Shown here in pieces: positions 1 through 62,291 of a stretch of DNA of 62,291 nucleotides. Below the pieces are notes generated by a model that searched no databases, had not been told where the DNA came from, and worked only from the letters and a program-made list of their open reading frames with translations. Origin of the DNA: Thioalkalivibrio sp. (GTDB lineage: Bacteria > Pseudomonadota > Gammaproteobacteria > Ectothiorhodospirales > Ectothiorhodospiraceae); contig SKJG01000025.1 in assembly GCA_007116035.1 (NCBI GenBank), positions 1 to 62,291 of the forward strand, written 5' to 3'. Position 1 is the first letter of the stretch. Each line of letters starts with the position of its first letter. Position numbers and translations under genes: made by a program.

Positions 1-2463
1 GCATGCCGCATCTACAAGACCATCCCGGCGCGCCGGCTCTGGGACGTGATCATGGCCTCCACCTATGACTACGCCGAACCAGGCTTCATCCTGATCGATG
101 AATACAACGAGATGAACAACAACTGGTGGTGCGAGTCGATCCGGGCCACGAACCCGTGTGTCACCGCCGATACCCGGTTGTACACCAAGCGCGGCATGAT
201 CCAAATCGGTGAGCTGTATGAGACTGGAGAACCATTGGATGTGACCGTCGATACGCGTACCCTGGCCGAGAATCGCCGTGGTACGGCTACGCGTCCTGCC
301 AAGCCTGCGTTCATGACATCTCAAAACGCGGATGTATATCGTGTGGTTACCCGTGAGGGTTACGAGATCAAGGCCACCGAGTGGCACGATTTCTATACTC
401 AGCGAGGCAAAATCAAGCTGAGTGCACTGCAGACCGGCGACGAACTTCTCGTCCAGTCCGGCAAGGGCCAATTCGGTGAACAGGGTAGCCAAGAACTTGG
501 TGTGCTCATAGGTCTTATCGCTGGGGACGGGCATTTTACCGAAACAAAAAAAAAGGAGCCGATCGCTTATGTCAATTTCTGGGGTGATGATCGACAGCTT
601 GCCGAAAACATTGCTAGCTACGTGAATGCCTTGATAACCGGTGCCTCACTGCATCAGGGCCGGGATTATCGTGTGCGGCCGGTTGCTGTCGAGGATCGCA
701 ACCACGTTTTTATCGGTTCGGTATTGTTGGCACGTTATCTTCAGTACTATGGTTTTACCAAGGAGCGCAAGCTCCAGGTGCCGGAAGTCGTTTGGCAGGG
801 CAGTGAAAAGTGCGTGGCTGGCTACTTGCGTGGTTTGTTCCAGGCTGATGGTACAGTCAATGTTTCCGGGAAGTCCATGACCTGCTCCATTCGCCTTGCG
901 TCTAGTCAGCAGAGTCTAATGAAAGACGTGCAAATGCTGCTGGCCAACTTTGGAATATTTTCCCGTATTCACAAACGTAGAGATGCGCAGAAACGATTGA
1001 TGCCGGATGGAAAAGGAGGGCAGAAGCTTTATCAGTGCGGTTCTGATTACGAATTAATCATTGACGGCGAATCCCGTGATCGCTTTATGGGCGAAATTGG
1101 CTTCCTGACAGACAGCAAGGCTGCCAAGTATGATGAATGGGTCAAGGGCAAGTGCCTGCGGAAAACTCAACGCTTTACCGCACGCATTGAAAAGGTCATT
1201 TACGAAGGTAAGCAGGCGGTTTATGACACTACTCAGCCTGACCACAACTCCGTTGTATTCAACGGTATCGTGACTGGGCAGTGCGGCGAGCAGGGTTTGC
1301 CCCCCTACGGTGCCTGCCTCCTGGGCTCGATCAACCTCACCAGGTTCGTCGTCGATCCCTTCACCGACAAGGCCCGTTTCGATTGGGATGCCTTTGGCGA
1401 GACCGTCTCGGTGTTCACGCGCATGCTGGACAACGTGGTGGAGGTGAACGGGCTGCCGCTGGCCGAGCAGCGTGAGGAGATCATGCGCAAGCGCCGCCAT
1501 GGCATGGGTTACCTCGGGCTTGGTTCGTCGTTGACCATGTTGGGGATGAAATATGGTGACGATGACTCGCTGGAATTCACCGAGCGCGTGACCCGGGAGA
1601 TGGCTCTGGCCGGCTGGCGCGCGGGGCTGGAACTGGCGCGGGAGAAAGGGCCTGCGCCGATCATGGACGAAGAGTTCACCGTGACCGAGAAGATGCTGCG
1701 CCAGCGTCCCGAGATGGCGCGCGACGGTTTCGGATCGGGAGACCGGGTCAAGGGGCGAGTGCTGCATGCGCGCTACAGCCGCTACATGCAGCGTATCGCC
1801 GAGGTGGAACCGGAACTGGTGGAACGGATCGCGGCCGAGGGCTGCCGCTTCACCCACCACAGTTCGATCGCGCCCACCGGCACCATCTCGCTGTCGCTGG
1901 CCAATAACGCGAGTAACGGGATCGAGCCGAGCTTCGCCCATCACTACGCCCGCAACGTGATCCGCAGCGGCAAGAAGTCCAAGGAGAAGGTGGACGTCTT
2001 CTCCTATGAGTTGCTGGCGTACCGGGAACGGGTGAACCCGCGGGCGATGCCCTATTCCGAGATCGTCGAGGAACAGCTGCCCGACTACTTCATCACCGCC
2101 GACGACATCACCCCGAAGGCGCATGTCGACGTACAGGCGGCGGCGCAGAAGTGGATCGATTCGTCGATCTCCAAGACCGCGAACGTGCCCACCGATTACC
2201 CCTTCGACGCCTTCAAGGATATCTATCTCTATGCCTGGCAGCAGGGCCTGAAGGGGTGTACCACCTTCCGGTTCAACCCGGAGGCCTTCCAGGGCGTGCT
2301 GGTCAAGGAGAAGGATCTGGCCAGCACCACCTACCGTTTCGCCCTGGAGGACGGCACCGTGATCGAGGCCAAGGGCAACGAGGAAGTCGAATACGACGGC
2401 GAGACCCACTCGGCCGCCAATCTCTACGATGCCCTGAAGGAAGGGTACTACGGCAAGTTCTGA
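1..2463 (+). CDS. nrdJ: Adenosylcobalamin-dependent (class II) ribonucleoside-diphosphate reductase, 5'-truncated by the window edge, interrupted by an intein
   Basis: This protein reduces ribonucleotides to deoxyribonucleotides using coenzyme B12 and works in aerobic or anaerobic cells. The reading frame is open from base 1 (A-C-R-I-Y-K-T-I-P...), so the true start lies upstream. Removing bases 157-1281 joins ATNP to [19 protein letters not shown], the RNR catalytic segment. Its N-x-C-x-E triad contains the cysteine that carries the thiyl radical in all RNR classes. Further RNR signatures follow: [12 protein letters not shown], the APTGTISL loop near codon 610, and [15 protein letters not shown] towards the C-terminus. 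The downstream gene is the class II partner nrdJb, which supports class II over class I. The intein is visibly richer in A/T than the extein. The RNR family assignment is firm; the class II call rests on the neighbour and sequence style. Confidence 0.9.
157..1281 (+). other. In-frame intein (375 aa) with LAGLIDADG homing endonuclease, inside nrdJ
   Basis: The insertion begins with Cys ([10 protein letters not shown], block A). It carries a TxxH block B (ATEWHDFY) and two dodecapeptide motifs, [11 protein letters not shown] at intein residue 117 and [11 protein letters not shown] at residue 224. Between these is a KERKLQVP block-D-like segment. It ends [21 protein letters not shown] just before extein Cys+1. 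Splicing would restore NPCGEQ, so the +1 nucleophile is the RNR radical cysteine itself. The C-terminus is Gly-Gln instead of the usual His-Asn. Rare functional inteins with C-terminal Gln are known, including in a viral RNR. Codon use and base composition are more A/T-rich than the flanking extein (for example the A-run near 545), which indicates transfer from a different background. Both endonuclease motifs keep the acidic Asp, so the element may still be mobile. Confidence 0.95.
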
Positions 2464-2478
2464 GCGCGGAGCGAGATC

Positions 2479-3192
2479 ATGACCATCCAGATTGAAAAGA
2501 AGATCATCGGTTTCGAGGTCGCCCGCGACGACAAGCCGGTGGCGGAAGCCGCTGCCGGTGGCGAGCGGGTCGTGGAGGATCCGGCCAGCAAGGTCATCCA
2601 CATGCACGAGAAGCTCGAGCGGCCCGAGATGCTCATGGGGTCCACCTACAAGATCAAGACGCCGCTGTCCGAGCATGCACTGTACGTGACCATCAACGAC
2701 GTGGTGCTGAATCCCGGTACCGAGCACGAGCTGCGCCGACCCTTCGAGATCTTCATCAACTCGAAGAACATGGATCACTTCCAGTGGATCGTGGCGCTGA
2801 CGCGGATCATCTCGGCGGTCTTCCGCAAGGGCGGCGACGTGACGTTCCTGGTCGAGGAGCTGCGTTCGGTGTTCGACCCGCGCGGCGGCTACTTCAAGAA
2901 AGGAGGCAAGTACATGCCCTCGCTGGTCGCCGAGATCGGCGACGCGATCGAGGGTCACATGCGCATGATCGGCCTGATCAAGGACGATGGGCTGGACGAG
3001 CACCAGCGCAGGCACATCGAGGAAAAACGGACCCAGTTCGAGGCCAGCCGCAACCTGGCCAGGACCGAGACCGACCCCGGTGACGCCTTTCCGCCGGGCG
3101 CACAGCTCTGCGGCAAGTGCAACACCAGGGCCGTGGTCGCCCTGGACAACTGCCTGACCTGCCTGAATTGCGGCGAGAGCAAGTGCGGATAG
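2479..3192 (+). CDS. nrdJb: NrdJb, second subunit/C-terminal portion of split class II ribonucleotide reductase
   Basis: This 237-residue protein lies 15 bp after nrdJ, with a GGAG Shine-Dalgarno ahead of ATG. Residues about 40-170 resemble the TSCPD-type domain of RNR accessory chains (MLMGSTYKIKTPLSEHALYVT... and FEIFINSKNMDHFQW). The last 30 residues form a zinc-ribbon-like cysteine cluster: CGKC near 208, CLTCLNC near 224, and a final C. In Pseudomonas the class II RNR is split into NrdJa and NrdJb and both are needed for activity. The same order here indicates a split enzyme, with the cysteine tail a likely candidate for metal binding or redox re-reduction. The exact biochemical role of NrdJb is inferred from that family. 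Confidence 0.85.
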   Translation: MTIQIEKKIIGFEVARDDKPVAEAAAGGERVVEDPASKVIHMHEKLERPEMLMGSTYKIKTPLSEHALYVTINDVVLNPGTEHELRRPFEIFINSKNMDHFQWIVALTRIISAVFRKGGDVTFLVEELRSVFDPRGGYFKKGGKYMPSLVAEIGDAIEGHMRMIGLIKDDGLDEHQRRHIEEKRTQFEASRNLARTETDPGDAFPPGAQLCGKCNTRAVVALDNCLTCLNCGESKCG

Positions 3193-3277
3193 GCATGGCC
3201 CACTAGCCGGGATGCCGACCCCGGCGTACGGTAGTCGTGTAGGCCGATGGCCCCCATCGATACTGGAGCGACCCGCC

Positions 3278-3904
3278 ATGGACCAGACCCGACAGAGTCA
3301 AAGCGATCCCTCGGCAGCCATCGCGGACCTGGCCCGCATCGCCCTGTCCGGCGAGCGCAGGCTGCAGCGGCTGGAACGCCTCTTCCGCTGGACCATCGCG
3401 CTGTTCCTGCTGACCCTGGCCCTGGCACTGTATGCCCTGTCGCAGGGATTCGGCGCGGCCGGCGCGCAGGCCGAGGCCGGCTGGCCGCACGCGGCGCCGG
3501 ACCCGATCCCCGAGGAGCTGGAGACGGCAGATTTTGTCGCGCAGGGCCCGCAAGGGGATTTTCGTGCCCGGATCGAGGAACTCCGGGGGCGGGTGGCCGA
3601 AGCTGAGGCCGAGGCGCTGGATCCCGGGCATGCGCTGGCGGTGATCCTGCACGACATGAAGGACGTGTTGCATGAGACCCGGCAGATGCTGGCGGTGATG
3701 CCGCAGATGGCGGAAGACATGCGCGATATGCGGGGCGACATGGAGCGGATTGCAGGCACCATGGACTCGATGGACGACAAGATGACCGGGGTTCCGGTCA
3801 TGGCCGAGGAGATGCGCCGCCTCAACATCAATATTGACATCATGACCACCTCCATCGACTCCACCATGGGGCGCATGGGGCGGATGATGCCCTACATGTG
3901 GTGA
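3278..3904 (+). CDS. Methionine-rich single-pass membrane protein, function unknown
   Basis: The protein is 208 aa. The ATG at 3278 is chosen because GGAG lies 8 bp upstream; an earlier in-frame start at 3212 has no ribosome site. Residues about 36-57 form one transmembrane helix (WTIALFLLTLALALYALSQGF) after a short basic N-terminus, so the remaining 150 residues should be periplasmic. The C-terminal 85 residues contain 18 Met in spaced patterns (MPQMAEDMRDMRGDM, then MGRMGRMMPYMW) and are predicted helical, possibly coiled coil. I do not recognise a named family. Its stop codon overlaps the start of the TonB-dependent receptor by 7 bp, so the two are probably translated together. Met-rich periplasmic segments often bind Cu(I) or Ag(I), but here that is only a hypothesis. 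Confidence 0.75.
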   Translation: MDQTRQSQSDPSAAIADLARIALSGERRLQRLERLFRWTIALFLLTLALALYALSQGFGAAGAQAEAGWPHAAPDPIPEELETADFVAQGPQGDFRARIEELRGRVAEAEAEALDPGHALAVILHDMKDVLHETRQMLAVMPQMAEDMRDMRGDMERIAGTMDSMDDKMTGVPVMAEEMRRLNINIDIMTTSIDSTMGRMGRMMPYMW

Positions 3905-6030
3905 GGGGCCGGACACGCCGCCTTCTGCTGCCCGGCACGCGCTGCCGGGCGCCTCTCCCGCGCCGGAACGCTGCGGTCTGCCACTCTGCGCTCGCCGGCC
4001 TCCCGCTGTTCTCTGCCTTGGCCGCGGCGCCGGTTCTCGCACAGGAGGTGCTGGAGCCGATCACGGTCACGGTCACCGCGCCGCGCCTGGCCATGCCGCT
4101 CAGCGACCTTCCCGCCGCGGTCGACGTGGTGGATGCCGACGACGCAACCCAGGGACGGCAGGGTCTGCAGATGGACGAGGCCCTGAACCGGATCCCCGGG
4201 GTATTCGCGCAGAACCGCTACAACTTTGCCCAGGACGTGCGCCTTTCCATCCGCGGTTTCGGCGCCCGCGCCCCGTTCGGCATCCGCGGCCTGCGCATCC
4301 TGCAGGACGGCATCCCCGAGACCACGCCCGACGGCCAGTCCCAGGTGGACGCGATCGACCTGCTCAACGCACGTTCGATCGAGGTACTGCGCGGTCCGAA
4401 CGCGGCCCTGTACGGGAATGCCACCGGAGGCGTGGTGGCCATTTCGACCCGCGACGGCAGCGACCCGCGCGGCCACGGGGGCGGCGCGCTGCTCGGCAGC
4501 AACGGCTTCCAGCGCCTCGAGGCCACCAGCGAAGCCCGGGTCGATTCGGGCTCCTACTCGCTGACCTTTCACGATCTCCGTTTTGACGGCTACCGGGACC
4601 AGTCGCGCGCAGAAAAGCAGTTGCTGCGCCTCCACGCCGTGCAGGCGTTCGACTCGGGCGACCTGAACCTCCACCTGCGCTATCTGGACGCCCCGCTGAC
4701 CGAGGATCCCGGTGCCCTGACCCGGGCCGAGATGGACACCGACCGCCGTGCCGCGGCACCGCTGGCGTTGCGGCTGGACAGCCGACAGTCTGCGGAACAG
4801 CTGACGCTGGGTGCGCAGTGGCGGCAGCCCCTGGGGCAGGGCCAGCTCCGGCTCGGCGCCTTCAGAACCCACCGCGATTACGCGCAGCAGCTCCCGTTCT
4901 TCGGCAGCAGCCAGGTGGCCTATGAACGCGACTTCCATGGCGTGAATCTCGGTTACGAGCGGGACCTCGGCCCGACCCGGGCGCTGTTCGGACTGGATCT
5001 GGAACAGCAGCGCGACGACCGGACCCGAAACTGCATCAACGCGGCCTTGGAGGCGTCGTGTAACCCGCCGAGTGAGCCGGTGGCAGGGCCCCTGGCCCTG
5101 GATCAGCGAGAACGAGCGCGCACCCGAGGTATCTTCGTGCAGACCGACACGCTGCTCGGGGACGACTGGAACCTCGCCCTCGGCCTGCGCCATGACCGGA
5201 TCCGTTTCGATATCGACGACCGCCTCCGGGCCGGGGGCGAGGACCTGTCCGGCCGGCGTGTTTTCGACGAGACGAGTGCGAGCGGCGGCCTGATCTGGCA
5301 TTGGCGGCCCGGTCAGCAAGCGTTCGTCAATGCGGCCACGGCATTCGAGACCCCCACCTTCACCGAGTTTGCCAATCCCGCCGGCACGGGTGGTTTCAAC
5401 CCCGACCTGGAGTCGCAGCGCGCCCGTAGCATGGAATTGGGCGTGCGCGGTGAGGCGGGGATCGTGAGCTATGACGTGACCGCCTACGCAGCCCGGGTAC
5501 GCGACGAACTGGTGCCGTTCCAGCTGGAGGAGGATGGGCGAAACTTCTACCGCAACGCGGGCCGCACCGCGCGCGAGGGGTTGGAGATCGGGCTGGACCT
5601 GCGGCCGAATCCGCAATGGAACCTGCGTGCGGCGGTCAGCCTGAATGATTTCCGCTACCGTGAGTTCGTCGTGGGCGACGAGCGCCTGGACGGCAATCGT
5701 CTGCCCGGCCTGCCCCGGGAGCAGCTGTTTCTCGAGGCGGCCTGGCGTGACGGCCGGCAGTTCGCGGTTGCCGACCTGCTTTTTTCGGGCGACCGTTTCG
5801 CCGATGATTCGAATACCGTTCGGGTGGGTTCGCAGACCCTGTTGAATGCCCGTATCGGCAGGCACTGGGACCAGGGCCGGCTGCGTGCGGAGGGTTTCCT
5901 CGCGGTGAACAACCTGCTCGATACCGACGCCATCGACAACCTGCGCATCAACGCCAACTTCGGGCGCTATTTCGAGCCCGCGCCGGGGCGCAACTTCCTC
6001 GTGGGCCTGCGCATCTACCACCGGCCGTGA
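3898..6030 (+). CDS. TonB-dependent outer-membrane receptor
   Basis: This 710-aa protein is a gated beta-barrel for TonB-energised uptake of a scarce ligand. The N-terminus has an Arg-rich stretch then a signal-like segment ending APVLAQ, followed by a TonB-box-like EPITVTVTAPR. The plug domain runs to about residue 190, with typical LNRIPGVFAQNR, LSIRGFGARAPFGIRGLRILQDG and VLRGPNAALYGNATGGVV. The rest is a 22-strand-type barrel; FLAVNNLLDTD is the usual NLF/D motif near the end and the last residues are aromatic/basic (GLRIYHRP). The GTG start overlaps the preceding Met-rich gene. The ligand cannot be read from sequence: the plug resembles FecA/siderophore-type receptors, and the nearby Zur-like gene offers zinc as an alternative. 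No Fur or Zur box was recognised upstream. Confidence 0.9.
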   Translation: MVRGRTRRLLLPGTRCRAPLPRRNAAVCHSALAGLPLFSALAAAPVLAQEVLEPITVTVTAPRLAMPLSDLPAAVDVVDADDATQGRQGLQMDEALNRIPGVFAQNRYNFAQDVRLSIRGFGARAPFGIRGLRILQDGIPETTPDGQSQVDAIDLLNARSIEVLRGPNAALYGNATGGVVAISTRDGSDPRGHGGGALLGSNGFQRLEATSEARVDSGSYSLTFHDLRFDGYRDQSRAEKQLLRLHAVQAFDSGDLNLHLRYLDAPLTEDPGALTRAEMDTDRRAAAPLALRLDSRQSAEQLTLGAQWRQPLGQGQLRLGAFRTHRDYAQQLPFFGSSQVAYERDFHGVNLGYERDLGPTRALFGLDLEQQRDDRTRNCINAALEASCNPPSEPVAGPLALDQRERARTRGIFVQTDTLLGDDWNLALGLRHDRIRFDIDDRLRAGGEDLSGRRVFDETSASGGLIWHWRPGQQAFVNAATAFETPTFTEFANPAGTGGFNPDLESQRARSMELGVRGEAGIVSYDVTAYAARVRDELVPFQLEEDGRNFYRNAGRTAREGLEIGLDLRPNPQWNLRAAVSLNDFRYREFVVGDERLDGNRLPGLPREQLFLEAAWRDGRQFAVADLLFSGDRFADDSNTVRVGSQTLLNARIGRHWDQGRLRAEGFLAVNNLLDTDAIDNLRINANFGRYFEPAPGRNFLVGLRIYHRP

Positions 6031-6085
6031 TCTTTCGCACCCCGAAACGGCCCGCCCCGAAGGCGCGAGGCGAACGTGGGAGCTT

Positions 6086-6655
6086 CTACGACCCGCCCGG
6101 AAGCACCCCCGCCCGGTCCAGCGCCTCGCGCCAGAGGAGCAGCTTCGCCTCCAGGCCCAGGTGCGCGTTGGCCGGACTCGTCGATGGCAGCCGCACCGCC
6201 GGCAAGCCCAGGGTCTCGACCTCCCGCATCCGGCGGGCGCTCTCGGCGCCGTTGTGGATCACCAGGCGCAGGGCTGGTAAGCGGGTCGGCAGACCGGCGA
6301 GGTCGTTGGGAACGGCATGCCGGATGGCCGAGTCCAGGCTGCCGGGGCGCACGCAACTCGCGTAGACGTCCCAGAGCCCGATGCCGTGGTCGAGCAGGCA
6401 CCGGGTCCGTTCCCCGTAGGCCTTTTCAGGCAGCGGTTGTCCCAGCAGCCTGCCCATGATCGGCCAGAACTGGTTGCGCGGGTGTGCGTAGTACTGCTGG
6501 GCCCGCAGCGACGCAGCTCCGGGAAAGCTGCCCAGGACCAGCACCCGGGTATCGGGGCGCAGGATGGGCGGCAGGGCTGTGAGATGGGTCTTCGTGGTTT
6601 GCTCCGGAATAGGTCGACGCAGTGGTCCGAGCCCGCAACGCCGCTGGGAATTCAA
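6086..6655 (-). CDS. Uracil/hypoxanthine-DNA glycosylase, UDG superfamily family 6 type
   Basis: The protein removes deaminated bases from DNA; family 6 enzymes act mainly on deoxyinosine. The diagnostic motif VLGSFPGAASLRAQQYYAHP is followed by RNQFWP; in this family the Asn after the Pro-Arg is the catalytic residue. The second motif, near the C-terminus, is LPSTSPAN. It is 189 aa, close to the family size. The best start is TTG at 6655, which overlaps the stop of the zur-like gene by 4 bp, so the pair is likely one transcript. About 30 residues precede the conserved core, and a slightly later start is possible. It converges on the TonB receptor gene with 55 bp between stops. Confidence 0.85.
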   Translation of the reverse strand: MNSQRRCGLGPLRRPIPEQTTKTHLTALPPILRPDTRVLVLGSFPGAASLRAQQYYAHPRNQFWPIMGRLLGQPLPEKAYGERTRCLLDHGIGLWDVYASCVRPGSLDSAIRHAVPNDLAGLPTRLPALRLVIHNGAESARRMREVETLGLPAVRLPSTSPANAHLGLEAKLLLWREALDRAGVLPGGS

Positions 6656-7122
6656 GCCTGGGGCGGCGGTTCCCTGTCGGTGCTCTGGCAGCCGCGGCAG
6701 AGCCCGTGCAGTTCCACCACCTTGGTGCTGATCGCGAAGCCCTCCTGCCCGGCTGCCTGATCCAGTGCCGCACTGATGTTCTGGGGATGCATCTCGTGGA
6801 TATGGCCGCAGGTGTCGCAGATCATCAGCAGGGTCTCGTGGGCCTCACCGGGATGATTGCAGGCGACAAAGCCGTTCAGGCTTTCGATGCGGTGGATGAA
6901 CCCCTGTTCGAGCAGGAATGCCAGGCTGCGGTAGATCGTGGGCGGCTTGATGCTGTGATCGGCTGAACTGAGTTCGTGAATGAGGTCATAGGCCTTGATG
7001 ACGCCATCGGTCTTCAGAACCTGTTCCAGGATGCGTCGGCGCAGGGAGGTCAGGCGCACGCCGCGTCTGGCGCAGACACGCTCCGCGGTGTCGAGCGCCT
7101 CCGTCGTCTGTGTCGTCACCAC
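6652..7122 (-). CDS. zur: Fur-family transcriptional regulator, Zur-like
   Basis: Fur-family repressors bind DNA when loaded with metal; Zur senses zinc. The 156-aa protein has the winged helix (RVCARRGVRLTSLRRRILE and IKPPTIYRSLAFLLEQGFIHRIES) and the dimer/metal domain with CDTC near residue 103 and CRGC near the C-terminus, the two structural zinc pairs. A conserved FVACNHPGEAH segment lies before them. I place the start at GTG 7122 because a perfect AGGAGG lies 5 bp upstream. An upstream GTG at 7230 adds 36 residues with no ribosome site. Calling it Zur and not Fur rests on CNHPGEAHE and the absence of the Fur-type HHDH stretch. No znuABC gene is in the window. Confidence 0.82.
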   Translation of the reverse strand: MVTTQTTEALDTAERVCARRGVRLTSLRRRILEQVLKTDGVIKAYDLIHELSSADHSIKPPTIYRSLAFLLEQGFIHRIESLNGFVACNHPGEAHETLLMICDTCGHIHEMHPQNISAALDQAAGQEGFAISTKVVELHGLCRGCQSTDREPPPQA

Positions 7123-7412
7123 GATCGCCTCCTGGATGAAATGCGGCCGCTCAAGCATACCCGAAGCCGCCGCCTGTTCGTGAAGGGTAAAGGCGCCACA
7201 GGAACCGGCCCGTTCCATGACGTGGATCACATCCGTTTGCCATCCCGCTTTGTAAAGTCACGGTCTTTGTGGCGAGATGGAAGTTGGACCCGGTGCCTCC
7301 GGAACTCCTGCTCGGGACGTGGCGACGGGAAGCGGTTGCGGCGAGGTTTCGATTCTGTCAGGCTTTCGCCGCGAGTATTTGGCCATCCGTTTGACCTTGC
7401 TGGAGTATAACG

Positions 7413-7526
7413 TTGACGATCTTCCGGTCCGGACGTTTCAAAGACTGCTCTGTGTGTGTGCTCACCCTGGCCTTCGTGGCGGGTGCGCCGATCATGACCT
7501 CCTTAGGTGTGCTGCTGTTCTTCTGA
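7413..7526 (+). CDS. Candidate 37-residue hydrophobic micro-protein in a 663-bp gap
   Basis: The gap 7123-7785 between zur and the lytic transglycosylase gene holds no long ORF. A TTG at 7413 has GGAG 7 bp upstream. It opens a 37-codon frame with about 80 percent G/C at third positions, like real genes here. The product has a basic head (MTIFRSGRFKDC) and then one hydrophobic span to the end (SVCVLTLAFVAGAPIMTSLG then VLLFF). This fits a small single-pass membrane protein. No homologue is recognised and no terminator follows. The evidence is limited to ribosome site, composition and hydropathy, so this could be chance. I see nothing else definite in the gap apart from a near-palindrome around 7748-7770, just before the next gene. 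Confidence 0.35.
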   Translation: MTIFRSGRFKDCSVCVLTLAFVAGAPIMTSLGVLLFF

Positions 7527-7785
7527 CGGGTTCACCGTCCCGGTCTCCTGACCTGAAGTTCGGTTTCAGCCGCGAGGCACGCGCCGATGCTGGACGCCGG
7601 CGCTGCCTTGCTCGTATTCCGCCCACCCTCGTTTGGTTCCTCGCCAGTGACTGAGGCGTTCGGGCGGCCCTCTCTTGGGCGCCGCGCGGCCCCCACCCCG
7701 CCCGCCGCTGCGCCTGTCGCAGGAGAAGTCCGCCGCCATCGGCTATAAAGGGGGACTGTTCCCCGTTTGCAGTCATGAGTGGTTC

Positions 7786-9882
7786 ATGTACGCGCGACTC
7801 TTCCTGCTGTTTGCCCTGCTGTTCCTGGCTCCCCCTGGTTGTGCCGACCAGGGGGAGGGGCCGTTCCACGGTGGCGAGATCGAGACCGGGGATCTCGACG
7901 CCCTGCTCGAGCGCGGCAGTTTGCGGGTCGTCGTACCCGGTACCGCCATCGGTGAGCCGTCCCTGCCGCGGCAGGGTTCACCCGTGGCACAGCAGCGGGA
8001 ACTGGCCGAGGCCTTTGCCGCCTCGCTCGGTCTTCACCTGGAGCTCGTACCCGTGTTCCGCCTGCGCGAGATGCTGCCCTTGCTCGAGCAGGGCAGGGCG
8101 GACATCATTGCCGCCAACCTCACGGTGACCGAGGGCCGCCGGGAACGGGTCGATTTCTCACTGCCCATCGATCATGTCCATGAGGTCGTGCTCGTCGCAG
8201 AGACGAACGAGGACATTCATTCGATCGAGGACCTGGCCGGCCGCAGTGTCATGGTCGACAGGGCGACGTCGTTCTGGGAGACACTGGCCGCCCTGCGCGA
8301 GGACTTTCCGGAAATCCATCTCCTCCCCAGTCTCGATCATTTTGACGACGAGTCGACGCTGGACATGCTCGTCGCGGGCGAGATCGACGCGACGGTTCGC
8401 GACAGCAACATCGCCGAGATGTACCTGGGCTACCGCGATGACCTGCGCATCGCCTTTCCACTGGGGGAGCGGCAGTCCATCGCCTGGGCCGTGCGCCCGG
8501 AGGCGCCGCAACTGCTCGCCGCCCTGAACCGGTTTTTGACCACGGAACAGCTGACCCGACCCCGGGAGGCCCGCTATGTGGGGGATCTCCCCGAACTCCA
8601 GGAGCGGCGCAGACTGCGCATCCTGTTGCCCAACTCCGCAGCTTCGTACTATCTCTGGCGTGGCGAACTGGTGGGTTTCGAATACGAGTTCGCGCGGCGC
8701 TTCGCCGAAGAGCATCGCATGCGCCTGGAGGTGGTGGTGCCGCCACATCCCGCCGTGGTGTACGACTGGCTGGACGAGGGGCGGGCGGATATTGCCGGGG
8801 GCTTCCTGGAACCCGGTACGGCGGACGGGCGGGGCCCGGTCCGGTTCACGAATCCCTGGCACCACGCGCAGCCTTATCTGGTCAGTCGTGCCGATGCGGG
8901 TGAACTCGCGGGCTGGGATGCGGTGACCGGAAGCACCGTCGCTGCGGTCCGCGACAGTGTCCTTTGGTCCGAGCTCGAGACGGTGGCGGATGAGCACGGG
9001 TTTGAGCTGCTGCCCTTGCCCGGTATCGCCGGCGATCTCGAGGATGTCGTCAACAGCCTGGTCGCGCGCGAGTTCGATTACGCGGTCGTCGAGGGGCACC
9101 TGCTCGGGGTGGAACTGGCGTGGCGCGATGACATTCGCCGGCAGTTCGAGGCAGGCTCCCCGATTCCGCACACTTGGGCCGTGCGTGCGTCCGATGAAGC
9201 CCTGCTGGAGTCCCTGAACGAGTTTTTCCGCAAGGAGCACCGCAGTACTTTTTACAACATCCTGTACCGACGGTATTTCGAGGATGAGCGCCGCATCCGC
9301 CGCCACATGGACGAGCGGATACGGGGGGCTGGGCAGCTTTCCCCCTGGGACGATCTGGTGCGCAGGTACGCAGAGCCGCAGGATTTCGACTGGCGACTGA
9401 TCGTCGCGCAAATGTACCAGGAGAGCCGCTTCGATCCGGAGGCGCGCTCTTCGATGGGGGCGGCCGGTCTGATGCAGTTGATGCCGCGTACCGCCCAACA
9501 GGTGGGTGTGAAGGATCTCGAGGATCCTGCCGATAACATCCGGGGGGGTGTCCTGTATCTGGATTGGGTTCGCCAGCGTTTGCCCGAAGACCTGCCGGTG
9601 GCCGACCGGGTCTGGTTCACGCTTGCCGCCTACAATGCAGGCGTCGGGCATGTGATGGACGCAAGGCGTCTTGCGGCGCAGAAGGGCTGGGACCCGGACC
9701 GTTGGTTCGACAACGTCGAGAATGCCATGCTGCTGCTGTCGCAACGGCAATATTTCTCCCAGGCCCGTCACGGTTACGTGCGGGGCAGCGAGCCGGTCGC
9801 CTATATCAACAACATCAGCGCGCGCTACAAGGCGTACGTGCAACTGACCGAGGATCAGGCCTTCCTCAGCGGTGGCGACTGA
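7786..9882 (+). CDS. MltF-like membrane-bound lytic transglycosylase with two tandem solute-binding domains
   Basis: The enzyme cleaves peptidoglycan glycan strands non-hydrolytically in the periplasm. The N-terminus (MYARLFLLFALLFLAPPGC) is a signal peptide ending at a possible but imperfect lipobox Cys. Residues about 38-260 and about 270-490 are two SBP_bac_3 domains: the first has VTEGRRERVDFSLP, the second GELVGFEYEFARRFAEEHRM and TADGRGPVRFTNPW. Residues about 525-690 are the SLT domain. Its catalytic Glu is E546 in MYQESRF, followed by the SMGAAGLMQLMP and YNAGVGHV signatures. Classical MltF has one sensor domain and about 500 residues, so this 698-aa form has an extra one. The start at 7786 gives a proper signal peptide; longer in-frame extension upstream looks non-coding. 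Confidence 0.88.
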   Translation: MYARLFLLFALLFLAPPGCADQGEGPFHGGEIETGDLDALLERGSLRVVVPGTAIGEPSLPRQGSPVAQQRELAEAFAASLGLHLELVPVFRLREMLPLLEQGRADIIAANLTVTEGRRERVDFSLPIDHVHEVVLVAETNEDIHSIEDLAGRSVMVDRATSFWETLAALREDFPEIHLLPSLDHFDDESTLDMLVAGEIDATVRDSNIAEMYLGYRDDLRIAFPLGERQSIAWAVRPEAPQLLAALNRFLTTEQLTRPREARYVGDLPELQERRRLRILLPNSAASYYLWRGELVGFEYEFARRFAEEHRMRLEVVVPPHPAVVYDWLDEGRADIAGGFLEPGTADGRGPVRFTNPWHHAQPYLVSRADAGELAGWDAVTGSTVAAVRDSVLWSELETVADEHGFELLPLPGIAGDLEDVVNSLVAREFDYAVVEGHLLGVELAWRDDIRRQFEAGSPIPHTWAVRASDEALLESLNEFFRKEHRSTFYNILYRRYFEDERRIRRHMDERIRGAGQLSPWDDLVRRYAEPQDFDWRLIVAQMYQESRFDPEARSSMGAAGLMQLMPRTAQQVGVKDLEDPADNIRGGVLYLDWVRQRLPEDLPVADRVWFTLAAYNAGVGHVMDARRLAAQKGWDPDRWFDNVENAMLLLSQRQYFSQARHGYVRGSEPVAYINNISARYKAYVQLTEDQAFLSGGD

Positions 9883-9951
9883 GCGCCGGGAATGTGCTAA
9901 ACAGCCTGCAGAGCATCACTTCGCTACGGACCATCCGGTAAGGAGAAGGGA

Positions 9952-12298
<2,347 letters not shown>

Positions 12299-12306
<8 letters not shown>

Positions 12307-13102
12307 CCCGAACCATCCCCAGGTCTACCTGCTGTCCGACGGCACCGGCATCACCGCGGAGACCCTGGCGCGGACGCTGCTGACCCAGTTCGAGGGTCTC
12401 CACCCCGGCTGGCACCTGCGGCCGTTCGTGCGCAGCCGGGAACACATGGAGGACTTCTTCGAGCGGATCCGGAACGGGCCGCAGCCGGCGCTGGTCGTGG
12501 CCACCTTTGCCGATGCCGCCCTGCGTGCCCAGCTCAAGGACTGCCCCGTCCCCGTGCTCGACATCTTCTCGGACCACCTGGAACAGCTGGAGCAGGTCTT
12601 CCAGCGCAAGGCCGAGTCGGTATCTGGACGCGCCCACGGCATGGGCGATCTCGCCCGCTATGACCGGCGTATCGAGGCCCTGAATTTCACCCTGACACAC
12701 GACGACGGTCTGGCCACCGGTGACATCGGTCATGCCGAGGTCGTTCTGATGGGGGTGTCGCGCTCGGGCAAGACGCCGACCTGTCTCTACCTGGCGATGA
12801 ACTACGGCATGTTCGCCGCCAACTACCCACTGATTCCCGAGGACCTCACCGGTGACACGCGGCTGCCGAGTGTGCTGCGTGGGCTGCGTGGCCGTCTCCT
12901 GGGCCTGGTGCTCTCGCCCGAGCGGCTGGCACATATCCGGGAGGCGAGGCGCCCCGGCAGCCGCTATGCCAGCTTGCCGCAGTGCCGCCAGGAGTGCCTC
13001 GCGATCGATGAGTTCCTGTACCAGGAGCGCATTCCGCGCCTTGAGGTGACCCATCTGTCGGTCGAGGAGATCGCGACCCGGGTGCGCGCGGAACTGGCCT
13101 GA
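12299..13102 (+). CDS. ppsR: PEP synthase regulatory protein (bifunctional kinase / phosphorylase, DUF299 family)
   Basis: The family phosphorylates PEP synthase with ADP on the Thr beside the catalytic His and also removes the phosphate with inorganic phosphate, switching the enzyme off and on. The 267-aa protein opens with the family signature [16 protein letters not shown]. It has a P-loop [15 protein letters not shown] near residue 152 and ends in [19 protein letters not shown], all typical. The GTG start lies inside the end of ppsA, indicating coupled translation with its target. No clear terminator follows; a 22-bp palindrome lies 27 bp after the stop. Confidence 0.95.
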
Positions 13103-13129
13103 GGCCGTGCGGTTCGCATCATCCCCATC

Positions 13130-13160
13130 ATGGTGCATGGGGCTGCACCATCAAAGGGCA
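13130..13160. promoter_or_regulatory. Perfect palindrome with NtrC-like half-sites upstream of the urease operon
   Basis: ATGGTGCA (13130-13137), six bases, then TGCACCAT (13144-13151) is a perfect inverted repeat. Reading rightwards from 13144, TGCACC-N5-AGGGCA matches the NtrC consensus TGCACC-N5-GGTGCA at 10 of 12 positions. It lies about 160 bp upstream of the sigma54-like element at 13301, a normal enhancer distance. The half-sites of the perfect palindrome itself are in the reverse order to a canonical NtrC site, so the palindrome could instead serve another factor. The rest of 13103-13300 shows only GC-rich sequence. Confidence 0.4.
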
Positions 13161-13300
13161 ATCGGAGCATCGGAAGCCGGCTTTCCGGTGGAGTTGGCGC
13201 CCCAATCCGACGCGCGCTCCTGGCTGCGGGTCGTTCCTCGACCCGTCCGGCCGGGCCCGTCCAGGCCAGCCGGCCCCTCGGCCCTGCGATCCCACAGGTA

Positions 13301-13316
13301 TGGCCCAATTCCTGCA
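13301..13316 (+). promoter_or_regulatory. Sigma54-type promoter element upstream of ureD
   Basis: TGGCCCAATTCCTGCA matches the consensus TGGCAC-N5-TTGCA at all but two specific bases. It keeps GG (13302-13303) and GC (13314-13315) exactly 10 bp apart, the essential spacing. The expected transcription start, about 12 bp after GC, falls at about 13327, directly at the ureD ATG. Either the ureD message is leaderless or ureD starts a little later, for example at TTG 13337 or TTG 13379. Confidence 0.45.
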
Positions 13317-13327
13317 TCGGACCCGCC

Positions 13328-14251
13328 ATGTCATCGTTGCCAGTCTCCCGCTCCGTACCCGCCCCGCCCATTGGGTCGTTGTCCGGATCCCCGTCAGCCG
13401 AGCAGGGCTGGCAAGCGAGACTGGAACTCGGTTTCGAGGCGGGACCGGACTGCACCGTATTGCGTCATCGCCGGCATGCCGGCCCCCTGCGGGTGCAACG
13501 CCCTTTTCACCCCGAGGGAGCTCCCTGCCACACCTACCTGCTGCATCCTCCTGGGGGCGTCGTCGGCGGCGACCGCCTGGACATCCAGGTCTCGGTGGAA
13601 AGCGGCGGTCATGCCCTGCTCACCACTCCCGCGGCGGCAAAGTTCTACCGTTCGGCCGGCCCACTGGCGCGCCAGCACCAGTCCTTCCGGGTTGCCGCCG
13701 GCGGCACACTCGAGTGGCTGCCCGCATTGAACATCGTCCACGGCGGCGCCCGGGTCGAGTTGCGCAACCGCTTCGAACTCGCGCCCGATGCGCGCCTCCT
13801 CGCCTGGGATCTGCTCGGTCTGGGCCGGCCGGGTAGCGGTGACAGGTTCGAGAGCGGGCTCTGCGATTCGAGCCTTCAGGTCATCGCGGATGGCCGATCG
13901 CTGCTTGCGGAACGGTTGCGGACCGAAGGTGGCGACCCCATGCTCAAGGCGGTCTGGGGGTTGCAGGGTCGCGGCTACCTGGCGACGCTGCTGGCCGCGC
14001 CGGCCACGACGGAGACGCTCGTGGCACTGCGGGGCCAGTTGCGGCAGGTGCCGGATGCTGCCTTCGGCTGTACCCTGTTGCCTGTACCGGGTCCGCGGTC
14101 GCAGGGGCATCCCCTCACGGGCCTTCTGGTCTGCCGCTGGCTGGCCGCAACCGGGGAGGCGTTGTGGGAATCGATGATCGAGGCCTGGGCACTGCTGCGC
14201 CCGCTGGTGCTTGGGCGGGAGCCCTGCCCACCGCGTATCTGGTCCACCTGA
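13328..14251 (+). CDS. ureD: Urease accessory protein UreD (UreH)
   Basis: UreD is the scaffold that binds apo-urease and recruits UreF and UreG for nickel insertion. The protein is 307 aa from ATG 13328. The conserved region starts at [20 protein letters not shown] and includes [37 protein letters not shown], the family hallmark, then [20 protein letters not shown]. The first 27 residues (Ser/Pro-rich) are not conserved and there is no good ribosome site, so the start is uncertain. It is the first gene of ureDABCEFG and is followed 17 bp later by ureA. Confidence 0.93.
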
Positions 14252-14268
14252 ACCTGTCGGAGCCGTAC

Positions 14269-14571
14269 ATGGAGTTGACCCCCAGAGAGAAGGACAAGCT
14301 GTTGCTGTTCACTGCGGCGCTGGTCGCGGAACGCCGGCGCGACCGCGGGCTGAAACTGAACTACCCGGAGGCCATCGCGCTGATCTCGGCCGCGATACTG
14401 GAAGGCGCCCGCGACGGCCGCAGCGTTGCCGAGCTGATGTCGCTGGGCGGCGAGGTGCTGCGGCGCGAGGACGTGATGGAAGGGGTCCCCGAGATGATTC
14501 CCGAGGTGCAGGTGGAGGCCACCTTTCCCGACGGGACCAAGCTGGTCACCGTGCATGAACCCATCCGTTGA
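14269..14571 (+). CDS. ureA: Urease subunit gamma
   Basis: This is the small structural subunit of urease, which hydrolyses urea to ammonia and carbamate. The 100-aa protein reads [20 protein letters not shown] and includes [24 protein letters not shown] and a [27 protein letters not shown] ending, textbook UreA. A GGAG lies 7-10 bp before the ATG. It is separated from ureB by 180 bp that hold a strong inverted repeat, which is unusual because ureA and ureB are normally tightly spaced. Confidence 0.97.
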
Positions 14572-14601
14572 CCGTGGGGTGGTGACCCAGGGGCCGAAGG
14601 G

Positions 14602-14705
14602 TGCAAGCCGGGTGATCCGTCAGCGGGTGTCGGCAGCATGGATGCTGCCGTCAAGCCTACAGGGATGTATTCACGGCGTCCCGCTGACGGATCACCCGGC
14701 TTGCA
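14602..14705. repeat. Palindromic intergenic repeat element between ureA and ureB
   Basis: Two perfect 26-bp inverted arms (14602-14627 and 14680-14705, beginning TGCAAGCCGGGTGATCC) enclose 52 bp. Inside lies a second hairpin, GGCAGCAT-GG-ATGCTGCC (14632-14649), and a core CTACAGGGATGTATTCACGG. From memory, that core resembles dispersed repeats of gammaproteobacterial intergenic regions; this is unverified. Transcribed RNA would fold into a very stable branched hairpin within the ure message. The remaining sequence on either side contains only the ureB ribosome site. Confidence 0.85.
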
Positions 14706-14751
14706 TCCCGGGCACGGCCGTACTCAATCGACGAAGAGGCAAAGGATCATC

Positions 14752-15080
14752 ATGACACCCGGTGAGTACCTGCTTGAAGAGGGCGAGATCGAATTGAATG
14801 CTGGGCGTCCGACGGTGACGCTGGCGGTGACCAACACCGGGGATCGGCCGGTGCAGGTGGGGTCGCACTACCACTTCCAGGAGGTCAATGACGCACTGGA
14901 CTTCGACCGTGACCGGGCGCGCGGTTTCCGTCTGGATATCCCTGCGGGCACGGCCGTGCGCTTCGAGCCGGGGCAGAGCCGGACCGTCCAGCTCGTGGCC
15001 TATGCCGGGGCACGGCACGCGTACGGATTCCAGGGCCGGGTCATGGGGCCGCTGGACGCATCTGACGAGGGGGGGCGGTC

Positions 15081-15084
<4 letters not shown>
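14752..15084 (+). CDS. ureB: Urease subunit beta
   Basis: This 110-aa structural subunit starts [20 protein letters not shown]. It contains [28 protein letters not shown] and the closing [10 protein letters not shown], as in all UreB proteins. AAAGGA lies just ahead of ATG. It overlaps ureC by 4 bp (ATGA). In the assembled (alpha-beta-gamma)3 enzyme it packs against the UreC active site. It follows the palindromic element instead of sitting directly behind ureA. Confidence 0.97.
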
Positions 15085-16787
<1,703 letters not shown>

Positions 16788-16792
16788 CCGCG

Positions 16793-17269
16793 ATGCTGAC
16801 CCTGACCCGGCGCTGCACGACGCCCGCGGAAGCGACGGCGATGCCCGTACTCCGCCTTCCCTTCGAGACCCGGCAGAAGAGCCGCTTCCGGGCCACTCTG
16901 ACCGATGGCACCGAGGTGGGCGTGATGCTGGAGCGTGGCCAGGTGCTGCGCGGCGGCGAGTTCCTGTGCGCGGCCCCGGGCGACCTCGTGGTCCGCGTTG
17001 AGGCAGCACCGGAGCCGGTGAGTGAGGTGCAATCCGCCGACGCCCTGTTGCTGCTTCGCGCCGGCTATCACTTGGGCAACCGCCATGTGCCGCTGCAGCT
17101 GGGGCACGGTTGGCTGCGCTATCGGCACGATCATGTGCTCGACGAGATGGTGCGCGGCCTGGGCCTGACCGTGGGCTTCACGCAGGCACCCTTCGAACCG
17201 GAGGCGGGCGCCTATGCCGCTGGCGGCCATGCCCACTCGCATGCCCACGGTCACCAGCATGCGCACTGA
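16793..17269 (+). CDS. ureE: Urease accessory nickel metallochaperone UreE
   Basis: UreE delivers nickel to UreG during urease maturation. The 158-aa protein has the peptide-binding N-domain ([36 protein letters not shown]). The metal-binding C-domain contains [12 protein letters not shown] with the conserved dimer-interface His, and [14 protein letters not shown]. It ends in a His-rich tail ([13 protein letters not shown]) able to store several nickel ions. An internal ATG at 16841 could also serve as start, since the first 16 residues are unlike UreE. The tail codons overlap the start of ureF by 11 bp. Confidence 0.95.
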
Positions 17270-17972
17270 CCAACCCCGGACCCCGGTCACGACTCCGGCG
17301 AATGCGGGCCTGGCCCGGCGGCGTCTCTGGCAATTGATCAGCCCGACGCTGCCGGTTGGCGCCTACAGCTACTCCACCGGTCTCGAGCAGGCGGTGGATG
17401 CGGGCTGGGTCAGCAGCCCGGAGGCGGTGCGGGACTGGCTCGAGGCGCAGCTGCTTCGGGTCCACGCGCGCGTCGATCTTCCCGCGCTGCTGCGCCTGCA
17501 GGCGGTCTGGCAACAGGACGACGGACCGGGTATCGAATACTGGAACGACTGGCTGCGCGCGAGTCGAGAAACCTCTGAACTGCGCGCCGAGGACCTGGGG
17601 CAGGGTCGGGCGCTGGCCCGCCTGCTGGCGGATCTCGGAGTCGCCGCCGCGCAGTCCTGGGCGGCCCGGGAGGACGCCTGTTGGGCGACCCTGTTCGCAC
17701 TGGCGGGCCGGGAATGGGCGATTCCTTCGGATGACCTGCTGGAGGGGTACCTGTGGTCCTGGTGTGAGAACCAGGTGGCCGCGGCGGTGAAACTGGTACC
17801 GCTGGGGCAAACGCAGGGGCAGCGCCTGCTGCGGGATCTGGCCGAGACGATCGCGGTGGCGGCCGATCAGGCCCGGACGGTCGATGACGCCGGCATGGGG
17901 GCCGGGTTGCCCGGGATCATCCTGTCCTCGGTGTTGCACGAAACCCAGTACAGCCGCATGTTCCGCAGTTGA
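17259..17972 (+). CDS. ureF: Urease accessory protein UreF
   Basis: UreF acts as a gate/activator between UreG and the UreD-urease complex. From ATG 17259 the product is 237 aa, with [28 protein letters not shown], the UreF hallmark. The ending has [19 protein letters not shown] and [20 protein letters not shown], also typical. I chose 17259 because it overlaps the end of ureE by 11 bp and keeps the operon's coupling; a longer frame from 17214 is less likely. UreG follows after 16 bp. Confidence 0.95.
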
Positions 17973-17988
17973 TGCAAGAGGGGGCGAG

Positions 17989-18600
17989 ATGAAGGCGCAG
18001 GCACTCAGGGTGGGAGTCGGTGGTCCGGTGGGCTCGGGCAAGACCGCGCTGGTCGAGGCCCTCTGCCACCGGTTGCGCGAGCGCTATCAGCTCGCGGTGG
18101 TGACCAACGATATCTACACCCGCGAGGATGCGGAGTTCCTGATCCGCCGCGAGGCGCTTGATCCCGGGCGGATCATCGGCGTCGAGACGGGAGGCTGTCC
18201 GCACACCGCGATCCGGGAGGACGCCTCGATGAACCTGGCGGCCGTGGACGAACTCGAACAGCGCTTCCCGGGGCTCGATCTCGTGTTCGTCGAGAGCGGC
18301 GGCGACAATCTCTCGGCCACCTTCAGCCCCGAGTTGTCGGATCTGACCCTGTACGTGATCGACGTCTGCGCCGGGGACAAGATTCCGCGCAAGGGCGGTC
18401 CGGGGATCACCCGCTCCGACCTGCTCGTGATCAACAAGATCGACCTCGCGGACGGTGTCGGCGCATCGCTCGAGGTGATGGAGCACGACAGCCGGCGGAT
18501 GCGCGGCGACCGTCCGTTCGTCTTCACGAATCTGCGCACCGGACAGGGCCTGGATGAGGTCGTCGGCTTCATCGAGACCCAGGGGATGCTTGGGTCATGA
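17989..18600 (+). CDS. ureG: Urease accessory GTPase UreG
   Basis: UreG is the GTPase that drives nickel insertion. The 203-aa protein has the P-loop [18 protein letters not shown], a [13 protein letters not shown] switch, the metal-binding motif [17 protein letters not shown] (CPH), [15 protein letters not shown], and NKIDL as guanine specificity motif. A GGGGGCGAG ribosome site is directly upstream. It is the last ure gene. No nickel transporter is nearby. Confidence 0.97.
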
Positions 18601-18726
18601 CACGGACGCCTGCACCGGGACAGCAATGTGTTGAAGGGTTCGGCGCTGCAGCCTATGATCAGTCCAGGTGGCTGCTCTGGGGCAGTGCCATTGGGGATGA
18701 CACTGACAATCGCAAAGGGGGTTAGC

Positions 18727-19092
18727 ATGGCGAAGGGACCGAAGAAGAGCGTGGGTACTCCGGAAAAGGCCGCAATGACCGCACCCGCGAAGGCGCCCGC
18801 ACCGGCTAAGTCCAAGGCGGCGCGCCCGGCAAAGGCCGCGGCGTCGGCGGCAGCCGCACCTGTCGAAAAGAAGAAGGCAACGCCCCGCAAGGCGCCTGCG
18901 AAGGTGGCTGCAGGGTCTGGGGCCAAAGTGGGGAAGAAGGCCGAAGTGCCTGCGGTGACGCCCGAGCAGCGTTACCGGATGATCCAGGACGCTGCCTACT
19001 TCATCGCCGAGCGCAATGGCTTCGTCGGCGACAATCACGCGTATTGGCTGCAGGCCGAACAGGCGATCGACGCCGAACTCGCCGGCCGCTGA
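18727..19092 (+). CDS. DUF2934 protein with an Ala/Lys/Pro-rich histone-like tail
   Basis: The 121-aa protein begins at ATG 18727 with AAAGGGGG upstream. Residues 1-75 are low-complexity, mainly Ala, Lys and Pro in repeats like AKAPAPAKSKAARPAKA and KKKATPRKAPAK, resembling histone H1-like or AlgP-type DNA-compacting tails. Residues about 83-118 (TPEQRYRMIQDAAYFIAERN then GFVGDNHAYWLQAEQAIDAEL) are a DUF2934 domain. The function of that domain is unknown. The combination could bind nucleic acid through the basic tail; this is inference. It lies between ureG and a decayed RDD gene and is not obviously part of the ure operon. Confidence 0.8.
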   Translation: MAKGPKKSVGTPEKAAMTAPAKAPAPAKSKAARPAKAAASAAAAPVEKKKATPRKAPAKVAAGSGAKVGKKAEVPAVTPEQRYRMIQDAAYFIAERNGFVGDNHAYWLQAEQAIDAELAGR

Positions 19093-19117
19093 TGCCCTCC
19101 GGGGCGCAAGGAGCCCG

Positions 19118-19651
19118 ATGAACGCAAACGGGCATGTCGGCACATCGGACGTGCACCCCTGGATCCGCTTGTGGGCGCGGTCCTTCGATGTCCTGCTTGT
19201 CGCGGTCCCCGTCGGATCCGTGTAGTGGTCCTGGTTTTCGCCGGCCGAGATCACTTGGCTCGGGGTGATGCTGTTCGGAATGGCCGTGCTTTTTTTTCGA
19301 TCTCCTGATCGAGCCGGTCTTGATCAGCCGTCTCGCCACGACGCCGGGTAAATGGGTGTTCAGTATCCGTGTGACCCATCCCGACGGTTCTCTGCTGTCC
19401 TTCGAACAGGCGCTGCGCCGCTCGGACATGGTTTGGGCCAAGGGGCTGGGCGCCGCTACGCCGCGCTGCTGGGCCAGGCCCTGATGGCCGCCGAGCATTA
19501 CGAGCCCTCGGCCAATGCCAAGACCTTCTGGGGCGAGGAGGGTGGGTTCGAGGTCCAGCATCGCGCGATCCGTGGGACACGGGTCATCGGGGCGATTGCG
19601 TTCGCGGTGATCGTGCTGCTCGCGGCGGGCCTGATCCTGCTGGGTGCCTGA
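19118..19651 (+). pseudogene. Decayed RDD-family membrane protein gene
   Basis: A ribosome site (AAGGAG) and ATG at 19118 begin HPWIRLWARSFDVLLVAVPVGSV, a normal RDD start with the first Arg and Asp. A TAG at 19223-19225 then interrupts it. The same frame continues WSWFSPAEITWLGVMLFGMAVL to a run of eight T. From there the protein continues in another frame as FDLLIEPVLISRLATTPGKW and VFSIRVTHPDGSLLSFEQAL, the classic RDD segment. Near 19455-19470 the frame changes again to LGQALMAAEHYEPSANAKTFW and ends with a hydrophobic helix. One stop and two frameshifts mean no intact product. A sequencing error in the T-run could explain one lesion but not all three. Confidence 0.85.
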
Positions 19652-19655
19652 CTCT

Positions 19656-19709
19656 GGGCTGAGCCTGGGCTGACCCTGGTCCGTGAAGACGGACGTTCGC
19701 GCTCAGCCC
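19656..19709. terminator. Two-tier hairpin between convergent ure-side genes and urtE
   Basis: GGGCTGAGC (19656-19664) pairs perfectly with GCTCAGCCC (19701-19709). Inside it GTCCGT-GAAG-ACGGAC (19679-19694) forms a second stem. It lies between the RDD pseudogene and the stop of urtE, a place where opposing transcripts would need to end. There is no T-run, so it is not a canonical intrinsic terminator. Confidence 0.4.
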
Positions 19710-19720
19710 GCGGACGGTAC

Positions 19721-20416
19721 TCAGACGCTCAGGTGCCGGCTCACCAGCTCGTCGCTGAGTTCGCTGATCGCGCCCTGTGCGACCACCGACCCCTTCTCCA
19801 TGATGTAGAAGTCGTCCGCGACGCGGCGGGCGAAGGGCAGCTTCTGTTCCACCAATAGTACCGACAAGCCGAGTTCCTTGTTCAGCTGCCGGATCACGTC
19901 CCCGATCTGCCGAACGATGTTGGGCTGGATGCCCTCCCCGGGTTCATCGAGGATCAGGAGCTTCGGGTCCAGCACTAGGGCGCGCCCGATGGCCAACTGC
20001 TGCTGCTGTCCGCCCGAGAGATCGCCTCCACGCCGGCCGCGCATCTCCTTCAGTACCGGGAAAAGGTCGTAGACGGAGTCCGGGATCTGCCGTGCCCGGT
20101 CTGCGCGGGCGCCGAGCGACACGCGCAGGTTTTCCTCCACCGTCAGTTCCGGGAAGATCTCCCGACCCTGCGGTACGTAGCCGATCCCTGCGCGGGCCCG
20201 CGCTTCCGGGGAGAGCCGGGTGATGTCCCGGTCCCCGAGGAGGATGCGCCCGCTGCGGATCGGCAGCAGCCCCATGATGCACTTCAGCAACGTGGTCTTG
20301 CCCACGCCATTACGGCCCATCACGCAGGTGCAGCGCCCGGGCCCGGCCTCCAGTTCGAGATCGCGCAGGATGTGGCTCTGGCGATAGTACTGATTCACAC
20401 CGCTGACCTGGATCAT
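19721..20416 (-). CDS. urtE: Urea ABC transporter ATP-binding subunit UrtE
   Basis: One of two LivF/LivG-type ATPases of the high-affinity urea importer. The 231-aa protein has Walker A GRNGVGKTT, the signature LSGGQQQQLAIGRAL, Walker B KLLILDEP with GEGIQPNIV, and the switch His region VLLVEQKL. GEGIQPNIV distinguishes UrtE from general branched-chain amino acid LivF. ATG 20416 overlaps the urtD stop by 4 bp. It is the last gene of the operon and converges on the ure side. Confidence 0.95.
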   Translation of the reverse strand: MIQVSGVNQYYRQSHILRDLELEAGPGRCTCVMGRNGVGKTTLLKCIMGLLPIRSGRILLGDRDITRLSPEARARAGIGYVPQGREIFPELTVEENLRVSLGARADRARQIPDSVYDLFPVLKEMRGRRGGDLSGGQQQQLAIGRALVLDPKLLILDEPGEGIQPNIVRQIGDVIRQLNKELGLSVLLVEQKLPFARRVADDFYIMEKGSVVAQGAISELSDELVSRHLSV

Positions 20417-21255
20417 GCCTCTTCCCCGAGGTATACCTCGACCACCTTCGGATCGCTCTGGATCTGGTTCATGCTGCCCTCGGCCAGCACGCTGCCCTGG
20501 TGGAGCACGGTCACGCGTCGGGCGATGGAACGGACGAAGGCCATGTCGTGCTCGACCACGATCACGGTATGGCCTCCGGCGAGCGAGACCAGCAGTTCGG
20601 CGGTACGCTCGGTCTCGTCCCCGGTCATTCCGGCGACCGGCTCGTCCACCAGCAGAACGCGCGGGTTCTGCATCAGCAGCATGCCGATTTCCAGCCACTG
20701 TTTCTGGCCGTGCGAAAGGGCACCGGCCATGCGTGCCCGCTGGTCCTCGAGCCCGACGATCTGCAGCACTTCGTCGATCCGTGTGTGCTGTTCCGGGGTC
20801 AGCAGGTGGAACAGGGTCTTCCAGGCCCCCTTGTCCGACGCCATCGAAAGCTCCAGGTTGTCAAAGACACTGAGCGCCTCGAAGACCGTCGGTTTCTGAA
20901 ACTTGCGGCCGATGCCACCCCGTGCGATCTGGTACTCGTCCAGGTTGAGCAGGTCGATGTCCTGCCCGAAGAATACCCTTCCCGCGTCGGGGCGGGTCTT
21001 GCCGGTGATCACGTCCATCATGGTCGTCTTTCCGGCACCATTGGGGCCGATGATGCAGCGCAGTTCGCCCTGGTCGATGCTCAGGTTCAGTTTGTTCAGC
21101 GCCAGGAAGCCGTCGAACCGTACGCTGACGTCGTCGACGTACAGGATCGTGCCATGCGAGGTATCGACCGGCAGTGCGAAGTCCGGTTCCGGCTGCAGGA
21201 AACCGAATACGCGATCACGACGCATCGTGGTCTGAACATTGCGTAGCGCGCTCAT
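20413..21255 (-). CDS. urtD: Urea ABC transporter ATP-binding subunit UrtD
   Basis: This is the second ATPase of the importer, 280 aa, LivG-like. It has Walker A GPNGAGKTT, a Q-loop at IGRKFQKPTVFEALSVFDNL, the signature LSHGQKQWLEIGMLL (typical of UrtD), and Walker B VLLVDEPVAGMT followed by the switch VVEHDM. A 35-residue N-terminal extension precedes the ATPase domain, which is usual for UrtD. It overlaps urtC by 4 bp and urtE by 4 bp. Confidence 0.95.
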   Translation of the reverse strand: MSALRNVQTTMRRDRVFGFLQPEPDFALPVDTSHGTILYVDDVSVRFDGFLALNKLNLSIDQGELRCIIGPNGAGKTTMMDVITGKTRPDAGRVFFGQDIDLLNLDEYQIARGGIGRKFQKPTVFEALSVFDNLELSMASDKGAWKTLFHLLTPEQHTRIDEVLQIVGLEDQRARMAGALSHGQKQWLEIGMLLMQNPRVLLVDEPVAGMTGDETERTAELLVSLAGGHTVIVVEHDMAFVRSIARRVTVLHQGSVLAEGSMNQIQSDPKVVEVYLGEEA

Positions 21256-22346
21256 GCGTCGCCCTCCCGGCGTCGGCGGCGGAAGATGCCGACCAGGCCA
21301 CGCGGCAGGAATACCGTCACCAGCACGAACAGGGCACCGAGAGCGAACAGCCAGACCATCGGGTAGGCGGTGGTGAACCAGGTCTTTGCGCCGTTCACCG
21401 CGAAGGCACCGATGATCGCGCCGAACAGGCTGCCGCGTCCGCCGACGGCCACCCAGAGCACGGCTTCGATCGAACGCAGCGGAGAGAATTCGCCGGGGTT
21501 GATGATGCCGACCTGCGGCACATACAGGGCGCCCGCGATGCCGGCGAGCATTGCCGAGAACACGAACAGCCAGAGCTTGTAGTGTTCGACCCGGTAGCCG
21601 GAGAAACGGGCGCGGCTCTCGGCGTCACGTACCGCGATCAGGACCCGCCCAAAGCGGGAGGTGACGATGTAACGGGCCGCAATATAGGCGGCGATCAGCA
21701 CTAGGGCCGAGACTGCGAACAGCGCGACCCGGGTTTCCCGTGCCTGCACGGAAAACCCGATGATGTCCTTGAAATCGGTCAGCCCGTTGTTGCCGCCGAA
21801 GCCCATCTCGTTGCGGAAGAAGGCCAGCATCAGTGCAAAGACCAGGGCCTGGGTGATGATCGCGAAATAGACGCCGGTCACCCGGGATCGAAACGCCAGC
21901 CAGCCGAAGACCAGAGCCAGAAGGCCGGGCACCAGCACCACCATCAGCATCGCGAACCAGAACATGTCGAAGCCCCACCAGTACCAGGGCAGCGACTCGT
22001 AGCTCAGGAAGACCATGAAGTCGGGCAACTCGGGATTGCCGTACACGCCCCGGTCGCCGATCTGCCGCGTCAGGTACATGCCCATCGCGTAGCCGCCGAG
22101 CCCGAAAAAGGCACCGTGTCCCAGCGACAGGATGCCCGCATAGCCCCAGATCAGATCGATCGCCAGGGCCAGCAGCGCGAAGGTCAGGAACTTGCCGAGC
22201 AGGGCCACCCAGTAGGTCGAAAGGTGCCAGGGTGATTCCGGCGGCAGCACCAGATTGGCGTATGGCACCAGCACCACCATGGCGAGCAGCAGTACCAGCA
22301 CGGTCATGCCGCCCCAGTCGCTCAGAAAAAGGCGTCGGGTCAACAT
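21252..22346 (-). CDS. urtC: Urea ABC transporter permease UrtC
   Basis: This 364-aa LivM-type permease has about ten hydrophobic helices, starting MTVLVLLLAMVVLVPYANLVL. It contains LIWGYAGILSLGHGAFFGLGGYAMGMYL, the permease motif, and FSAMLAGIAGALYVPQVGIINP, typical of UrtC. The segment GFDMFWFAMLMVVLVPGLLA follows an insertion rich in Tyr and Trp that UrtC proteins share. The tail ends with basic residues (RGLVGIFRRRRREGDA). It starts 4 bp after urtB stops. Confidence 0.95.
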   Translation of the reverse strand: MLTRRLFLSDWGGMTVLVLLLAMVVLVPYANLVLPPESPWHLSTYWVALLGKFLTFALLALAIDLIWGYAGILSLGHGAFFGLGGYAMGMYLTRQIGDRGVYGNPELPDFMVFLSYESLPWYWWGFDMFWFAMLMVVLVPGLLALVFGWLAFRSRVTGVYFAIITQALVFALMLAFFRNEMGFGGNNGLTDFKDIIGFSVQARETRVALFAVSALVLIAAYIAARYIVTSRFGRVLIAVRDAESRARFSGYRVEHYKLWLFVFSAMLAGIAGALYVPQVGIINPGEFSPLRSIEAVLWVAVGGRGSLFGAIIGAFAVNGAKTWFTTAYPMVWLFALGALFVLVTVFLPRGLVGIFRRRRREGDA

Positions 22347-22350
22347 CGGG

Positions 22351-24141
22351 TCAGGCCTCCGCCGCTCGGCCCTTCTTGGGGAAGAGTCCGCGCGGGCGCC
22401 GCTGAATGAACAGGATGATGAAGATCAGGACCAGGATCTTGGCCAGTACCGCACCCGTGTGCGGCTCGAGGAACTTGGTCATCATGCCGAGTCCCATCGC
22501 GCCGACCAGCGTCCCCCAGAGGTTCCCGACGCCGCCGAAGACCACGACCATGAACGAATCGATGATGTAGGCCTGCCCCATGTTCGGGCCGACATTGGTC
22601 AGTTGGGACAGCGCAACCCCGGCGACGCCTGCGATCCCGGCACCCAGGCCGAAGGTCAGGGCGTCGACCCAGCCGGTGCGCACACCGAGGGCACGCGCCA
22701 TCGGCCGGTTCTGGGCGACCGCGCGCACCTTGAGCCCGAGGCTCGTCTTCTTCATCACCAACAGCAGCGCGATGAAGACCCCGATCGCGAAGATCAGGAT
22801 GTAGATCCGGCTCCAGGTCAGCGACAGGATGGGGTTCACGTACAGGGAACCACTCAGCCAGTCGGGCGAGGCGACCGGCCGGTTCAAAGGCGAGAACAGC
22901 GTGCGCACCGTTTGCTGCAGGATCAGGCTGATGCCGAAGGTCGCCAGCAGGGTTTCCAGCGGCCTGCCGTAGAGGAACTGGATCACGCCCCTTTCCATCG
23001 CGACACCGACGAGTCCCGCGACCAGGAACGCCGCCGGGATCGCCAGCAGGATGCTGGTGCTGAGTGCCCCCGGTATCAGCGTCTGGATGAACCACGTGGT
23101 ATACGCGCCGATCATGATCAACTCACCGTGAGCCATGTTGATCACGCCCATCACGCCGAAGGTGATCGCCAGTCCGATGGCCGCGAGCAGCAGCACCGAG
23201 CCGGCGCTGAGTCCAAAGAACAGATTTTCGGTGAAGCGGAAGAAGCGGATCCGTGACTCGATCGAGTCGAGCGCGTCGCGCGCGGCCTCGCGGACCTCCG
23301 GATCCTCGTCCCTTGTCGCTGTTGCCTCCAGGCGCACGCGGACCTCGCTGAGCAGCGACCCGCGCAGCAGGGCGATGGATTCGAGACGCTGCTCCGGGTC
23401 GTCGACGTTCAGGCGTGCGAGCGCCCGCACGGTCAGCAGCAGGTCTGTCACGCGCGGGTCGGTTTCGAGTTCCACGCGCTCGTCCAGATAGGCGAGGATG
23501 TCGGGGCTCACGTCATCGCGCATCAGGCGCCGCAGCGAGGCCGCGCGGCGCTCCGGATCGGGCGCCGAAATCGTGGCCACCGCGATCAGGTTGCGCAGTG
23601 CGTTGCGCAGGGGATTGTGTACGGGGATGCGGCGGCCCGACGCGATCACGTCCGCATCCACGAGTTCTCCGGTCAGGGCGTCGCGCCCGCCACGGCCGGT
23701 CTCCGCGTGGATCAGGATGTGCGGCGGATCGTCAGCGGTCGCGAGCAGGCGTCCCTCCAGCAGGGCGGTGAGGATCACCGGAACCCGAGGATCGCCAGTC
23801 GCGGCGAGCTCTTCGGCCACCCTGCGCCGATCGTTGAAACTGCCCTCGGGGAGGCGCTGGATCAGGACGTCGACGTCCGCTGCAGTCTCTTCCAGACCCT
23901 CGTAGACGGCCTCTTCCATGAGGTCATCGTCGGTTTCAACAGTTTCCCGTTCCGCAGATTCGGGATCGGTGCCAAGCAGACTCGGGTCCATCATGTCCCC
24001 GGTATAGGGATCGGCCTGCGCGATGATCCCGAATGCGGGTGTGGTCGTTTCCGTGGTCAGGTCTGCCGCGGGCATTTCCAACCCGAAGGCCTGTGTCTCC
24101 GCGTGCAGGCTGCCGCCGGCAACCAGCAGCCAGGCGGCCAT
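22351..24141 (-). CDS. urtB: Urea ABC transporter permease UrtB with long N-terminal extracytoplasmic domain
   Basis: The C-terminal 300 residues form a LivH-type permease (LAAIGLAITFGVMGVINMAHGELIMIGAYTT, VGNLWGTLVGA). The first ~270 residues form an extracytoplasmic region with HEAT-like repeats (RRVAEELAATGDPRVPVILTALLEGRLL and DDPEQRLESIALLRGSLLSEVR), as in other UrtB proteins. ATG 24141 gives a short signal-like start (MAAWLLVAGGSLHAE, 596 aa). It has few basic residues and no good ribosome site. In-frame sequence continues upstream to a GTG at 24315 but looks non-coding there, so the start remains uncertain. It lies 248 bp after urtA, across a strong hairpin. Confidence 0.9.
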   Translation of the reverse strand: MAAWLLVAGGSLHAETQAFGLEMPAADLTTETTTPAFGIIAQADPYTGDMMDPSLLGTDPESAERETVETDDDLMEEAVYEGLEETAADVDVLIQRLPEGSFNDRRRVAEELAATGDPRVPVILTALLEGRLLATADDPPHILIHAETGRGGRDALTGELVDADVIASGRRIPVHNPLRNALRNLIAVATISAPDPERRAASLRRLMRDDVSPDILAYLDERVELETDPRVTDLLLTVRALARLNVDDPEQRLESIALLRGSLLSEVRVRLEATATRDEDPEVREAARDALDSIESRIRFFRFTENLFFGLSAGSVLLLAAIGLAITFGVMGVINMAHGELIMIGAYTTWFIQTLIPGALSTSILLAIPAAFLVAGLVGVAMERGVIQFLYGRPLETLLATFGISLILQQTVRTLFSPLNRPVASPDWLSGSLYVNPILSLTWSRIYILIFAIGVFIALLLVMKKTSLGLKVRAVAQNRPMARALGVRTGWVDALTFGLGAGIAGVAGVALSQLTNVGPNMGQAYIIDSFMVVVFGGVGNLWGTLVGAMGLGMMTKFLEPHTGAVLAKILVLIFIILFIQRRPRGLFPKKGRAAEA

Positions 24142-24355
24142 GATCCAGCCCGAAACTCGACCCCGAGGAATCCCGTCAGGCGGTGTCGCTGCAGGCAAGC
24201 TGCGGATTTCGACATGTAAACCGCCGTGTGCGGGTCTGGCAACCTGTCGGCAGGACCCGTGCGGGAGGCAGCGCAAACGACGGGCGGATGGTGGCGCGAG
24301 GCAATATGCGGTCACCGGAGGGATTCCTCGGGGTTGGGTTCAAGAATTTGGGGTA

Positions 24356-24381
24356 GGGCGGCGGGGCACACCCCGCCGCCC
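24356..24381 (-). promoter_or_regulatory. Strong intercistronic hairpin between urtA and urtB
   Basis: GGGCGGCGGGG (24356-24366), a 4-base loop and CCCCGCCGCCC (24371-24381) form a perfect 11-bp GC stem starting just after the urtA stop codon. No T-run follows. It would protect the 3' end of a urtA-only message or partly stop transcription, letting the binding protein be made in excess over the permease. The rest of 24142-24389 has no recognised site. Confidence 0.6.
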
Positions 24382-24389
24382 CGTAACGA

Positions 24390-25685
24390 TCAGTAGTTCT
24401 GACCGGAGCAGGTCTGCGTGACGGTGTTGAAGTTCCCGCAGGAGATCGGGGGGGTCCAGTCGGCGATGATGTCGCGGCTGCCCGGCAGGTGCGGCGACCA
24501 GGCATCGCCAGGGATCAGGTCATCGGTCTGCCAGACCACCAGGAACTGTCCGTCCTCCTGGATCTCGCCGATCAGCACCGGCTTCGTGATGTGGTGGTTC
24601 ACCAGCATCTCGGCCATGCCGCCCGTGAGGTTGGGCACGGTCACGCCCTTCAGTGCGTCGATCACCGTGTCCACGTCCGTGGTTCCGGCCTTCTCGACGG
24701 CCTGGACCCACATGTTGAAGCCAATGTAGTGCGCCTCCATCGGGTCATTGGTCACGCGGTTCGTGTCGCCGATGAAGGCGTGCCACTTCTCGATGAACTC
24801 GGCGTTCTCCGGCGTATCCACGCTCATGAAGTAATTCCAGGCCGCCAGGTGACCGACCAGCGGGCGGGTATCCATTCCCGAGAGTTCCTCTTCGCCGACG
24901 GAGAAGGCGATGACGGGAATGTCGGTGGCAGACACGCCCTGGTTGCCCAGTTCGCGGTAGAAGGGTACGTTCGCGTCGCCGTTGATGGTCGATACCACGG
25001 CGGTCGGTTTGCCCTGTTCGCCGAAGCGTTTGATGTCCGCCACGATGCTTTGCCAGTCGGAATGGCCGAACGGCGTGTAGTTGATCATGATGTCCTCGTC
25101 GGCTACGCCGTTCGCTTTCAGGTAGGCCTCGAGGATGCGGTTGGTCGTGCGCGGGTAGACGTAGTCGGTGCCGGCCAGCACCCAGCGCTCAATGCCGTAT
25201 TCGTTCATCAGGTAATCCACCGCGGGAATGGCCTGCTGGTTGGGCGCGGCGCCGGTGTAGAAAATGTTGCGCGAGGACTCCTCACCCTCGTACTGCACCG
25301 GGTAGAACAGGATGCCGTTCAGTTCCTCGACCACCGGCAGCACCGATTTCCGTGCCACGGAGGTCCAGACGCCGAAGATCACGTCCACCTGGTCCTGTTC
25401 CAGCAACTGCCGGGTACGTTCGGCGAACAGAGGCCAGTCGGAGGCCGGATCCACGACCACGGCCTGCAGCGGGCGACCCAGGACTCCGCCTTTGGCGTTC
25501 TGCTCCGCGACCAGCATCTCGACCGTGTCCTTCAGCGTGGTCTCCGAGATCGCCATCGTGCCCGAGAGCGAATGCAGGACGCCGACCTTGATCGGTTCCT
25601 CGGCCTGTACGGTGGCACCGAACAGGGACAGGGCCAAGACGATGCCTGGGGTTCGAACGGACGTGAGCCAGTGTTTTTGGGTCAT
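24390..25685 (-). CDS. urtA: Urea ABC transporter periplasmic substrate-binding protein UrtA
   Basis: UrtA captures urea in the periplasm. The 431-aa precursor has a signal peptide (MTQKHWLTSVRTPGIVLALS then LFGATVQA, cleavage before EEPIKV). The mature protein begins IKVGVLHSLSGTMAISETTLKD, which marks UrtA and amide-binding proteins. FGVWTSVARKSVLPVVEE, NGILFYPVQYEGEESSRN and GTDYVYPRTTN are also typical. The end contains two Cys (SCGNFNTVTQTCSGQNY). AGGAG precedes the ATG, which overlaps the atzF-like stop by 4 bp, so both belong to one operon. Confidence 0.96.
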   Translation of the reverse strand: MTQKHWLTSVRTPGIVLALSLFGATVQAEEPIKVGVLHSLSGTMAISETTLKDTVEMLVAEQNAKGGVLGRPLQAVVVDPASDWPLFAERTRQLLEQDQVDVIFGVWTSVARKSVLPVVEELNGILFYPVQYEGEESSRNIFYTGAAPNQQAIPAVDYLMNEYGIERWVLAGTDYVYPRTTNRILEAYLKANGVADEDIMINYTPFGHSDWQSIVADIKRFGEQGKPTAVVSTINGDANVPFYRELGNQGVSATDIPVIAFSVGEEELSGMDTRPLVGHLAAWNYFMSVDTPENAEFIEKWHAFIGDTNRVTNDPMEAHYIGFNMWVQAVEKAGTTDVDTVIDALKGVTVPNLTGGMAEMLVNHHITKPVLIGEIQEDGQFLVVWQTDDLIPGDAWSPHLPGSRDIIADWTPPISCGNFNTVTQTCSGQNY

Positions 25686-27184
25686 ACATGCTTCTCCTGG
25701 GTGTGGGATAGTTGGGACTGTTGCTGCCAGCCGCTATGTCTTGACAGTGGCCGGTAAGGCCCGGCGATGGCGAGGCGTGGCTTGGTGATGGCCGGGGCAG
25801 GTGGTACCCCGGCACTGGGCGCGGGTATGCCGGTGGCGCCGCGCAGGGACGGGACGTGACGTTGCCAGGCGCGGGCCCAGGCGAGCAGGCGCCGATCCTG
25901 CCAGGCCGGGGCGATCATGCTGATTCCGAAAGGCAGACCATCGACGCGAAAGCCCGCCGGAACCGCCAGCGCGCAGCAGTCGGCCAGGTTCACGAAGCTG
26001 GCGTAGCGGCCAAGCCGGCTGTCCTGTTCCAGGGGCTCGCCCGCGATGGCGCTGAGGAGTGGATGGCTCGGGGCCGTGGGCACCAGCAGCGCATCGTGAC
26101 GGGCGAACAGCGCCCGGACCTCGCACAGCAGTTCCTGGCGCCGTTGCCGGGCCTCGAACACATCGCTGGCGGAGAATTCCCGGCCCCGGGCAATGATGGT
26201 GCGCACCACCGGGTCCACCGCCTCCGGGCGGGCCTCGATGAAGCCGCCCAGTGCGGCGTGCCGCTCAGCGACCCAGGGGCCGTGGTAGAGCAGTGAGGCC
26301 AGTTCGAACAGGGGGGTGAAATCGACCGCATGCAACGCCATCCCCATGTCCTCCATCCGTGCCATGGTGCCAAGCCACGCCAGTTCGGCGCGGTTGTCGC
26401 CGAACCACTCGGTGGACTGGGGGATCGCGAGGCTTTTCGGGATCGAAGGGGCGGAGTCGGTGGTCGGATCGGAACGTGACCAGGGGTCTTCGGGGTCGTA
26501 GCCCTCGATTACATCGAGGGCGACCCCGGCGTCGTCCGCCGTCAAGGCGAACACGGCGATGCAGTCCAGCGAGGGGCAGGCCGGCACCACGCCCTGCTTG
26601 CTGCAGCGGCCGCGGGTCGTCTTCAGCCCGACGACGTTGTTGAAGCCGGCCGGGATCCGGCCGGAGCCCGCGGCATCGGTACCCAGCGCCAACGGGACCA
26701 GTCCTTCGGCGACCGCCACCGCGGACCCGGCGCTGGACCCGCCGGCGACGTAGGCGCGATCGAAGGGATTGACGACTGCGCCGTAAGGGGAACGGGTCCC
26801 GGCGAGGCCCGTGGCGAACTGGTCGAGATTGGTCTTGCCGACCAGTATGGCCCCGGCGGCCTCGAGTCTCGCCACCGCAGGGGCGCTGATCGTGGGGTGG
26901 TAGGCAAAGCCGGGACAGCCGGCGGTAGTCGGCCATCCCGCCGCGTCGAAGTTGTCCTTGACGGCAAATGGCACGCCATACAGGGGCAGGGACGGGGGCA
27001 GCTTCTGCAGCCTCCGGATTTCTTCCTCCAGGCGTTTCGCCGGGATGCGGCTGATCCATGCATTCGAACCCGTATCGAGGTTCTCGCGCAGCGCGCGCAG
27101 CGATTCAGCCGCCGCCGCGAAATCGCTGCGCGAGGCTGCTGTCCATTCGGCGAGGGTTCGCCCGGTTGACGGTAGACTGGACAC
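25682..27184 (-). CDS. atzF: Allophanate hydrolase-like amidase (AtzF amidase domain only)
   Basis: Allophanate hydrolase splits allophanate (urea-1-carboxylate) to ammonia and CO2. Amidase-signature residues are present: Lys in FAVKDNFDAAGWPTTAGCPGF and the Ser pair in GGSSAGSAVAVAEG...LGTDAAGSGRIPAGF. PTTAGCPGFAYHP and the FNNVVGLKTT segment match AtzF more than general amidases. From GTG 27184 (GGAG 9 bp upstream) it is 500 aa. Full AtzF is about 600 aa with a C-terminal decarboxylation domain, which is absent here and replaced by a 60-residue Pro-rich tail. No urea carboxylase gene is nearby, so the physiological substrate is uncertain. It leads the urtABCDE operon, overlapping urtA. Confidence 0.82.
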   Translation of the reverse strand: MSSLPSTGRTLAEWTAASRSDFAAAAESLRALRENLDTGSNAWISRIPAKRLEEEIRRLQKLPPSLPLYGVPFAVKDNFDAAGWPTTAGCPGFAYHPTISAPAVARLEAAGAILVGKTNLDQFATGLAGTRSPYGAVVNPFDRAYVAGGSSAGSAVAVAEGLVPLALGTDAAGSGRIPAGFNNVVGLKTTRGRCSKQGVVPACPSLDCIAVFALTADDAGVALDVIEGYDPEDPWSRSDPTTDSAPSIPKSLAIPQSTEWFGDNRAELAWLGTMARMEDMGMALHAVDFTPLFELASLLYHGPWVAERHAALGGFIEARPEAVDPVVRTIIARGREFSASDVFEARQRRQELLCEVRALFARHDALLVPTAPSHPLLSAIAGEPLEQDSRLGRYASFVNLADCCALAVPAGFRVDGLPFGISMIAPAWQDRRLLAWARAWQRHVPSLRGATGIPAPSAGVPPAPAITKPRLAIAGPYRPLSRHSGWQQQSQLSHTQEKHV

Positions 27185-27223
27185 GGGTGTTTGCTCCAGA
27201 CAGGGAATCGGCTCGGATTGTCT

Positions 27224-27241
27224 AAGCAGGAAATGTGCCGG
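27224..27241 (-). promoter_or_regulatory. Sigma54-type promoter upstream of atzF-urtABCDE
   Basis: On the minus strand CGGCACATTTCCTGCTT matches TGGCAC-N5-TTGCW with GG (27239-27238) and GC (27227-27226) 10 bp apart. The start of transcription is expected near 27214, giving a 30-base leader with a good ribosome site before GTG 27184. Together with the half-sites about 170 bp further upstream, this suggests nitrogen-controlled expression. Confidence 0.5.
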
Positions 27242-27393
27242 GGCTCGGTCAGGCGGGTCCGGTTGGCTGCATGTCGCGGGCGATTCCAGCGGGCCGTGCG
27301 GTAACAACGATCCGCCCGCAGCGATCCGAAGCAGGGATTTTGTCGTTGTTCCCCAATCCGCAAACCGACGGCGCGATCCAGGCGCCGTTTTGG

Positions 27394-27441
27394 GGCCCCA
27401 TTGCGGTGCAGAGCTGCCGCTGACTGCACCCTTTTTGCACA
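27394..27441. promoter_or_regulatory. NtrC-like half-sites upstream of atzF-urt
   Basis: GGTGCA (27405-27410) and TGCACC (27425-27430) lie on opposite orientations. GGCCCC-N5-GGTGCA (27394-27410) matches the NtrC consensus at 10 of 12 positions. The cluster lies about 165-200 bp upstream of the sigma54-like element, the same geometry as at the urease operon. The rest of 27185-27495 holds no gene that I can support. Confidence 0.35.
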
Positions 27442-27495
27442 AGGCAGGCTCGTCGCAGGGTCGGGCGGGGAGAGCTTACGAACCCGGTTTTCCGT

Positions 27496-28053
27496 TTACC
27501 GGGTGCCGCCGAACAGGCGCTCGCGCACCATGAACAGGCCGGCGATGGAGCGTGCCTCCGAGCAGTCCTCACGCTCGAGGAGTCCTCCCAGATCCCGAAT
27601 GGGCCAGGGAAGGACCTCGATCTCCTCCGGTTCGTCACCCGGGACACGCGCCTCGTACAGGTCCTCGGCGAGGACGAGGTGCGAGGTATGGGACATGTAC
27701 CCAGGTGCCAGCGACAAGGCTCCAAGGTATGTCAACCGGCGGCTTCCGTAGCCGATCTCTTCCATGATCTCGCGGTCGGCGGCGGTCAGGAGGTCTTCGT
27801 CGGCCTCGATCTTTCCCTTCGGCAGGCCGAGTTCGTAGCGGTCGGTGCCGGCCGCATACTCACGGATCAGCAGCACCGTCTCCGGGTCGAGCATCGGCGC
27901 GATCACGACAGCGCCGCGGCTGCCGCCAACAAGTCGCTCATAGCACGTCCGGACGCCGTTGCTGAACTCCAGATGCATTTCCTCGACCTCGAAAAGCCGG
28001 CTCCGCGCCACCGTCCGGCGTCCGTGTACCGCGGGTTTGGAACGACGGCTCAT
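27496..28053 (-). CDS. nudE: ADP compounds hydrolase NudE (Nudix)
   Basis: NudE cleaves ADP-ribose, Ap3A and NADH-like pyrophosphates. The Nudix box is complete: GLPKGKIEADEDLLTAADRE then IMEEIGYG, with the catalytic REIMEEIG. ARSRLFEVEEMHLEFSNGVR at the start and LSLAPGYMSHTSHLVLAEDLY after the box are typical of NudE. It is 185 aa, the family size. The adjacent yrfG nucleotidase is a common genomic partner. The stop TAA lies inside a small CCCGGT/ACCGGG hairpin. Confidence 0.93.
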   Translation of the reverse strand: MSRRSKPAVHGRRTVARSRLFEVEEMHLEFSNGVRTCYERLVGGSRGAVVIAPMLDPETVLLIREYAAGTDRYELGLPKGKIEADEDLLTAADREIMEEIGYGSRRLTYLGALSLAPGYMSHTSHLVLAEDLYEARVPGDEPEEIEVLPWPIRDLGGLLEREDCSEARSIAGLFMVRERLFGGTR

Positions 28054-28059
28054 CCGCGG

Positions 28060-28752
28060 TCAGGGCCGGTCGCCGTTCACCAGGCGCAGAACCGTCATCA
28101 GCCGGCCCTCGAACGTGGCATCGATGATTACGCCGTGCTCCGATTCCGTGACCCGGAATCCGGGTTGCGACTCCGGTTCGCTGCGCGCGAGGGTCAGGCC
28201 CAGGTCGCCCCAGTTCACCGCGACCGTCACGCGCATGGGGAAGTAGCCGTCGAGGTATCGGCGCATGAACGGCCCGTTCTCGAGTGCATAACTGCCGTCG
28301 TCGAGGATTTTCAGCATCTGTGAACGGGCGCGGATGCAAAGCTCCGCATCCGGCTGAATGTGGCGCAGCTGCACGCTGGCGCCCTCGACCCAGGTTTCCC
28401 CGATGTTGCTCTGCGATTCGATCTCGATTTCCCGGGTCGTGGCAGCATTGTAGAGGATCTGTGCACGGCCCACGCGGTCGAGGTCGCTGTGGCACTGACG
28501 CAGGTTGACCCAGCCGTCGTCGAGGCTGCTTGCGGCCACGGTGATCTGGTTTTCGTGGTGATGTACGCGTTCATCCGGCGCGTCGTCGAGGAAGTTCAGT
28601 GTGCCGCGGTTGCTGTCGGCTCCGGGGGTTTCCCACAGGCTGTCATCGTCGAAGGGGTCGTCGCTCGCGCCGGCGGTCAGTGGCAGGGCAAGGGCGGCGA
28701 CCAGGCCGGTGGTGGCGAGACCGCCAAGGCGCAGGTTCGATCTGGCAGGCAT
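28060..28752 (-). CDS. Predicted periplasmic protein of unknown function
   Basis: The protein is 230 aa from ATG 28752, with GAGG in good position. Residues 1-29 form a Sec signal peptide (ARSNLRLGGLATTGLVAALA then LPLTAGA). The mature part has an acidic start, one HHH cluster, and a soluble beta-rich pattern, with VAVNWGDLGLTLARSE and SEHGVIIDATFEGRLMTVLRL towards the end. Two Cys lie in LRQCHSDLDR and LCIRARSQ. I do not recognise a family. It ends 6 bp before nudE begins and may be co-transcribed with it; the upstream 35 bp are shared with divergent yrfG. Confidence 0.7.
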   Translation of the reverse strand: MPARSNLRLGGLATTGLVAALALPLTAGASDDPFDDDSLWETPGADSNRGTLNFLDDAPDERVHHHENQITVAASSLDDGWVNLRQCHSDLDRVGRAQILYNAATTREIEIESQSNIGETWVEGASVQLRHIQPDAELCIRARSQMLKILDDGSYALENGPFMRRYLDGYFPMRVTVAVNWGDLGLTLARSEPESQPGFRVTESEHGVIIDATFEGRLMTVLRLVNGDRP

Positions 28753-28787
28753 GATGACAACCTCTCTGCTTTTTCCGAGTATTACGC

Positions 28788-29507
28788 ATGGACATCGCAA
28801 ACGCGTCAAAAAATCCGATGAATGAACCGCAGGCGACAATCCCGCCCTGGGCGGAGATCGACACGGTCCTGTTCGACATGGACGGGACGCTGCTCGATCT
28901 GCACTTCGACAACCGTTTCTGGCGTGAGCTGATTCCCACCGAGTATGCACTGTTGCATGCCCATGAGCCGGATCTCGCGCGCCAACGGTTGCTCGCCGAG
29001 ATGGACCGGATCCGCGGTCAGTTGCAGTGGTATTGCCTGGATTACTGGGTCGGGTTCACCGGCCTCGACCTGCTGGCCCTGAAGCAGCGGCTGGTCAGGC
29101 ACATTGCCTATCAGCCGCACGCGCTGCACGTCCTCGATACGCTCCGGCTGCAGGGCAAGCGCCTGATCCTGGTGACCAATGCGCATCCGCAGGTGCTGGC
29201 CTTCAAGCACGCACACACAGGCGTTGCCGATCACCTGGACCAAGTGGTATCCGCCCATGCGCTGAACTGCGCCAAGGAGGAGGCTTGTTTCTGGGATCGG
29301 CTGCAGACCGTGGAGCGCTATGAGCCGAGCCGCACCCTGCTGGTGGACGACAACCTCGCAGCGTTGTCCACGGCCCGCGATGTCGGCGTGCGTCACCTGC
29401 GCGGCATGCGCTACCCGGACAGCCAGGGACCGGCGATGGAGTCCGCGCATTTTTCGCTGCTCGAGAGCCTGGCCGAACTGCTGCCCGATCGGATTCTGCA
29501 TCGATGA
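28788..29507 (+). CDS. yrfG: GMP/IMP nucleotidase YrfG (HAD family)
   Basis: The HAD phosphatase motifs are VLFDMDGTLLDLHFDN (motif I with nucleophile and acid/base Asp), LVTNAH (motif II), the Lys in CAKEEACFW (motif III), and LVDDNLAALSTAR (motif IV). E. coli YrfG dephosphorylates GMP and IMP; the protein here has matching length (239 aa) and the LPTEYA-like segment IPTEYALLHA. A second ATG at 28818 is possible. The gene is divergent from the periplasmic protein, near nudE as in other gammaproteobacteria. Confidence 0.9.
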   Translation: MDIANASKNPMNEPQATIPPWAEIDTVLFDMDGTLLDLHFDNRFWRELIPTEYALLHAHEPDLARQRLLAEMDRIRGQLQWYCLDYWVGFTGLDLLALKQRLVRHIAYQPHALHVLDTLRLQGKRLILVTNAHPQVLAFKHAHTGVADHLDQVVSAHALNCAKEEACFWDRLQTVERYEPSRTLLVDDNLAALSTARDVGVRHLRGMRYPDSQGPAMESAHFSLLESLAELLPDRILHR

Positions 29508-29640
29508 TCGTGCGCGCGCGATCGGCAGCCCTCCGGCCGGACACCGAGCTGTTGAATCTCCAGAACCCATGAGGTTGAACTGGAATCCGGCGCAGTTGCC
29601 CAAAGGATAGGACGTAACCGAAAACAACCGCGAGGACGCT

Positions 29641-29952
29641 ATGCGCAATGCCTCTTTCTCAATTGGACAGATCATCCATGTCCGCGATGGCGACATGCGT
29701 GGCGTCGTTGTCGATGTGGACGAGCACTTCCAGGCGCCGGTGGAACTGCCGGACAAGATCCGGGCCTCGCTGCCCAATCCCGAGCAGCCTTGGTACTACA
29801 TCCTGGTCGATGGTTCCGAAGAACGGGTCTACGTGGCCGAGGAGAGCATGCATCCGGATACCGACGACTCCCCGGTCGATCACCCCGGCATCGAGCAGTT
29901 TTTCCGCCATTTCGACGAAGGCCGCTACGAACCCCAGTACCTGCTGAACTGA
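29641..29952 (+). CDS. hspQ: Heat shock protein HspQ
   Basis: HspQ binds hemimethylated origin DNA and acts as an enhancer or adaptor of Lon protease. The 103-aa protein has FSIGQIIHVRDGDMRGVVVD, a Pro/Glu segment, then PWYYILVDGSEERVYVAEES, the family signature, and ends EPQYLLN. GAGG lies before ATG. No sigma32 promoter with correct spacing could be identified in the 133 bp upstream. Confidence 0.92.
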   Translation: MRNASFSIGQIIHVRDGDMRGVVVDVDEHFQAPVELPDKIRASLPNPEQPWYYILVDGSEERVYVAEESMHPDTDDSPVDHPGIEQFFRHFDEGRYEPQYLLN

Positions 29953-30068
29953 CCGATATCGCCGGCTGGGCCGCGGTTCTTCCGGGCGCCCGGGGCCGGC
30001 CATGAGAAAACGATCCCGATCGTGCACAATCGCCCGATGCCGAGAAGCGCCTGTTTCCCTGCTAGTGG

Positions 30069-30218
30069 GCCATCCGGGAAGTTCGGTAACGATGGAGCAC
30101 AGCCAGACGCGCCGGAGCAAGGCGGGCAAGTGCGGGAATAGCCACTCTATTTCAATCGTGCCCAACGCAGCGCCGGCGTGTCTGGCGCCGCGATCTGATA
30201 CCGAACTTCCCGCATGGC
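30069..30218. repeat. 150-bp nested-palindrome element (MITE- or REP-like)
   Basis: Terminal inverted repeats of 20 bp with one mismatch (30069-30088, GCCATCCGGGAAGTTCGGTA; 30199-30218) enclose a second pair of 14-bp arms (30102-30115 and 30173-30186, one mismatch). At the apex is a third small stem, GGAATAG-CCACT-CTATTTC (near 30135-30153). The whole unit can fold back on itself. The core GGGAATAGCCACTCTATTTC resembles sequences I recall as dispersed in gammaproteobacteria; this was not checked. It fills most of the 342-bp gap between hspQ and the next gene; no ORF is supported there. Confidence 0.8.
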
Positions 30219-30294
30219 TCACTCGGCCGCAGCCTTGGGCGGTCGTGTCGGATGCAACTCCGGCTTCTTTCTTCACGTGTGGCAGGGGAGGTGA

Positions 30295-30963
30295 GTGTTG
30301 ATCGATCAGGGGGTTCTCGTCGCCGCCTTCGCCGTTGGCGTGCTCGGCGGTGTCCATTGCCTGGGCATGTGCGGGGGCATCGTCGGCGCGATTTCGTTGA
30401 GTCACACCGGCTCGGAGTCGCCCGCCTGGCCGCGCCTGCTTGCCTACAACCTAGGGCGCATGAGCAGTTATGTGGTCGCGGGCGCGCTGGCAGGACTGCT
30501 GGGCGCGGCGCTGCTCGGCGCTCTGCCGCAGGGGCAGCGCATCCTGGAATTGCTCGCCGCCGTGTTCCTGATCCTGCTCGGGCTTTATCTCGCGGGGTGG
30601 TGGCCGATTCTGGCCCGGCTGGAGCAGGTTGGTGGCCGCGTCTGGAAGCGGATCGAGCCGTTGGGGCGGCGCTTCATCCCCGTGCGTCATGCGGGGCAGG
30701 CCTTCGTGATCGGCGGGATCTGGGGTTGGCTTCCCTGTGGCCTGGTCTATAGCGTGCTCGTGTGGGCGCTTTCGGCGGGCAGCGCCGCGGACGGTGCGCT
30801 GCTGATGGCGGCATTTGCCTTGGGCACCCTGCCCAACCTGATGCTGATGGGCCTGTTCGCGGCCAGGCTCGCCCGTTTCGTGCGCAACGAACTCGTGCGC
30901 CAGGGGGCCGGGGCCCTGCTCATCGCCTACGGACTCTGGCGCATCTTCACGCTGTTCGCGTGA
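30295..30963 (+). CDS. UreH/DsbD-like (sulfite exporter TauE/SafE-type) membrane protein
   Basis: The 222-aa protein has about six transmembrane helices. It carries two hallmark segments, GVLGGVHCLGMCGGIVGAIS in helix 1 and FVIGGIWGWLPCGLVYSVL in helix 4, each with conserved Cys and Gly-Pro-Cys-type motifs. Related proteins are annotated as UreH-domain or cytochrome-biogenesis transmembrane proteins. They often lie near cbb3 oxidase assembly genes, where a copper or haem role is suspected. Despite the family name there is no link to the urease operon 12 kb away. GTG 30295 and TTG 30298 are both possible starts; AGGGGAGG fits TTG slightly better. Confidence 0.8.
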   Translation: MLIDQGVLVAAFAVGVLGGVHCLGMCGGIVGAISLSHTGSESPAWPRLLAYNLGRMSSYVVAGALAGLLGAALLGALPQGQRILELLAAVFLILLGLYLAGWWPILARLEQVGGRVWKRIEPLGRRFIPVRHAGQAFVIGGIWGWLPCGLVYSVLVWALSAGSAADGALLMAAFALGTLPNLMLMGLFAARLARFVRNELVRQGAGALLIAYGLWRIFTLFA

Positions 30964-30968
30964 CAGGA

Positions 30969-31427
30969 CTAATTGCGGTAGAAGCTCTGGCGGAAACTCA
31001 CCGGCATCGTTTCGTCATCGTCCGCTGCCGAGACGCGCAGGTTGAAGTCGATCACCTCTCCGGGGCGCACCGCGACCTCGGCCAGATGATAGTAGGCATC
31101 GCCGTCGCGGACCTGGCGGAAGCTCAGGTTACGCAGTTGCCGGTTGAGGTTCACCGCATGCCCGGTGACGCTGCCGGGCACCGATTCCATCGTGTCCTCG
31201 TCGCGCTTCATGATCACGATGTTGACCAGCGCCCTTCTGCTGCTGCGGCGGATGTTGTAGGCCCTGGCCACCTCCGGTGACAGGAAGGTGGTGTTCACCA
31301 CGGTGTAATGGACCACGTGGCGATCGAACTCGATCTCGTTGGCGTGGCTTGCACCCGCGGCCAGAAGCAGAACCAGCAGAAAGCCTGCCCAGATCACGAA
31401 CCGAATGCGCATGGGTACCATCCTCAC
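30969..31427 (-). CDS. DUF4426 periplasmic protein
   Basis: The protein is 152 aa, with a signal peptide (RIRFVIWAGFLLVLLLAAGA then SHA) followed by a mature beta-rich domain. DRHVVHYTVVNTTFLSPEVA, LVNIVIMKR and the final VSFRQSFYRN are typical of DUF4426. A shorter start at ATG 31412 has its own GAGG and is equally good. It is associated with yggT-proC-yggS in gammaproteobacteria, as here. The function is unknown. Confidence 0.85.
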   Translation of the reverse strand: MRMVPMRIRFVIWAGFLLVLLLAAGASHANEIEFDRHVVHYTVVNTTFLSPEVARAYNIRRSSRRALVNIVIMKRDEDTMESVPGSVTGHAVNLNRQLRNLSFRQVRDGDAYYHLAEVAVRPGEVIDFNLRVSAADDDETMPVSFRQSFYRN

Positions 31428-31543
31428 GTTTCCTTGTTGAAGTTCGGGTTGCCGCCAGCCGAAGCTCGCCCCCGCGGAAGCGCCGTCCCGCGATGCGTCC
31501 AGCAGACGAGTGTAGCAGCCTGCAGAGACCCGGTATCAGACGG

Positions 31544-32098
31544 CTACAATGAGCGCACAATAATCAGCACGATGTAAAGGCCGATCAGGGCCAGCATCGG
31601 CGAGAAGTCGATCGCCCCCGTGTTCGGCAAGGCGCGGCGCAGGGGGCCGAGAATCGGCCGGTTCACGTCCGAAACCAGCCGGGCCACAGGATTTCCGCCA
31701 CGAGAGCCTCCCGCCTGCAGCCAACTCATCACGACCTCGATCACGAGGCTGATGATCAGGATCCAGACCACGGTCACGAGGATCTCCCGAATCGAGGCGA
31801 CCAGCACGAGTCCCGGGGCGATGTCGATGCCGAGCACCATCAGGCGCAGCCAGAGTTCGATGAACTTGAGCAGCAGGATCAGTACCACGGCTGCCAGGTC
31901 CAGGCGGCCCAGCGGCGGAATCACGCGCCGCAGCAGCAGCAGCGGTGGGTTCGTCAGTTGCACGATGGTCTGGGAAATGGGATTGAAGAAATCGGCACGG
32001 ACCAAGCCGAAGATCAGCCGCAGCAGCAGCAAAATGATGTAGATCCCGAACAGGGTGCTGATCAAGAAATCGAGGATCTGGTCGAAGGGGCCTTGCAT
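31544..32098 (-). CDS. yggT: YggT family integral membrane protein
   Basis: The 184-aa protein has two YggT repeats, each of paired helices: IYIILLLLRLIFGLVRADFF then NPISQTIVQLTNPPLLLLRR, and later VVMSWLQAGGS...NPVARLVSDVNRPILGPLRR. The NP-x-RxP-like motifs between the helices define the family. It acts in the inner membrane; roles in osmotic stress and plastid/cyanobacterial nucleoid or division have been reported for relatives. It lies directly downstream of proC. Confidence 0.92.
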   Translation of the reverse strand: MQGPFDQILDFLISTLFGIYIILLLLRLIFGLVRADFFNPISQTIVQLTNPPLLLLRRVIPPLGRLDLAAVVLILLLKFIELWLRLMVLGIDIAPGLVLVASIREILVTVVWILIISLVIEVVMSWLQAGGSRGGNPVARLVSDVNRPILGPLRRALPNTGAIDFSPMLALIGLYIVLIIVRSL

Positions 32099-32131
32099 CG
32101 CGTGCTCCGCTTTTGGGCTGTCGGGGGCGTA

Positions 32132-32950
32132 TTATCCACCAAGCTCCCGGCTGCGTGCAGCGGCCGCCTGCATCGCCTCCGCGACCAGTTGGCGGAGGCC
32201 GCCATTCTCGAATACCGCGATCGCCCGTTCCGTGGTGCCACCCGGCGAGGTGACGCGCGCGCGCAGTTGGGCCGGATCTTCAGCGCTGCCCGCCGCCAGC
32301 CTGGCCGCACCGGCAACGGTCGCCAGGCTCAATTCGCGCGCCGTGGCGCTGTCGAGGCCGAGTCGCTCGGCCGCCGCGGTCATCGCCTCGATCAGCAGGA
32401 AGACGTAGGCGGGGCCGCTCCCGGACGTGGCGGTAACGGCATGCATCTGCTCCTCCTCGCTGATCCATACCGTGGTCCCGACCGCGCCCAGCAGCCGCTC
32501 CGCCGTTTCCCGATCCGCCGCAGTGGCCCGGTCGTTCGCGAACAGTCCGGCGATGCCAGCCCCGATGAGTGCCGGCGTGTTCGGCATGGCGCGGATGATG
32601 CGCGTCTCCGCACCGAGCCAGGCGGTCATCTGAGCGGTGCTGACACCGGCCGCCACCGAGATGACCAGCGGAGCCGCCGCTGCGACCGCGCCCGCGAGCG
32701 TAGGTCCCAGCGTGGGAAGCACCTGCGGCTTGACGGCGAGGACCAGCGTTCGCGCCCCCGCCGCCAGTTCCACCGGCGTGCGCAGAGCGAGACCGGGAAA
32801 CTGCGCGCGCAGCGCCGCTGCGCGGTCGGCGTCGGGTTCCGCGATGCCGATGGCGGCCGCATCGATGCCTGCGCGGATCAGACCGGCGATCAGAGCCTGT
32901 CCCATGTTTCCGGCTCCGACGAAGCCGGCCTCGAGTCGATGCTGGTTCAT
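32132..32950 (-). CDS. proC: Pyrroline-5-carboxylate reductase
   Basis: This enzyme makes proline from pyrroline-5-carboxylate with NAD(P)H. The 272-aa protein has the dinucleotide fold VGAGNMGQALIAGL, a typical LVLAVKPQVL segment, VISVAAGVS, RAMPNTPALIGAGIAG, and the C-terminal signature VTSPGGTTERAIAVFENGGL. It overlaps yggS by 4 bp (ATGA). The order yggS-proC-yggT-DUF4426 is conserved in Pseudomonas and relatives. Confidence 0.97.
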   Translation of the reverse strand: MNQHRLEAGFVGAGNMGQALIAGLIRAGIDAAAIGIAEPDADRAAALRAQFPGLALRTPVELAAGARTLVLAVKPQVLPTLGPTLAGAVAAAAPLVISVAAGVSTAQMTAWLGAETRIIRAMPNTPALIGAGIAGLFANDRATAADRETAERLLGAVGTTVWISEEEQMHAVTATSGSGPAYVFLLIEAMTAAAERLGLDSATARELSLATVAGAARLAAGSAEDPAQLRARVTSPGGTTERAIAVFENGGLRQLVAEAMQAAAARSRELGG

Positions 32951-33657
32951 GTCTGCCTCGATGAAGGACTGCGTGGGCCAAAGAGTGCGGTTCCGACGCG
33001 GACCAGGGTGGCGCCCTCGAGGATTGCCGCCTCGAGGTCGTCGGACATGCCCATCGAGAGCGTGTCGAGCCGGTGTCCGGTCGCATTCAGGGTATCGCGG
33101 AGCTCGCGCAGGCGCGCGAAGGGGCGACGTTGTTGTTCCGGGTCATCGCTGGGTGCCGGCAGGGTCATCAGTCCCCGCAGGGCCAGGCGTGGCAGTTGCG
33201 CGGTGGCGTCGGCCAATGCCTGCAGTTCGGTCTCGCGCACACCGCTCTTGCCGGGCTCCCGGCTCAGGTCCACCTGCAGGCACACCTGCAGCGGTGGCCG
33301 GCCGGCGGGTCGCTGCGCCGAGAGGCGTTCGGCAATCTTCAGGCGGTCGACACTGTGCACCCAGTGCGCACGCTCGGCGACCACACGGGTCTTGTTGGCC
33401 TGCAGAGCGCCAATGAAGTGCCACTCCGGCGGTGGCTCCAGGAGCAAGGCCAGGGCATCGTGTTTGGCGACGAATTCCTGGACGTAGTTCTCGCCGAACA
33501 GACGTTGCCCGAGGGTGTGCAGGGCCTGTATCTCCTGCTCGCTCCGCGTCTTGCTCACCGCGATCAGCCGGACGCTCTCCCGGTCGCGGCCGGCCTGCCG
33601 GCAGGCGGCATCGATGCGTCGCTCGACCGAGGCCCGGGAATGTTCCAGTTGCGTCAT
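32947..33657 (-). CDS. yggS: YggS family pyridoxal-phosphate homeostasis protein
   Basis: The PLP-binding, enzymatically silent alanine-racemase fold protein controls PLP and amino-acid balance. It is 236 aa, starting MTQLEHSRASVERRIDAACR. IAVSKTRSEQEIQALHTLGQ holds the PLP Lys, and GENYVQEF, WHFIGALQANK, SMGMSDDLEAAI and VRVGTALFGPR follow in order. It is divergent from pilT, as in P. aeruginosa. Confidence 0.95.
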   Translation of the reverse strand: MTQLEHSRASVERRIDAACRQAGRDRESVRLIAVSKTRSEQEIQALHTLGQRLFGENYVQEFVAKHDALALLLEPPPEWHFIGALQANKTRVVAERAHWVHSVDRLKIAERLSAQRPAGRPPLQVCLQVDLSREPGKSGVRETELQALADATAQLPRLALRGLMTLPAPSDDPEQQRRPFARLRELRDTLNATGHRLDTLSMGMSDDLEAAILEGATLVRVGTALFGPRSPSSRQT

Positions 33658-33781
33658 GGCGCTATGATATAGTCCTGTGGTATAGAAATGCTGCGGGACT
33701 GCTAGTGTTGCATTCCAGTCCCCGGTTGTCTTGGGGTTTGCAGGGCGGTCCACCGCTCACATGGGGTTCAGGGGGAACTCA

Positions 33782-34816
33782 ATGGATATCACCCAGCTGC
33801 TTTCCTTTGCCGTGAAAAACGGTGCATCGGACCTGCACATCTCTGCCGGTATGCCGCCGTTGGTGCGAATCGACGGGGACATGCGCCGCGTGAACGTGCC
33901 GGTGATGGAACACAAGGAGGTGCAGGCGCTGATCTACGACATCATGAACGATCGTCAGCGCAAGGACTACGAGGAGTTTCTCGAGACCGACTTCTCTTTC
34001 GAAATGAAAGGACTGGCCCGGTTCCGCGTGAATGCCTTCGTGCAGGACAGGGGGGCGGCGGCGGTGTTCCGCACCATTCCTTCGAAGGTGCTGACCCTGG
34101 AGGATCTGGGCTGTCCACGGGTGTTCGAGAAGATCGCGGATTACCCCCGTGGCATCGTGCTGGTCACCGGACCGACGGGTTCGGGTAAGTCCACCACCCT
34201 CGCCGCCATGGTGGATCATAAGAACAACCAGGAATACGGCCACATCCTCACCATCGAGGATCCGATCGAATTCGTGCACGAGTCCAAGAAGTGCCTGGTC
34301 AACCAGCGCGAGGTGCACCGCGATACCCATGGCTTCAGCGAGGCCCTGCGTTCGGCGCTGCGCGAGGATCCGGACACCATCCTGGTGGGTGAGTTGCGTG
34401 ACCTGGAGACAATTCGCCTGGCACTGACCGCCGCGGAGACGGGCCATCTGGTCTTCGGCACGCTGCACACCAGTTCCGCGGCAAAGACCATCGACCGCGT
34501 GGTCGACGTGTTTCCGGCCGCGGAGAAGGACATGGTGCGTGCGATGCTGTCCGAGTCGCTGCGCGCGGTCATTGCCCAGACGCTGCTGAAACGCGTCGGC
34601 GGGGGGCGCGTCGCGGCGCACGAGATCATGCTCGGAACCCCGGCGATACGGAACCTGATCCGCGAAAACAAGATCGCGCAGATGTATTCCACCATCCAGA
34701 CCAGTGCCGGGCTCGGCATGCAGACGCTGGATCAGTGCCTCAGGGACATGATCAACAGCGGCCTGATCACGCGTGAGGATGCACGGCGCCGGGCGGTGAA
34801 CCCGGATTCACTCTGA
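33782..34816 (+). CDS. pilT: Type IV pilus retraction ATPase PilT
   Basis: PilT depolymerises type IV pili. The 344-aa protein begins MDITQLLSFAVKNGASDLHI. It has Walker A GPTGSGKSTT, the Asp box EDPIEF, Walker B TILVGELRDLETI, the His box TGHLVFGTLHTSSAAKTIDRV, and the AIRNLIREN (AIRNLIRE) motif needed for retraction. An AT-rich stretch TATGATATAG lies 110 bp upstream. It heads a plus-strand group of three ATPases. Confidence 0.97.
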   Translation: MDITQLLSFAVKNGASDLHISAGMPPLVRIDGDMRRVNVPVMEHKEVQALIYDIMNDRQRKDYEEFLETDFSFEMKGLARFRVNAFVQDRGAAAVFRTIPSKVLTLEDLGCPRVFEKIADYPRGIVLVTGPTGSGKSTTLAAMVDHKNNQEYGHILTIEDPIEFVHESKKCLVNQREVHRDTHGFSEALRSALREDPDTILVGELRDLETIRLALTAAETGHLVFGTLHTSSAAKTIDRVVDVFPAAEKDMVRAMLSESLRAVIAQTLLKRVGGGRVAAHEIMLGTPAIRNLIRENKIAQMYSTIQTSAGLGMQTLDQCLRDMINSGLITREDARRRAVNPDSL

Positions 34817-34880
34817 GTCGTGTACGGGTCGACCAGGGGTGGTTTCGGCAGCATAGACAACAGACGACGGGGTCCCATTC

Positions 34881-36053
34881 ATGGATCGTGACAAGGCCAT
34901 ACGTTTCATGCACGACCTGCTGCGCACCATGGTGGAGCGTGGCGGATCAGACCTGTTCATCACGGTGGGGATGCCGCCGGCGGCGAAGATCAACGGCTTG
35001 GTTGGGCCGCTGACCGACCAGGCCCTGACTCCGGCGCACACGCAGGTGCTGGTACGATCGATGATGAACGACAAGCAGTCCTCGGAATTCGACCGTACCC
35101 ACGAATGCCAGTTCGCGGTCGGGCTGGAAGGGGTGTCGCGGTTCCGTGTCAGTGCCTTCACCCAGCGCGGCCACGTGGGCATGGTGCTGCGCACCATCCA
35201 GAGCAAGATCCCTTCCTTCCAAGAGATCAACATGCCCCCGCAGTTGAAGGAGATCGCGATGACCCGGCGCGGGCTGGTGATCTTCGTGGGCGCGACCTCG
35301 TCGGGTAAATCGACCTCCCTCGCGGCGATGATCGGCTACCGGAACCAGAACTCGGCGGACCACATCATCACCATCGAGGACCCGATCGAGTTCGTGCACC
35401 CGCACGGGAAGAGCCTGATCACCCAGCGCGAGGTGGGTATCGACACCGATAGCTACGAGGTCGCGCTGAAGAACACGCTGCGCCAGGCTCCGGACGTGAT
35501 CCTGATCGGAGAGATCCGGGACCGTGAGACGATGGACTACGGTGTCGCCTTCGCGGAGACCGGCCACCTGTGCCTGTCGACCCTGCACGCCAACAGCACC
35601 AACCAGGCAATGGACCGCATCATCAACTTCTTCCCCGAGGACCGGCGCCCGCAGCTGCTGATGGATCTGTCCCTGAACCTGAAGGCCGTGGTGTCCCAGC
35701 GTCTGGTCCGTACCCAGGACGGCAAGGGCCGGGTGCCCGCGGTCGAGATCCTGATCAATACGCCGCTGATGTCCGACCTGATCCTGAAGGGCGCGGTGCA
35801 CGAGATGAAGGACCTGATTTCGCGTTCCCGCGAGCAGGGCATGCAGACCTTCGACCAAGCCCTGTTCGACCTCTACGAGGCCGGCCAGATCAATTACCAG
35901 GAGGCGATCCGCAACGCGGATTCGATGAACGACCTGCGGTTGCGGCTGAAGCTGGACAGCAAGCGCGCCCGGCGCGAGGAAGAGCCGGACGTGATGGACG
36001 ACCTGGCCGGCCTCTCGGTCGCAGAGCAGGCCCCCGACATACGCTCACGGTGA
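34881..36053 (+). CDS. pilU: Type IV pilus retraction ATPase accessory PilU
   Basis: PilU is the PilT-dependent helper retraction ATPase. The 390-aa protein has the PilU-type Walker A GATSSGKSTS, the Asp box EDPIEFVHPHGKSLITQREVG, Walker B VILIGEIRDRETMDYG, and the His box TGHLCLSTLHANSTNQAMDRI. The C-terminal extension ending in a charged tail (KRARREEEPDVMDDL) is PilU-like. It lies 64 bp after pilT and 6 bp before a further paralogue. Confidence 0.95.
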   Translation: MDRDKAIRFMHDLLRTMVERGGSDLFITVGMPPAAKINGLVGPLTDQALTPAHTQVLVRSMMNDKQSSEFDRTHECQFAVGLEGVSRFRVSAFTQRGHVGMVLRTIQSKIPSFQEINMPPQLKEIAMTRRGLVIFVGATSSGKSTSLAAMIGYRNQNSADHIITIEDPIEFVHPHGKSLITQREVGIDTDSYEVALKNTLRQAPDVILIGEIRDRETMDYGVAFAETGHLCLSTLHANSTNQAMDRIINFFPEDRRPQLLMDLSLNLKAVVSQRLVRTQDGKGRVPAVEILINTPLMSDLILKGAVHEMKDLISRSREQGMQTFDQALFDLYEAGQINYQEAIRNADSMNDLRLRLKLDSKRARREEEPDVMDDLAGLSVAEQAPDIRSR

Positions 36054-36059
36054 CCCGAT

Positions 36060-37202
36060 ATGGCGACTGCGCAGATTGACCCGTACCTGAAGCTGATGGC
36101 GCAGAAAGGCGCCTCGGACCTCTTCTTCATCACCGGTGCGCCGATCAGCATCAAGATCGACGGCCGCGTGCAGCCACTGTCGCAGACGACCCTGAAACCG
36201 GGCGAGGTTGCAAAGATCGCCGGCGAGATCATGCAGCCGATCCACGAGCAGAGCCTGGAGCAGCAGAATTCCGCGAACTTCGGGATCTCGCGCACCGACG
36301 TCGGTCGCTACCGGGTGAACGTCTACCGGCAGCGCGGCGATCTTGCGATGGTGATCCGGCACATCCAGCTGTCGATCCCGAGCATCGAGTCGCTCGGGCT
36401 TCCACCGGTGCTGAAGGGCTTCGCGAGGCACCGGAACGGCCTGGTGTTGATCGTTGGGTCCACCGGTTCCGGCAAGTCGACCACGCTGGCTGCAATGATC
36501 GACCACCGTGCCCGAAGCGAGACGGGCCATATCCTGACGGTCGAGGATCCGATCGAGTTCTTGTTTTCCCACCGGCTCTCGATCGTCGGACAGCGCGAGG
36601 TCGGTCTGGACACGCCCAGCTACGAACAAGCCCTGCAGGACGGCATGCGCGAGGCGCCGGACGTGATCATGGTGGGCGAGGTCCGCAGCCGAGAGACCAT
36701 GCGTCAGGCCCTGAACTACGCCGATACCGGCCATCTGGTGCTGACGACGCTGCATGCGACCAGCGCCAACCAGGCGCTGGACCGGCTGATCCACATGTTT
36801 CCGGAGGACTTCCGCAGCCAGATCCTGTCGGACCTGTCGATCAACCTGCGCGCCATCGTGGCGCAGCGGCTGCTGCAGACGCCGCAGGGCAAGCGGGTGG
36901 TCGCGGTCGAGGTGCTGGTGAATACCCCCTTCGTGGCGGAACTGATCCGCGAGGACAAGGTGGGCGAGATCAAGGAGGCGATGCAGAAGGGCTCCAAGGA
37001 CGGCATGCAGACCTTCGACCAGGCCCTGTTCCGGCTGTACAAGGAGGGCAAGGTCGAGCTCGAGGAGGCGCTGTCCAAGGCGGATTCGCGTGCCGACCTC
37101 GAGTGGCGGCTCAGCTTTGGCGGCGGCGTCGGTACCCCCGATGGCGAGGCGGAAGAAGACTTCCGGCTGCCCGGGGAGAAGGCGGAGGAAAAGGCTGGCT
37201 GA
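36060..37202 (+). CDS. Third PilT/PilU-family ATPase (PilU-like paralogue)
   Basis: The 380-aa protein begins PYLKLMAQKGASDLFFITGA then PISIKIDG, in the same N-terminal PAS-like frame as PilU. It has Walker A GSTGSGKSTT, EDPIEFLFSHRLSIVGQREVG, Walker B VIMVGEVRSRETMRQA, and TGHLVLTTLHATSANQALDRL. Catalytic motifs are intact, so an active ATPase is expected. Its acidic C-terminal tail (EAEEDFRLPGEKAEEKAG) is unique among the three. It follows pilU by 6 bp and is probably co-translated with it. Whether it aids retraction or serves another pilus system cannot be read from sequence. Confidence 0.92.
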   Translation: MATAQIDPYLKLMAQKGASDLFFITGAPISIKIDGRVQPLSQTTLKPGEVAKIAGEIMQPIHEQSLEQQNSANFGISRTDVGRYRVNVYRQRGDLAMVIRHIQLSIPSIESLGLPPVLKGFARHRNGLVLIVGSTGSGKSTTLAAMIDHRARSETGHILTVEDPIEFLFSHRLSIVGQREVGLDTPSYEQALQDGMREAPDVIMVGEVRSRETMRQALNYADTGHLVLTTLHATSANQALDRLIHMFPEDFRSQILSDLSINLRAIVAQRLLQTPQGKRVVAVEVLVNTPFVAELIREDKVGEIKEAMQKGSKDGMQTFDQALFRLYKEGKVELEEALSKADSRADLEWRLSFGGGVGTPDGEAEEDFRLPGEKAEEKAG

Positions 37203-37251
37203 GGCCGCTGGCGTCTCGCCCGCGTTGCCCGGGGCCGCGGCCTGGGCCCGT

Positions 37252-38148
37252 TCAGGGAGCCGGAAAGACCGTGTCGGCCGCGAACACCGGCCCGTCCACG
37301 CAGACACGCTTCATGGCTACGCCTGCCGGCGTGCGCACCGCGACCGTGCAGCCGGCGCAGCCACCGACCGCGCAGGCCATGTATTCCTCCAGCGAGACCT
37401 GACACGGGGTCTCGAATTCTGCGGCAAGTGCGGCACAGGCCTCCAGCATCGCGTGGGGCCCGCAGGCGTACAGCTCCACCTGTGCCAGTAGGGCAGGTTC
37501 CAATCCTGCGAGCCAGGGCCGCGCCAGATCGGTCACGAAACCCGGATGGGCGCCCGGTATTCCGGCGCGCGAGGTCAGTCGGCAGGCGATTCCCCAGTCC
37601 TCCAGCAGCGGCAGGGTCGCAATCGCGCCGTCGGGCAGCCCCGGCCAGAGAATCTCGGACGGCCGCGGCCGGAACGGAAACGGCACCTCGGATCCCAGGA
37701 TCGCGCGGGTCTGGGCGGCCAGACCCTGTTGCTGCAGGTGATCGGCGAGAAAGATCATCGGCGGGATTCCGACGCCGCCGCCCAGCAGCAGACGCAGCGG
37801 CCGCTCCTGGTTGAGCACGAACGGCTGGCCGATCGGGCCGAGTACGCTGAGCCGGGCGCCAACAGGCTGCCGGCTCAGGGCCCATGTCCCTTCGCCCACG
37901 GCCTTGTAGAGAAATTCGACCCAGCCCCGTTCCGGGTGCACGCGCTGGATCGACAGGGGCCTGCGCATGGGCAGTCGCGGGTCGCACTGCAGGTGCACGA
38001 ATTGCCCTGGCCGGGCGCGCGCGGCGCACTGGGGCGCCTGTAGCTTCAGGATCCACTGGTCGCCCGGGTGGGCCGCGTGTTCCAGGATCTCGGCATCGTC
38101 CTCCAGGAAGATGCTGCCGCGATGGCTGCGGTCGGGTTCGGTACTCAT
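37252..38148 (-). CDS. Dihydroorotate dehydrogenase electron-transfer-subunit-like flavoprotein (PyrK family)
   Basis: PyrK-type proteins carry FAD and a [2Fe-2S] cluster and pass electrons from dihydroorotate dehydrogenase type 1B to NAD. The 298-aa protein has the FAD-binding pattern MRRPLSIQRV, the glycine motif LLLGGGVGIPPMIFLADHL, and the cluster ligands in EEYMACAVGGCAGC ending with VCVDGPVF. It overlaps the pyrX-like gene by 4 bp, so it is the last gene of the pyr operon. No pyrD is in this window, so its electron partner is not shown. Confidence 0.85.
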   Translation of the reverse strand: MSTEPDRSHRGSIFLEDDAEILEHAAHPGDQWILKLQAPQCAARARPGQFVHLQCDPRLPMRRPLSIQRVHPERGWVEFLYKAVGEGTWALSRQPVGARLSVLGPIGQPFVLNQERPLRLLLGGGVGIPPMIFLADHLQQQGLAAQTRAILGSEVPFPFRPRPSEILWPGLPDGAIATLPLLEDWGIACRLTSRAGIPGAHPGFVTDLARPWLAGLEPALLAQVELYACGPHAMLEACAALAAEFETPCQVSLEEYMACAVGGCAGCTVAVRTPAGVAMKRVCVDGPVFAADTVFPAP

Positions 38149-39437
38149 GCTGCGGCCTCGATGGGTAGGGTCCAGGCGGGGCGCCCGGCCACCCAGGTTT
38201 CGGTGACGTGGCCGGAAAAGCTCCAGCTCATGAAGGGTGTGTTGGCCCCGGCGCTGAGCCAGGTCTCCCTGCTGATGTCGGTTCGGCCGTCGGGATCGAA
38301 CAGCACGAAGTCCGCCGCCGCGCCGGGCGCCAGGCACCCGCCCGCCAGCCGCAGGATCGCCGCGGGTCCCGAGGTGACGCGTGCCAGGGCATCGGGCAAC
38401 GCCAGCAGGCCGTCCTCGACCAGGCGCAGGGTCAGCGGCAGCAATGTCTCCAGGGCGCTGATCCCGGGACGCGTCTCGGCAAAAGGTCCCAGCTTGCTGT
38501 CGCTCTCGTGGGGCTGGTGATCCGAGCAGATCGCGGAGATATCGCCGCGGGCGACCGCCTCCCGCAGGCCCTCGCGATCGCGCTGCGTGCGCAGGGGCGG
38601 GATCATGTGGCAGAAGGGATTGAAGTCGGCGGCATCCATCTCGGTCAGGAATAGCTGGTGCGCGGCCACGTCCGCCGACACCGGCAGGCCGTCCGCTCGG
38701 GCCTTGGCCACCATTTCCGCACCGCGCCGGGTCGATAGGCGGTTCACGTGGACCCGGGCCCCGGTCTGCTCGACCAGCGCCAGGATCATGCCCAGCGCCG
38801 CCGTCTCCGCAGCCTCGGGAATGCCGGGAAGGCCGAGCCGGGTGGACACCGCGCCCTCGTGAACGCAGCCGGAGCCGGCGAGGGCGGCATCCTGCGCCGA
38901 CAGCGCAACCATCAGATCGAAGGTTGCGGCGTATTCCATGGCCCTGCGCAGCACCAGGGGGCTGTCCAGGGGGCGGTGGGCATTGCTGACCGCGACGACC
39001 CCGGCGCGCTTCAACGCAGCGAGCTCGGCCAGCTGTTCACCGTTCAGGCCGCGTGTCAGCGCCCCCATCACGAGTACACGCACGCCGCAGGCCTGCTCGG
39101 CGCGGCGGGAGATCAGTTCCACCTCGGCCGGTGAATCCACCGGGGGATCCGTATCGGGCGGCATCACCAGGGTGGTCACACCGCCGCGCGCGGCCGCGAG
39201 GGTCTCGCTGGCGATGGTCGCCTTGTGCTCTTCGCCGGGTTCGCGCAGGTGGGCGGACAGGTCGATCAGGCCCGGGAACAGCCAGCGGCCATGGGCATCG
39301 ATCCGCCGGCGCGGCTCGAAGCCCTCCGGGATGTCGCCCAGCGCAAGGATCTCGCTGCCCTGGATGCAGACCGGCGCCACTCCATCGAAGCCGCTGGCCG
39401 GGTCGATCACCCGCGCGTTCTCGATCAGGACACTCAT
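38145..39437 (-). CDS. pyrX: Inactive dihydroorotase homologue (PyrX / PyrC') of the aspartate transcarbamoylase complex
   Basis: The protein has the amidohydrolase fold (430 aa; INARVIDPA-type start, [26 protein letters not shown]). Metal ligands of active dihydroorotase are missing: HxH is Ser61-Ala-His63, the SDDG Asp is replaced in AVSNAHRP, the HxED His is Ser180, and the HVCH second His is Arg233. Only Asp306 and one His remain. Pseudomonas PyrX has the same condition and acts as a structural partner of PyrB. It overlaps pyrB by 4 bp. Catalytic dihydroorotase must be encoded elsewhere. Confidence 0.9.
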
Positions 39438-40441
39438 GCGCTGCGCACCCCCATCACCATGGACATGACCGCCATGCGCACCGCGATCCCGAAGGTGACC
39501 TGCTGCAGGATCACCGACTGCGCGCCATCGGCGACCGCCGAGTCGATCTCCACGCCACGGTTCGCCGGGCCGGGATGCATGACCAGACAGTCGGGCTTGG
39601 CCACGAGCAGGCGCCGCTCGGTAAGGCCGAAGAGCTGGAAGTACTCGTGTTCCGAGGGCAGGTGCGCGTGCTCCATGCGTTCCCGCTGCAGGCGCAGCAT
39701 GATCACCACGTCGACGTCGCGCAGGCCCTGCTCGAGGTTGTGGAACACGTGCACGCCGAGATCCTCGACATGCGCCGGCAGCAGGGAATGCGGCGCGACC
39801 ACGCGCACCTCTCCGGTCTGCAGGATGTTCAACGCATGAATCTGCGAGCGTGCGACCCGCGAATGCAGGATGTCTCCGACGATCGCGATCTTGAGCCGGG
39901 TGAAGTCGCCCTTGAATCGGCGAATGGTGAACATGTCCAGCAGGGCCTGCGTGGGATGGGCATGACGACCGTCCCCGGCATTCAGCACACTGATTCCGGG
40001 CTCGACGTGCCGCGCCATGAAATGGGCGGCGCCACTCTGCTGATGCCGCACCACGAACATGTCCACGTTCATGGCCTCGAGGTTGCGCAGGGTGTCCAGC
40101 AGGCTCTCGCCCTTGGTGGCCGAGGAGGTGCTGACATTGATGTTCAGCACATCCGCCGAGAGCCGCTTGGCGGCAAGCTCAAAGGTGGTTCGGGTACGGG
40201 TGCTGGCCTCGAAGAAAAGGTTCACGATCGTCTTGCCGCGGAGCAGCGGCACCTTCTTGACCGCCTTTTCGTTCATGTTCGCAAACGATTCGGCGTTGTC
40301 CAGAATCTCGGTTACCAGTTCCCGGCTGAGGCCCTCGACCGTCAGCAGGTGGCGTAGCTGGCCCGTGGAGGTCAGCTGCAGGTTGTTTGGCAGCGGACCG
40401 GGTTGTGGCAGCGAACGGGCCGGGAAGGCCGCTGTGATCAA
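39434..40441 (-). CDS. pyrB: Aspartate carbamoyltransferase catalytic subunit
   Basis: PyrB joins carbamoyl phosphate and aspartate, the committed step of pyrimidine synthesis. The 335-aa protein has the carbamoyl-phosphate motif [30 protein letters not shown], and [12 protein letters not shown]. The N-terminal extension of about 25 residues ([18 protein letters not shown]) is typical of the Pseudomonas-type class A enzyme that needs PyrX. It overlaps pyrR and pyrX by 4 bp each. Confidence 0.97.
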
Positions 40442-40944
40442 CGCCCATCCTCCAGTTGCACTCGCTCCAGGCGCAGCGGTTCGGGGCCGCGCAGCTTGAT
40501 CTGCTCGCCGGTTCCGAGTTCCATGTGGGCGCCGACGATCGCCGCCTCGACCGGGAGTTCGCGTCCGTCGCGCTCCACCAGCACGGCGAGGGTCACCGAG
40601 GCCGGCCGCCCGTAATCGAACAACTCGTTCAGTGCCGCGCGGATGGTGCGCCCGGTGAACAGCACGTCATCGACCAGCAGGATGTGTTCGTTGTCCAATT
40701 CCTCGGGCAGTTCCGAGGGGCGCACCTGCGGGTGCATGCCGATGCGCGAGAAGTCGTCGCGATAGAAGCTGATGTCCAGCTTGCCCATCGGCCGTGTATA
40801 CCCCATGCGTTGACGCAGGGCCTCGGCGATCCAGACGCCTCCGGAGTGGATGCCGACGACGATCGGCTGTTCGATCCCGCGCTGCTCGAAGTGGCGCCGG
40901 GTCTGTTCGGCCATGCTGTCCAACAGGGATGCGATCTCAGGCAT
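40438..40944 (-). CDS. pyrR: Bifunctional pyr operon regulator / uracil phosphoribosyltransferase PyrR
   Basis: The 168-aa PRTase-fold protein has the PRPP motif [29 protein letters not shown], and [17 protein letters not shown], all PyrR-like. In Gram-positives PyrR binds pyr mRNA; in Pseudomonas relatives a regulatory role at the operon is reported. No PyrR-type RNA anti-antiterminator was recognised here. It overlaps ruvX by 8 bp and pyrB by 4 bp. Confidence 0.95.
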
Positions 40945-41338
40945 TGCGAGTATTCTCCATAAACCAGCCTTCCAGGATGACCGCGGCGGCATGGGCGTCC
41001 AGGCCCGGGTCGCTTCCGCGGTGCCGGACACGCTCGCGCCCCAGGTGGGAGCTCAGGCGCTCGTCGGCCCAGTATACCGGCAGGTCGTGACCCCGGCCGA
41101 GTTCTTCGGCAAATCGACGGATCGCAGGTCCCAGCTCCGTCGGCGCACCGTCGGCGCGGGTCGGCCAGCCGACGACGAAGGCATCGGGCCGCCATTCCGC
41201 CACCAGCGCGGCGATGGTCTTCGGGGCGTCCGGAGAGTTGGAGCGCACCGTGACCAGCCCCCGGGCACTTCCGGTGATCTTGTCACCGACGGCGATGCCG
41301 AGGCGGCGCTGGCCGTAGTCGAAGGCCATCAGCCGCAC
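40937..41338 (-). CDS. ruvX: YqgF / RuvX Holliday-junction resolvase-like (pre-16S rRNA nuclease)
   Basis: The RNase H-fold protein has MAFDYGQRRLGIAVGD with the first catalytic Asp, VVGWPTRADG, WADERLSSH and a last Asp in DAHAAAVILEGWF. Proteins of this family mature the 5' end of 16S rRNA or act on junctions. GTG 41338 lies 2 bp after the algH stop and gives 133 aa. A second start at ATG 41329 is possible and is nearer the conserved core. Confidence 0.92.
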   Translation of the reverse strand: MRLMAFDYGQRRLGIAVGDKITGSARGLVTVRSNSPDAPKTIAALVAEWRPDAFVVGWPTRADGAPTELGPAIRRFAEELGRGHDLPVYWADERLSSHLGRERVRHRGSDPGLDAHAAAVILEGWFMENTRNA

Positions 41339-41340
41339 GA

Positions 41341-41919
41341 TCAGGCGTGTCCGGCAACCTGGCTGATCAGGTTCATGTCGATACCGATGAGCTGGGCCGC
41401 AGCATTCCAGCGCTCGTAGGGGGGCAGCGCGAACAGGATGGACTGGCTGGCGGGAGCCACCAGCCAAGCATTCTCGGCGATTTCATTCTCGAGCTGACCC
41501 GGTCCCCAGCCTGCGTAGCCCAGTGCGATCAGGGTCTGCTCGGGACCCTCTCCCATCGCCATGGCCTCGAGGATATCGCGGGAGGTCGTCAGCGACAGCC
41601 CGCTGGACAGCTTCCGGGTGCCGTTCCATTCCTTTTCCGGCGAATGCAGCACGAAGCCGTGTTCGGGCTGGACCGGTCCACCGCGAAACACCGTCTGCTC
41701 CGTCAGTGTCGACGCCGGGTCCAGATCCAGTTGCCGCAGCATCTGTTCCAGCGTGAGGTCGATCGGATGGTTGATCACCAGGCCCATCGCCCCGTCGTCA
41801 CCATGCTCGCAGATGTAGGTGACCGTGTGGCCGAAATAGCCGTCCTGCAGGCTGGGCATCGCGATCAGGAAGTGATCGCGCAGTCCATCGGTGGTCGAAC
41901 TGGGTATGGAATGGGCCAT
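41341..41919 (-). CDS. algH: AlgH / YqgE family protein (UPF0301)
   Basis: The 192-aa protein has LRDHFLIAMPSLQDGYFGHT, VTYICEHGDDGAMGLVINHP, VFRGGPVQPEHGFVLHS, and LIALGYAGWGPGQLENEIAENAW, the full series of UPF0301 motifs. It is named for a link to alginate regulation in Pseudomonas, but its molecular function is not settled. The algH-ruvX pair is one of the most conserved gammaproteobacterial neighbourhoods, as here. Confidence 0.95.
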   Translation of the reverse strand: MAHSIPSSTTDGLRDHFLIAMPSLQDGYFGHTVTYICEHGDDGAMGLVINHPIDLTLEQMLRQLDLDPASTLTEQTVFRGGPVQPEHGFVLHSPEKEWNGTRKLSSGLSLTTSRDILEAMAMGEGPEQTLIALGYAGWGPGQLENEIAENAWLVAPASQSILFALPPYERWNAAAQLIGIDMNLISQVAGHA

Positions 41920-41995
41920 GGCTAGAGTATCAGCCGGTCGGCTCCCGCCCGCAAGGGAGGCGGCGACGGATTTGCCTGCCGGCCAGCGAGCCGGT

Positions 41996-42883
41996 TCACC
42001 GCGCGCGCTCGACCCGGTCACGCCGGAAGGCCCAGGTCCGGGTGATCACGATGTGGTCGTACTGCTCGCGCATGCTCTCCGTGAACGGCGCGAAGGGCTG
42101 CGCGAGTTCGACGATGCGCATCGCGGCCTGGTCGAGGATCGGTTCCCCCGAGCTTTGCGCGATCCCGATGTTCTGGACCCGACCCTCGGCATCCAGCCGC
42201 ACCGAAAGCACCAGCGATCCCGACAGGCCCTGGCGCCGCGCCTCGTCCGGGTAGTTCAGGTTGCCGATCCGCTCCACCTTGCGTATCCAGGCCTCCAGGT
42301 AGGCCGCCTCCGGGGCGGCCCGCGCGGCGAGGGTGTCGAGGTAGAGGGTGCGGCTTGCACGGGACAGCAGGGGTTGTGCCGTCTCGCCGGGAGTGGCGCG
42401 GGCAGCCTCCAGGCCCCGTGCCATCAGCATCGCCGCGGAGGGTGCCTCGGTTGCCTCGGCAGCGTCGACAGGATCCAGTTCGCGCGGCTCCGGCGCCGTC
42501 TCGGGTGCTGGAGCGACCGTCGTCAGGGGATCCGGCTCCGGCTGCGCCAGCGCCTCGGCCGGCTGTGGCAAGGCCTGGACTGGCTCCGGTTCGGCGATGC
42601 GTTCCCCGATGGTCTCCGGGCTGCGTGCCACCTGGCTCTCGTCGGCGGCCCCGCTGGCGGCCTGGGCCTCGGTCGCGATGTGCTCCGCCACCTCCGGTTC
42701 CTGGACGGGATCCGGAACCTCGACCCAGGTCACGTCCAGCGTCACCTGGTCGGGGCGTTCGCCCGACAGCATCTCGAAACCGACCCCGAGGATCACCAGC
42801 GCGTGCAGCACCAGCGCCAGGAACAGGGTCAGCCCGAGCCGGCTGCCGTCATCCGGATTGGGTTGTGGAAGGGTCGCGGACAT
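41996..42883 (-). CDS. TonB-family energy-transducing protein (TonB3-like)
   Basis: The 295-aa protein has an N-terminal inner-membrane helix (GLTLFLALVLHALVILGVGF with the His typical of TonB). A Pro/Glu-rich periplasmic spacer (residues about 60-150, PEPVQALPQPAEALAQPEPD) is followed by a TonB C-domain with YLEAWIRKVERIGNLNYPDE, GLSGSLVLSVRLDAEG and IVITRTWAF. It sits between gshB-side genes and algH, like TonB3 of P. aeruginosa, which is linked to twitching motility. It could also energise the TonB receptor at 3.9-6.0 kb. Its start lies within the end of the Gx-transporter gene (35-bp overlap). Confidence 0.9.
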   Translation of the reverse strand: MSATLPQPNPDDGSRLGLTLFLALVLHALVILGVGFEMLSGERPDQVTLDVTWVEVPDPVQEPEVAEHIATEAQAASGAADESQVARSPETIGERIAEPEPVQALPQPAEALAQPEPDPLTTVAPAPETAPEPRELDPVDAAEATEAPSAAMLMARGLEAARATPGETAQPLLSRASRTLYLDTLAARAAPEAAYLEAWIRKVERIGNLNYPDEARRQGLSGSLVLSVRLDAEGRVQNIGIAQSSGEPILDQAAMRIVELAQPFAPFTESMREQYDHIVITRTWAFRRDRVERAR

Positions 42884-43391
42884 GTCTTTGGATGCGCGGA
42901 TCTGCAAGCACCGATGCGGTCAGTATACCCGTGACCACGCCGGTGATCAGTCCCGCGAGCAGCAGCGGCGGCAGCAGCAGTGGCAACTGGGGGTGGGGGA
43001 TGATCACCGCCCAGGCGAGCAGGAACTGGCCGAGGGTATGGGCGATCGCCGCGGGCACCGCGAGACCGAGGGCACTGAGATGGCGCGGATGCAGTCGCAG
43101 CAGGGGCGCCAGCACCGCGAGCGCCGCCAGCGCCCCGGTCAGGGATAGCCAGAAACCCGGGCTCAACAGGGTGCCCAGCAGCAGGCTGGCGCCGACGACG
43201 CGCAGCAGGGTCACGGCCAGCGCGGCCCGCCAACCGAGTGTGACCAGGGTCACCAGCGTGATCACGTTGGCCAACCCCGGCTTGATTCCCGGGACGGGGC
43301 TGGGGATCGCCGCCTCGATCACCTGCAGGCCAATGGCCAGGGCGGCCAGCGCGGCAATGCGGCGATCCGCAAGCACCGGGTCGGTGTTCAC
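42849..43391 (-). CDS. Gx transporter family membrane protein (heptaprenyl diphosphate synthase component I type)
   Basis: The 180-aa protein has about five hydrophobic helices. The family hallmark IPSPVPGIKPGLANVITLVT follows the first helix, then LLRVVGASLLLGTLLSPGFW and the LLAGLITGVVTGILTASVL end. The family is often encoded with NusG domain II proteins and ApbE; its relatives occur in flavin-based electron-transfer loci. The annotation as part of an isoprenoid synthase is historical. It overlaps the tonB-like gene by 35 bp. Confidence 0.85.
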   Translation of the reverse strand: MNTDPVLADRRIAALAALAIGLQVIEAAIPSPVPGIKPGLANVITLVTLVTLGWRAALAVTLLRVVGASLLLGTLLSPGFWLSLTGALAALAVLAPLLRLHPRHLSALGLAVPAAIAHTLGQFLLAWAVIIPHPQLPLLLPPLLLAGLITGVVTGILTASVLADPRIQRHVRDPSTTQSG

Positions 43392-43411
43392 CGGGTCTCC
43401 CGCATGGCCGG

Positions 43412-43783
43412 TCAGTAGTGCATGCTGTCGAAATCACTCCGCGCGCCGCGCACCTGCAGCGTCAGGCGGTTGGGCAGGCTCACCGCCATGTCCCCGGGGC
43501 GCTCCAGCCAGCCCGCGGCCTCGCAGATGCCCTGGTTGCCCGGCGAACGCAGGCAGCGGGCACGCCCGGGCTGGATCTCGATCTCGGTGACGCCGGCGGG
43601 TCCCTCGACCCGGATGGCCCGGTTCTCGGTGAGTGGATAGTGGCGTGGGTCCACGCCGGCCTGCGTGATCACCAAGTGCGTCGAGTCCCCGCCGGGCGCA
43701 TAGCCCAGCGCGAAGCTTGACGTCACCAGTGCGGTGGCCAGCGCCACGACCACCGCGTCGCCCCAACGCAGGCCGCGGATCAT
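43412..43783 (-). CDS. NusG domain II (NusG_II) extracytoplasmic protein
   Basis: The 123-aa protein has a single N-terminal hydrophobic segment (GDAVVVALATALVTSSFALGY) and one NusG_II-type domain. The core is YPLTENRAIRVEGPAGVTEI with IQPGRARCLRSPGNQGICEA then AGW, carrying two Cys in the conserved CxxSPxxxxxC arrangement. The end has SLPNRLTLQVRG. It is unrelated in role to the elongation factor NusG. It overlaps apbE by 4 bp and lies 20 bp before the Gx-transporter gene. Confidence 0.85.
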   Translation of the reverse strand: MIRGLRWGDAVVVALATALVTSSFALGYAPGGDSTHLVITQAGVDPRHYPLTENRAIRVEGPAGVTEIEIQPGRARCLRSPGNQGICEAAGWLERPGDMAVSLPNRLTLQVRGARSDFDSMHY

Positions 43784-44859
43784 GGAGCGATCGCGCCGAC
43801 GCCGGGCTCCGCCGCGCGGATCCGGCGGATGACCTCGCGGCGGAACTCGACCCGGGGCACCATCTCCGGGGTCAGTTCGACCGAGCCGTCCGGCAGCACC
43901 ACCAGCGCCTTTTCCACCCCGAGACGCTGGGCATACAGCGGCCAGTCGTCGGGTCCCGCGATCATCAGGGTGGTGGCAGCGGCGTCGGCCAGTGCGGGAT
44001 CGTCGTGCAGCACGGTGGCCGCAACGAGACCGCGGCTGGGCCGCCCGCTGCGCGGATCGATCACGTGGTGAATCCGCTCGCCCTCCCATTCATAGCCGCG
44101 TTCGTAGTCGCCCGAGGTGAACAGGGCCTCGTCGGACCCCAGTTCGATGCTCGCGAGCACGCCCTGGCCGAGCGGGTCGCGCACGCCGATGCGCCAGGCG
44201 CGGTCACCCGGCCGTCCGCGCGTCATCAGGTCGCCGCCGGCGTTGACGATCGCGTGCTCGACGCCCAGGTCGGCGAGCAGGTCCAGGCTGCGCGCCACGG
44301 CGAAACCCTTGCCCATGCCCCCGAAGTCCAGCTGCAGATCTGGATGATTCCCGCGCAGACGTACTCCTCGGCGCTCGATATCGCTCATGCGGGGCGGGTC
44401 GGCCAGCAGCGCCTCCAGTTGTTCCGCATCGGGCGGGGGGCCGGCGGCTTCGTCCAGGTGGAAACCCCAGGCGGCGATCAGGCGTCCCAGGGCGGGATTG
44501 AACAGCCCGTCGGTCAGGCTCTCCAGTTCCTGCGCATACTCGATCAGCGGCAGGACCGAGGGCGGTGCACTGAATTCGCCGCCCAACGCGAGCAGCTGGT
44601 TGGTTCGTCCCAGCGAGCCCGGTTCCCAGGCATGCCAGGAGGTGTGCATGATCTCCAGCTCCTCGCTGAGCTCCGATTCGATTCGCGTCAGGTCGTGCAC
44701 GCCACCCGGGTACACCGTGATGTCGACCAGCGTGCCGAACGCCTGGAAGGTCAATCGGTCCGTTTCGGGCTTGCGGTCACAGCCGGCGAGCGCGATCAGC
44801 GACAGCAGGAGTGCGGCCGTCGCAGCACGCAGCCAGGGGTGCGGTTGGGAGGGGGTCAT
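43780..44859 (-). CDS. apbE: FAD:protein FMN transferase (ApbE), lipoprotein
   Basis: ApbE attaches FMN covalently to Thr/Ser of target proteins outside the cytoplasm. The 359-aa precursor has a lipoprotein signal ending LIALAGC. The domain contains FQAFGTLVDITVYPG, TSWHAWEPGSLGRTNQLL, LDFGGMGKGFAVARSLDLL and VNAGGDLMTRG, followed by HHVIDPRSGRPSRGLVAATVL with the metal-binding Asp region and ADAAATTLMIAG. No Rnf, Nqr or NosR target is in this window; the adjacent NusG_II and Gx proteins may be functionally linked. It overlaps gshB by 4 bp. Confidence 0.95.
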   Translation of the reverse strand: MTPSQPHPWLRAATAALLLSLIALAGCDRKPETDRLTFQAFGTLVDITVYPGGVHDLTRIESELSEELEIMHTSWHAWEPGSLGRTNQLLALGGEFSAPPSVLPLIEYAQELESLTDGLFNPALGRLIAAWGFHLDEAAGPPPDAEQLEALLADPPRMSDIERRGVRLRGNHPDLQLDFGGMGKGFAVARSLDLLADLGVEHAIVNAGGDLMTRGRPGDRAWRIGVRDPLGQGVLASIELGSDEALFTSGDYERGYEWEGERIHHVIDPRSGRPSRGLVAATVLHDDPALADAAATTLMIAGPDDWPLYAQRLGVEKALVVLPDGSVELTPEMVPRVEFRREVIRRIRAAEPGVGAIAP

Positions 44860-45812
44860 GCGGGTTGGCTCGCCTCCAGGTACTCGATGAACCGGCTGGC
44901 GATATCGAGACCGCAGGCCTTGTCGAGTTCGCGAATCCCGGTGGGGCTGGTCACGTTGATCTCGGTCAGGTAATCGCCGATGACGTCGAGGCCCACGAAA
45001 TCAAGCCCGCGGGCGCGCATTTCCGGTGCCAGTTGCGTGCAGATCCAGCGGTCGCGCTCGGTGAGCGGAACCGCTTCGCCGCGACCGCCCGCTGCCAGGT
45101 TGGCACGCGACTCGCCCGCGGCCGGAATACGCGCCAGCGCGCAGTCGACCGGCTCGCCGTGGATCAGGATGATGCGTTTGTCGCCCTGCTGGTACTCGGG
45201 CAGGAAACGCTGCGCGATCACCGTGCGTCGGTCGAACTGCGTCATCAGTTCCAGGATCACGGACACGTTGGGGTCGCCCTGGTCCAGCCGGAACACCGAC
45301 GCTCCGCCCATTCCGTCCATCGGCTTGACCACGATCCGCTCCTGCTCGGCCAGGAAGGCCCGGATGCGCGCGCGGTCGCGGGTGATCAGCGTCTGCGGGC
45401 AACACTGCGGGAAGTGGGCGGTGAAGGCCTTCTCGTTCACGTCCCGCAGTGCACCGGGGCGGTTGACCACGCGCACTCCGGATCGCTCCGCGAGTTCCAG
45501 TGCGTAGGTCGCGTAGACGTACTCGAGATCGAAGGGCGGATCCTTGCGCATCAGCACGATGTCGAAGCGCGTCATCGCCCCCTCGACCGCGTCGTCGAGG
45601 GTGACAAAATCCCGGGGCTGGTCGCGGACCGTCACCGCCTGGCTCCGGGCGTATGCGACCCCGTCCCCGATCCAGAGGTCGGACAGATGCATGTAATGCC
45701 CCCGATGGCCACGTCGGGCCATGGCCAGCAGCATCGCGAAGGTGGAGTCCTTGGCCGGCTTGATGGTTTCGATCGGGTCCATTACAACCCCGATGGCAAG
45801 CTGTCTGGGCAT
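44856..45812 (-). CDS. gshB: Glutathione synthetase
   Basis: The enzyme adds glycine to gamma-glutamylcysteine with ATP. The 318-aa protein has the family start GVVMDPIETIKPAKDSTFAM, RKDPPFDLEYVYATY, VVNRPGALRDVNEK, VVKPMDGMGGASVFRL (ATP-grasp), and EINVTSPTGIRELD. It heads the long minus-strand supra-operon. Its upstream 190 bp to the FimL-like gene are a divergent control region with no recognised site. Confidence 0.97.
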   Translation of the reverse strand: MPRQLAIGVVMDPIETIKPAKDSTFAMLLAMARRGHRGHYMHLSDLWIGDGVAYARSQAVTVRDQPRDFVTLDDAVEGAMTRFDIVLMRKDPPFDLEYVYATYALELAERSGVRVVNRPGALRDVNEKAFTAHFPQCCPQTLITRDRARIRAFLAEQERIVVKPMDGMGGASVFRLDQGDPNVSVILELMTQFDRRTVIAQRFLPEYQQGDKRIILIHGEPVDCALARIPAAGESRANLAAGGRGEAVPLTERDRWICTQLAPEMRARGLDFVGLDVIGDYLTEINVTSPTGIRELDKACGLDIASRFIEYLEASQPA

Positions 45813-46001
45813 GTCGCGGTCGTCTCCTTGGTATGGTCCCAGTATGCCATGATGCGCCCATTGGTTCGGCGGGGCGCCGCTGTGCCCGGTAGCCGGTTTG
45901 TGGCACATTCCCGACCCTGTCGTCCGGTGGGCCCCGACCCGCAGGGATGACTCCGCCCCCGGCCCGCTCGGGTCTTTCCCTCCGTGCGACCCGACCATCG
46001 A

Positions 46002-47852
46002 ATGAATCCGCCTATGACCATCGACACCGGCAACTGGGATCAGGGGGAACTCGAGGACCTGTTCTTCTGGCTGCAGCGGGTGCTGCAGAAGTACGCCGAG
46101 AATCCCGGATGCCACGAGTGCCTGCGCCTGGCCCGGGACGGGATTGCGCAGATCCGCGCCGGCCTGGATGCCGTCGGCCGTGACGACGTCGTGCAACTCT
46201 GCGAGGAGATGCAGCGGACTTTCGCGGACCTCGAGGCGGGGCGGATCGAGTGGACGCCGGAGGGCGCCGAGCTGCTGGTGCGGGCGTCCCTGCAGCTGTC
46301 CGGTCCGCTCGGCCTGTCCGGTGCCGAGCCTGGGCGCCTCGCCCGCGTGCTGCTTCCATTGGTGAACGAACTGCGGGGGCTGCGCGGCGCCGGCCGGCTG
46401 ATGACGCCGGCGATCGTGCTGGCCGCCGAATCGCCCGAGCCGACGCGCGCTCGGGTGATGCCGCCCGAGGATACCGCCGCGGCCGGTTGGATCCGTGTGC
46501 TGCGTGATGCCCGGCGGCGCTTCCAGCATGCGTTGCTGGATCTTCTGCACGGACGCGACGTGGCTACCGCTTCCGCCCGGCTTGGGGACGCCGCGTCACG
46601 GGTGGCCGACGCCCTGCCGGCGGGTGATGGCAGGGAGCTGTTCCGGACCGCGGCCCGGTTGGCAACGGCGCTGGCCGGGGGAAATGAGGTTCCGTCACCC
46701 GCGGTCAAGCAGTTGTTGGGTCGGGTCGATCGCCAGATCGGTGACGGCCTGCAGGCGGCCGAACGCGCGTTGTCCGCAGGTCAGGGTCCGGAGTACCGGG
46801 ACTTTCCCGTCGCTGCCGGCCTGTTGGCTCAACTCTCCGAGGCACTGGACGCGCTGGAGGCACAGGCAGCGGACGGTCTTGTCTACGACCGCGCTCTGCT
46901 CGAATCCGCGGTGCTGGCTCCCGGCGTGACGGCGGCGCCGGGATCGCTGATCGATGCGCTGGAGCTCCGGTTGCGGGAGCTGTCGGCGGCCCTCGAGGAC
47001 TGGCGCGAGGCCCTGGACGACCCTGCCCGAGTTGCCCGGATCGGTGCCTGCTTCGGCAACCTGCGCAAGGAGGCCCGCGCCGGCGGCGCCCTGCGCATCG
47101 GGGAATTCGCCGGCATCCTCGCGTCCTTCAGCGCCGCGCAAGGCAAGGTCGGAACCCCCGATGCCGAGGCGGCGCAGGTCATCGAGGATGCGGTGAACGT
47201 ACTTCCGGGGCTGCTGGAGGAGGCGCGGACCGCCGGGACGCCGGATACGCCAGTGGCCGACATCGTGCTGCGTGCCGAGGCCATCCTGGAGGACGAAACA
47301 CCGGCTGAGGCAACGGAGGAGGACGGGGGCGCGGAGCCGGTTGCGGAAGACGAGGCCGGTTTGGCGCGCATGCGCAGGAAGGGTGGAGCCGATATGGCCC
47401 GCCTCGCCGCCGCCTTCGCGGCGCTGGAAGACGGGGCCGGGCCACCGGTCGAAGGTGCACCGGAAGGAGGCGGCGCCCCCGCCCCCGGCACCGGGCAGGC
47501 GGTTGCCCGCGCACGGGTCGGCGAGATCGAGGCCTGGCACCAGCGCATCGTGGCGGCGCTGACCCAGGCGGCTGGTGACGCACAGGCGCTCGAGAAGCTG
47601 GTCTCCCGGCTCCGGTCAGCGCTGGACCCGGACGTCGCCGGTGGCCCGCAGGTGAGGGGGGAGGGCGGTTTTGCGGATGCCCGCAGCGAGGACATTCAGC
47701 GAGCCCTGGATGAACTGGAGCAACTGCGGCTCACGCTCGGCACGACGATCGGCAACGCCTCGGCCGCGCTGTTGCAGCTGCACCGGGCGACCCAGGCGCT
47801 GGAGGATCGGCTCGCGATCGACCCGGCGGCGGACGGATCCAGGGATGTCTAG
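46002..47852 (+). CDS. FimL / ChpA N-terminal-like protein
   Basis: The 616-aa mostly helical protein is Ala/Glu/Leu-rich, with no transmembrane segment. Residues about 10-150 resemble the N-terminal repeat of ChpA/FimL: a RLARDGIAQIRAGLDAVGRD helix pair, then QLSGPLGLSG and LLPLVNELRGLRGAG, matching the LPLLNDLRAARGE signature. There is no phospho-accepting His (HxxKG) motif, no kinase domain and no receiver, as in FimL. A 95-residue acidic/Pro linker region precedes a last helical block. In P. aeruginosa the pilG-chpA cluster starts at this point after gshB; here this gene alone is found. Starts at 45984, 46002 and 46014 are possible. Confidence 0.6.
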   Translation: MNPPMTIDTGNWDQGELEDLFFWLQRVLQKYAENPGCHECLRLARDGIAQIRAGLDAVGRDDVVQLCEEMQRTFADLEAGRIEWTPEGAELLVRASLQLSGPLGLSGAEPGRLARVLLPLVNELRGLRGAGRLMTPAIVLAAESPEPTRARVMPPEDTAAAGWIRVLRDARRRFQHALLDLLHGRDVATASARLGDAASRVADALPAGDGRELFRTAARLATALAGGNEVPSPAVKQLLGRVDRQIGDGLQAAERALSAGQGPEYRDFPVAAGLLAQLSEALDALEAQAADGLVYDRALLESAVLAPGVTAAPGSLIDALELRLRELSAALEDWREALDDPARVARIGACFGNLRKEARAGGALRIGEFAGILASFSAAQGKVGTPDAEAAQVIEDAVNVLPGLLEEARTAGTPDTPVADIVLRAEAILEDETPAEATEEDGGAEPVAEDEAGLARMRRKGGADMARLAAAFAALEDGAGPPVEGAPEGGGAPAPGTGQAVARARVGEIEAWHQRIVAALTQAAGDAQALEKLVSRLRSALDPDVAGGPQVRGEGGFADARSEDIQRALDELEQLRLTLGTTIGNASAALLQLHRATQALEDRLAIDPAADGSRDV

Positions 47853-47871
47853 TGGGCTGGCGAGCTATGGT

Positions 47872-48618
47872 TCAGGCCAGGTCGCCGTACAGCATTTGCA
47901 GTACCGCCAGGCCGACGGTGCTTGCGGTTTCGGTACGCAGCACACGGGGGCCCAAGCGCAGCCCGAAGAAACCTGCGGACCGCAGCGGGGCGATCTCGCC
48001 CGCTTCCAGGCCCCCTTCGGGTCCTACGAGCAGGCTCAGCATGCCGGGTCCGGGTTGCGGTCGGGCTGTTTGCCAAACGCCCGGGGGGTCTCCCTCGGGA
48101 TCGGCGACGACGCGCAGGCCGGCCTCTGGCAGATCGGCCAGTGCAGCGTCAAGGTCCCGCGGCGGGTCGAGCCGCGGCAACTCGTTCCGGCCGCATTGCT
48201 CGGCCGCAGCCCGCAGGACGCCCCGCCAGTGCTGCAGCCTGCTGTCCATGCGGCGGTGAGCGGCTCCGGAAAGGCTGCGCTGGCAAAGTATCGGCCAGAT
48301 CTCGGCGACGCCGAGTTCGACCGCTTTCTGAATGGCCAGGTCCATGTGGTCGCCGCGAGCGATGCCCTGGAGCAGGCGCAGCGGCAGTGCCGGTGTGGTC
48401 GGCGCAGCCGCGACCCGGGTCAGCACGGCCGCGCCGGAGCGCCTCCCCGAGAGCTCCAGCGTTGCGTGGTATTCCCCGCCTCTGCCGTCGAAGACACGGC
48501 AGGCGGCGCCGTCGCGCAGGCGCAGCACCGACACCGCATGACGCAGGGTCTCGGGAGGCAGTTCCAGCCTGCGACCGGTCGCGAGTTCGGCTTCGAGCAG
48601 CAGCCGCGGACAACGCAT
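47872..48618 (-). CDS. rsmE: 16S rRNA (uracil-1498-N3)-methyltransferase
   Basis: RsmE methylates U1498 of 16S rRNA in the 30S subunit. The 248-aa SPOUT protein has HAVSVLRLRDG, LPLRLLQGIARGDHMDLAIQ then KAVELGV, LLVGPEGGLEAGEIAPL, and the knot end LGPRVLRTETASTVGLAVLQ, all hallmark motifs. The start lies 3 bp after the metF stop. It converges on the FimL-like gene. Confidence 0.96.
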   Translation of the reverse strand: MRCPRLLLEAELATGRRLELPPETLRHAVSVLRLRDGAACRVFDGRGGEYHATLELSGRRSGAAVLTRVAAAPTTPALPLRLLQGIARGDHMDLAIQKAVELGVAEIWPILCQRSLSGAAHRRMDSRLQHWRGVLRAAAEQCGRNELPRLDPPRDLDAALADLPEAGLRVVADPEGDPPGVWQTARPQPGPGMLSLLVGPEGGLEAGEIAPLRSAGFFGLRLGPRVLRTETASTVGLAVLQMLYGDLA

Positions 48619-48621
48619 GGG

Positions 48622-49485
48622 TCAGCGCCCGGGGGCCAGGTTCAGGTTCTTCCAGACGGCTTCGGACGGCACCGCCTGGTTCATCGAATAGAAGTGCAGG
48701 CCGGGCGCACCGTCGTCCAGCAATTGCTGACAGAGCCGGGTGACGACTTCCGTGCCGAAGGCCCGGATCGACGCCGTGTCGTCGCCATAGGCCTCAAGGC
48801 GCTTGCGGATGAACCGCGGGATCTCCGCGCCGCAGGCGTCCGAGAAGCGCGCCAGCTGGGTGTAGTTGGTGATGGGCATGATCCCCGGAATGATCGGGAT
48901 GTCCACGCCCATCGCGCTCACGCGTTCGAGGAAGAAGGCATAGGCGTCGGGGTTGTAGAAATACTGCGTGATGGCGGAGTCGGCCCCGGCGGCCACCTTC
49001 TGGCAGAAGTGCTCCAGGTCCTTCTCGGCATTCGCGGCCTGGGGATGGAACTCGGGGTAGGCCGCGACCTCGATCCGGAAATGATCGCCGAACTCTTCCC
49101 GAATGAAGCGCACCAGCTCCACCGCGTAGCGGAACTCACCGAGCCCGCCGCCAGTGCCCGAGGGCAGATCGCCGCGCAACGCGACCAGTCGGCGTACCCC
49201 GTGATCGCGGTAGGCCTGCAACAGGTCCAGCAGCTCAGCGCGCGACGATGAGATGCAGGAGATATGCGGAGCGGCATCGACGCTGCCCTCGCGCTGAATC
49301 TCCAGCACCGTTTCCAGGGTGCGGTCGCGGGTGGAACCGCCGGCCCCGAAGGTCACGGAGAAATACTCGGGCCCAAGGGTCGTAAGGCGAGCGCGCGCCT
49401 TGCGCAGGCGTTCGGCGCCCTGCTCGTTCTTGGGTGGGAAAAATTCGAAACTGAACACCGGATCGGTATTCGTGGGTTGGTTCAT
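48622..49485 (-). CDS. metF: Methylenetetrahydrofolate reductase
   Basis: It reduces methylene-THF to methyl-THF for methionine synthesis, using FAD. The 287-aa protein starts VFSFEFFPPKNEQGAERL, then has VTFGAGGSTRDRT, ALRGDLPSGTGG, AAGADSAITQYFYNPDAY, and PIIPGIMPITNYTQL, all typical. It lies 411 bp downstream of ahcY in the same direction, grouping three methyl-cycle genes. Confidence 0.97.
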   Translation of the reverse strand: MNQPTNTDPVFSFEFFPPKNEQGAERLRKARARLTTLGPEYFSVTFGAGGSTRDRTLETVLEIQREGSVDAAPHISCISSSRAELLDLLQAYRDHGVRRLVALRGDLPSGTGGGLGEFRYAVELVRFIREEFGDHFRIEVAAYPEFHPQAANAEKDLEHFCQKVAAGADSAITQYFYNPDAYAFFLERVSAMGVDIPIIPGIMPITNYTQLARFSDACGAEIPRFIRKRLEAYGDDTASIRAFGTEVVTRLCQQLLDDGAPGLHFYSMNQAVPSEAVWKNLNLAPGR

Positions 49486-49896
49486 GCTGTGTCCTCAAAG
49501 GATTCGAAAGAGAGGCAGGTGCCGTCCGATTCCATCATCTCGGGTCCCGACGGTACGCGGCGATCCAAACCGCCGCACCAATAAACCCCCCCCGGCACAA
49601 GCCGGTAGGGCGGAAGAGCGCAGCGTCGGCCGCTGTTCGGAGCACAGAGCCGGGGTTCATGCGGATGGCAGATGGTCCCGACGGATCGGAATTCCCGCCG
49701 GTCAGCGCACTCAGCCCCCGATCAGCGGGGGCCGAGGGCGCCGACCCGAGACGGATCCCGGGCGACGAATGCGGGTTGGGATGCGGTCCGCGACCGAAAC
49801 AGGCCGCCCCGGTGAAGCAGCGGCACGTGGTGCAGGGGAGGCCACCACGCGCGAAGTCCATTTCCCGCTGCCTCGACGGAAACGTCGGGCGTCCGC
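49486..49896. other. 411-bp intergenic region between ahcY and metF
   Basis: No ORF here has a ribosome site and normal codon use. The region holds a C8 run (49588-49595 vicinity), a small perfect hairpin GCCCCCG-ATCAG-CGGGGGC (49714-49732), and GGTAGGGCGGAAGAGCGCAG near 49603. That last stretch resembles REP-type repeats I recall from related bacteria; this was not verified. Nothing was recognised as a metF promoter or riboswitch. Confidence 0.4.
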
Positions 49897-51315
49897 TCAG
49901 TAGCGGTATTGCTCCGGCTTGAACGGACCCTCGACCGGCAGACCGAGATACGCCGCCTGCTCCGGCGTCAATTGGGTCAGGTTGGCGCCGAGTTTCTGCA
50001 GGTGCAGCGCGGCGACTTTCTCGTCCAGGTGTTTCGGCAGTACGTAGACCTTGTTCTCGTAGTGGTCGCCGTGGGCGAACAGCTCGATCTGGGCCATCGT
50101 CTGGTTCGTGAAGGAATTGGACATCACGAAGCTCGGGTGCCCGGTGCCGCAGCCCAGGTTCACCAGCCGGCCCTCGGCGAGCATGATGATGCGCTTGCCG
50201 TCGGGGAAGATCACGTGATCGACCTGCGGCTTGATGTTTTCCCATTGGTACTGGCGCAGGCTGGCGACATCGATTTCCGAGTCGAAATGCCCGATGTTGC
50301 AGACGATGGCCTGGTTCTTCATGGCCGCCATGTGATCGTGGTTGATCACGTTCATGTTGCCGGTGGCGGTGACGAAGATGTCGGCCTTGTCCGCGACGTC
50401 GTCCATGGTCACCACGCGGTAGCCTTCCATCGCTGCCTGCAGCGCGCAGATCGGGTCGATCTCGGTGATCCACACGATGGCGCCGAGGCCACGCAGCGAC
50501 TGGGCACTGCCCTTGCCGACATCGCCATAACCACAGACGACGGCGATCTTGCCGGCGATCATCACGTCGGTCGCACGCTTGATCGCGTCGACCAGCGACT
50601 CGCGGCAGCCGTAGAGGTTGTCGAACTTGGACTTGGTGACCGAGTCATTCACGTTGATCGCTGGGAAGGGGAGAGTGCCTTCCTTCTGCATCTGGTACAG
50701 ACGATGGACGCCGGTGGTGGTTTCCTCGGTCACTCCCCGGATGTTCTTCTTGATCGTCGAGTACCAGTTCGGGGATTCCTTGAGGCGCTTCCGGATGGAC
50801 GCGAACAGTGCGCGCTCCTCGTCGTTGCCGGGGTTGTCCAGCACCGACGAATCCTGCTCCGCCTTCGAGCCCAGGATCACCAGCAGCGTCGCGTCGCCGC
50901 CATCGTCCAGGATCATGTTCGGCGTGCCGCCGTCGTGCCACTCGAAGATCCGGTGGGCGTAGTCCCAGTATTCCTCAAGGGTCTCGCCCTTCACGGCGAA
51001 CACCGGCGTGCCATTGGCGGCGATCGCGGCGGCCGCGTGGTCCTGGGTCGAGTAGATGTTGCACGAGGCCCAGCGGACCTCGGCGCCCAGCGCCTCGAGG
51101 GTCTCGATCAGGACCGCGGTCTGGATGGTCATGTGCAGGGATCCGGCGATCCGCGCGCCCTTGAGCGGCTGATCCTTGGCGAATTCCTCGCGGGTCTGCA
51201 TCAGCCCGGGCATCTCGGTTTCGGCGATCGCGATCTCCTTGCGGCCGAAATCGGCGAGATTGATGTCCTGGACGAGGTAATCCTGACTATTTTTTGGGTT
51301 CATCACAGCATTCAT
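49897..51315 (-). CDS. ahcY: Adenosylhomocysteinase (SAH hydrolase)
   Basis: AhcY splits S-adenosylhomocysteine to adenosine and homocysteine with bound NAD. The 472-aa protein has [39 protein letters not shown], the NAD-fold [19 protein letters not shown], and the end [10 protein letters not shown]. The insertion near residues 150-190 ([20 protein letters not shown]) is the long form typical of proteobacteria. A SAH riboswitch lies just upstream, so SAH itself should induce the gene. Confidence 0.97.
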
Positions 51316-51336
51316 GGTGTAGGGCTCCGTGAGTCT

Positions 51337-51414
51337 GGATGAGCGCCGTTGCATGAATGAAAGGGACCCGGCTGAGCCTGACGGGAATGCCGCTGCAGCG
51401 CTCCTCAGCCCGGG
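51337..51414 (-). promoter_or_regulatory. SAH riboswitch in the ahcY leader
   Basis: On the minus strand the segment reads GCTGAGGAGCGCTGCAGCGG, then CCCGTCAGGCTCAGC, a variable arm, and AACGGCGCTCATCC. These are the strongly conserved blocks of the SAH (S-adenosylhomocysteine) riboswitch, including the GAGGAGCGCUGCA strand, the CAGGCUC strand that closes P1/P2, and the final AACGGCGCUCA that pairs with GAGCGC. This class activates downstream genes when SAH accumulates. It ends about 20 bases before the ahcY ATG. Confidence 0.95.
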
Positions 51415-51435
51415 TAATCTCTTGGCCGGACGCTA

Positions 51436-52608
51436 TCAGAGTCCGGCTGCCGCCCGGAGTTCCTCCGCGCGATCGGTATGTTCCCAGGGCAGATCGACGT
51501 CTTCGCGCCCGAAATGCCCGTATGCGGCCGTCGGCCTGTACAGGGGCCGCAGCAGATCGAGGGCCTGGATCAGTCCCCAGGGCCGCAGATCGAAGTGCTC
51601 CCGGATCAGTGCGACGATCCGCGCGTCGTCGATCCTCCCGGTCCCGAAGGTCTCGACGCTGATCGATGTCGGTTGGGCGACACCGATCGCATAGGAAACC
51701 TGGATCTCGCACTTGTCGGCGAGACCGGCGGCGACCAGGTTCTTGGCGACATAGCGGCCTGCATAGGCGGCAGAGCGGTCGACCTTCGACGGATCCTTGC
51801 CCGAGAAGGCACCACCGCCATGGCGGGCCATGCCACCGTAGGTGTCCACGATGATCTTGCGGCCGGTCAGTCCGCAGTCCCCGACCGGGCCACCAATCAC
51901 GAATTGGCCGGTGGGATTGATGTGGATCTGATCCCCGCGGCAACGACTCAACCACTCTGCCGGCAAAATCGGCCTGAGGATCTCTTCCATCACCGCGTCA
52001 CGAAGATCTTTCTGTCCGATCTCCGGATCGTGCTGCGTGGATAGTACCACGGCATCGATCCCGGACGGGACCCCGTCTTCGTACCGCAGCGTGACCTGGC
52101 TCTTCGCGTCGGGCCGCAGCCAAGGAAGGATACCATTCTTGCGTAGCTCGGCCTGACGGCGCATCAGTCGGTGCGCGTAATAAATGGGCGCGGGCATCAG
52201 GCTGTCCGTCTCGCGCGCGGCGTAACCGAACATCAGCCCCTGGTCCCCGGCGCCCTGATTGGTGCGGTCCGAGAGGTCGCGGTCGACACCCATTGCGATG
52301 TCGGGCGACTGCTGTCCGAGCGCATTCAGTACTGCACAGGAATGGCCGTCGAAGCCGACCGCGGCATTGTTGTAACCGATGTCGCAGACCGTGCCGCGCA
52401 CCACTTTCTCGTAATCGATGACCGCGCTGGTCGTGATCTCGCCGGCCAGCAGGACCATGCCGGTCTTCGTGAGCGTTTCGCAGGCGATGCGCGCATGCGG
52501 ATCCTTGGCCAGGATTGCATCGACCACGGCGTCCGAGATCTGGTCGGCCATCTTGTCGGGATGACCCTCGGAAACGGATTCGGACGTGAAGAGATAACTC
52601 GTGGCCAT
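51436..52608 (-). CDS. metK: S-adenosylmethionine synthase
   Basis: MetK makes SAM from methionine and ATP. The 390-aa protein has [32 protein letters not shown], the P-loop-like [19 protein letters not shown], and the ending [21 protein letters not shown] lies 6 bp before the ATG. It is divergent from tkt, with an unusual leader between. The downstream ahcY has its own riboswitch, so the two can be regulated separately. Confidence 0.97.
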
Positions 52609-52644
52609 GCGCGTGTTCCTCGGACCGGGGCGGGGGATGAAAGA

Positions 52645-52693
52645 AAACTCTAAGAGTTTAACGCCGGTTCTCGCATATTTCTAAACTCCGGCG
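52645..52693 (-). promoter_or_regulatory. metK leader with competing hairpins (possible RNA switch)
   Basis: Three stems can form in the metK leader. S1 is CGCCGG (52693-52688) with CCGGCG (52667-52662). S2 is GAGTTTA (52688-52682) with TAAACTC (52660-52654). S3 is AAACTC (52659-52654) with GAGTTT (52650-52645), followed by TCTTTC. The strand TAAACTC cannot be in S2 and S3 at once, and S1 conflicts with S2. This gives two exclusive states, {S1+S3} or {S2}. S3 plus the U-rich tail could act as a weak terminator; the ribosome site starts about 25 bases later. I did not recognise a known SAM riboswitch class here. Confidence 0.4.
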
Positions 52694-52760
52694 CAGGGTA
52701 TGGGCCGGTGTTCAACGGCGCCCCAGGTCCCGGACTTGCCCCCAATCCCGAAAGTCGCCA

Positions 52761-52791
52761 GAATACACCGCCTTTAAATGGGGCTGTATTC
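52761..52791. promoter_or_regulatory. Dyad in the metK-tkt control region
   Basis: GAATACA (52761-52767) and TGTATTC (52785-52791) are exact inverted arms around CCGCC-TTTAAA-TGGGGC, itself near-symmetric. It lies 128 bp before tkt and 150 bp before metK, in the divergent intergenic region. It could be an operator for either gene. No regulator was assigned. Confidence 0.4.
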
Positions 52792-52918
52792 GGCCGACCA
52801 TCGCCGACTGACTGCTTCCTCGCGCCGCTAGAAGAAAGATAACAAGCGGCCGGCGCCAGCGCATCGTCGGGCATCCAGTCCCGGTCCGTTCACCGCTACT
52901 TCAGTTTAGGAGATCCGC

Positions 52919-54916
52919 ATGCCTTCCCGCAGAGAGCTTGCCAACGCCATACGTGCCCTGTCGATGGACGCGGTCCAGAAAGCCAATTCCGGTCATCCGG
53001 GCGCGCCGATGGGCATGGCGGATATCGCCGAGGTCCTCTGGAACGATTACATGAGGCACAATCCGGCCAATCCGGGCTGGCTCGATCGTGATCGCTTCGT
53101 GATGTCCAACGGCCACGGCTCGATGCTGGTCTACTCGCTGTTGCACCTCACCGGCTATGAACTGCCGATCGACGAACTGAAGCAGTTCCGTCAACTGCAC
53201 TCGAAGACACCCGGGCACCCCGAATACGGGTACACCCCCGGCGTCGAGACCACCACCGGTCCGCTGGGGCAGGGTCTGACCAACGCGGTCGGGATGGCGC
53301 TGGCCGAGAAGATCCTCGCCGCGAACTTCAACCGCGACGGCCACGAAGTGGTCGACCACAATACGTATGTCTTCCTCGGTGACGGCTGCCTGATGGAGGG
53401 CATCTCCCACGAGTCCAGCGCGCTGGCCGGGACCCTGGGCCTGGGCAAGCTGATCGCCTTCTACGACGACAACGGCATTTCCATCGACGGCGAGGTCGAG
53501 GGGTGGTTCACCGACGACACCCCGAAGCGCTTCGAGGCCTACGGCTGGCACGTGGTGCGTGGCGTCGATGGCCACAGCGCCGATGCGGTCAAGGCGGCCA
53601 TCGAACAGGCCCGCGCCGAGACCGGCAAACCCAGTCTGCTCTGCTGCAAGACCATCATCGGCTTCGGTTCCCCGAACAAGCAGGGCAAGGAAGAGTGCCA
53701 CGGCGCGCCGCTGGGCGACGACGAAATCGTGCTGGCGCGCAAGGAACTGGGCTGGGAGCACGGACCGTTCGAGATCCCGGACGAGATCTATGCCGCCTGG
53801 AATGCCAAGGAGCGTGGCGCCAGCATCGAGGCGGAGTGGAACGAGCGCTTCGCCGCTTACCGGAAGGCCCATCCCGATCTGGCGGCGGAGTACGAGCGCC
53901 GCATGAGCGGGGACCTGCCTTCCGATTGGGCGGAGAAGGCCAAAGCCTTCCTTCAGCAGACCATCGAAAAGGCCGAGAAGGTCGCCAGCCGCAAGGCCTC
54001 GCAGAACGCGATCACCGGCTACGCCCCGGCGCTGCCCGAACTGCTCGGCGGCTCCGCCGACCTCGCCGGTTCCAACCTGACCATGCACGCCGGTTCCAAG
54101 GGCATCAGCCACGACGATGCTTCCGGCAACTACGTGTTCTACGGCGTGCGTGAGTTCGGGATGGCCGCGATCATGAACGGGATCGCGCTTCATGGCGGCT
54201 TCATCCCCTACGGCGGCACGTTCCTGATCTTCTCCGACTACGCCCGCAACGGCATTCGCATGTCGGCCCTGATGGGGCAGCGCGTGCTCTACGTGCTGAC
54301 CCACGACTCCATCGGCCTGGGCGAAGACGGCCCGACCCACCAGCCCGTCGAACAGACCCCGAGTCTGCGCCTGATCCCGAACCTGAACGTCTGGCGCCCC
54401 TGCGACGGCGTCGAGACCGCGGTCGCCTGGAAGGCGGGGATCGAGCGCAGCGATGGCCCCTCGGCGTTCATCCTGTCGCGCCAGGGGCTGGCCCCGCAGA
54501 CACGTGACGACGAGCAGGTGGCGAACATCGCCCGCGGCGGCTACGTGTTGCGCGACTGTGATGGCACCCCCGACCTGATCCTGATCGCGACGGGTTCCGA
54601 GGTCGGCATCGCGATGCAGGCCGGGGATGCGCTGGCCGGCAGCGGCCACAAGGTGCGCCTGGTTTCGATGCCCTGTGTCGAGCTCTTCGAGCAGCAGGAC
54701 CCGGACTACCGCGAGGCGGTGCTGCCCGCTGCGGTGCGGGCCCGCGTGGCGGTGGAGACCGGTGCGACTGCGGGCTGGTACAAGTACGTCGGCCTGGACG
54801 GCGCGGTCGTCGGTCTGGATCGCTTTGGCGAGTCGGCTCCGGGCGATGCCCTGATGAACTACTTTGGCTTTACCGCCGAGAACATCGTCAGCGTCGCGAA
54901 ATCGGTCCTGGGCTGA
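52919..54916 (+). CDS. tkt: Transketolase
   Basis: The enzyme moves two-carbon units between sugars in the Calvin and pentose phosphate cycles. The 665-aa protein has the TPP-site segments [19 protein letters not shown] and [20 protein letters not shown] with the NGISIDG motif. The pyrimidine domain has [20 protein letters not shown] and [24 protein letters not shown] lies before ATG. It opens a glycolysis/Calvin cluster tkt-gap-pgk-pyk-fba. Confidence 0.97.
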
Positions 54917-54978
54917 GCCCGGTCCTTCGCTGCTGAACGGAAGATTTCTGTGCAATACAACGCAAGCTGGGAGAGTGA

Positions 54979-55980
<1,002 letters not shown>

Positions 55981-55993
55981 ATACTGCGGCTCC

Positions 55994-56043
55994 CTGCCGT
56001 GTGGCTGCGGATGACGACTCCGGTCTTCGCAGTCACGCGGCAG
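55994..56043 (+). promoter_or_regulatory. 18-bp intercistronic RNA hairpin between gap and pgk
   Basis: CTGCCGTGTGGCTGCGGA (55994-56011) pairs over all 18 positions with TTCGCAGTCACGCGGCAG (56026-56043) when three G-U pairs are allowed, around a 14-base loop. The wobble pairs fit an RNA structure better than a DNA site. No T-run follows. It may stabilise the gap message or mark a processing site. Confidence 0.7.
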
Positions 56044-56135
56044 GTCCCTGACCCGGGAGAGCGGTTCGGCAAGCCCCGGCCCTTGCTTGCCCAACCTCTT
56101 TCATTCTATTTCGAGTCCTGTATAGGAGTGCTGTG

Positions 56136-57314
56136 ATGTCCGTCATCAAGATGACCGATCTCGACCTGAAGGGTAAGCGCGTATTGATCCGTCAGGATCT
56201 GAACGTTCCCGTGAAGGACGGCAGAGTCACCTCCGACGCCCGTATCCGTGCCAGCCTGCCGACGGTGCAGCAGGCCTTGGAAGGGGGTGCCCGCGTGATG
56301 CTGATGTCGCACCTCGGACGCCCCACCGAAGGGGAGTTTTCCGAGGCCGACTCACTCGCCCCGGTGGCGGCCCACATGGGCTCCCTGCTGGGCCGCGAGG
56401 TACGCCTCGTGCGCGACTACCTGGACGGCGTCGATCTCGCCGACGGCGAGGTCGTGCTGCTGGAGAACGTGCGCTTCAACAAGGGCGAGAAAAAGGACGC
56501 CGAGGATCTGGCAAAAAAGTACGCCGCCCTGTGCGACGTGTTTGTGATGGACGCCTTCGGCACCGCCCACCGCGCCCAGGCGTCCACGCATGGTGTCGGC
56601 AAGTTTGCCCCGACCGCTTGCGCGGGTCCGCTGCTGGCGGCGGAGCTGGATGCGCTGGGCAAGGCGCTGGACAATCCGAAACGGCCGCTGGTTGCGATCG
56701 TCGGCGGCTCGAAGGTGTCGACCAAGCTGACGGTGCTGGAATCGCTGTCGACGGTCGTCGATCAATTGATCGTCGGCGGCGGCATCGCCAACACCTTCAT
56801 CGCGGCCCAGGGACACCCGGTCGGCAAGTCGCTGTGCGAGCACGATCTGATCGACGAGGCGAAGCGGCTGATGGCCGCGGCCAAGGCCAAGGGCGGTGCG
56901 ATCCCGGTGCCCACCGACGTGACCGTGGGTCAGGAGTTCTCGGAGTCGACCCCGGCCGAGGTCAAGCAGGTGGCCGATGTCACCGAGGGCGACATGATCT
57001 TCGACGTGGGTCCGGCGACCGCATCGTCCTATGCCGAGTTGCTGCGCAAGGCCGGCACCATCGTCTGGAACGGCCCGGTCGGCGTGTTCGAGTTCGACCA
57101 GTTCGCCCACGGCACCAAGGCGCTGGGTGAGGCCATCGCCGAGAGCGAGGCCTTTTCGATTGCCGGCGGCGGCGATACCCTTGCGGCGATCGACAAGTAC
57201 GGGCTGTCCGAGCGCATCAGCTATATCTCCACCGGTGGCGGCGCCTTCCTCGAGTTCCTCGAGGGCAAGACGTTGCCCGCCGTCGCGATGCTCGAAGAGC
57301 GGGCCAAGGGCTGA
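56136..57314 (+). CDS. pgk: Phosphoglycerate kinase
   Basis: It transfers phosphate between 1,3-bisphosphoglycerate and ADP, and runs in the ATP-using direction in the Calvin cycle. The 392-aa protein has [86 protein letters not shown], and [12 protein letters not shown]. The start is ATG 56136, with AGGAG 8 bp upstream; the in-frame GTG directly before is less likely. Confidence 0.97.
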
Positions 57315-57351
57315 GCCCCGCCCGGCGAACACCCATGGGAATCTGCCGCGC

Positions 57352-58791
57352 ATGAGACGCACCAAGATCGTAGCCACCCTGGGGCCGGCGACCGACAGCG
57401 AACGGGCGCTGGAGAAGCTGGTCCGCGCGGGTGTCGACGTGATCCGCGTCAATTTTTCCCACGGGGATCCCGACAGCCATCGGCAGCGGGTGCGGCGTCT
57501 GCGCGAGATCGCGGATCGTGTCGGCCGCTGCGTCGGCGTGCTTGGCGACCTGCAGGGCCCCAAGATCCGCATTGCCCGCTTTCGCGACGTGAAGGTCGAA
57601 TTGAACGAAGGCGACACTTTCGCGCTCGACGCGGGCCTGGCGCCGGATGCGGGTGACCAGACCCAGGTCGGATTGACCTACACGGATCTGCCCGGCGACG
57701 TGCATGCCGGCGACGTGCTGTTGCTCGACGACGGCCGTCTCGTCCTGAAGGTGGATGCGGTCGAGGGGCTGCGCATCGAGACGACGGTGCTGGTGGGCGG
57801 CACGCTGTCCGACAACAAGGGAATCAACCGGCAGGGCGGCGGTCTGTCCGCGCCCGCGATTACCGAAAAGGACCGCGACGATATCCGCCTGGCGGCCGAA
57901 CTCGAGGTCGACTTCCTGGCCGTCTCGTTTCCGCGCTCGGCGCAGGACATCCACCTTGCCCGGACTCTGTTGCGCGAGGCCGGCGGCGATGCTGCGATCT
58001 GCGCCAAGATCGAACGCGCCGAGGCGCTGGAGCTGATTGACGAGATCATCTCCGCCTCCGACGTGATCATGATTGCGCGCGGCGACCTTGGGGTGGAGAT
58101 CGGTGACGCCGAGTTGCCGGCGGTACAGAAGAACCTGATCACCCGTGCGCGCAAGCTGAACCGTGTGGTGATCACCGCGACCCAGATGATGGAGTCGATG
58201 ATCCTGAACCAGATCCCGACGCGGGCCGAGGTTTTCGACGTGGCCAATGCGGTACTCGATGGTACTGATGCGGTGATGCTCTCGGGCGAGACGGCGACTG
58301 GCCGGTACCCGGACAAGGTGGTCGACAGCATGAGCCGGATCTGCGAGGCGGCCGAACGCCAGCGCGCCGCGAGGCAGTCGACCCATCGCATGGACAGCTA
58401 TTTCGGTCGCGTCGACGAGGCCATCGCGATGGCCACGATGTACACGGCGAATCACCTCGACGTCGCTGCAATCGCGGCGTTGACCGAGTCCGGCTCCACG
58501 CCGCTGTGGATGTCGCGCATCAGTTCCGGAATTCCGATCTTTGCGCTGACCCAGCACCACAAGACCAGCCGCCGTCTGACCCTGTACCGGGGGGTCTATC
58601 CGGTGCGCCTTCCGACCGTCCCCGATACCCATGCAGAGACCAACCGGGAGGCCATTCGCCTGCTCCTGGACAAGGGCGTCGTGAAGGAGGGCGAGCTGGT
58701 CATCATCACCAAGGGCGACCTCAATGGCGTGCAGGGCGGCACCAACGCCATGAAGATCGTGCGCGTGGGCGAGACCGTCCCGCTGAACTGA
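57352..58791 (+). CDS. pyk: Pyruvate kinase
   Basis: It makes pyruvate and ATP from PEP. The 479-aa protein starts MRRTKIVATLGPATDSE. It has VIRVNFSHGDPDSH, LGDLQGPKIRIARF, the catalytic segment AAICAKIERAEALELIDEII, IMIARGDLGVEIG, and ATQMMESMI. The C-terminal allosteric domain is complete. The start is ATG 57352, 37 bp after pgk; the ribosome site is weak (CCGCGC before ATG), which might reduce translation compared with its neighbours. Confidence 0.96.
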   Translation: MRRTKIVATLGPATDSERALEKLVRAGVDVIRVNFSHGDPDSHRQRVRRLREIADRVGRCVGVLGDLQGPKIRIARFRDVKVELNEGDTFALDAGLAPDAGDQTQVGLTYTDLPGDVHAGDVLLLDDGRLVLKVDAVEGLRIETTVLVGGTLSDNKGINRQGGGLSAPAITEKDRDDIRLAAELEVDFLAVSFPRSAQDIHLARTLLREAGGDAAICAKIERAEALELIDEIISASDVIMIARGDLGVEIGDAELPAVQKNLITRARKLNRVVITATQMMESMILNQIPTRAEVFDVANAVLDGTDAVMLSGETATGRYPDKVVDSMSRICEAAERQRAARQSTHRMDSYFGRVDEAIAMATMYTANHLDVAAIAALTESGSTPLWMSRISSGIPIFALTQHHKTSRRLTLYRGVYPVRLPTVPDTHAETNREAIRLLLDKGVVKEGELVIITKGDLNGVQGGTNAMKIVRVGETVPLN

Positions 58792-58851
58792 TACCATTCC
58801 TGCGAAGAGCACTGATCCATCCCCACCCGAATCCTGTAAGGAGGAACACCC

Positions 58852-59916
58852 ATGGCACTGATTTCACTTCGCCAGTTGCTGGACCACGCTGCCGAGCACG
58901 GCTACGGCATGCCGGCCTACAACGCCAACAACATGGAGCAGGTCCACTCGATCATGGAGGCCGCGGCCGCGGTCGATTCCCCCGTGATCATCCAGGCCTC
59001 GGCTGGCGCGCGGAAATACGCCGGTGAGCCCTTCCTGCGCCACATCATCATCGCCGCGGTCGAGCAGTACCCCGACATCCCGGTCGTGCTGCACCAGGAC
59101 CACGGCGCCGAGCCCGCGGTGTGCTTCCGCTCCATCCAGTCCGGGTTCACCTCGGTGATGATGGACGGCTCCCTGATGCCCGACATGAAGACCCCGGCCA
59201 CCTACGAGTACAACGTCGAGACCACCCGCAAGGTTTCCGAACTCGCACACGCGGTCGGCGTTTCGGTCGAAGGCGAGTTGGGATGCCTCGGATCGCTCGA
59301 GACCGGCATGGCCGGTGAAGAGGATGGCTCCGGCGCCGAGGGCGTGCTGTCGCACGACCAGCTGCTGACCGACCCCGACGAGGCCGCTGACTTCGTCAAG
59401 CAGACCGGTGTGGACGCACTGGCGATCGCCATCGGCACCTCGCACGGTGCCTACAAGTTCACCCGCCCTCCGACAGGCGACATTCTGGCGATCCAGCGCA
59501 TCAAGGAGATCCATGCGCGCATCCCCAACACCCACCTGGTCATGCATGGTTCTTCGTCGGTGCCGCAGGAGTGGCTGGCGATCATCAACCAGTACGGTGG
59601 TGACATGGGCGAGACCTACGGCGTACCGGTCGAGGAAATCCAGGAAGGCATCAAGCACGGCGTGCGCAAGGTCAACATCGACACCGACCTGCGCATGGCC
59701 TCCACCGGCGCGATCCGCAAGTTCCTCGCGGAGAATCCGAAGGAGTTCGATCCGCGCAAGTTCCTGATCGCCTCCACCAAGGCCATGAAGGAAATTTGCC
59801 AGGCTCGTTACGAGGCCTTCGGGTGCGCCGGCATGGCCTCCAAGATCAAGCCGGTGAACCTGGACACGATGGTCGCCCGCTACAAGGCCGGCGAACTGGA
59901 CCCGAAGGTCAACTGA
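58852..59916 (+). CDS. fba: Fructose-bisphosphate aldolase class II, Calvin cycle subtype
   Basis: A zinc aldolase for fructose-1,6- and sedoheptulose-1,7-bisphosphates. The 354-aa protein begins [20 protein letters not shown] and includes the zinc site [39 protein letters not shown], and [14 protein letters not shown]. Length and these blocks fit the Calvin-cycle CbbA subtype, not the E. coli FbaA type. TAAGGAGG lies before ATG. A terminator follows. Confidence 0.95.
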
Positions 59917-59989
59917 GCCAGTCTGCAGACAGGAGAGCGGACCGCTCGCGGGCCCCGGCCCGTGAGCGTCTTCCGTCACAGGGAGTGCC

Positions 59990-60016
59990 AAGGGGAGCGT
60001 AGGCTCCCCTTTTTTT
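59990..60016 (+). terminator. Rho-independent terminator after fba
   Basis: AAGGGGAGC (59990-59998), loop GTAG, GCTCCCCTT (60003-60011) and a run of seven T (60010-60016) form a textbook intrinsic terminator. It ends the tkt-fba cluster. A second GC hairpin (59943-59969, CGCTCGCGGGC/GCCCGTGAGCG) lies between the fba stop and this terminator. Confidence 0.95.
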
Positions 60017-60121
60017 GAAAATGACGCGGAGGACCCACACGGCGGATCGTCGCGTTAAACTGGCGTTCAGGCCCTCCGGCGCATGCTGCCGGGGTCAATC
60101 CCTGTCCTTAGGAGTATCCAG

Positions 60122-60922
60122 ATGAAGAGATTTGCCACGCTGTTGCTGCTGGCCCTTTGGGCCTTTTCCGGGGCCGTGCAGGGGCAGTTCCTGACTCGCG
60201 ACGTGGATCCCCAGCAGGTGATCGACGATGCCCGCGCGACCGTGAACACGATGGCCACCCATCCCGACTACGAGGCCTTGCTCAGCGACCTGCGGACCGC
60301 CAAGGGTGTGCTGATCTTCCCGCGCGTGATCCGTGGCGGCTTCTTTGTCGGTGGCTCGGGGGGGCTCGGCGTGTTCATGGCCTGGGACGAGGTCCGCGGG
60401 GACTTCAGTCCGGTCGCGTTCTACTCGCTGGGCTCGGTGAGCCTGGGTGTGCAGTTCGGCGGTGAGGTGGCCGAGGTGGTGATCGTTGCACGCACGCAGA
60501 ATGCCGTGGACTCCTTGTTTGCCACGGCGTTCCGGCTCGGCGGCGATGCCTCGGTGGCGGCGGGTCCCGTGGGCGCGGGCCGCAGCGCCACGGTCACGGC
60601 TGATTTCCTGTCCTACGCGCGGTCCCAGGGCGCCTTTCTCGGCATGAGCCTCGAGGGTTCGAGATTGCGTATCCGGGATGACTTCAACGAAGCCTACTAT
60701 GGCGAGAAGCTGCGCCCCGTGCACATCATCGAGGGGCGGCGCGTCGACCACCCGGGCACCCACGCCCTGCGCGAGGATCTGGCCAGATTCCGGCAGGCAC
60801 CTGCGGCACCGGCGCGTCCGGAGGAGGCCGCCCCCGATATCTCGCCCCCTCAGGGGTTCGAGCCCGCCGAGCCGGGCTCGGGCGGACTGACCATCGAGGA
60901 ACTCGACGCCGAGAGCATCTGA
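60122..60922 (+). CDS. SYLF-domain (YSC84-type lipid-binding) secreted protein
   Basis: The 266-aa protein has a signal peptide (MKRFATLLLLALWAFSGAVQ then G). The SYLF core is AKGVLIFPRVIRGGFFVGGS then GGLGVFMAWD, with FYSLGSVSLGVQFGGEVAEVVIVARTQNAVD and SAGASV-like GGDASVAAGPVGAGRSATVTAD after it, which defines the family. SYLF domains bind phosphoinositide-like lipids in eukaryotes; in bacteria the role is unknown. The C-terminal 45 residues are Pro/Glu-rich. Its last 73 bp overlap the 3' end of bioD on the other strand. Confidence 0.88.
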   Translation: MKRFATLLLLALWAFSGAVQGQFLTRDVDPQQVIDDARATVNTMATHPDYEALLSDLRTAKGVLIFPRVIRGGFFVGGSGGLGVFMAWDEVRGDFSPVAFYSLGSVSLGVQFGGEVAEVVIVARTQNAVDSLFATAFRLGGDASVAAGPVGAGRSATVTADFLSYARSQGAFLGMSLEGSRLRIRDDFNEAYYGEKLRPVHIIEGRRVDHPGTHALREDLARFRQAPAAPARPEEAAPDISPPQGFEPAEPGSGGLTIEELDAESI

Positions 60923-61581
60923 TCCACCTCCGCCGGGGGCGCTCCCTCGGGAATCGACCACACCGGGAGACCGCTGCGCTGAGCCAGGGTCATCCGGTTG
61001 TCCATGGCCGGGTGGGCGTCGCACTGCCGGCGGTTCAAGACGATCCCTGCAACCGTCAGTCCGCGCCGGTCCAGCGCCTCCAGCGCCAGCAGGCAGCCGC
61101 TCAGCGTGCCGAGGCGGTCCTCCGCCACCAGCAGTACGGGATCGCCCAGTGCCTGAGCGAGGTCGGCGTTCAGGCCGTCCTCGCACAGCGGCGAATAGAA
61201 ACCGCCCGCGCCTTCCGTGATGCGCCAGGCGCCCTCGGGCCGGGCGCAGGCGGCGACCAAATCGGCGAGGTGGAGCGGCCGTCCGGCGAGGCGGGCGGCC
61301 AGGTCCGGGGCCAGGGGCTCGGCGAGCCGATAGCGGTTCACTTCGCCGATCCGGGTGGCCGGCAGGCCGGCGGCGGCCGCGAGCAGCGCGGCGTCGGCGG
61401 GGAACAGGTGGCCATCCCGTTCCGGGCAGCCCGATTCCACCGGCTTGCGCGGGGCGACATCGACGCCGATCGCGCGCCAGTTGCGTGCGATCGCGCAGGC
61501 GATGAAGGTCTTTCCGACACCCGTGTCGGTGCCCGTCACGAACAGGCCGCCGCCGACTCGAGAGGGCTGCAGAGCGTTCAT
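60850..61581 (-). CDS. bioD: Dethiobiotin synthetase
   Basis: BioD closes the ureido ring of dethiobiotin with ATP and CO2. The 243-aa protein has the P-loop [29 protein letters not shown] with the substrate Lys, [11 protein letters not shown], and GIVLNRR. The C-terminal 25 residues are Ser/Pro-rich and correspond to the antisense overlap with the SYLF gene, so they may be a late extension. It overlaps purC by 4 bp. No other bio gene is in the window. Confidence 0.93.
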
Positions 61582-62291
61582 GCAGGATCGGCGGTGAGCC
61601 GCCGCAGAGCCTCCCGGTAACGCTCGGCCGTGCGCGCGGCGATGGCCTCGGGAATCTCCGGGCCGGGAGCCTTCTTGTTCCAGTCCAGCCCTTCCAGGTA
61701 GTCGCGGACGAACTGCTTGTCGAAGGATTCCGGGCTGATGCCGGGGCGGTAGCGTTCCTCGGGCCAGAAGCGCGAGGAATCCGGTGTCAGTACCTCGTCG
61801 ATCAAGTGCAACCGTCCTTCTGCGTCCTGTCCGAACTCGAACTTGGTGTCGGCGATCAGGATGCCCCGGCGCCGCGCGTGTTCCCGTGCCATCGCGTAGA
61901 TGGCAAGCGCACTGTCGCGCACCTCTTCGGCGGTCTCCTGGCCGAGCAGGCCCACCACGTGCTCGAAGTCGATGTTGGCGTCGTGTTCACCCGCGCCGGC
62001 CTTGGTGCTCGGGGTGAACAGCGGCTCCGGCAGCCGGTCGGCGAGCTCCAGTCCTTCCGGAAGGGCGATGCCGCAGACGGCGCCGGAGGCCTGGTAGTCC
62101 TTCCAGCCGGAGCCGATCAGGTACCCGCGCACGACCGCTTCTACCGGCAACGCGCGCAGACGCCGCACCACCAGGCTGCGGCCCTCGAGCGGTGCCCGGA
62201 CCGCCGGATCGGGCACCACCCGGGCGAGGTCGATGTCGGTCAGCTGGTTGGGGATGCGGAGCATGGCCTCGACCTTGCGCATCCAGAACAC
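61578..62291 (-). CDS. purC: Phosphoribosylaminoimidazole-succinocarboxamide synthase, 5'-truncated by the window edge
   Basis: PurC adds aspartate to CAIR in purine synthesis. The open frame runs off the right edge; 237 of about 300 residues are visible. Conserved parts are [71 protein letters not shown], and [11 protein letters not shown], matching the long proteobacterial/yeast-like SAICAR synthetase form. It overlaps bioD by 4 bp. Confidence 0.95.

Follow-up and report, generated by a model that had tools for sequence, protein, structure and literature searches.

The window analyzed here, a stretch of 62,291 nucleotides from Thioalkalivibrio sp., encodes, at positions 157-1281, a 375-residue LAGLIDADG intein that splits the NP/CGE sequence (the slash marks the insertion point) of the alpha subunit of a class II ribonucleotide reductase (RNR). 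Very probably, this is a splicing-competent, homing class 1 intein, one allele of a family that is found at the radical-cysteine junction of RNR large subunits. Its Gly-Gln (GQ) C-terminus, judging by the sequence comparisons reported below, is a stable family trait and the usual ending of a widespread intein family at this junction. The features of the locus, all on the + strand, are as follows.

1-156, +: end of the N-extein of the class II RNR alpha subunit, ending ESIRATNP, which is joined straight to CGE in intein-free relatives
157-1281, +: intein, 375 residues, Cys1 to Gln375 (Pfam and NCBIfam matches, junction comparison, precursor model)
157-180, +: block A (CVTADTRL), with Cys1 at 157-159, present in 91/91 clade members
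358-393, +: block B, with Thr74 at 376-378, His77 at 385-387 and Trp76 preceding the His (clade alignment)
481-1161 (borders approximate), +: LAGLIDADG homing endonuclease region, with Asp124 (526-528) and Asp231 (847-849) intact (Pfam, clade alignment)
1219-1260, +: block F, with Asp357 (F:4), invariant in the clade
1261-1281, +: block G (NGIVTGQ), with Gly at G:6 and Gln375 (1279-1281) at G:7 (translation, clade alignment)
1282-2463, +: C-extein of the class II RNR, with Cys+1 at 1282-1284, within NP/CGEQ, as the N-x-C-x-E cysteine (alignment to 1XJE)
2479-3192, +: open reading frame (ORF) with a TSCPD domain, NrdJb-like (Pfam, NCBIfam)

Block names follow PMC4031507, whereas the placement of the blocks, the borders of the endonuclease region and the assignment of the block F histidine to residue 363 were set in this analysis.

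A single open frame, 1-2463, spans the N-extein, the intein and the C-extein. In Pfam searches, this ORF matched Ribonuc_red_lgC (E 3.3e-79), LAGLIDADG_3 (4.9e-28, in two stretches) and Intein_splicing (5.8e-8), the latter with 33.1 bits for the whole ORF, below the 35.8 cut-off, and 36.1 bits, just above it, for the intein alone. The NCBIfam matches include intein_Nterm (1.6e-12) and, as the best model, NrdJ_Z (2.7e-106), with 356.5 bits against a cut-off of 399.95 for an ORF that is both truncated and interrupted. The best PDB match of the C-extein is 1XJE, the B12-dependent NrdJ of T. maritima, and the first residue of the extein aligns to residue 322 of this protein, which we take to be the thiyl-radical cysteine. 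The Asn, Cys and Glu of N-x-C-x-E occupy precursor positions 7, 384 and 386 and are invariant in a 65-row alignment. Among the fetched relatives, 17 have no intein match, and in every one of these, the flanks are joined directly. Thus, the preliminary description was correct in placing an intein with a Gly-Gln C-terminus at ATNP/CGEQ of a class II RNR and in equating its +1 residue with the catalytic cysteine, and the comparison with intein-free NrdJ orthologues, which it proposed, locates the insertion at N-x-C-x-E.

By similarity and by the N-x-C-x-E cysteine, the enzyme is a class II RNR (NrdJ), with a predicted dependence on adenosylcobalamin. The next ORF matches the C-terminal part of the class II RNR model, so that the enzyme resembles the split NrdJa/NrdJb type. 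Further downstream, the window encodes a TonB-dependent receptor (3898-6030) and a protein combining solute-binding and SLT transglycosylase parts (7675-9882) and, on the - strand, a member of the uracil-DNA glycosylase superfamily (6086-6655) and a Fur family regulator (6652-7230).

The Gly-Gln ending had been regarded as rare and as possibly making splicing slow or conditional, a view that was not supported when other inteins at this junction were compared. The first two genome searches yielded 38 inteins at the junction, of which 25 end with His-Asn (HN) and 13 with Gln (12 GQ and one AQ). The second search matched 51 genomes, 21 of these without a fetched locus, and gave 30 loci, among which L032 is the window itself, and L040 and L055 repeat L003 and L012. 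Two loci, L042, which ends with GQ and contains an assembly gap of Ns, and L045 were left out of the 38. The latter, in a class I RNR gene, carries a related intein that is inserted one residue further on (NLC/T), at a neighboring but different junction, and ends with Lys-Asn.

An alignment of the 13 Gln-ending inteins, compared with one genome per species (84,980 species), detected 180 relatives, of which 80 were kept. All 80 are located at NP/C (CGE in 78 cases and CAE in two), and 75 of these end with GQ, four with Gly-Asn (GN) and one with AQ. Among viral contigs, the alignment query found 26 relatives, all at N[PL]/C, whereas a single-intein query found none. Because [VI]QSGKGQF and V[FY]DTTQxD(xN) served as seeds in the genome-contig and viral scans, conservation at these columns is inflated; the final intein residues lie outside the seeds. 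Nine more inteins at the homologous junction come from named phage and plasmid records:

SPbeta BnrdE: VTGN/CSE
Miltoncostaea: VTGN/CSE
Brochothrix A9: ATGN/CSE
ICP1: LTGQ/CQE
Rheinheimera Barba21A: LTGQ/CSE
Pectobacterium CB7: LTGQ/CME
Corynebacterium Darwin: RTGN/CSE
Acinetobacter Bestia: NTMN/CQE
uncultured phage: ITSN/CTE

For ICP1 (L172), the record annotates the intein at 607-1590, two residues later than the junction-aligned reading at 601-1584, and for L175, the end of the intein was placed two codons beyond the end of the match.

Overall, once 12 duplicates are discounted, the homologous junction is represented by 141 distinct inteins, the one in the window included, of which 89 end with GQ, 25 with HN, 24 with GN, and one each with AQ, MN and SN; SPbeta-like prophage inteins, including several near copies, make up 17 of the 24 GN rows. 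When the last two residues are left out of the tree, the HN inteins form one separate clade (SH-aLRT 100), and the intein of the window belongs to a clade of 91 (SH-aLRT 88) that consists of 86 GQ, four GN and one AQ inteins. Within this clade, it falls into a well supported set of five together with L062, L033, L063 and L037, and the GN rows are found in two places. The tree is a quick build with long phage branches, and the placements of the phage inteins were not relied upon. Given that the Gln codons (CAA, CAG) and the Asn codons (AAC, AAT) in this set are two base changes apart, a swap between Gln and Asn is not a single mutation.

The conserved residues of this clade point to active splicing. 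Cys1, Thr74 and His77 of block B, and Asp357 of block F are invariant in all 91 members, and of these, 86 retain the endonuclease residue Asp124 and 87 retain Asp231. Among the hallmarks of class 1 inteins are a first residue that is Cys or Ser, a +1 residue that is Cys, Ser or Thr, and the Thr and His of block B, all of which are present here as Cys1, Cys+1, Thr74 and His77. The usual His-Asn of block G, a common but not strictly defining feature, is replaced by Gly-Gln; however, about 5% of functional inteins are reported to have another residue at G:6, and G:7 can be Gln or Asp instead of Asn (PMC4031507), so that this ending does not exclude class 1 membership. The GQ ending persists in L162 (276 aa) and L163 (290 aa), two members whose endonuclease is reduced.

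In Nei-Gojobori comparisons of the exteins with those of intein-bearing relatives, dN/dS was 0.09-0.23 in nine of the ten pairs, the tenth being saturated; such purifying selection on the exteins of intein-bearing genes also argues against Gly-Gln as a mark of slow or conditional splicing. For the endonuclease region, the values were 0.04 (L062), 0.07 (L033) and 0.18 (L004, a degraded intein that lost the second motif Asp), and the remaining seven of the ten pairs were saturated and not used. An AlphaFold model of the precursor with eight flanking residues per side (mean pLDDT 91.9) adopts the HINT fold, with Z scores of 27.9 to 7qsu, 27.0 to 1dq3 and 20.9 to 1mi8, and the closest structures, 7qsu and 1dq3, are full-length endonuclease-bearing inteins. 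In sequence searches of the PDB, the single intein gave one weak match, whereas a profile retrieved 19 entries, for the most part small inteins or splicing domains of such inteins. Taken together, the invariant catalytic residues, the GQ ending kept in the reduced members, purifying selection and the intein-like model lead us to expect that splicing is the normal state of this intein.

Among previously known inteins, the one in BnrdE of the SPbeta prophage (NC_001884, L168) shares with the window the junction before the N-x-C cysteine (SNL/CSE), the penultimate Gly and the T-x-W-H signature of block B, and matches residues 1-375 in tblastn (34.8% identity, E 6e-68), but resides in an NrdE-type RNR of a Bacillus prophage and ends with GN. 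By its junction and this full-length relationship, the intein of the window is assigned to the RIR1 radical-cysteine allele group (SPbeta/CIV type). The RIR1 intein of Chilo iridescent virus (CIV) is placed in an InBase allele group, RIR1-l or RIR1-i, that is shared with bacterial and B. subtilis prophage inteins (PMC1635734); compared by its published description, it resembles the window in the Gln ending and, by that grouping, in the allele group, but comes from an insect virus RNR. With Gln, this CIV intein reportedly splices better than it does with Asn (PMC4031507), which further weakens the case for Gly-Gln as a mark of slow splicing. The PolII inteins of Pab and Pho also share the C-terminal Gln, Cys1 and Cys+1 with the window but are small, belong to DNA polymerase II and keep both the penultimate His and the block F His; they are described as slow with Gln, and the Pab intein as improved by Asn (PMC4031507). 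The CIV intein is the more relevant precedent because its allele group includes the SPbeta-type prophage inteins, of which the SPbeta one sits at the junction found in the window. The HN inteins of this nrdJ junction, such as L005, L012 and L046, share with the window the insertion point, a similar length (373-378 aa) and the LAGLIDADG type but are only ~27-34% identical to it, form a separate clade, end with His-Asn, and carry Asp or Asn before the block B His.

The likely course of splicing can be outlined from the class 1 scheme, which consists of an acyl shift at Cys1, transfer to Cys+1, cyclization of the terminal residue and an S-N shift (PMC4031507). Cys1 would attack the preceding peptide bond, and Cys+1 (the radical cysteine) would then accept the N-extein. 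Cyclization of the terminal residue to aminoglutarimide, the product described for Gln at this position (PMC8175363), would free the intein, and the S-N shift would restore the native NP-CGE. An unspliced RNR would be inactive, with its radical cysteine blocked and the loop around that residue interrupted.

Two histidines are credited with the third step, of which the one at G:6 is absent, and the one in block F (residue 363) is present in only 57 of the 91 clade members, that is, in 57/87 Gln rows and 0/4 Asn rows, the latter being few and including three sisters. In all 116 inteins without His at G:6, the residue before the block B His is aromatic (Trp in 110 and Tyr in six), whereas in all 25 HN inteins, it is Asp (20) or Asn (five). 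This contrast is suggestive only because it amounts to essentially one split in the tree. Block F shows an invariant TTQ (358-360), followed by Asp362 and Asn364, each found in 90/91 members, although these columns belong to a search seed. Tentatively, one could imagine a large junction family that cyclizes Gln without the textbook helpers, with the aromatic residue before the block B His and the TTQ/DxN residues forming a replacement network.

Alternatively, Gly-Gln might slow the last step, such that splicing, and with it the supply of active class II RNR, would depend on the redox state or on metal. A disulfide between Cys1 and Cys+1 is possible, as described for the slow Gln-ending Pab PolII intein (PMC8175363, PMC4031507), and conditional splicing of inteins in active sites is a published hypothesis (PMC8229266). 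Nevertheless, no sign of such regulation emerged, and it appears unlikely here. The conservation of GQ in 86 of the 91 clade members over many hosts better fits a competent ending than a tuned brake, and so does the reported preference of the CIV intein for Gln. Furthermore, the presence of inteins is patchy, with 9 of the 29 congeners carrying one at this site and 11 having an uninterrupted site. The same genome also encodes, on contig C59, the class I alpha subunit NrdA (PRK07207, 1622 bits against a cut-off of 965), followed, at the contig end, by the start of the small subunit NrdB, so that the class II RNR need not be the sole source of dNTPs; NrdD had no match in this genome.

Still less plausible is a degenerate, non-splicing intein that would leave the enzyme inactive: both block G residues depart from the usual His-Asn, but this ending is conserved family-wide, the catalytic residues are intact, and both the exteins and the intein are under purifying selection. 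The least likely alternative, an assembly chimera or contaminant, could draw on the start of the contig (G000:C184) inside nrdJ, with the intein only 156 bases from this start and the N-terminal half of the gene not found elsewhere in the same assembly, and on the composition of the intein, which is unlike that of the flanks, but the frame is open over both junctions, these match the junctions of many relatives, and the exteins are 97-98% identical at the protein level to those of the congener G018.

For the intein as a genuine, mobile element of this genome, the comparison with congeners is informative. In G018, the site is empty, and the flanks are 94-96% identical to those of the window in DNA. 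Across the 29 congeners, by our reading of the matches, the nine inteins at the site comprise eight of the HN type and one of the GQ type, and besides the 11 uninterrupted sites, there are six genomes with weak class I-type matches only and three with none. The single GQ congener, G012 (L004), has an intein that is just 58% identical to that of the window, although the C-exteins of the two genes share 85% identity. The empty site in G018, the patchy distribution, the mismatch in G012 and the retained endonuclease residues point to homing after the split from G018, and gain of the intein by the window lineage at that stage is the most likely course of events, although precise loss of the intein in G018 would give the same pattern.

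The earlier proposal of a recent arrival and possible mobility is supported by these observations and by the low dN/dS of the endonuclease region (0.04 and 0.07) in comparison with the two nearest relatives, mobility being probable; the two LAGLIDADG motifs indeed retain their acidic residues. The argument from composition stands in part, in that the intein differs from its flanks (GC 0.52 vs 0.64) but is not A/T-rich. From these sequence features, we expect a LAGLIDADG homing endonuclease that would cut the empty nrdJ allele at the conserved site, after which the intein would be copied in.

In the 50 bases immediately 3' of the insertion site, there are eight differences from G018, as against 32 in 594 bases farther downstream (Fisher p 0.008); this p value is modest, two cut-offs having been tried, with p 0.02 at 100 bases. 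All eight differences in the first 50 downstream bases are silent, which is as expected if donor sequence was copied along with the intein (co-conversion). No clear donor emerged among eight relatives, the best of these, L062, sharing the base of the window at 7 of the 12 differing sites. Even the closest intein is at a dS of 1.70, a high value which suggests that the immediate donor has not been sampled.

Some of the related nrdJ genes contain other inserts. In L062:1203-5807, from a MAG titled Thiohalomonas denitrificans, a second nrdJ intein is located at G/CGIGYEFS and ends with HN; in G018, the upstream site of this type is uninterrupted. Several other relatives have open frames of ~1,530-1,570 aa, which may hold two inteins. 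The congener locus L185 (G029:C2:2600-5000) contains a second, broken nrdJ copy with ~285 bases and stops at the NP/ junction that is not readable as an intein.

Inteins in nrdJ are already in print, with two reported from ocean metagenome data (PMC3653736), and the curated RNR inteins of RNRdb are said to number about 80 (PMC2795772). Precedents also exist within the RIR1 allele group for the junction, for a penultimate Gly (in SPbeta) and for a terminal Gln (in CIV). Among the matches listed in our search of open-licence papers, which covered titles and the starts of abstracts, there was no description of GQ-ending class II RNR inteins, of their spread through bacterial class II RNRs or of the near-uniform GQ ending of the clade.

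Thus, one seemingly odd intein becomes a family that shares an unusual ending, and two distantly related alleles, of the GQ and the HN type, occupy one catalytic site. The window adds an apparently recent case of homing with a close empty-site relative. The natural Gln and Asn variants within a single clade (86 GQ, four GN and one AQ) make up a comparative set for the study of Gln cyclization without the usual histidines.
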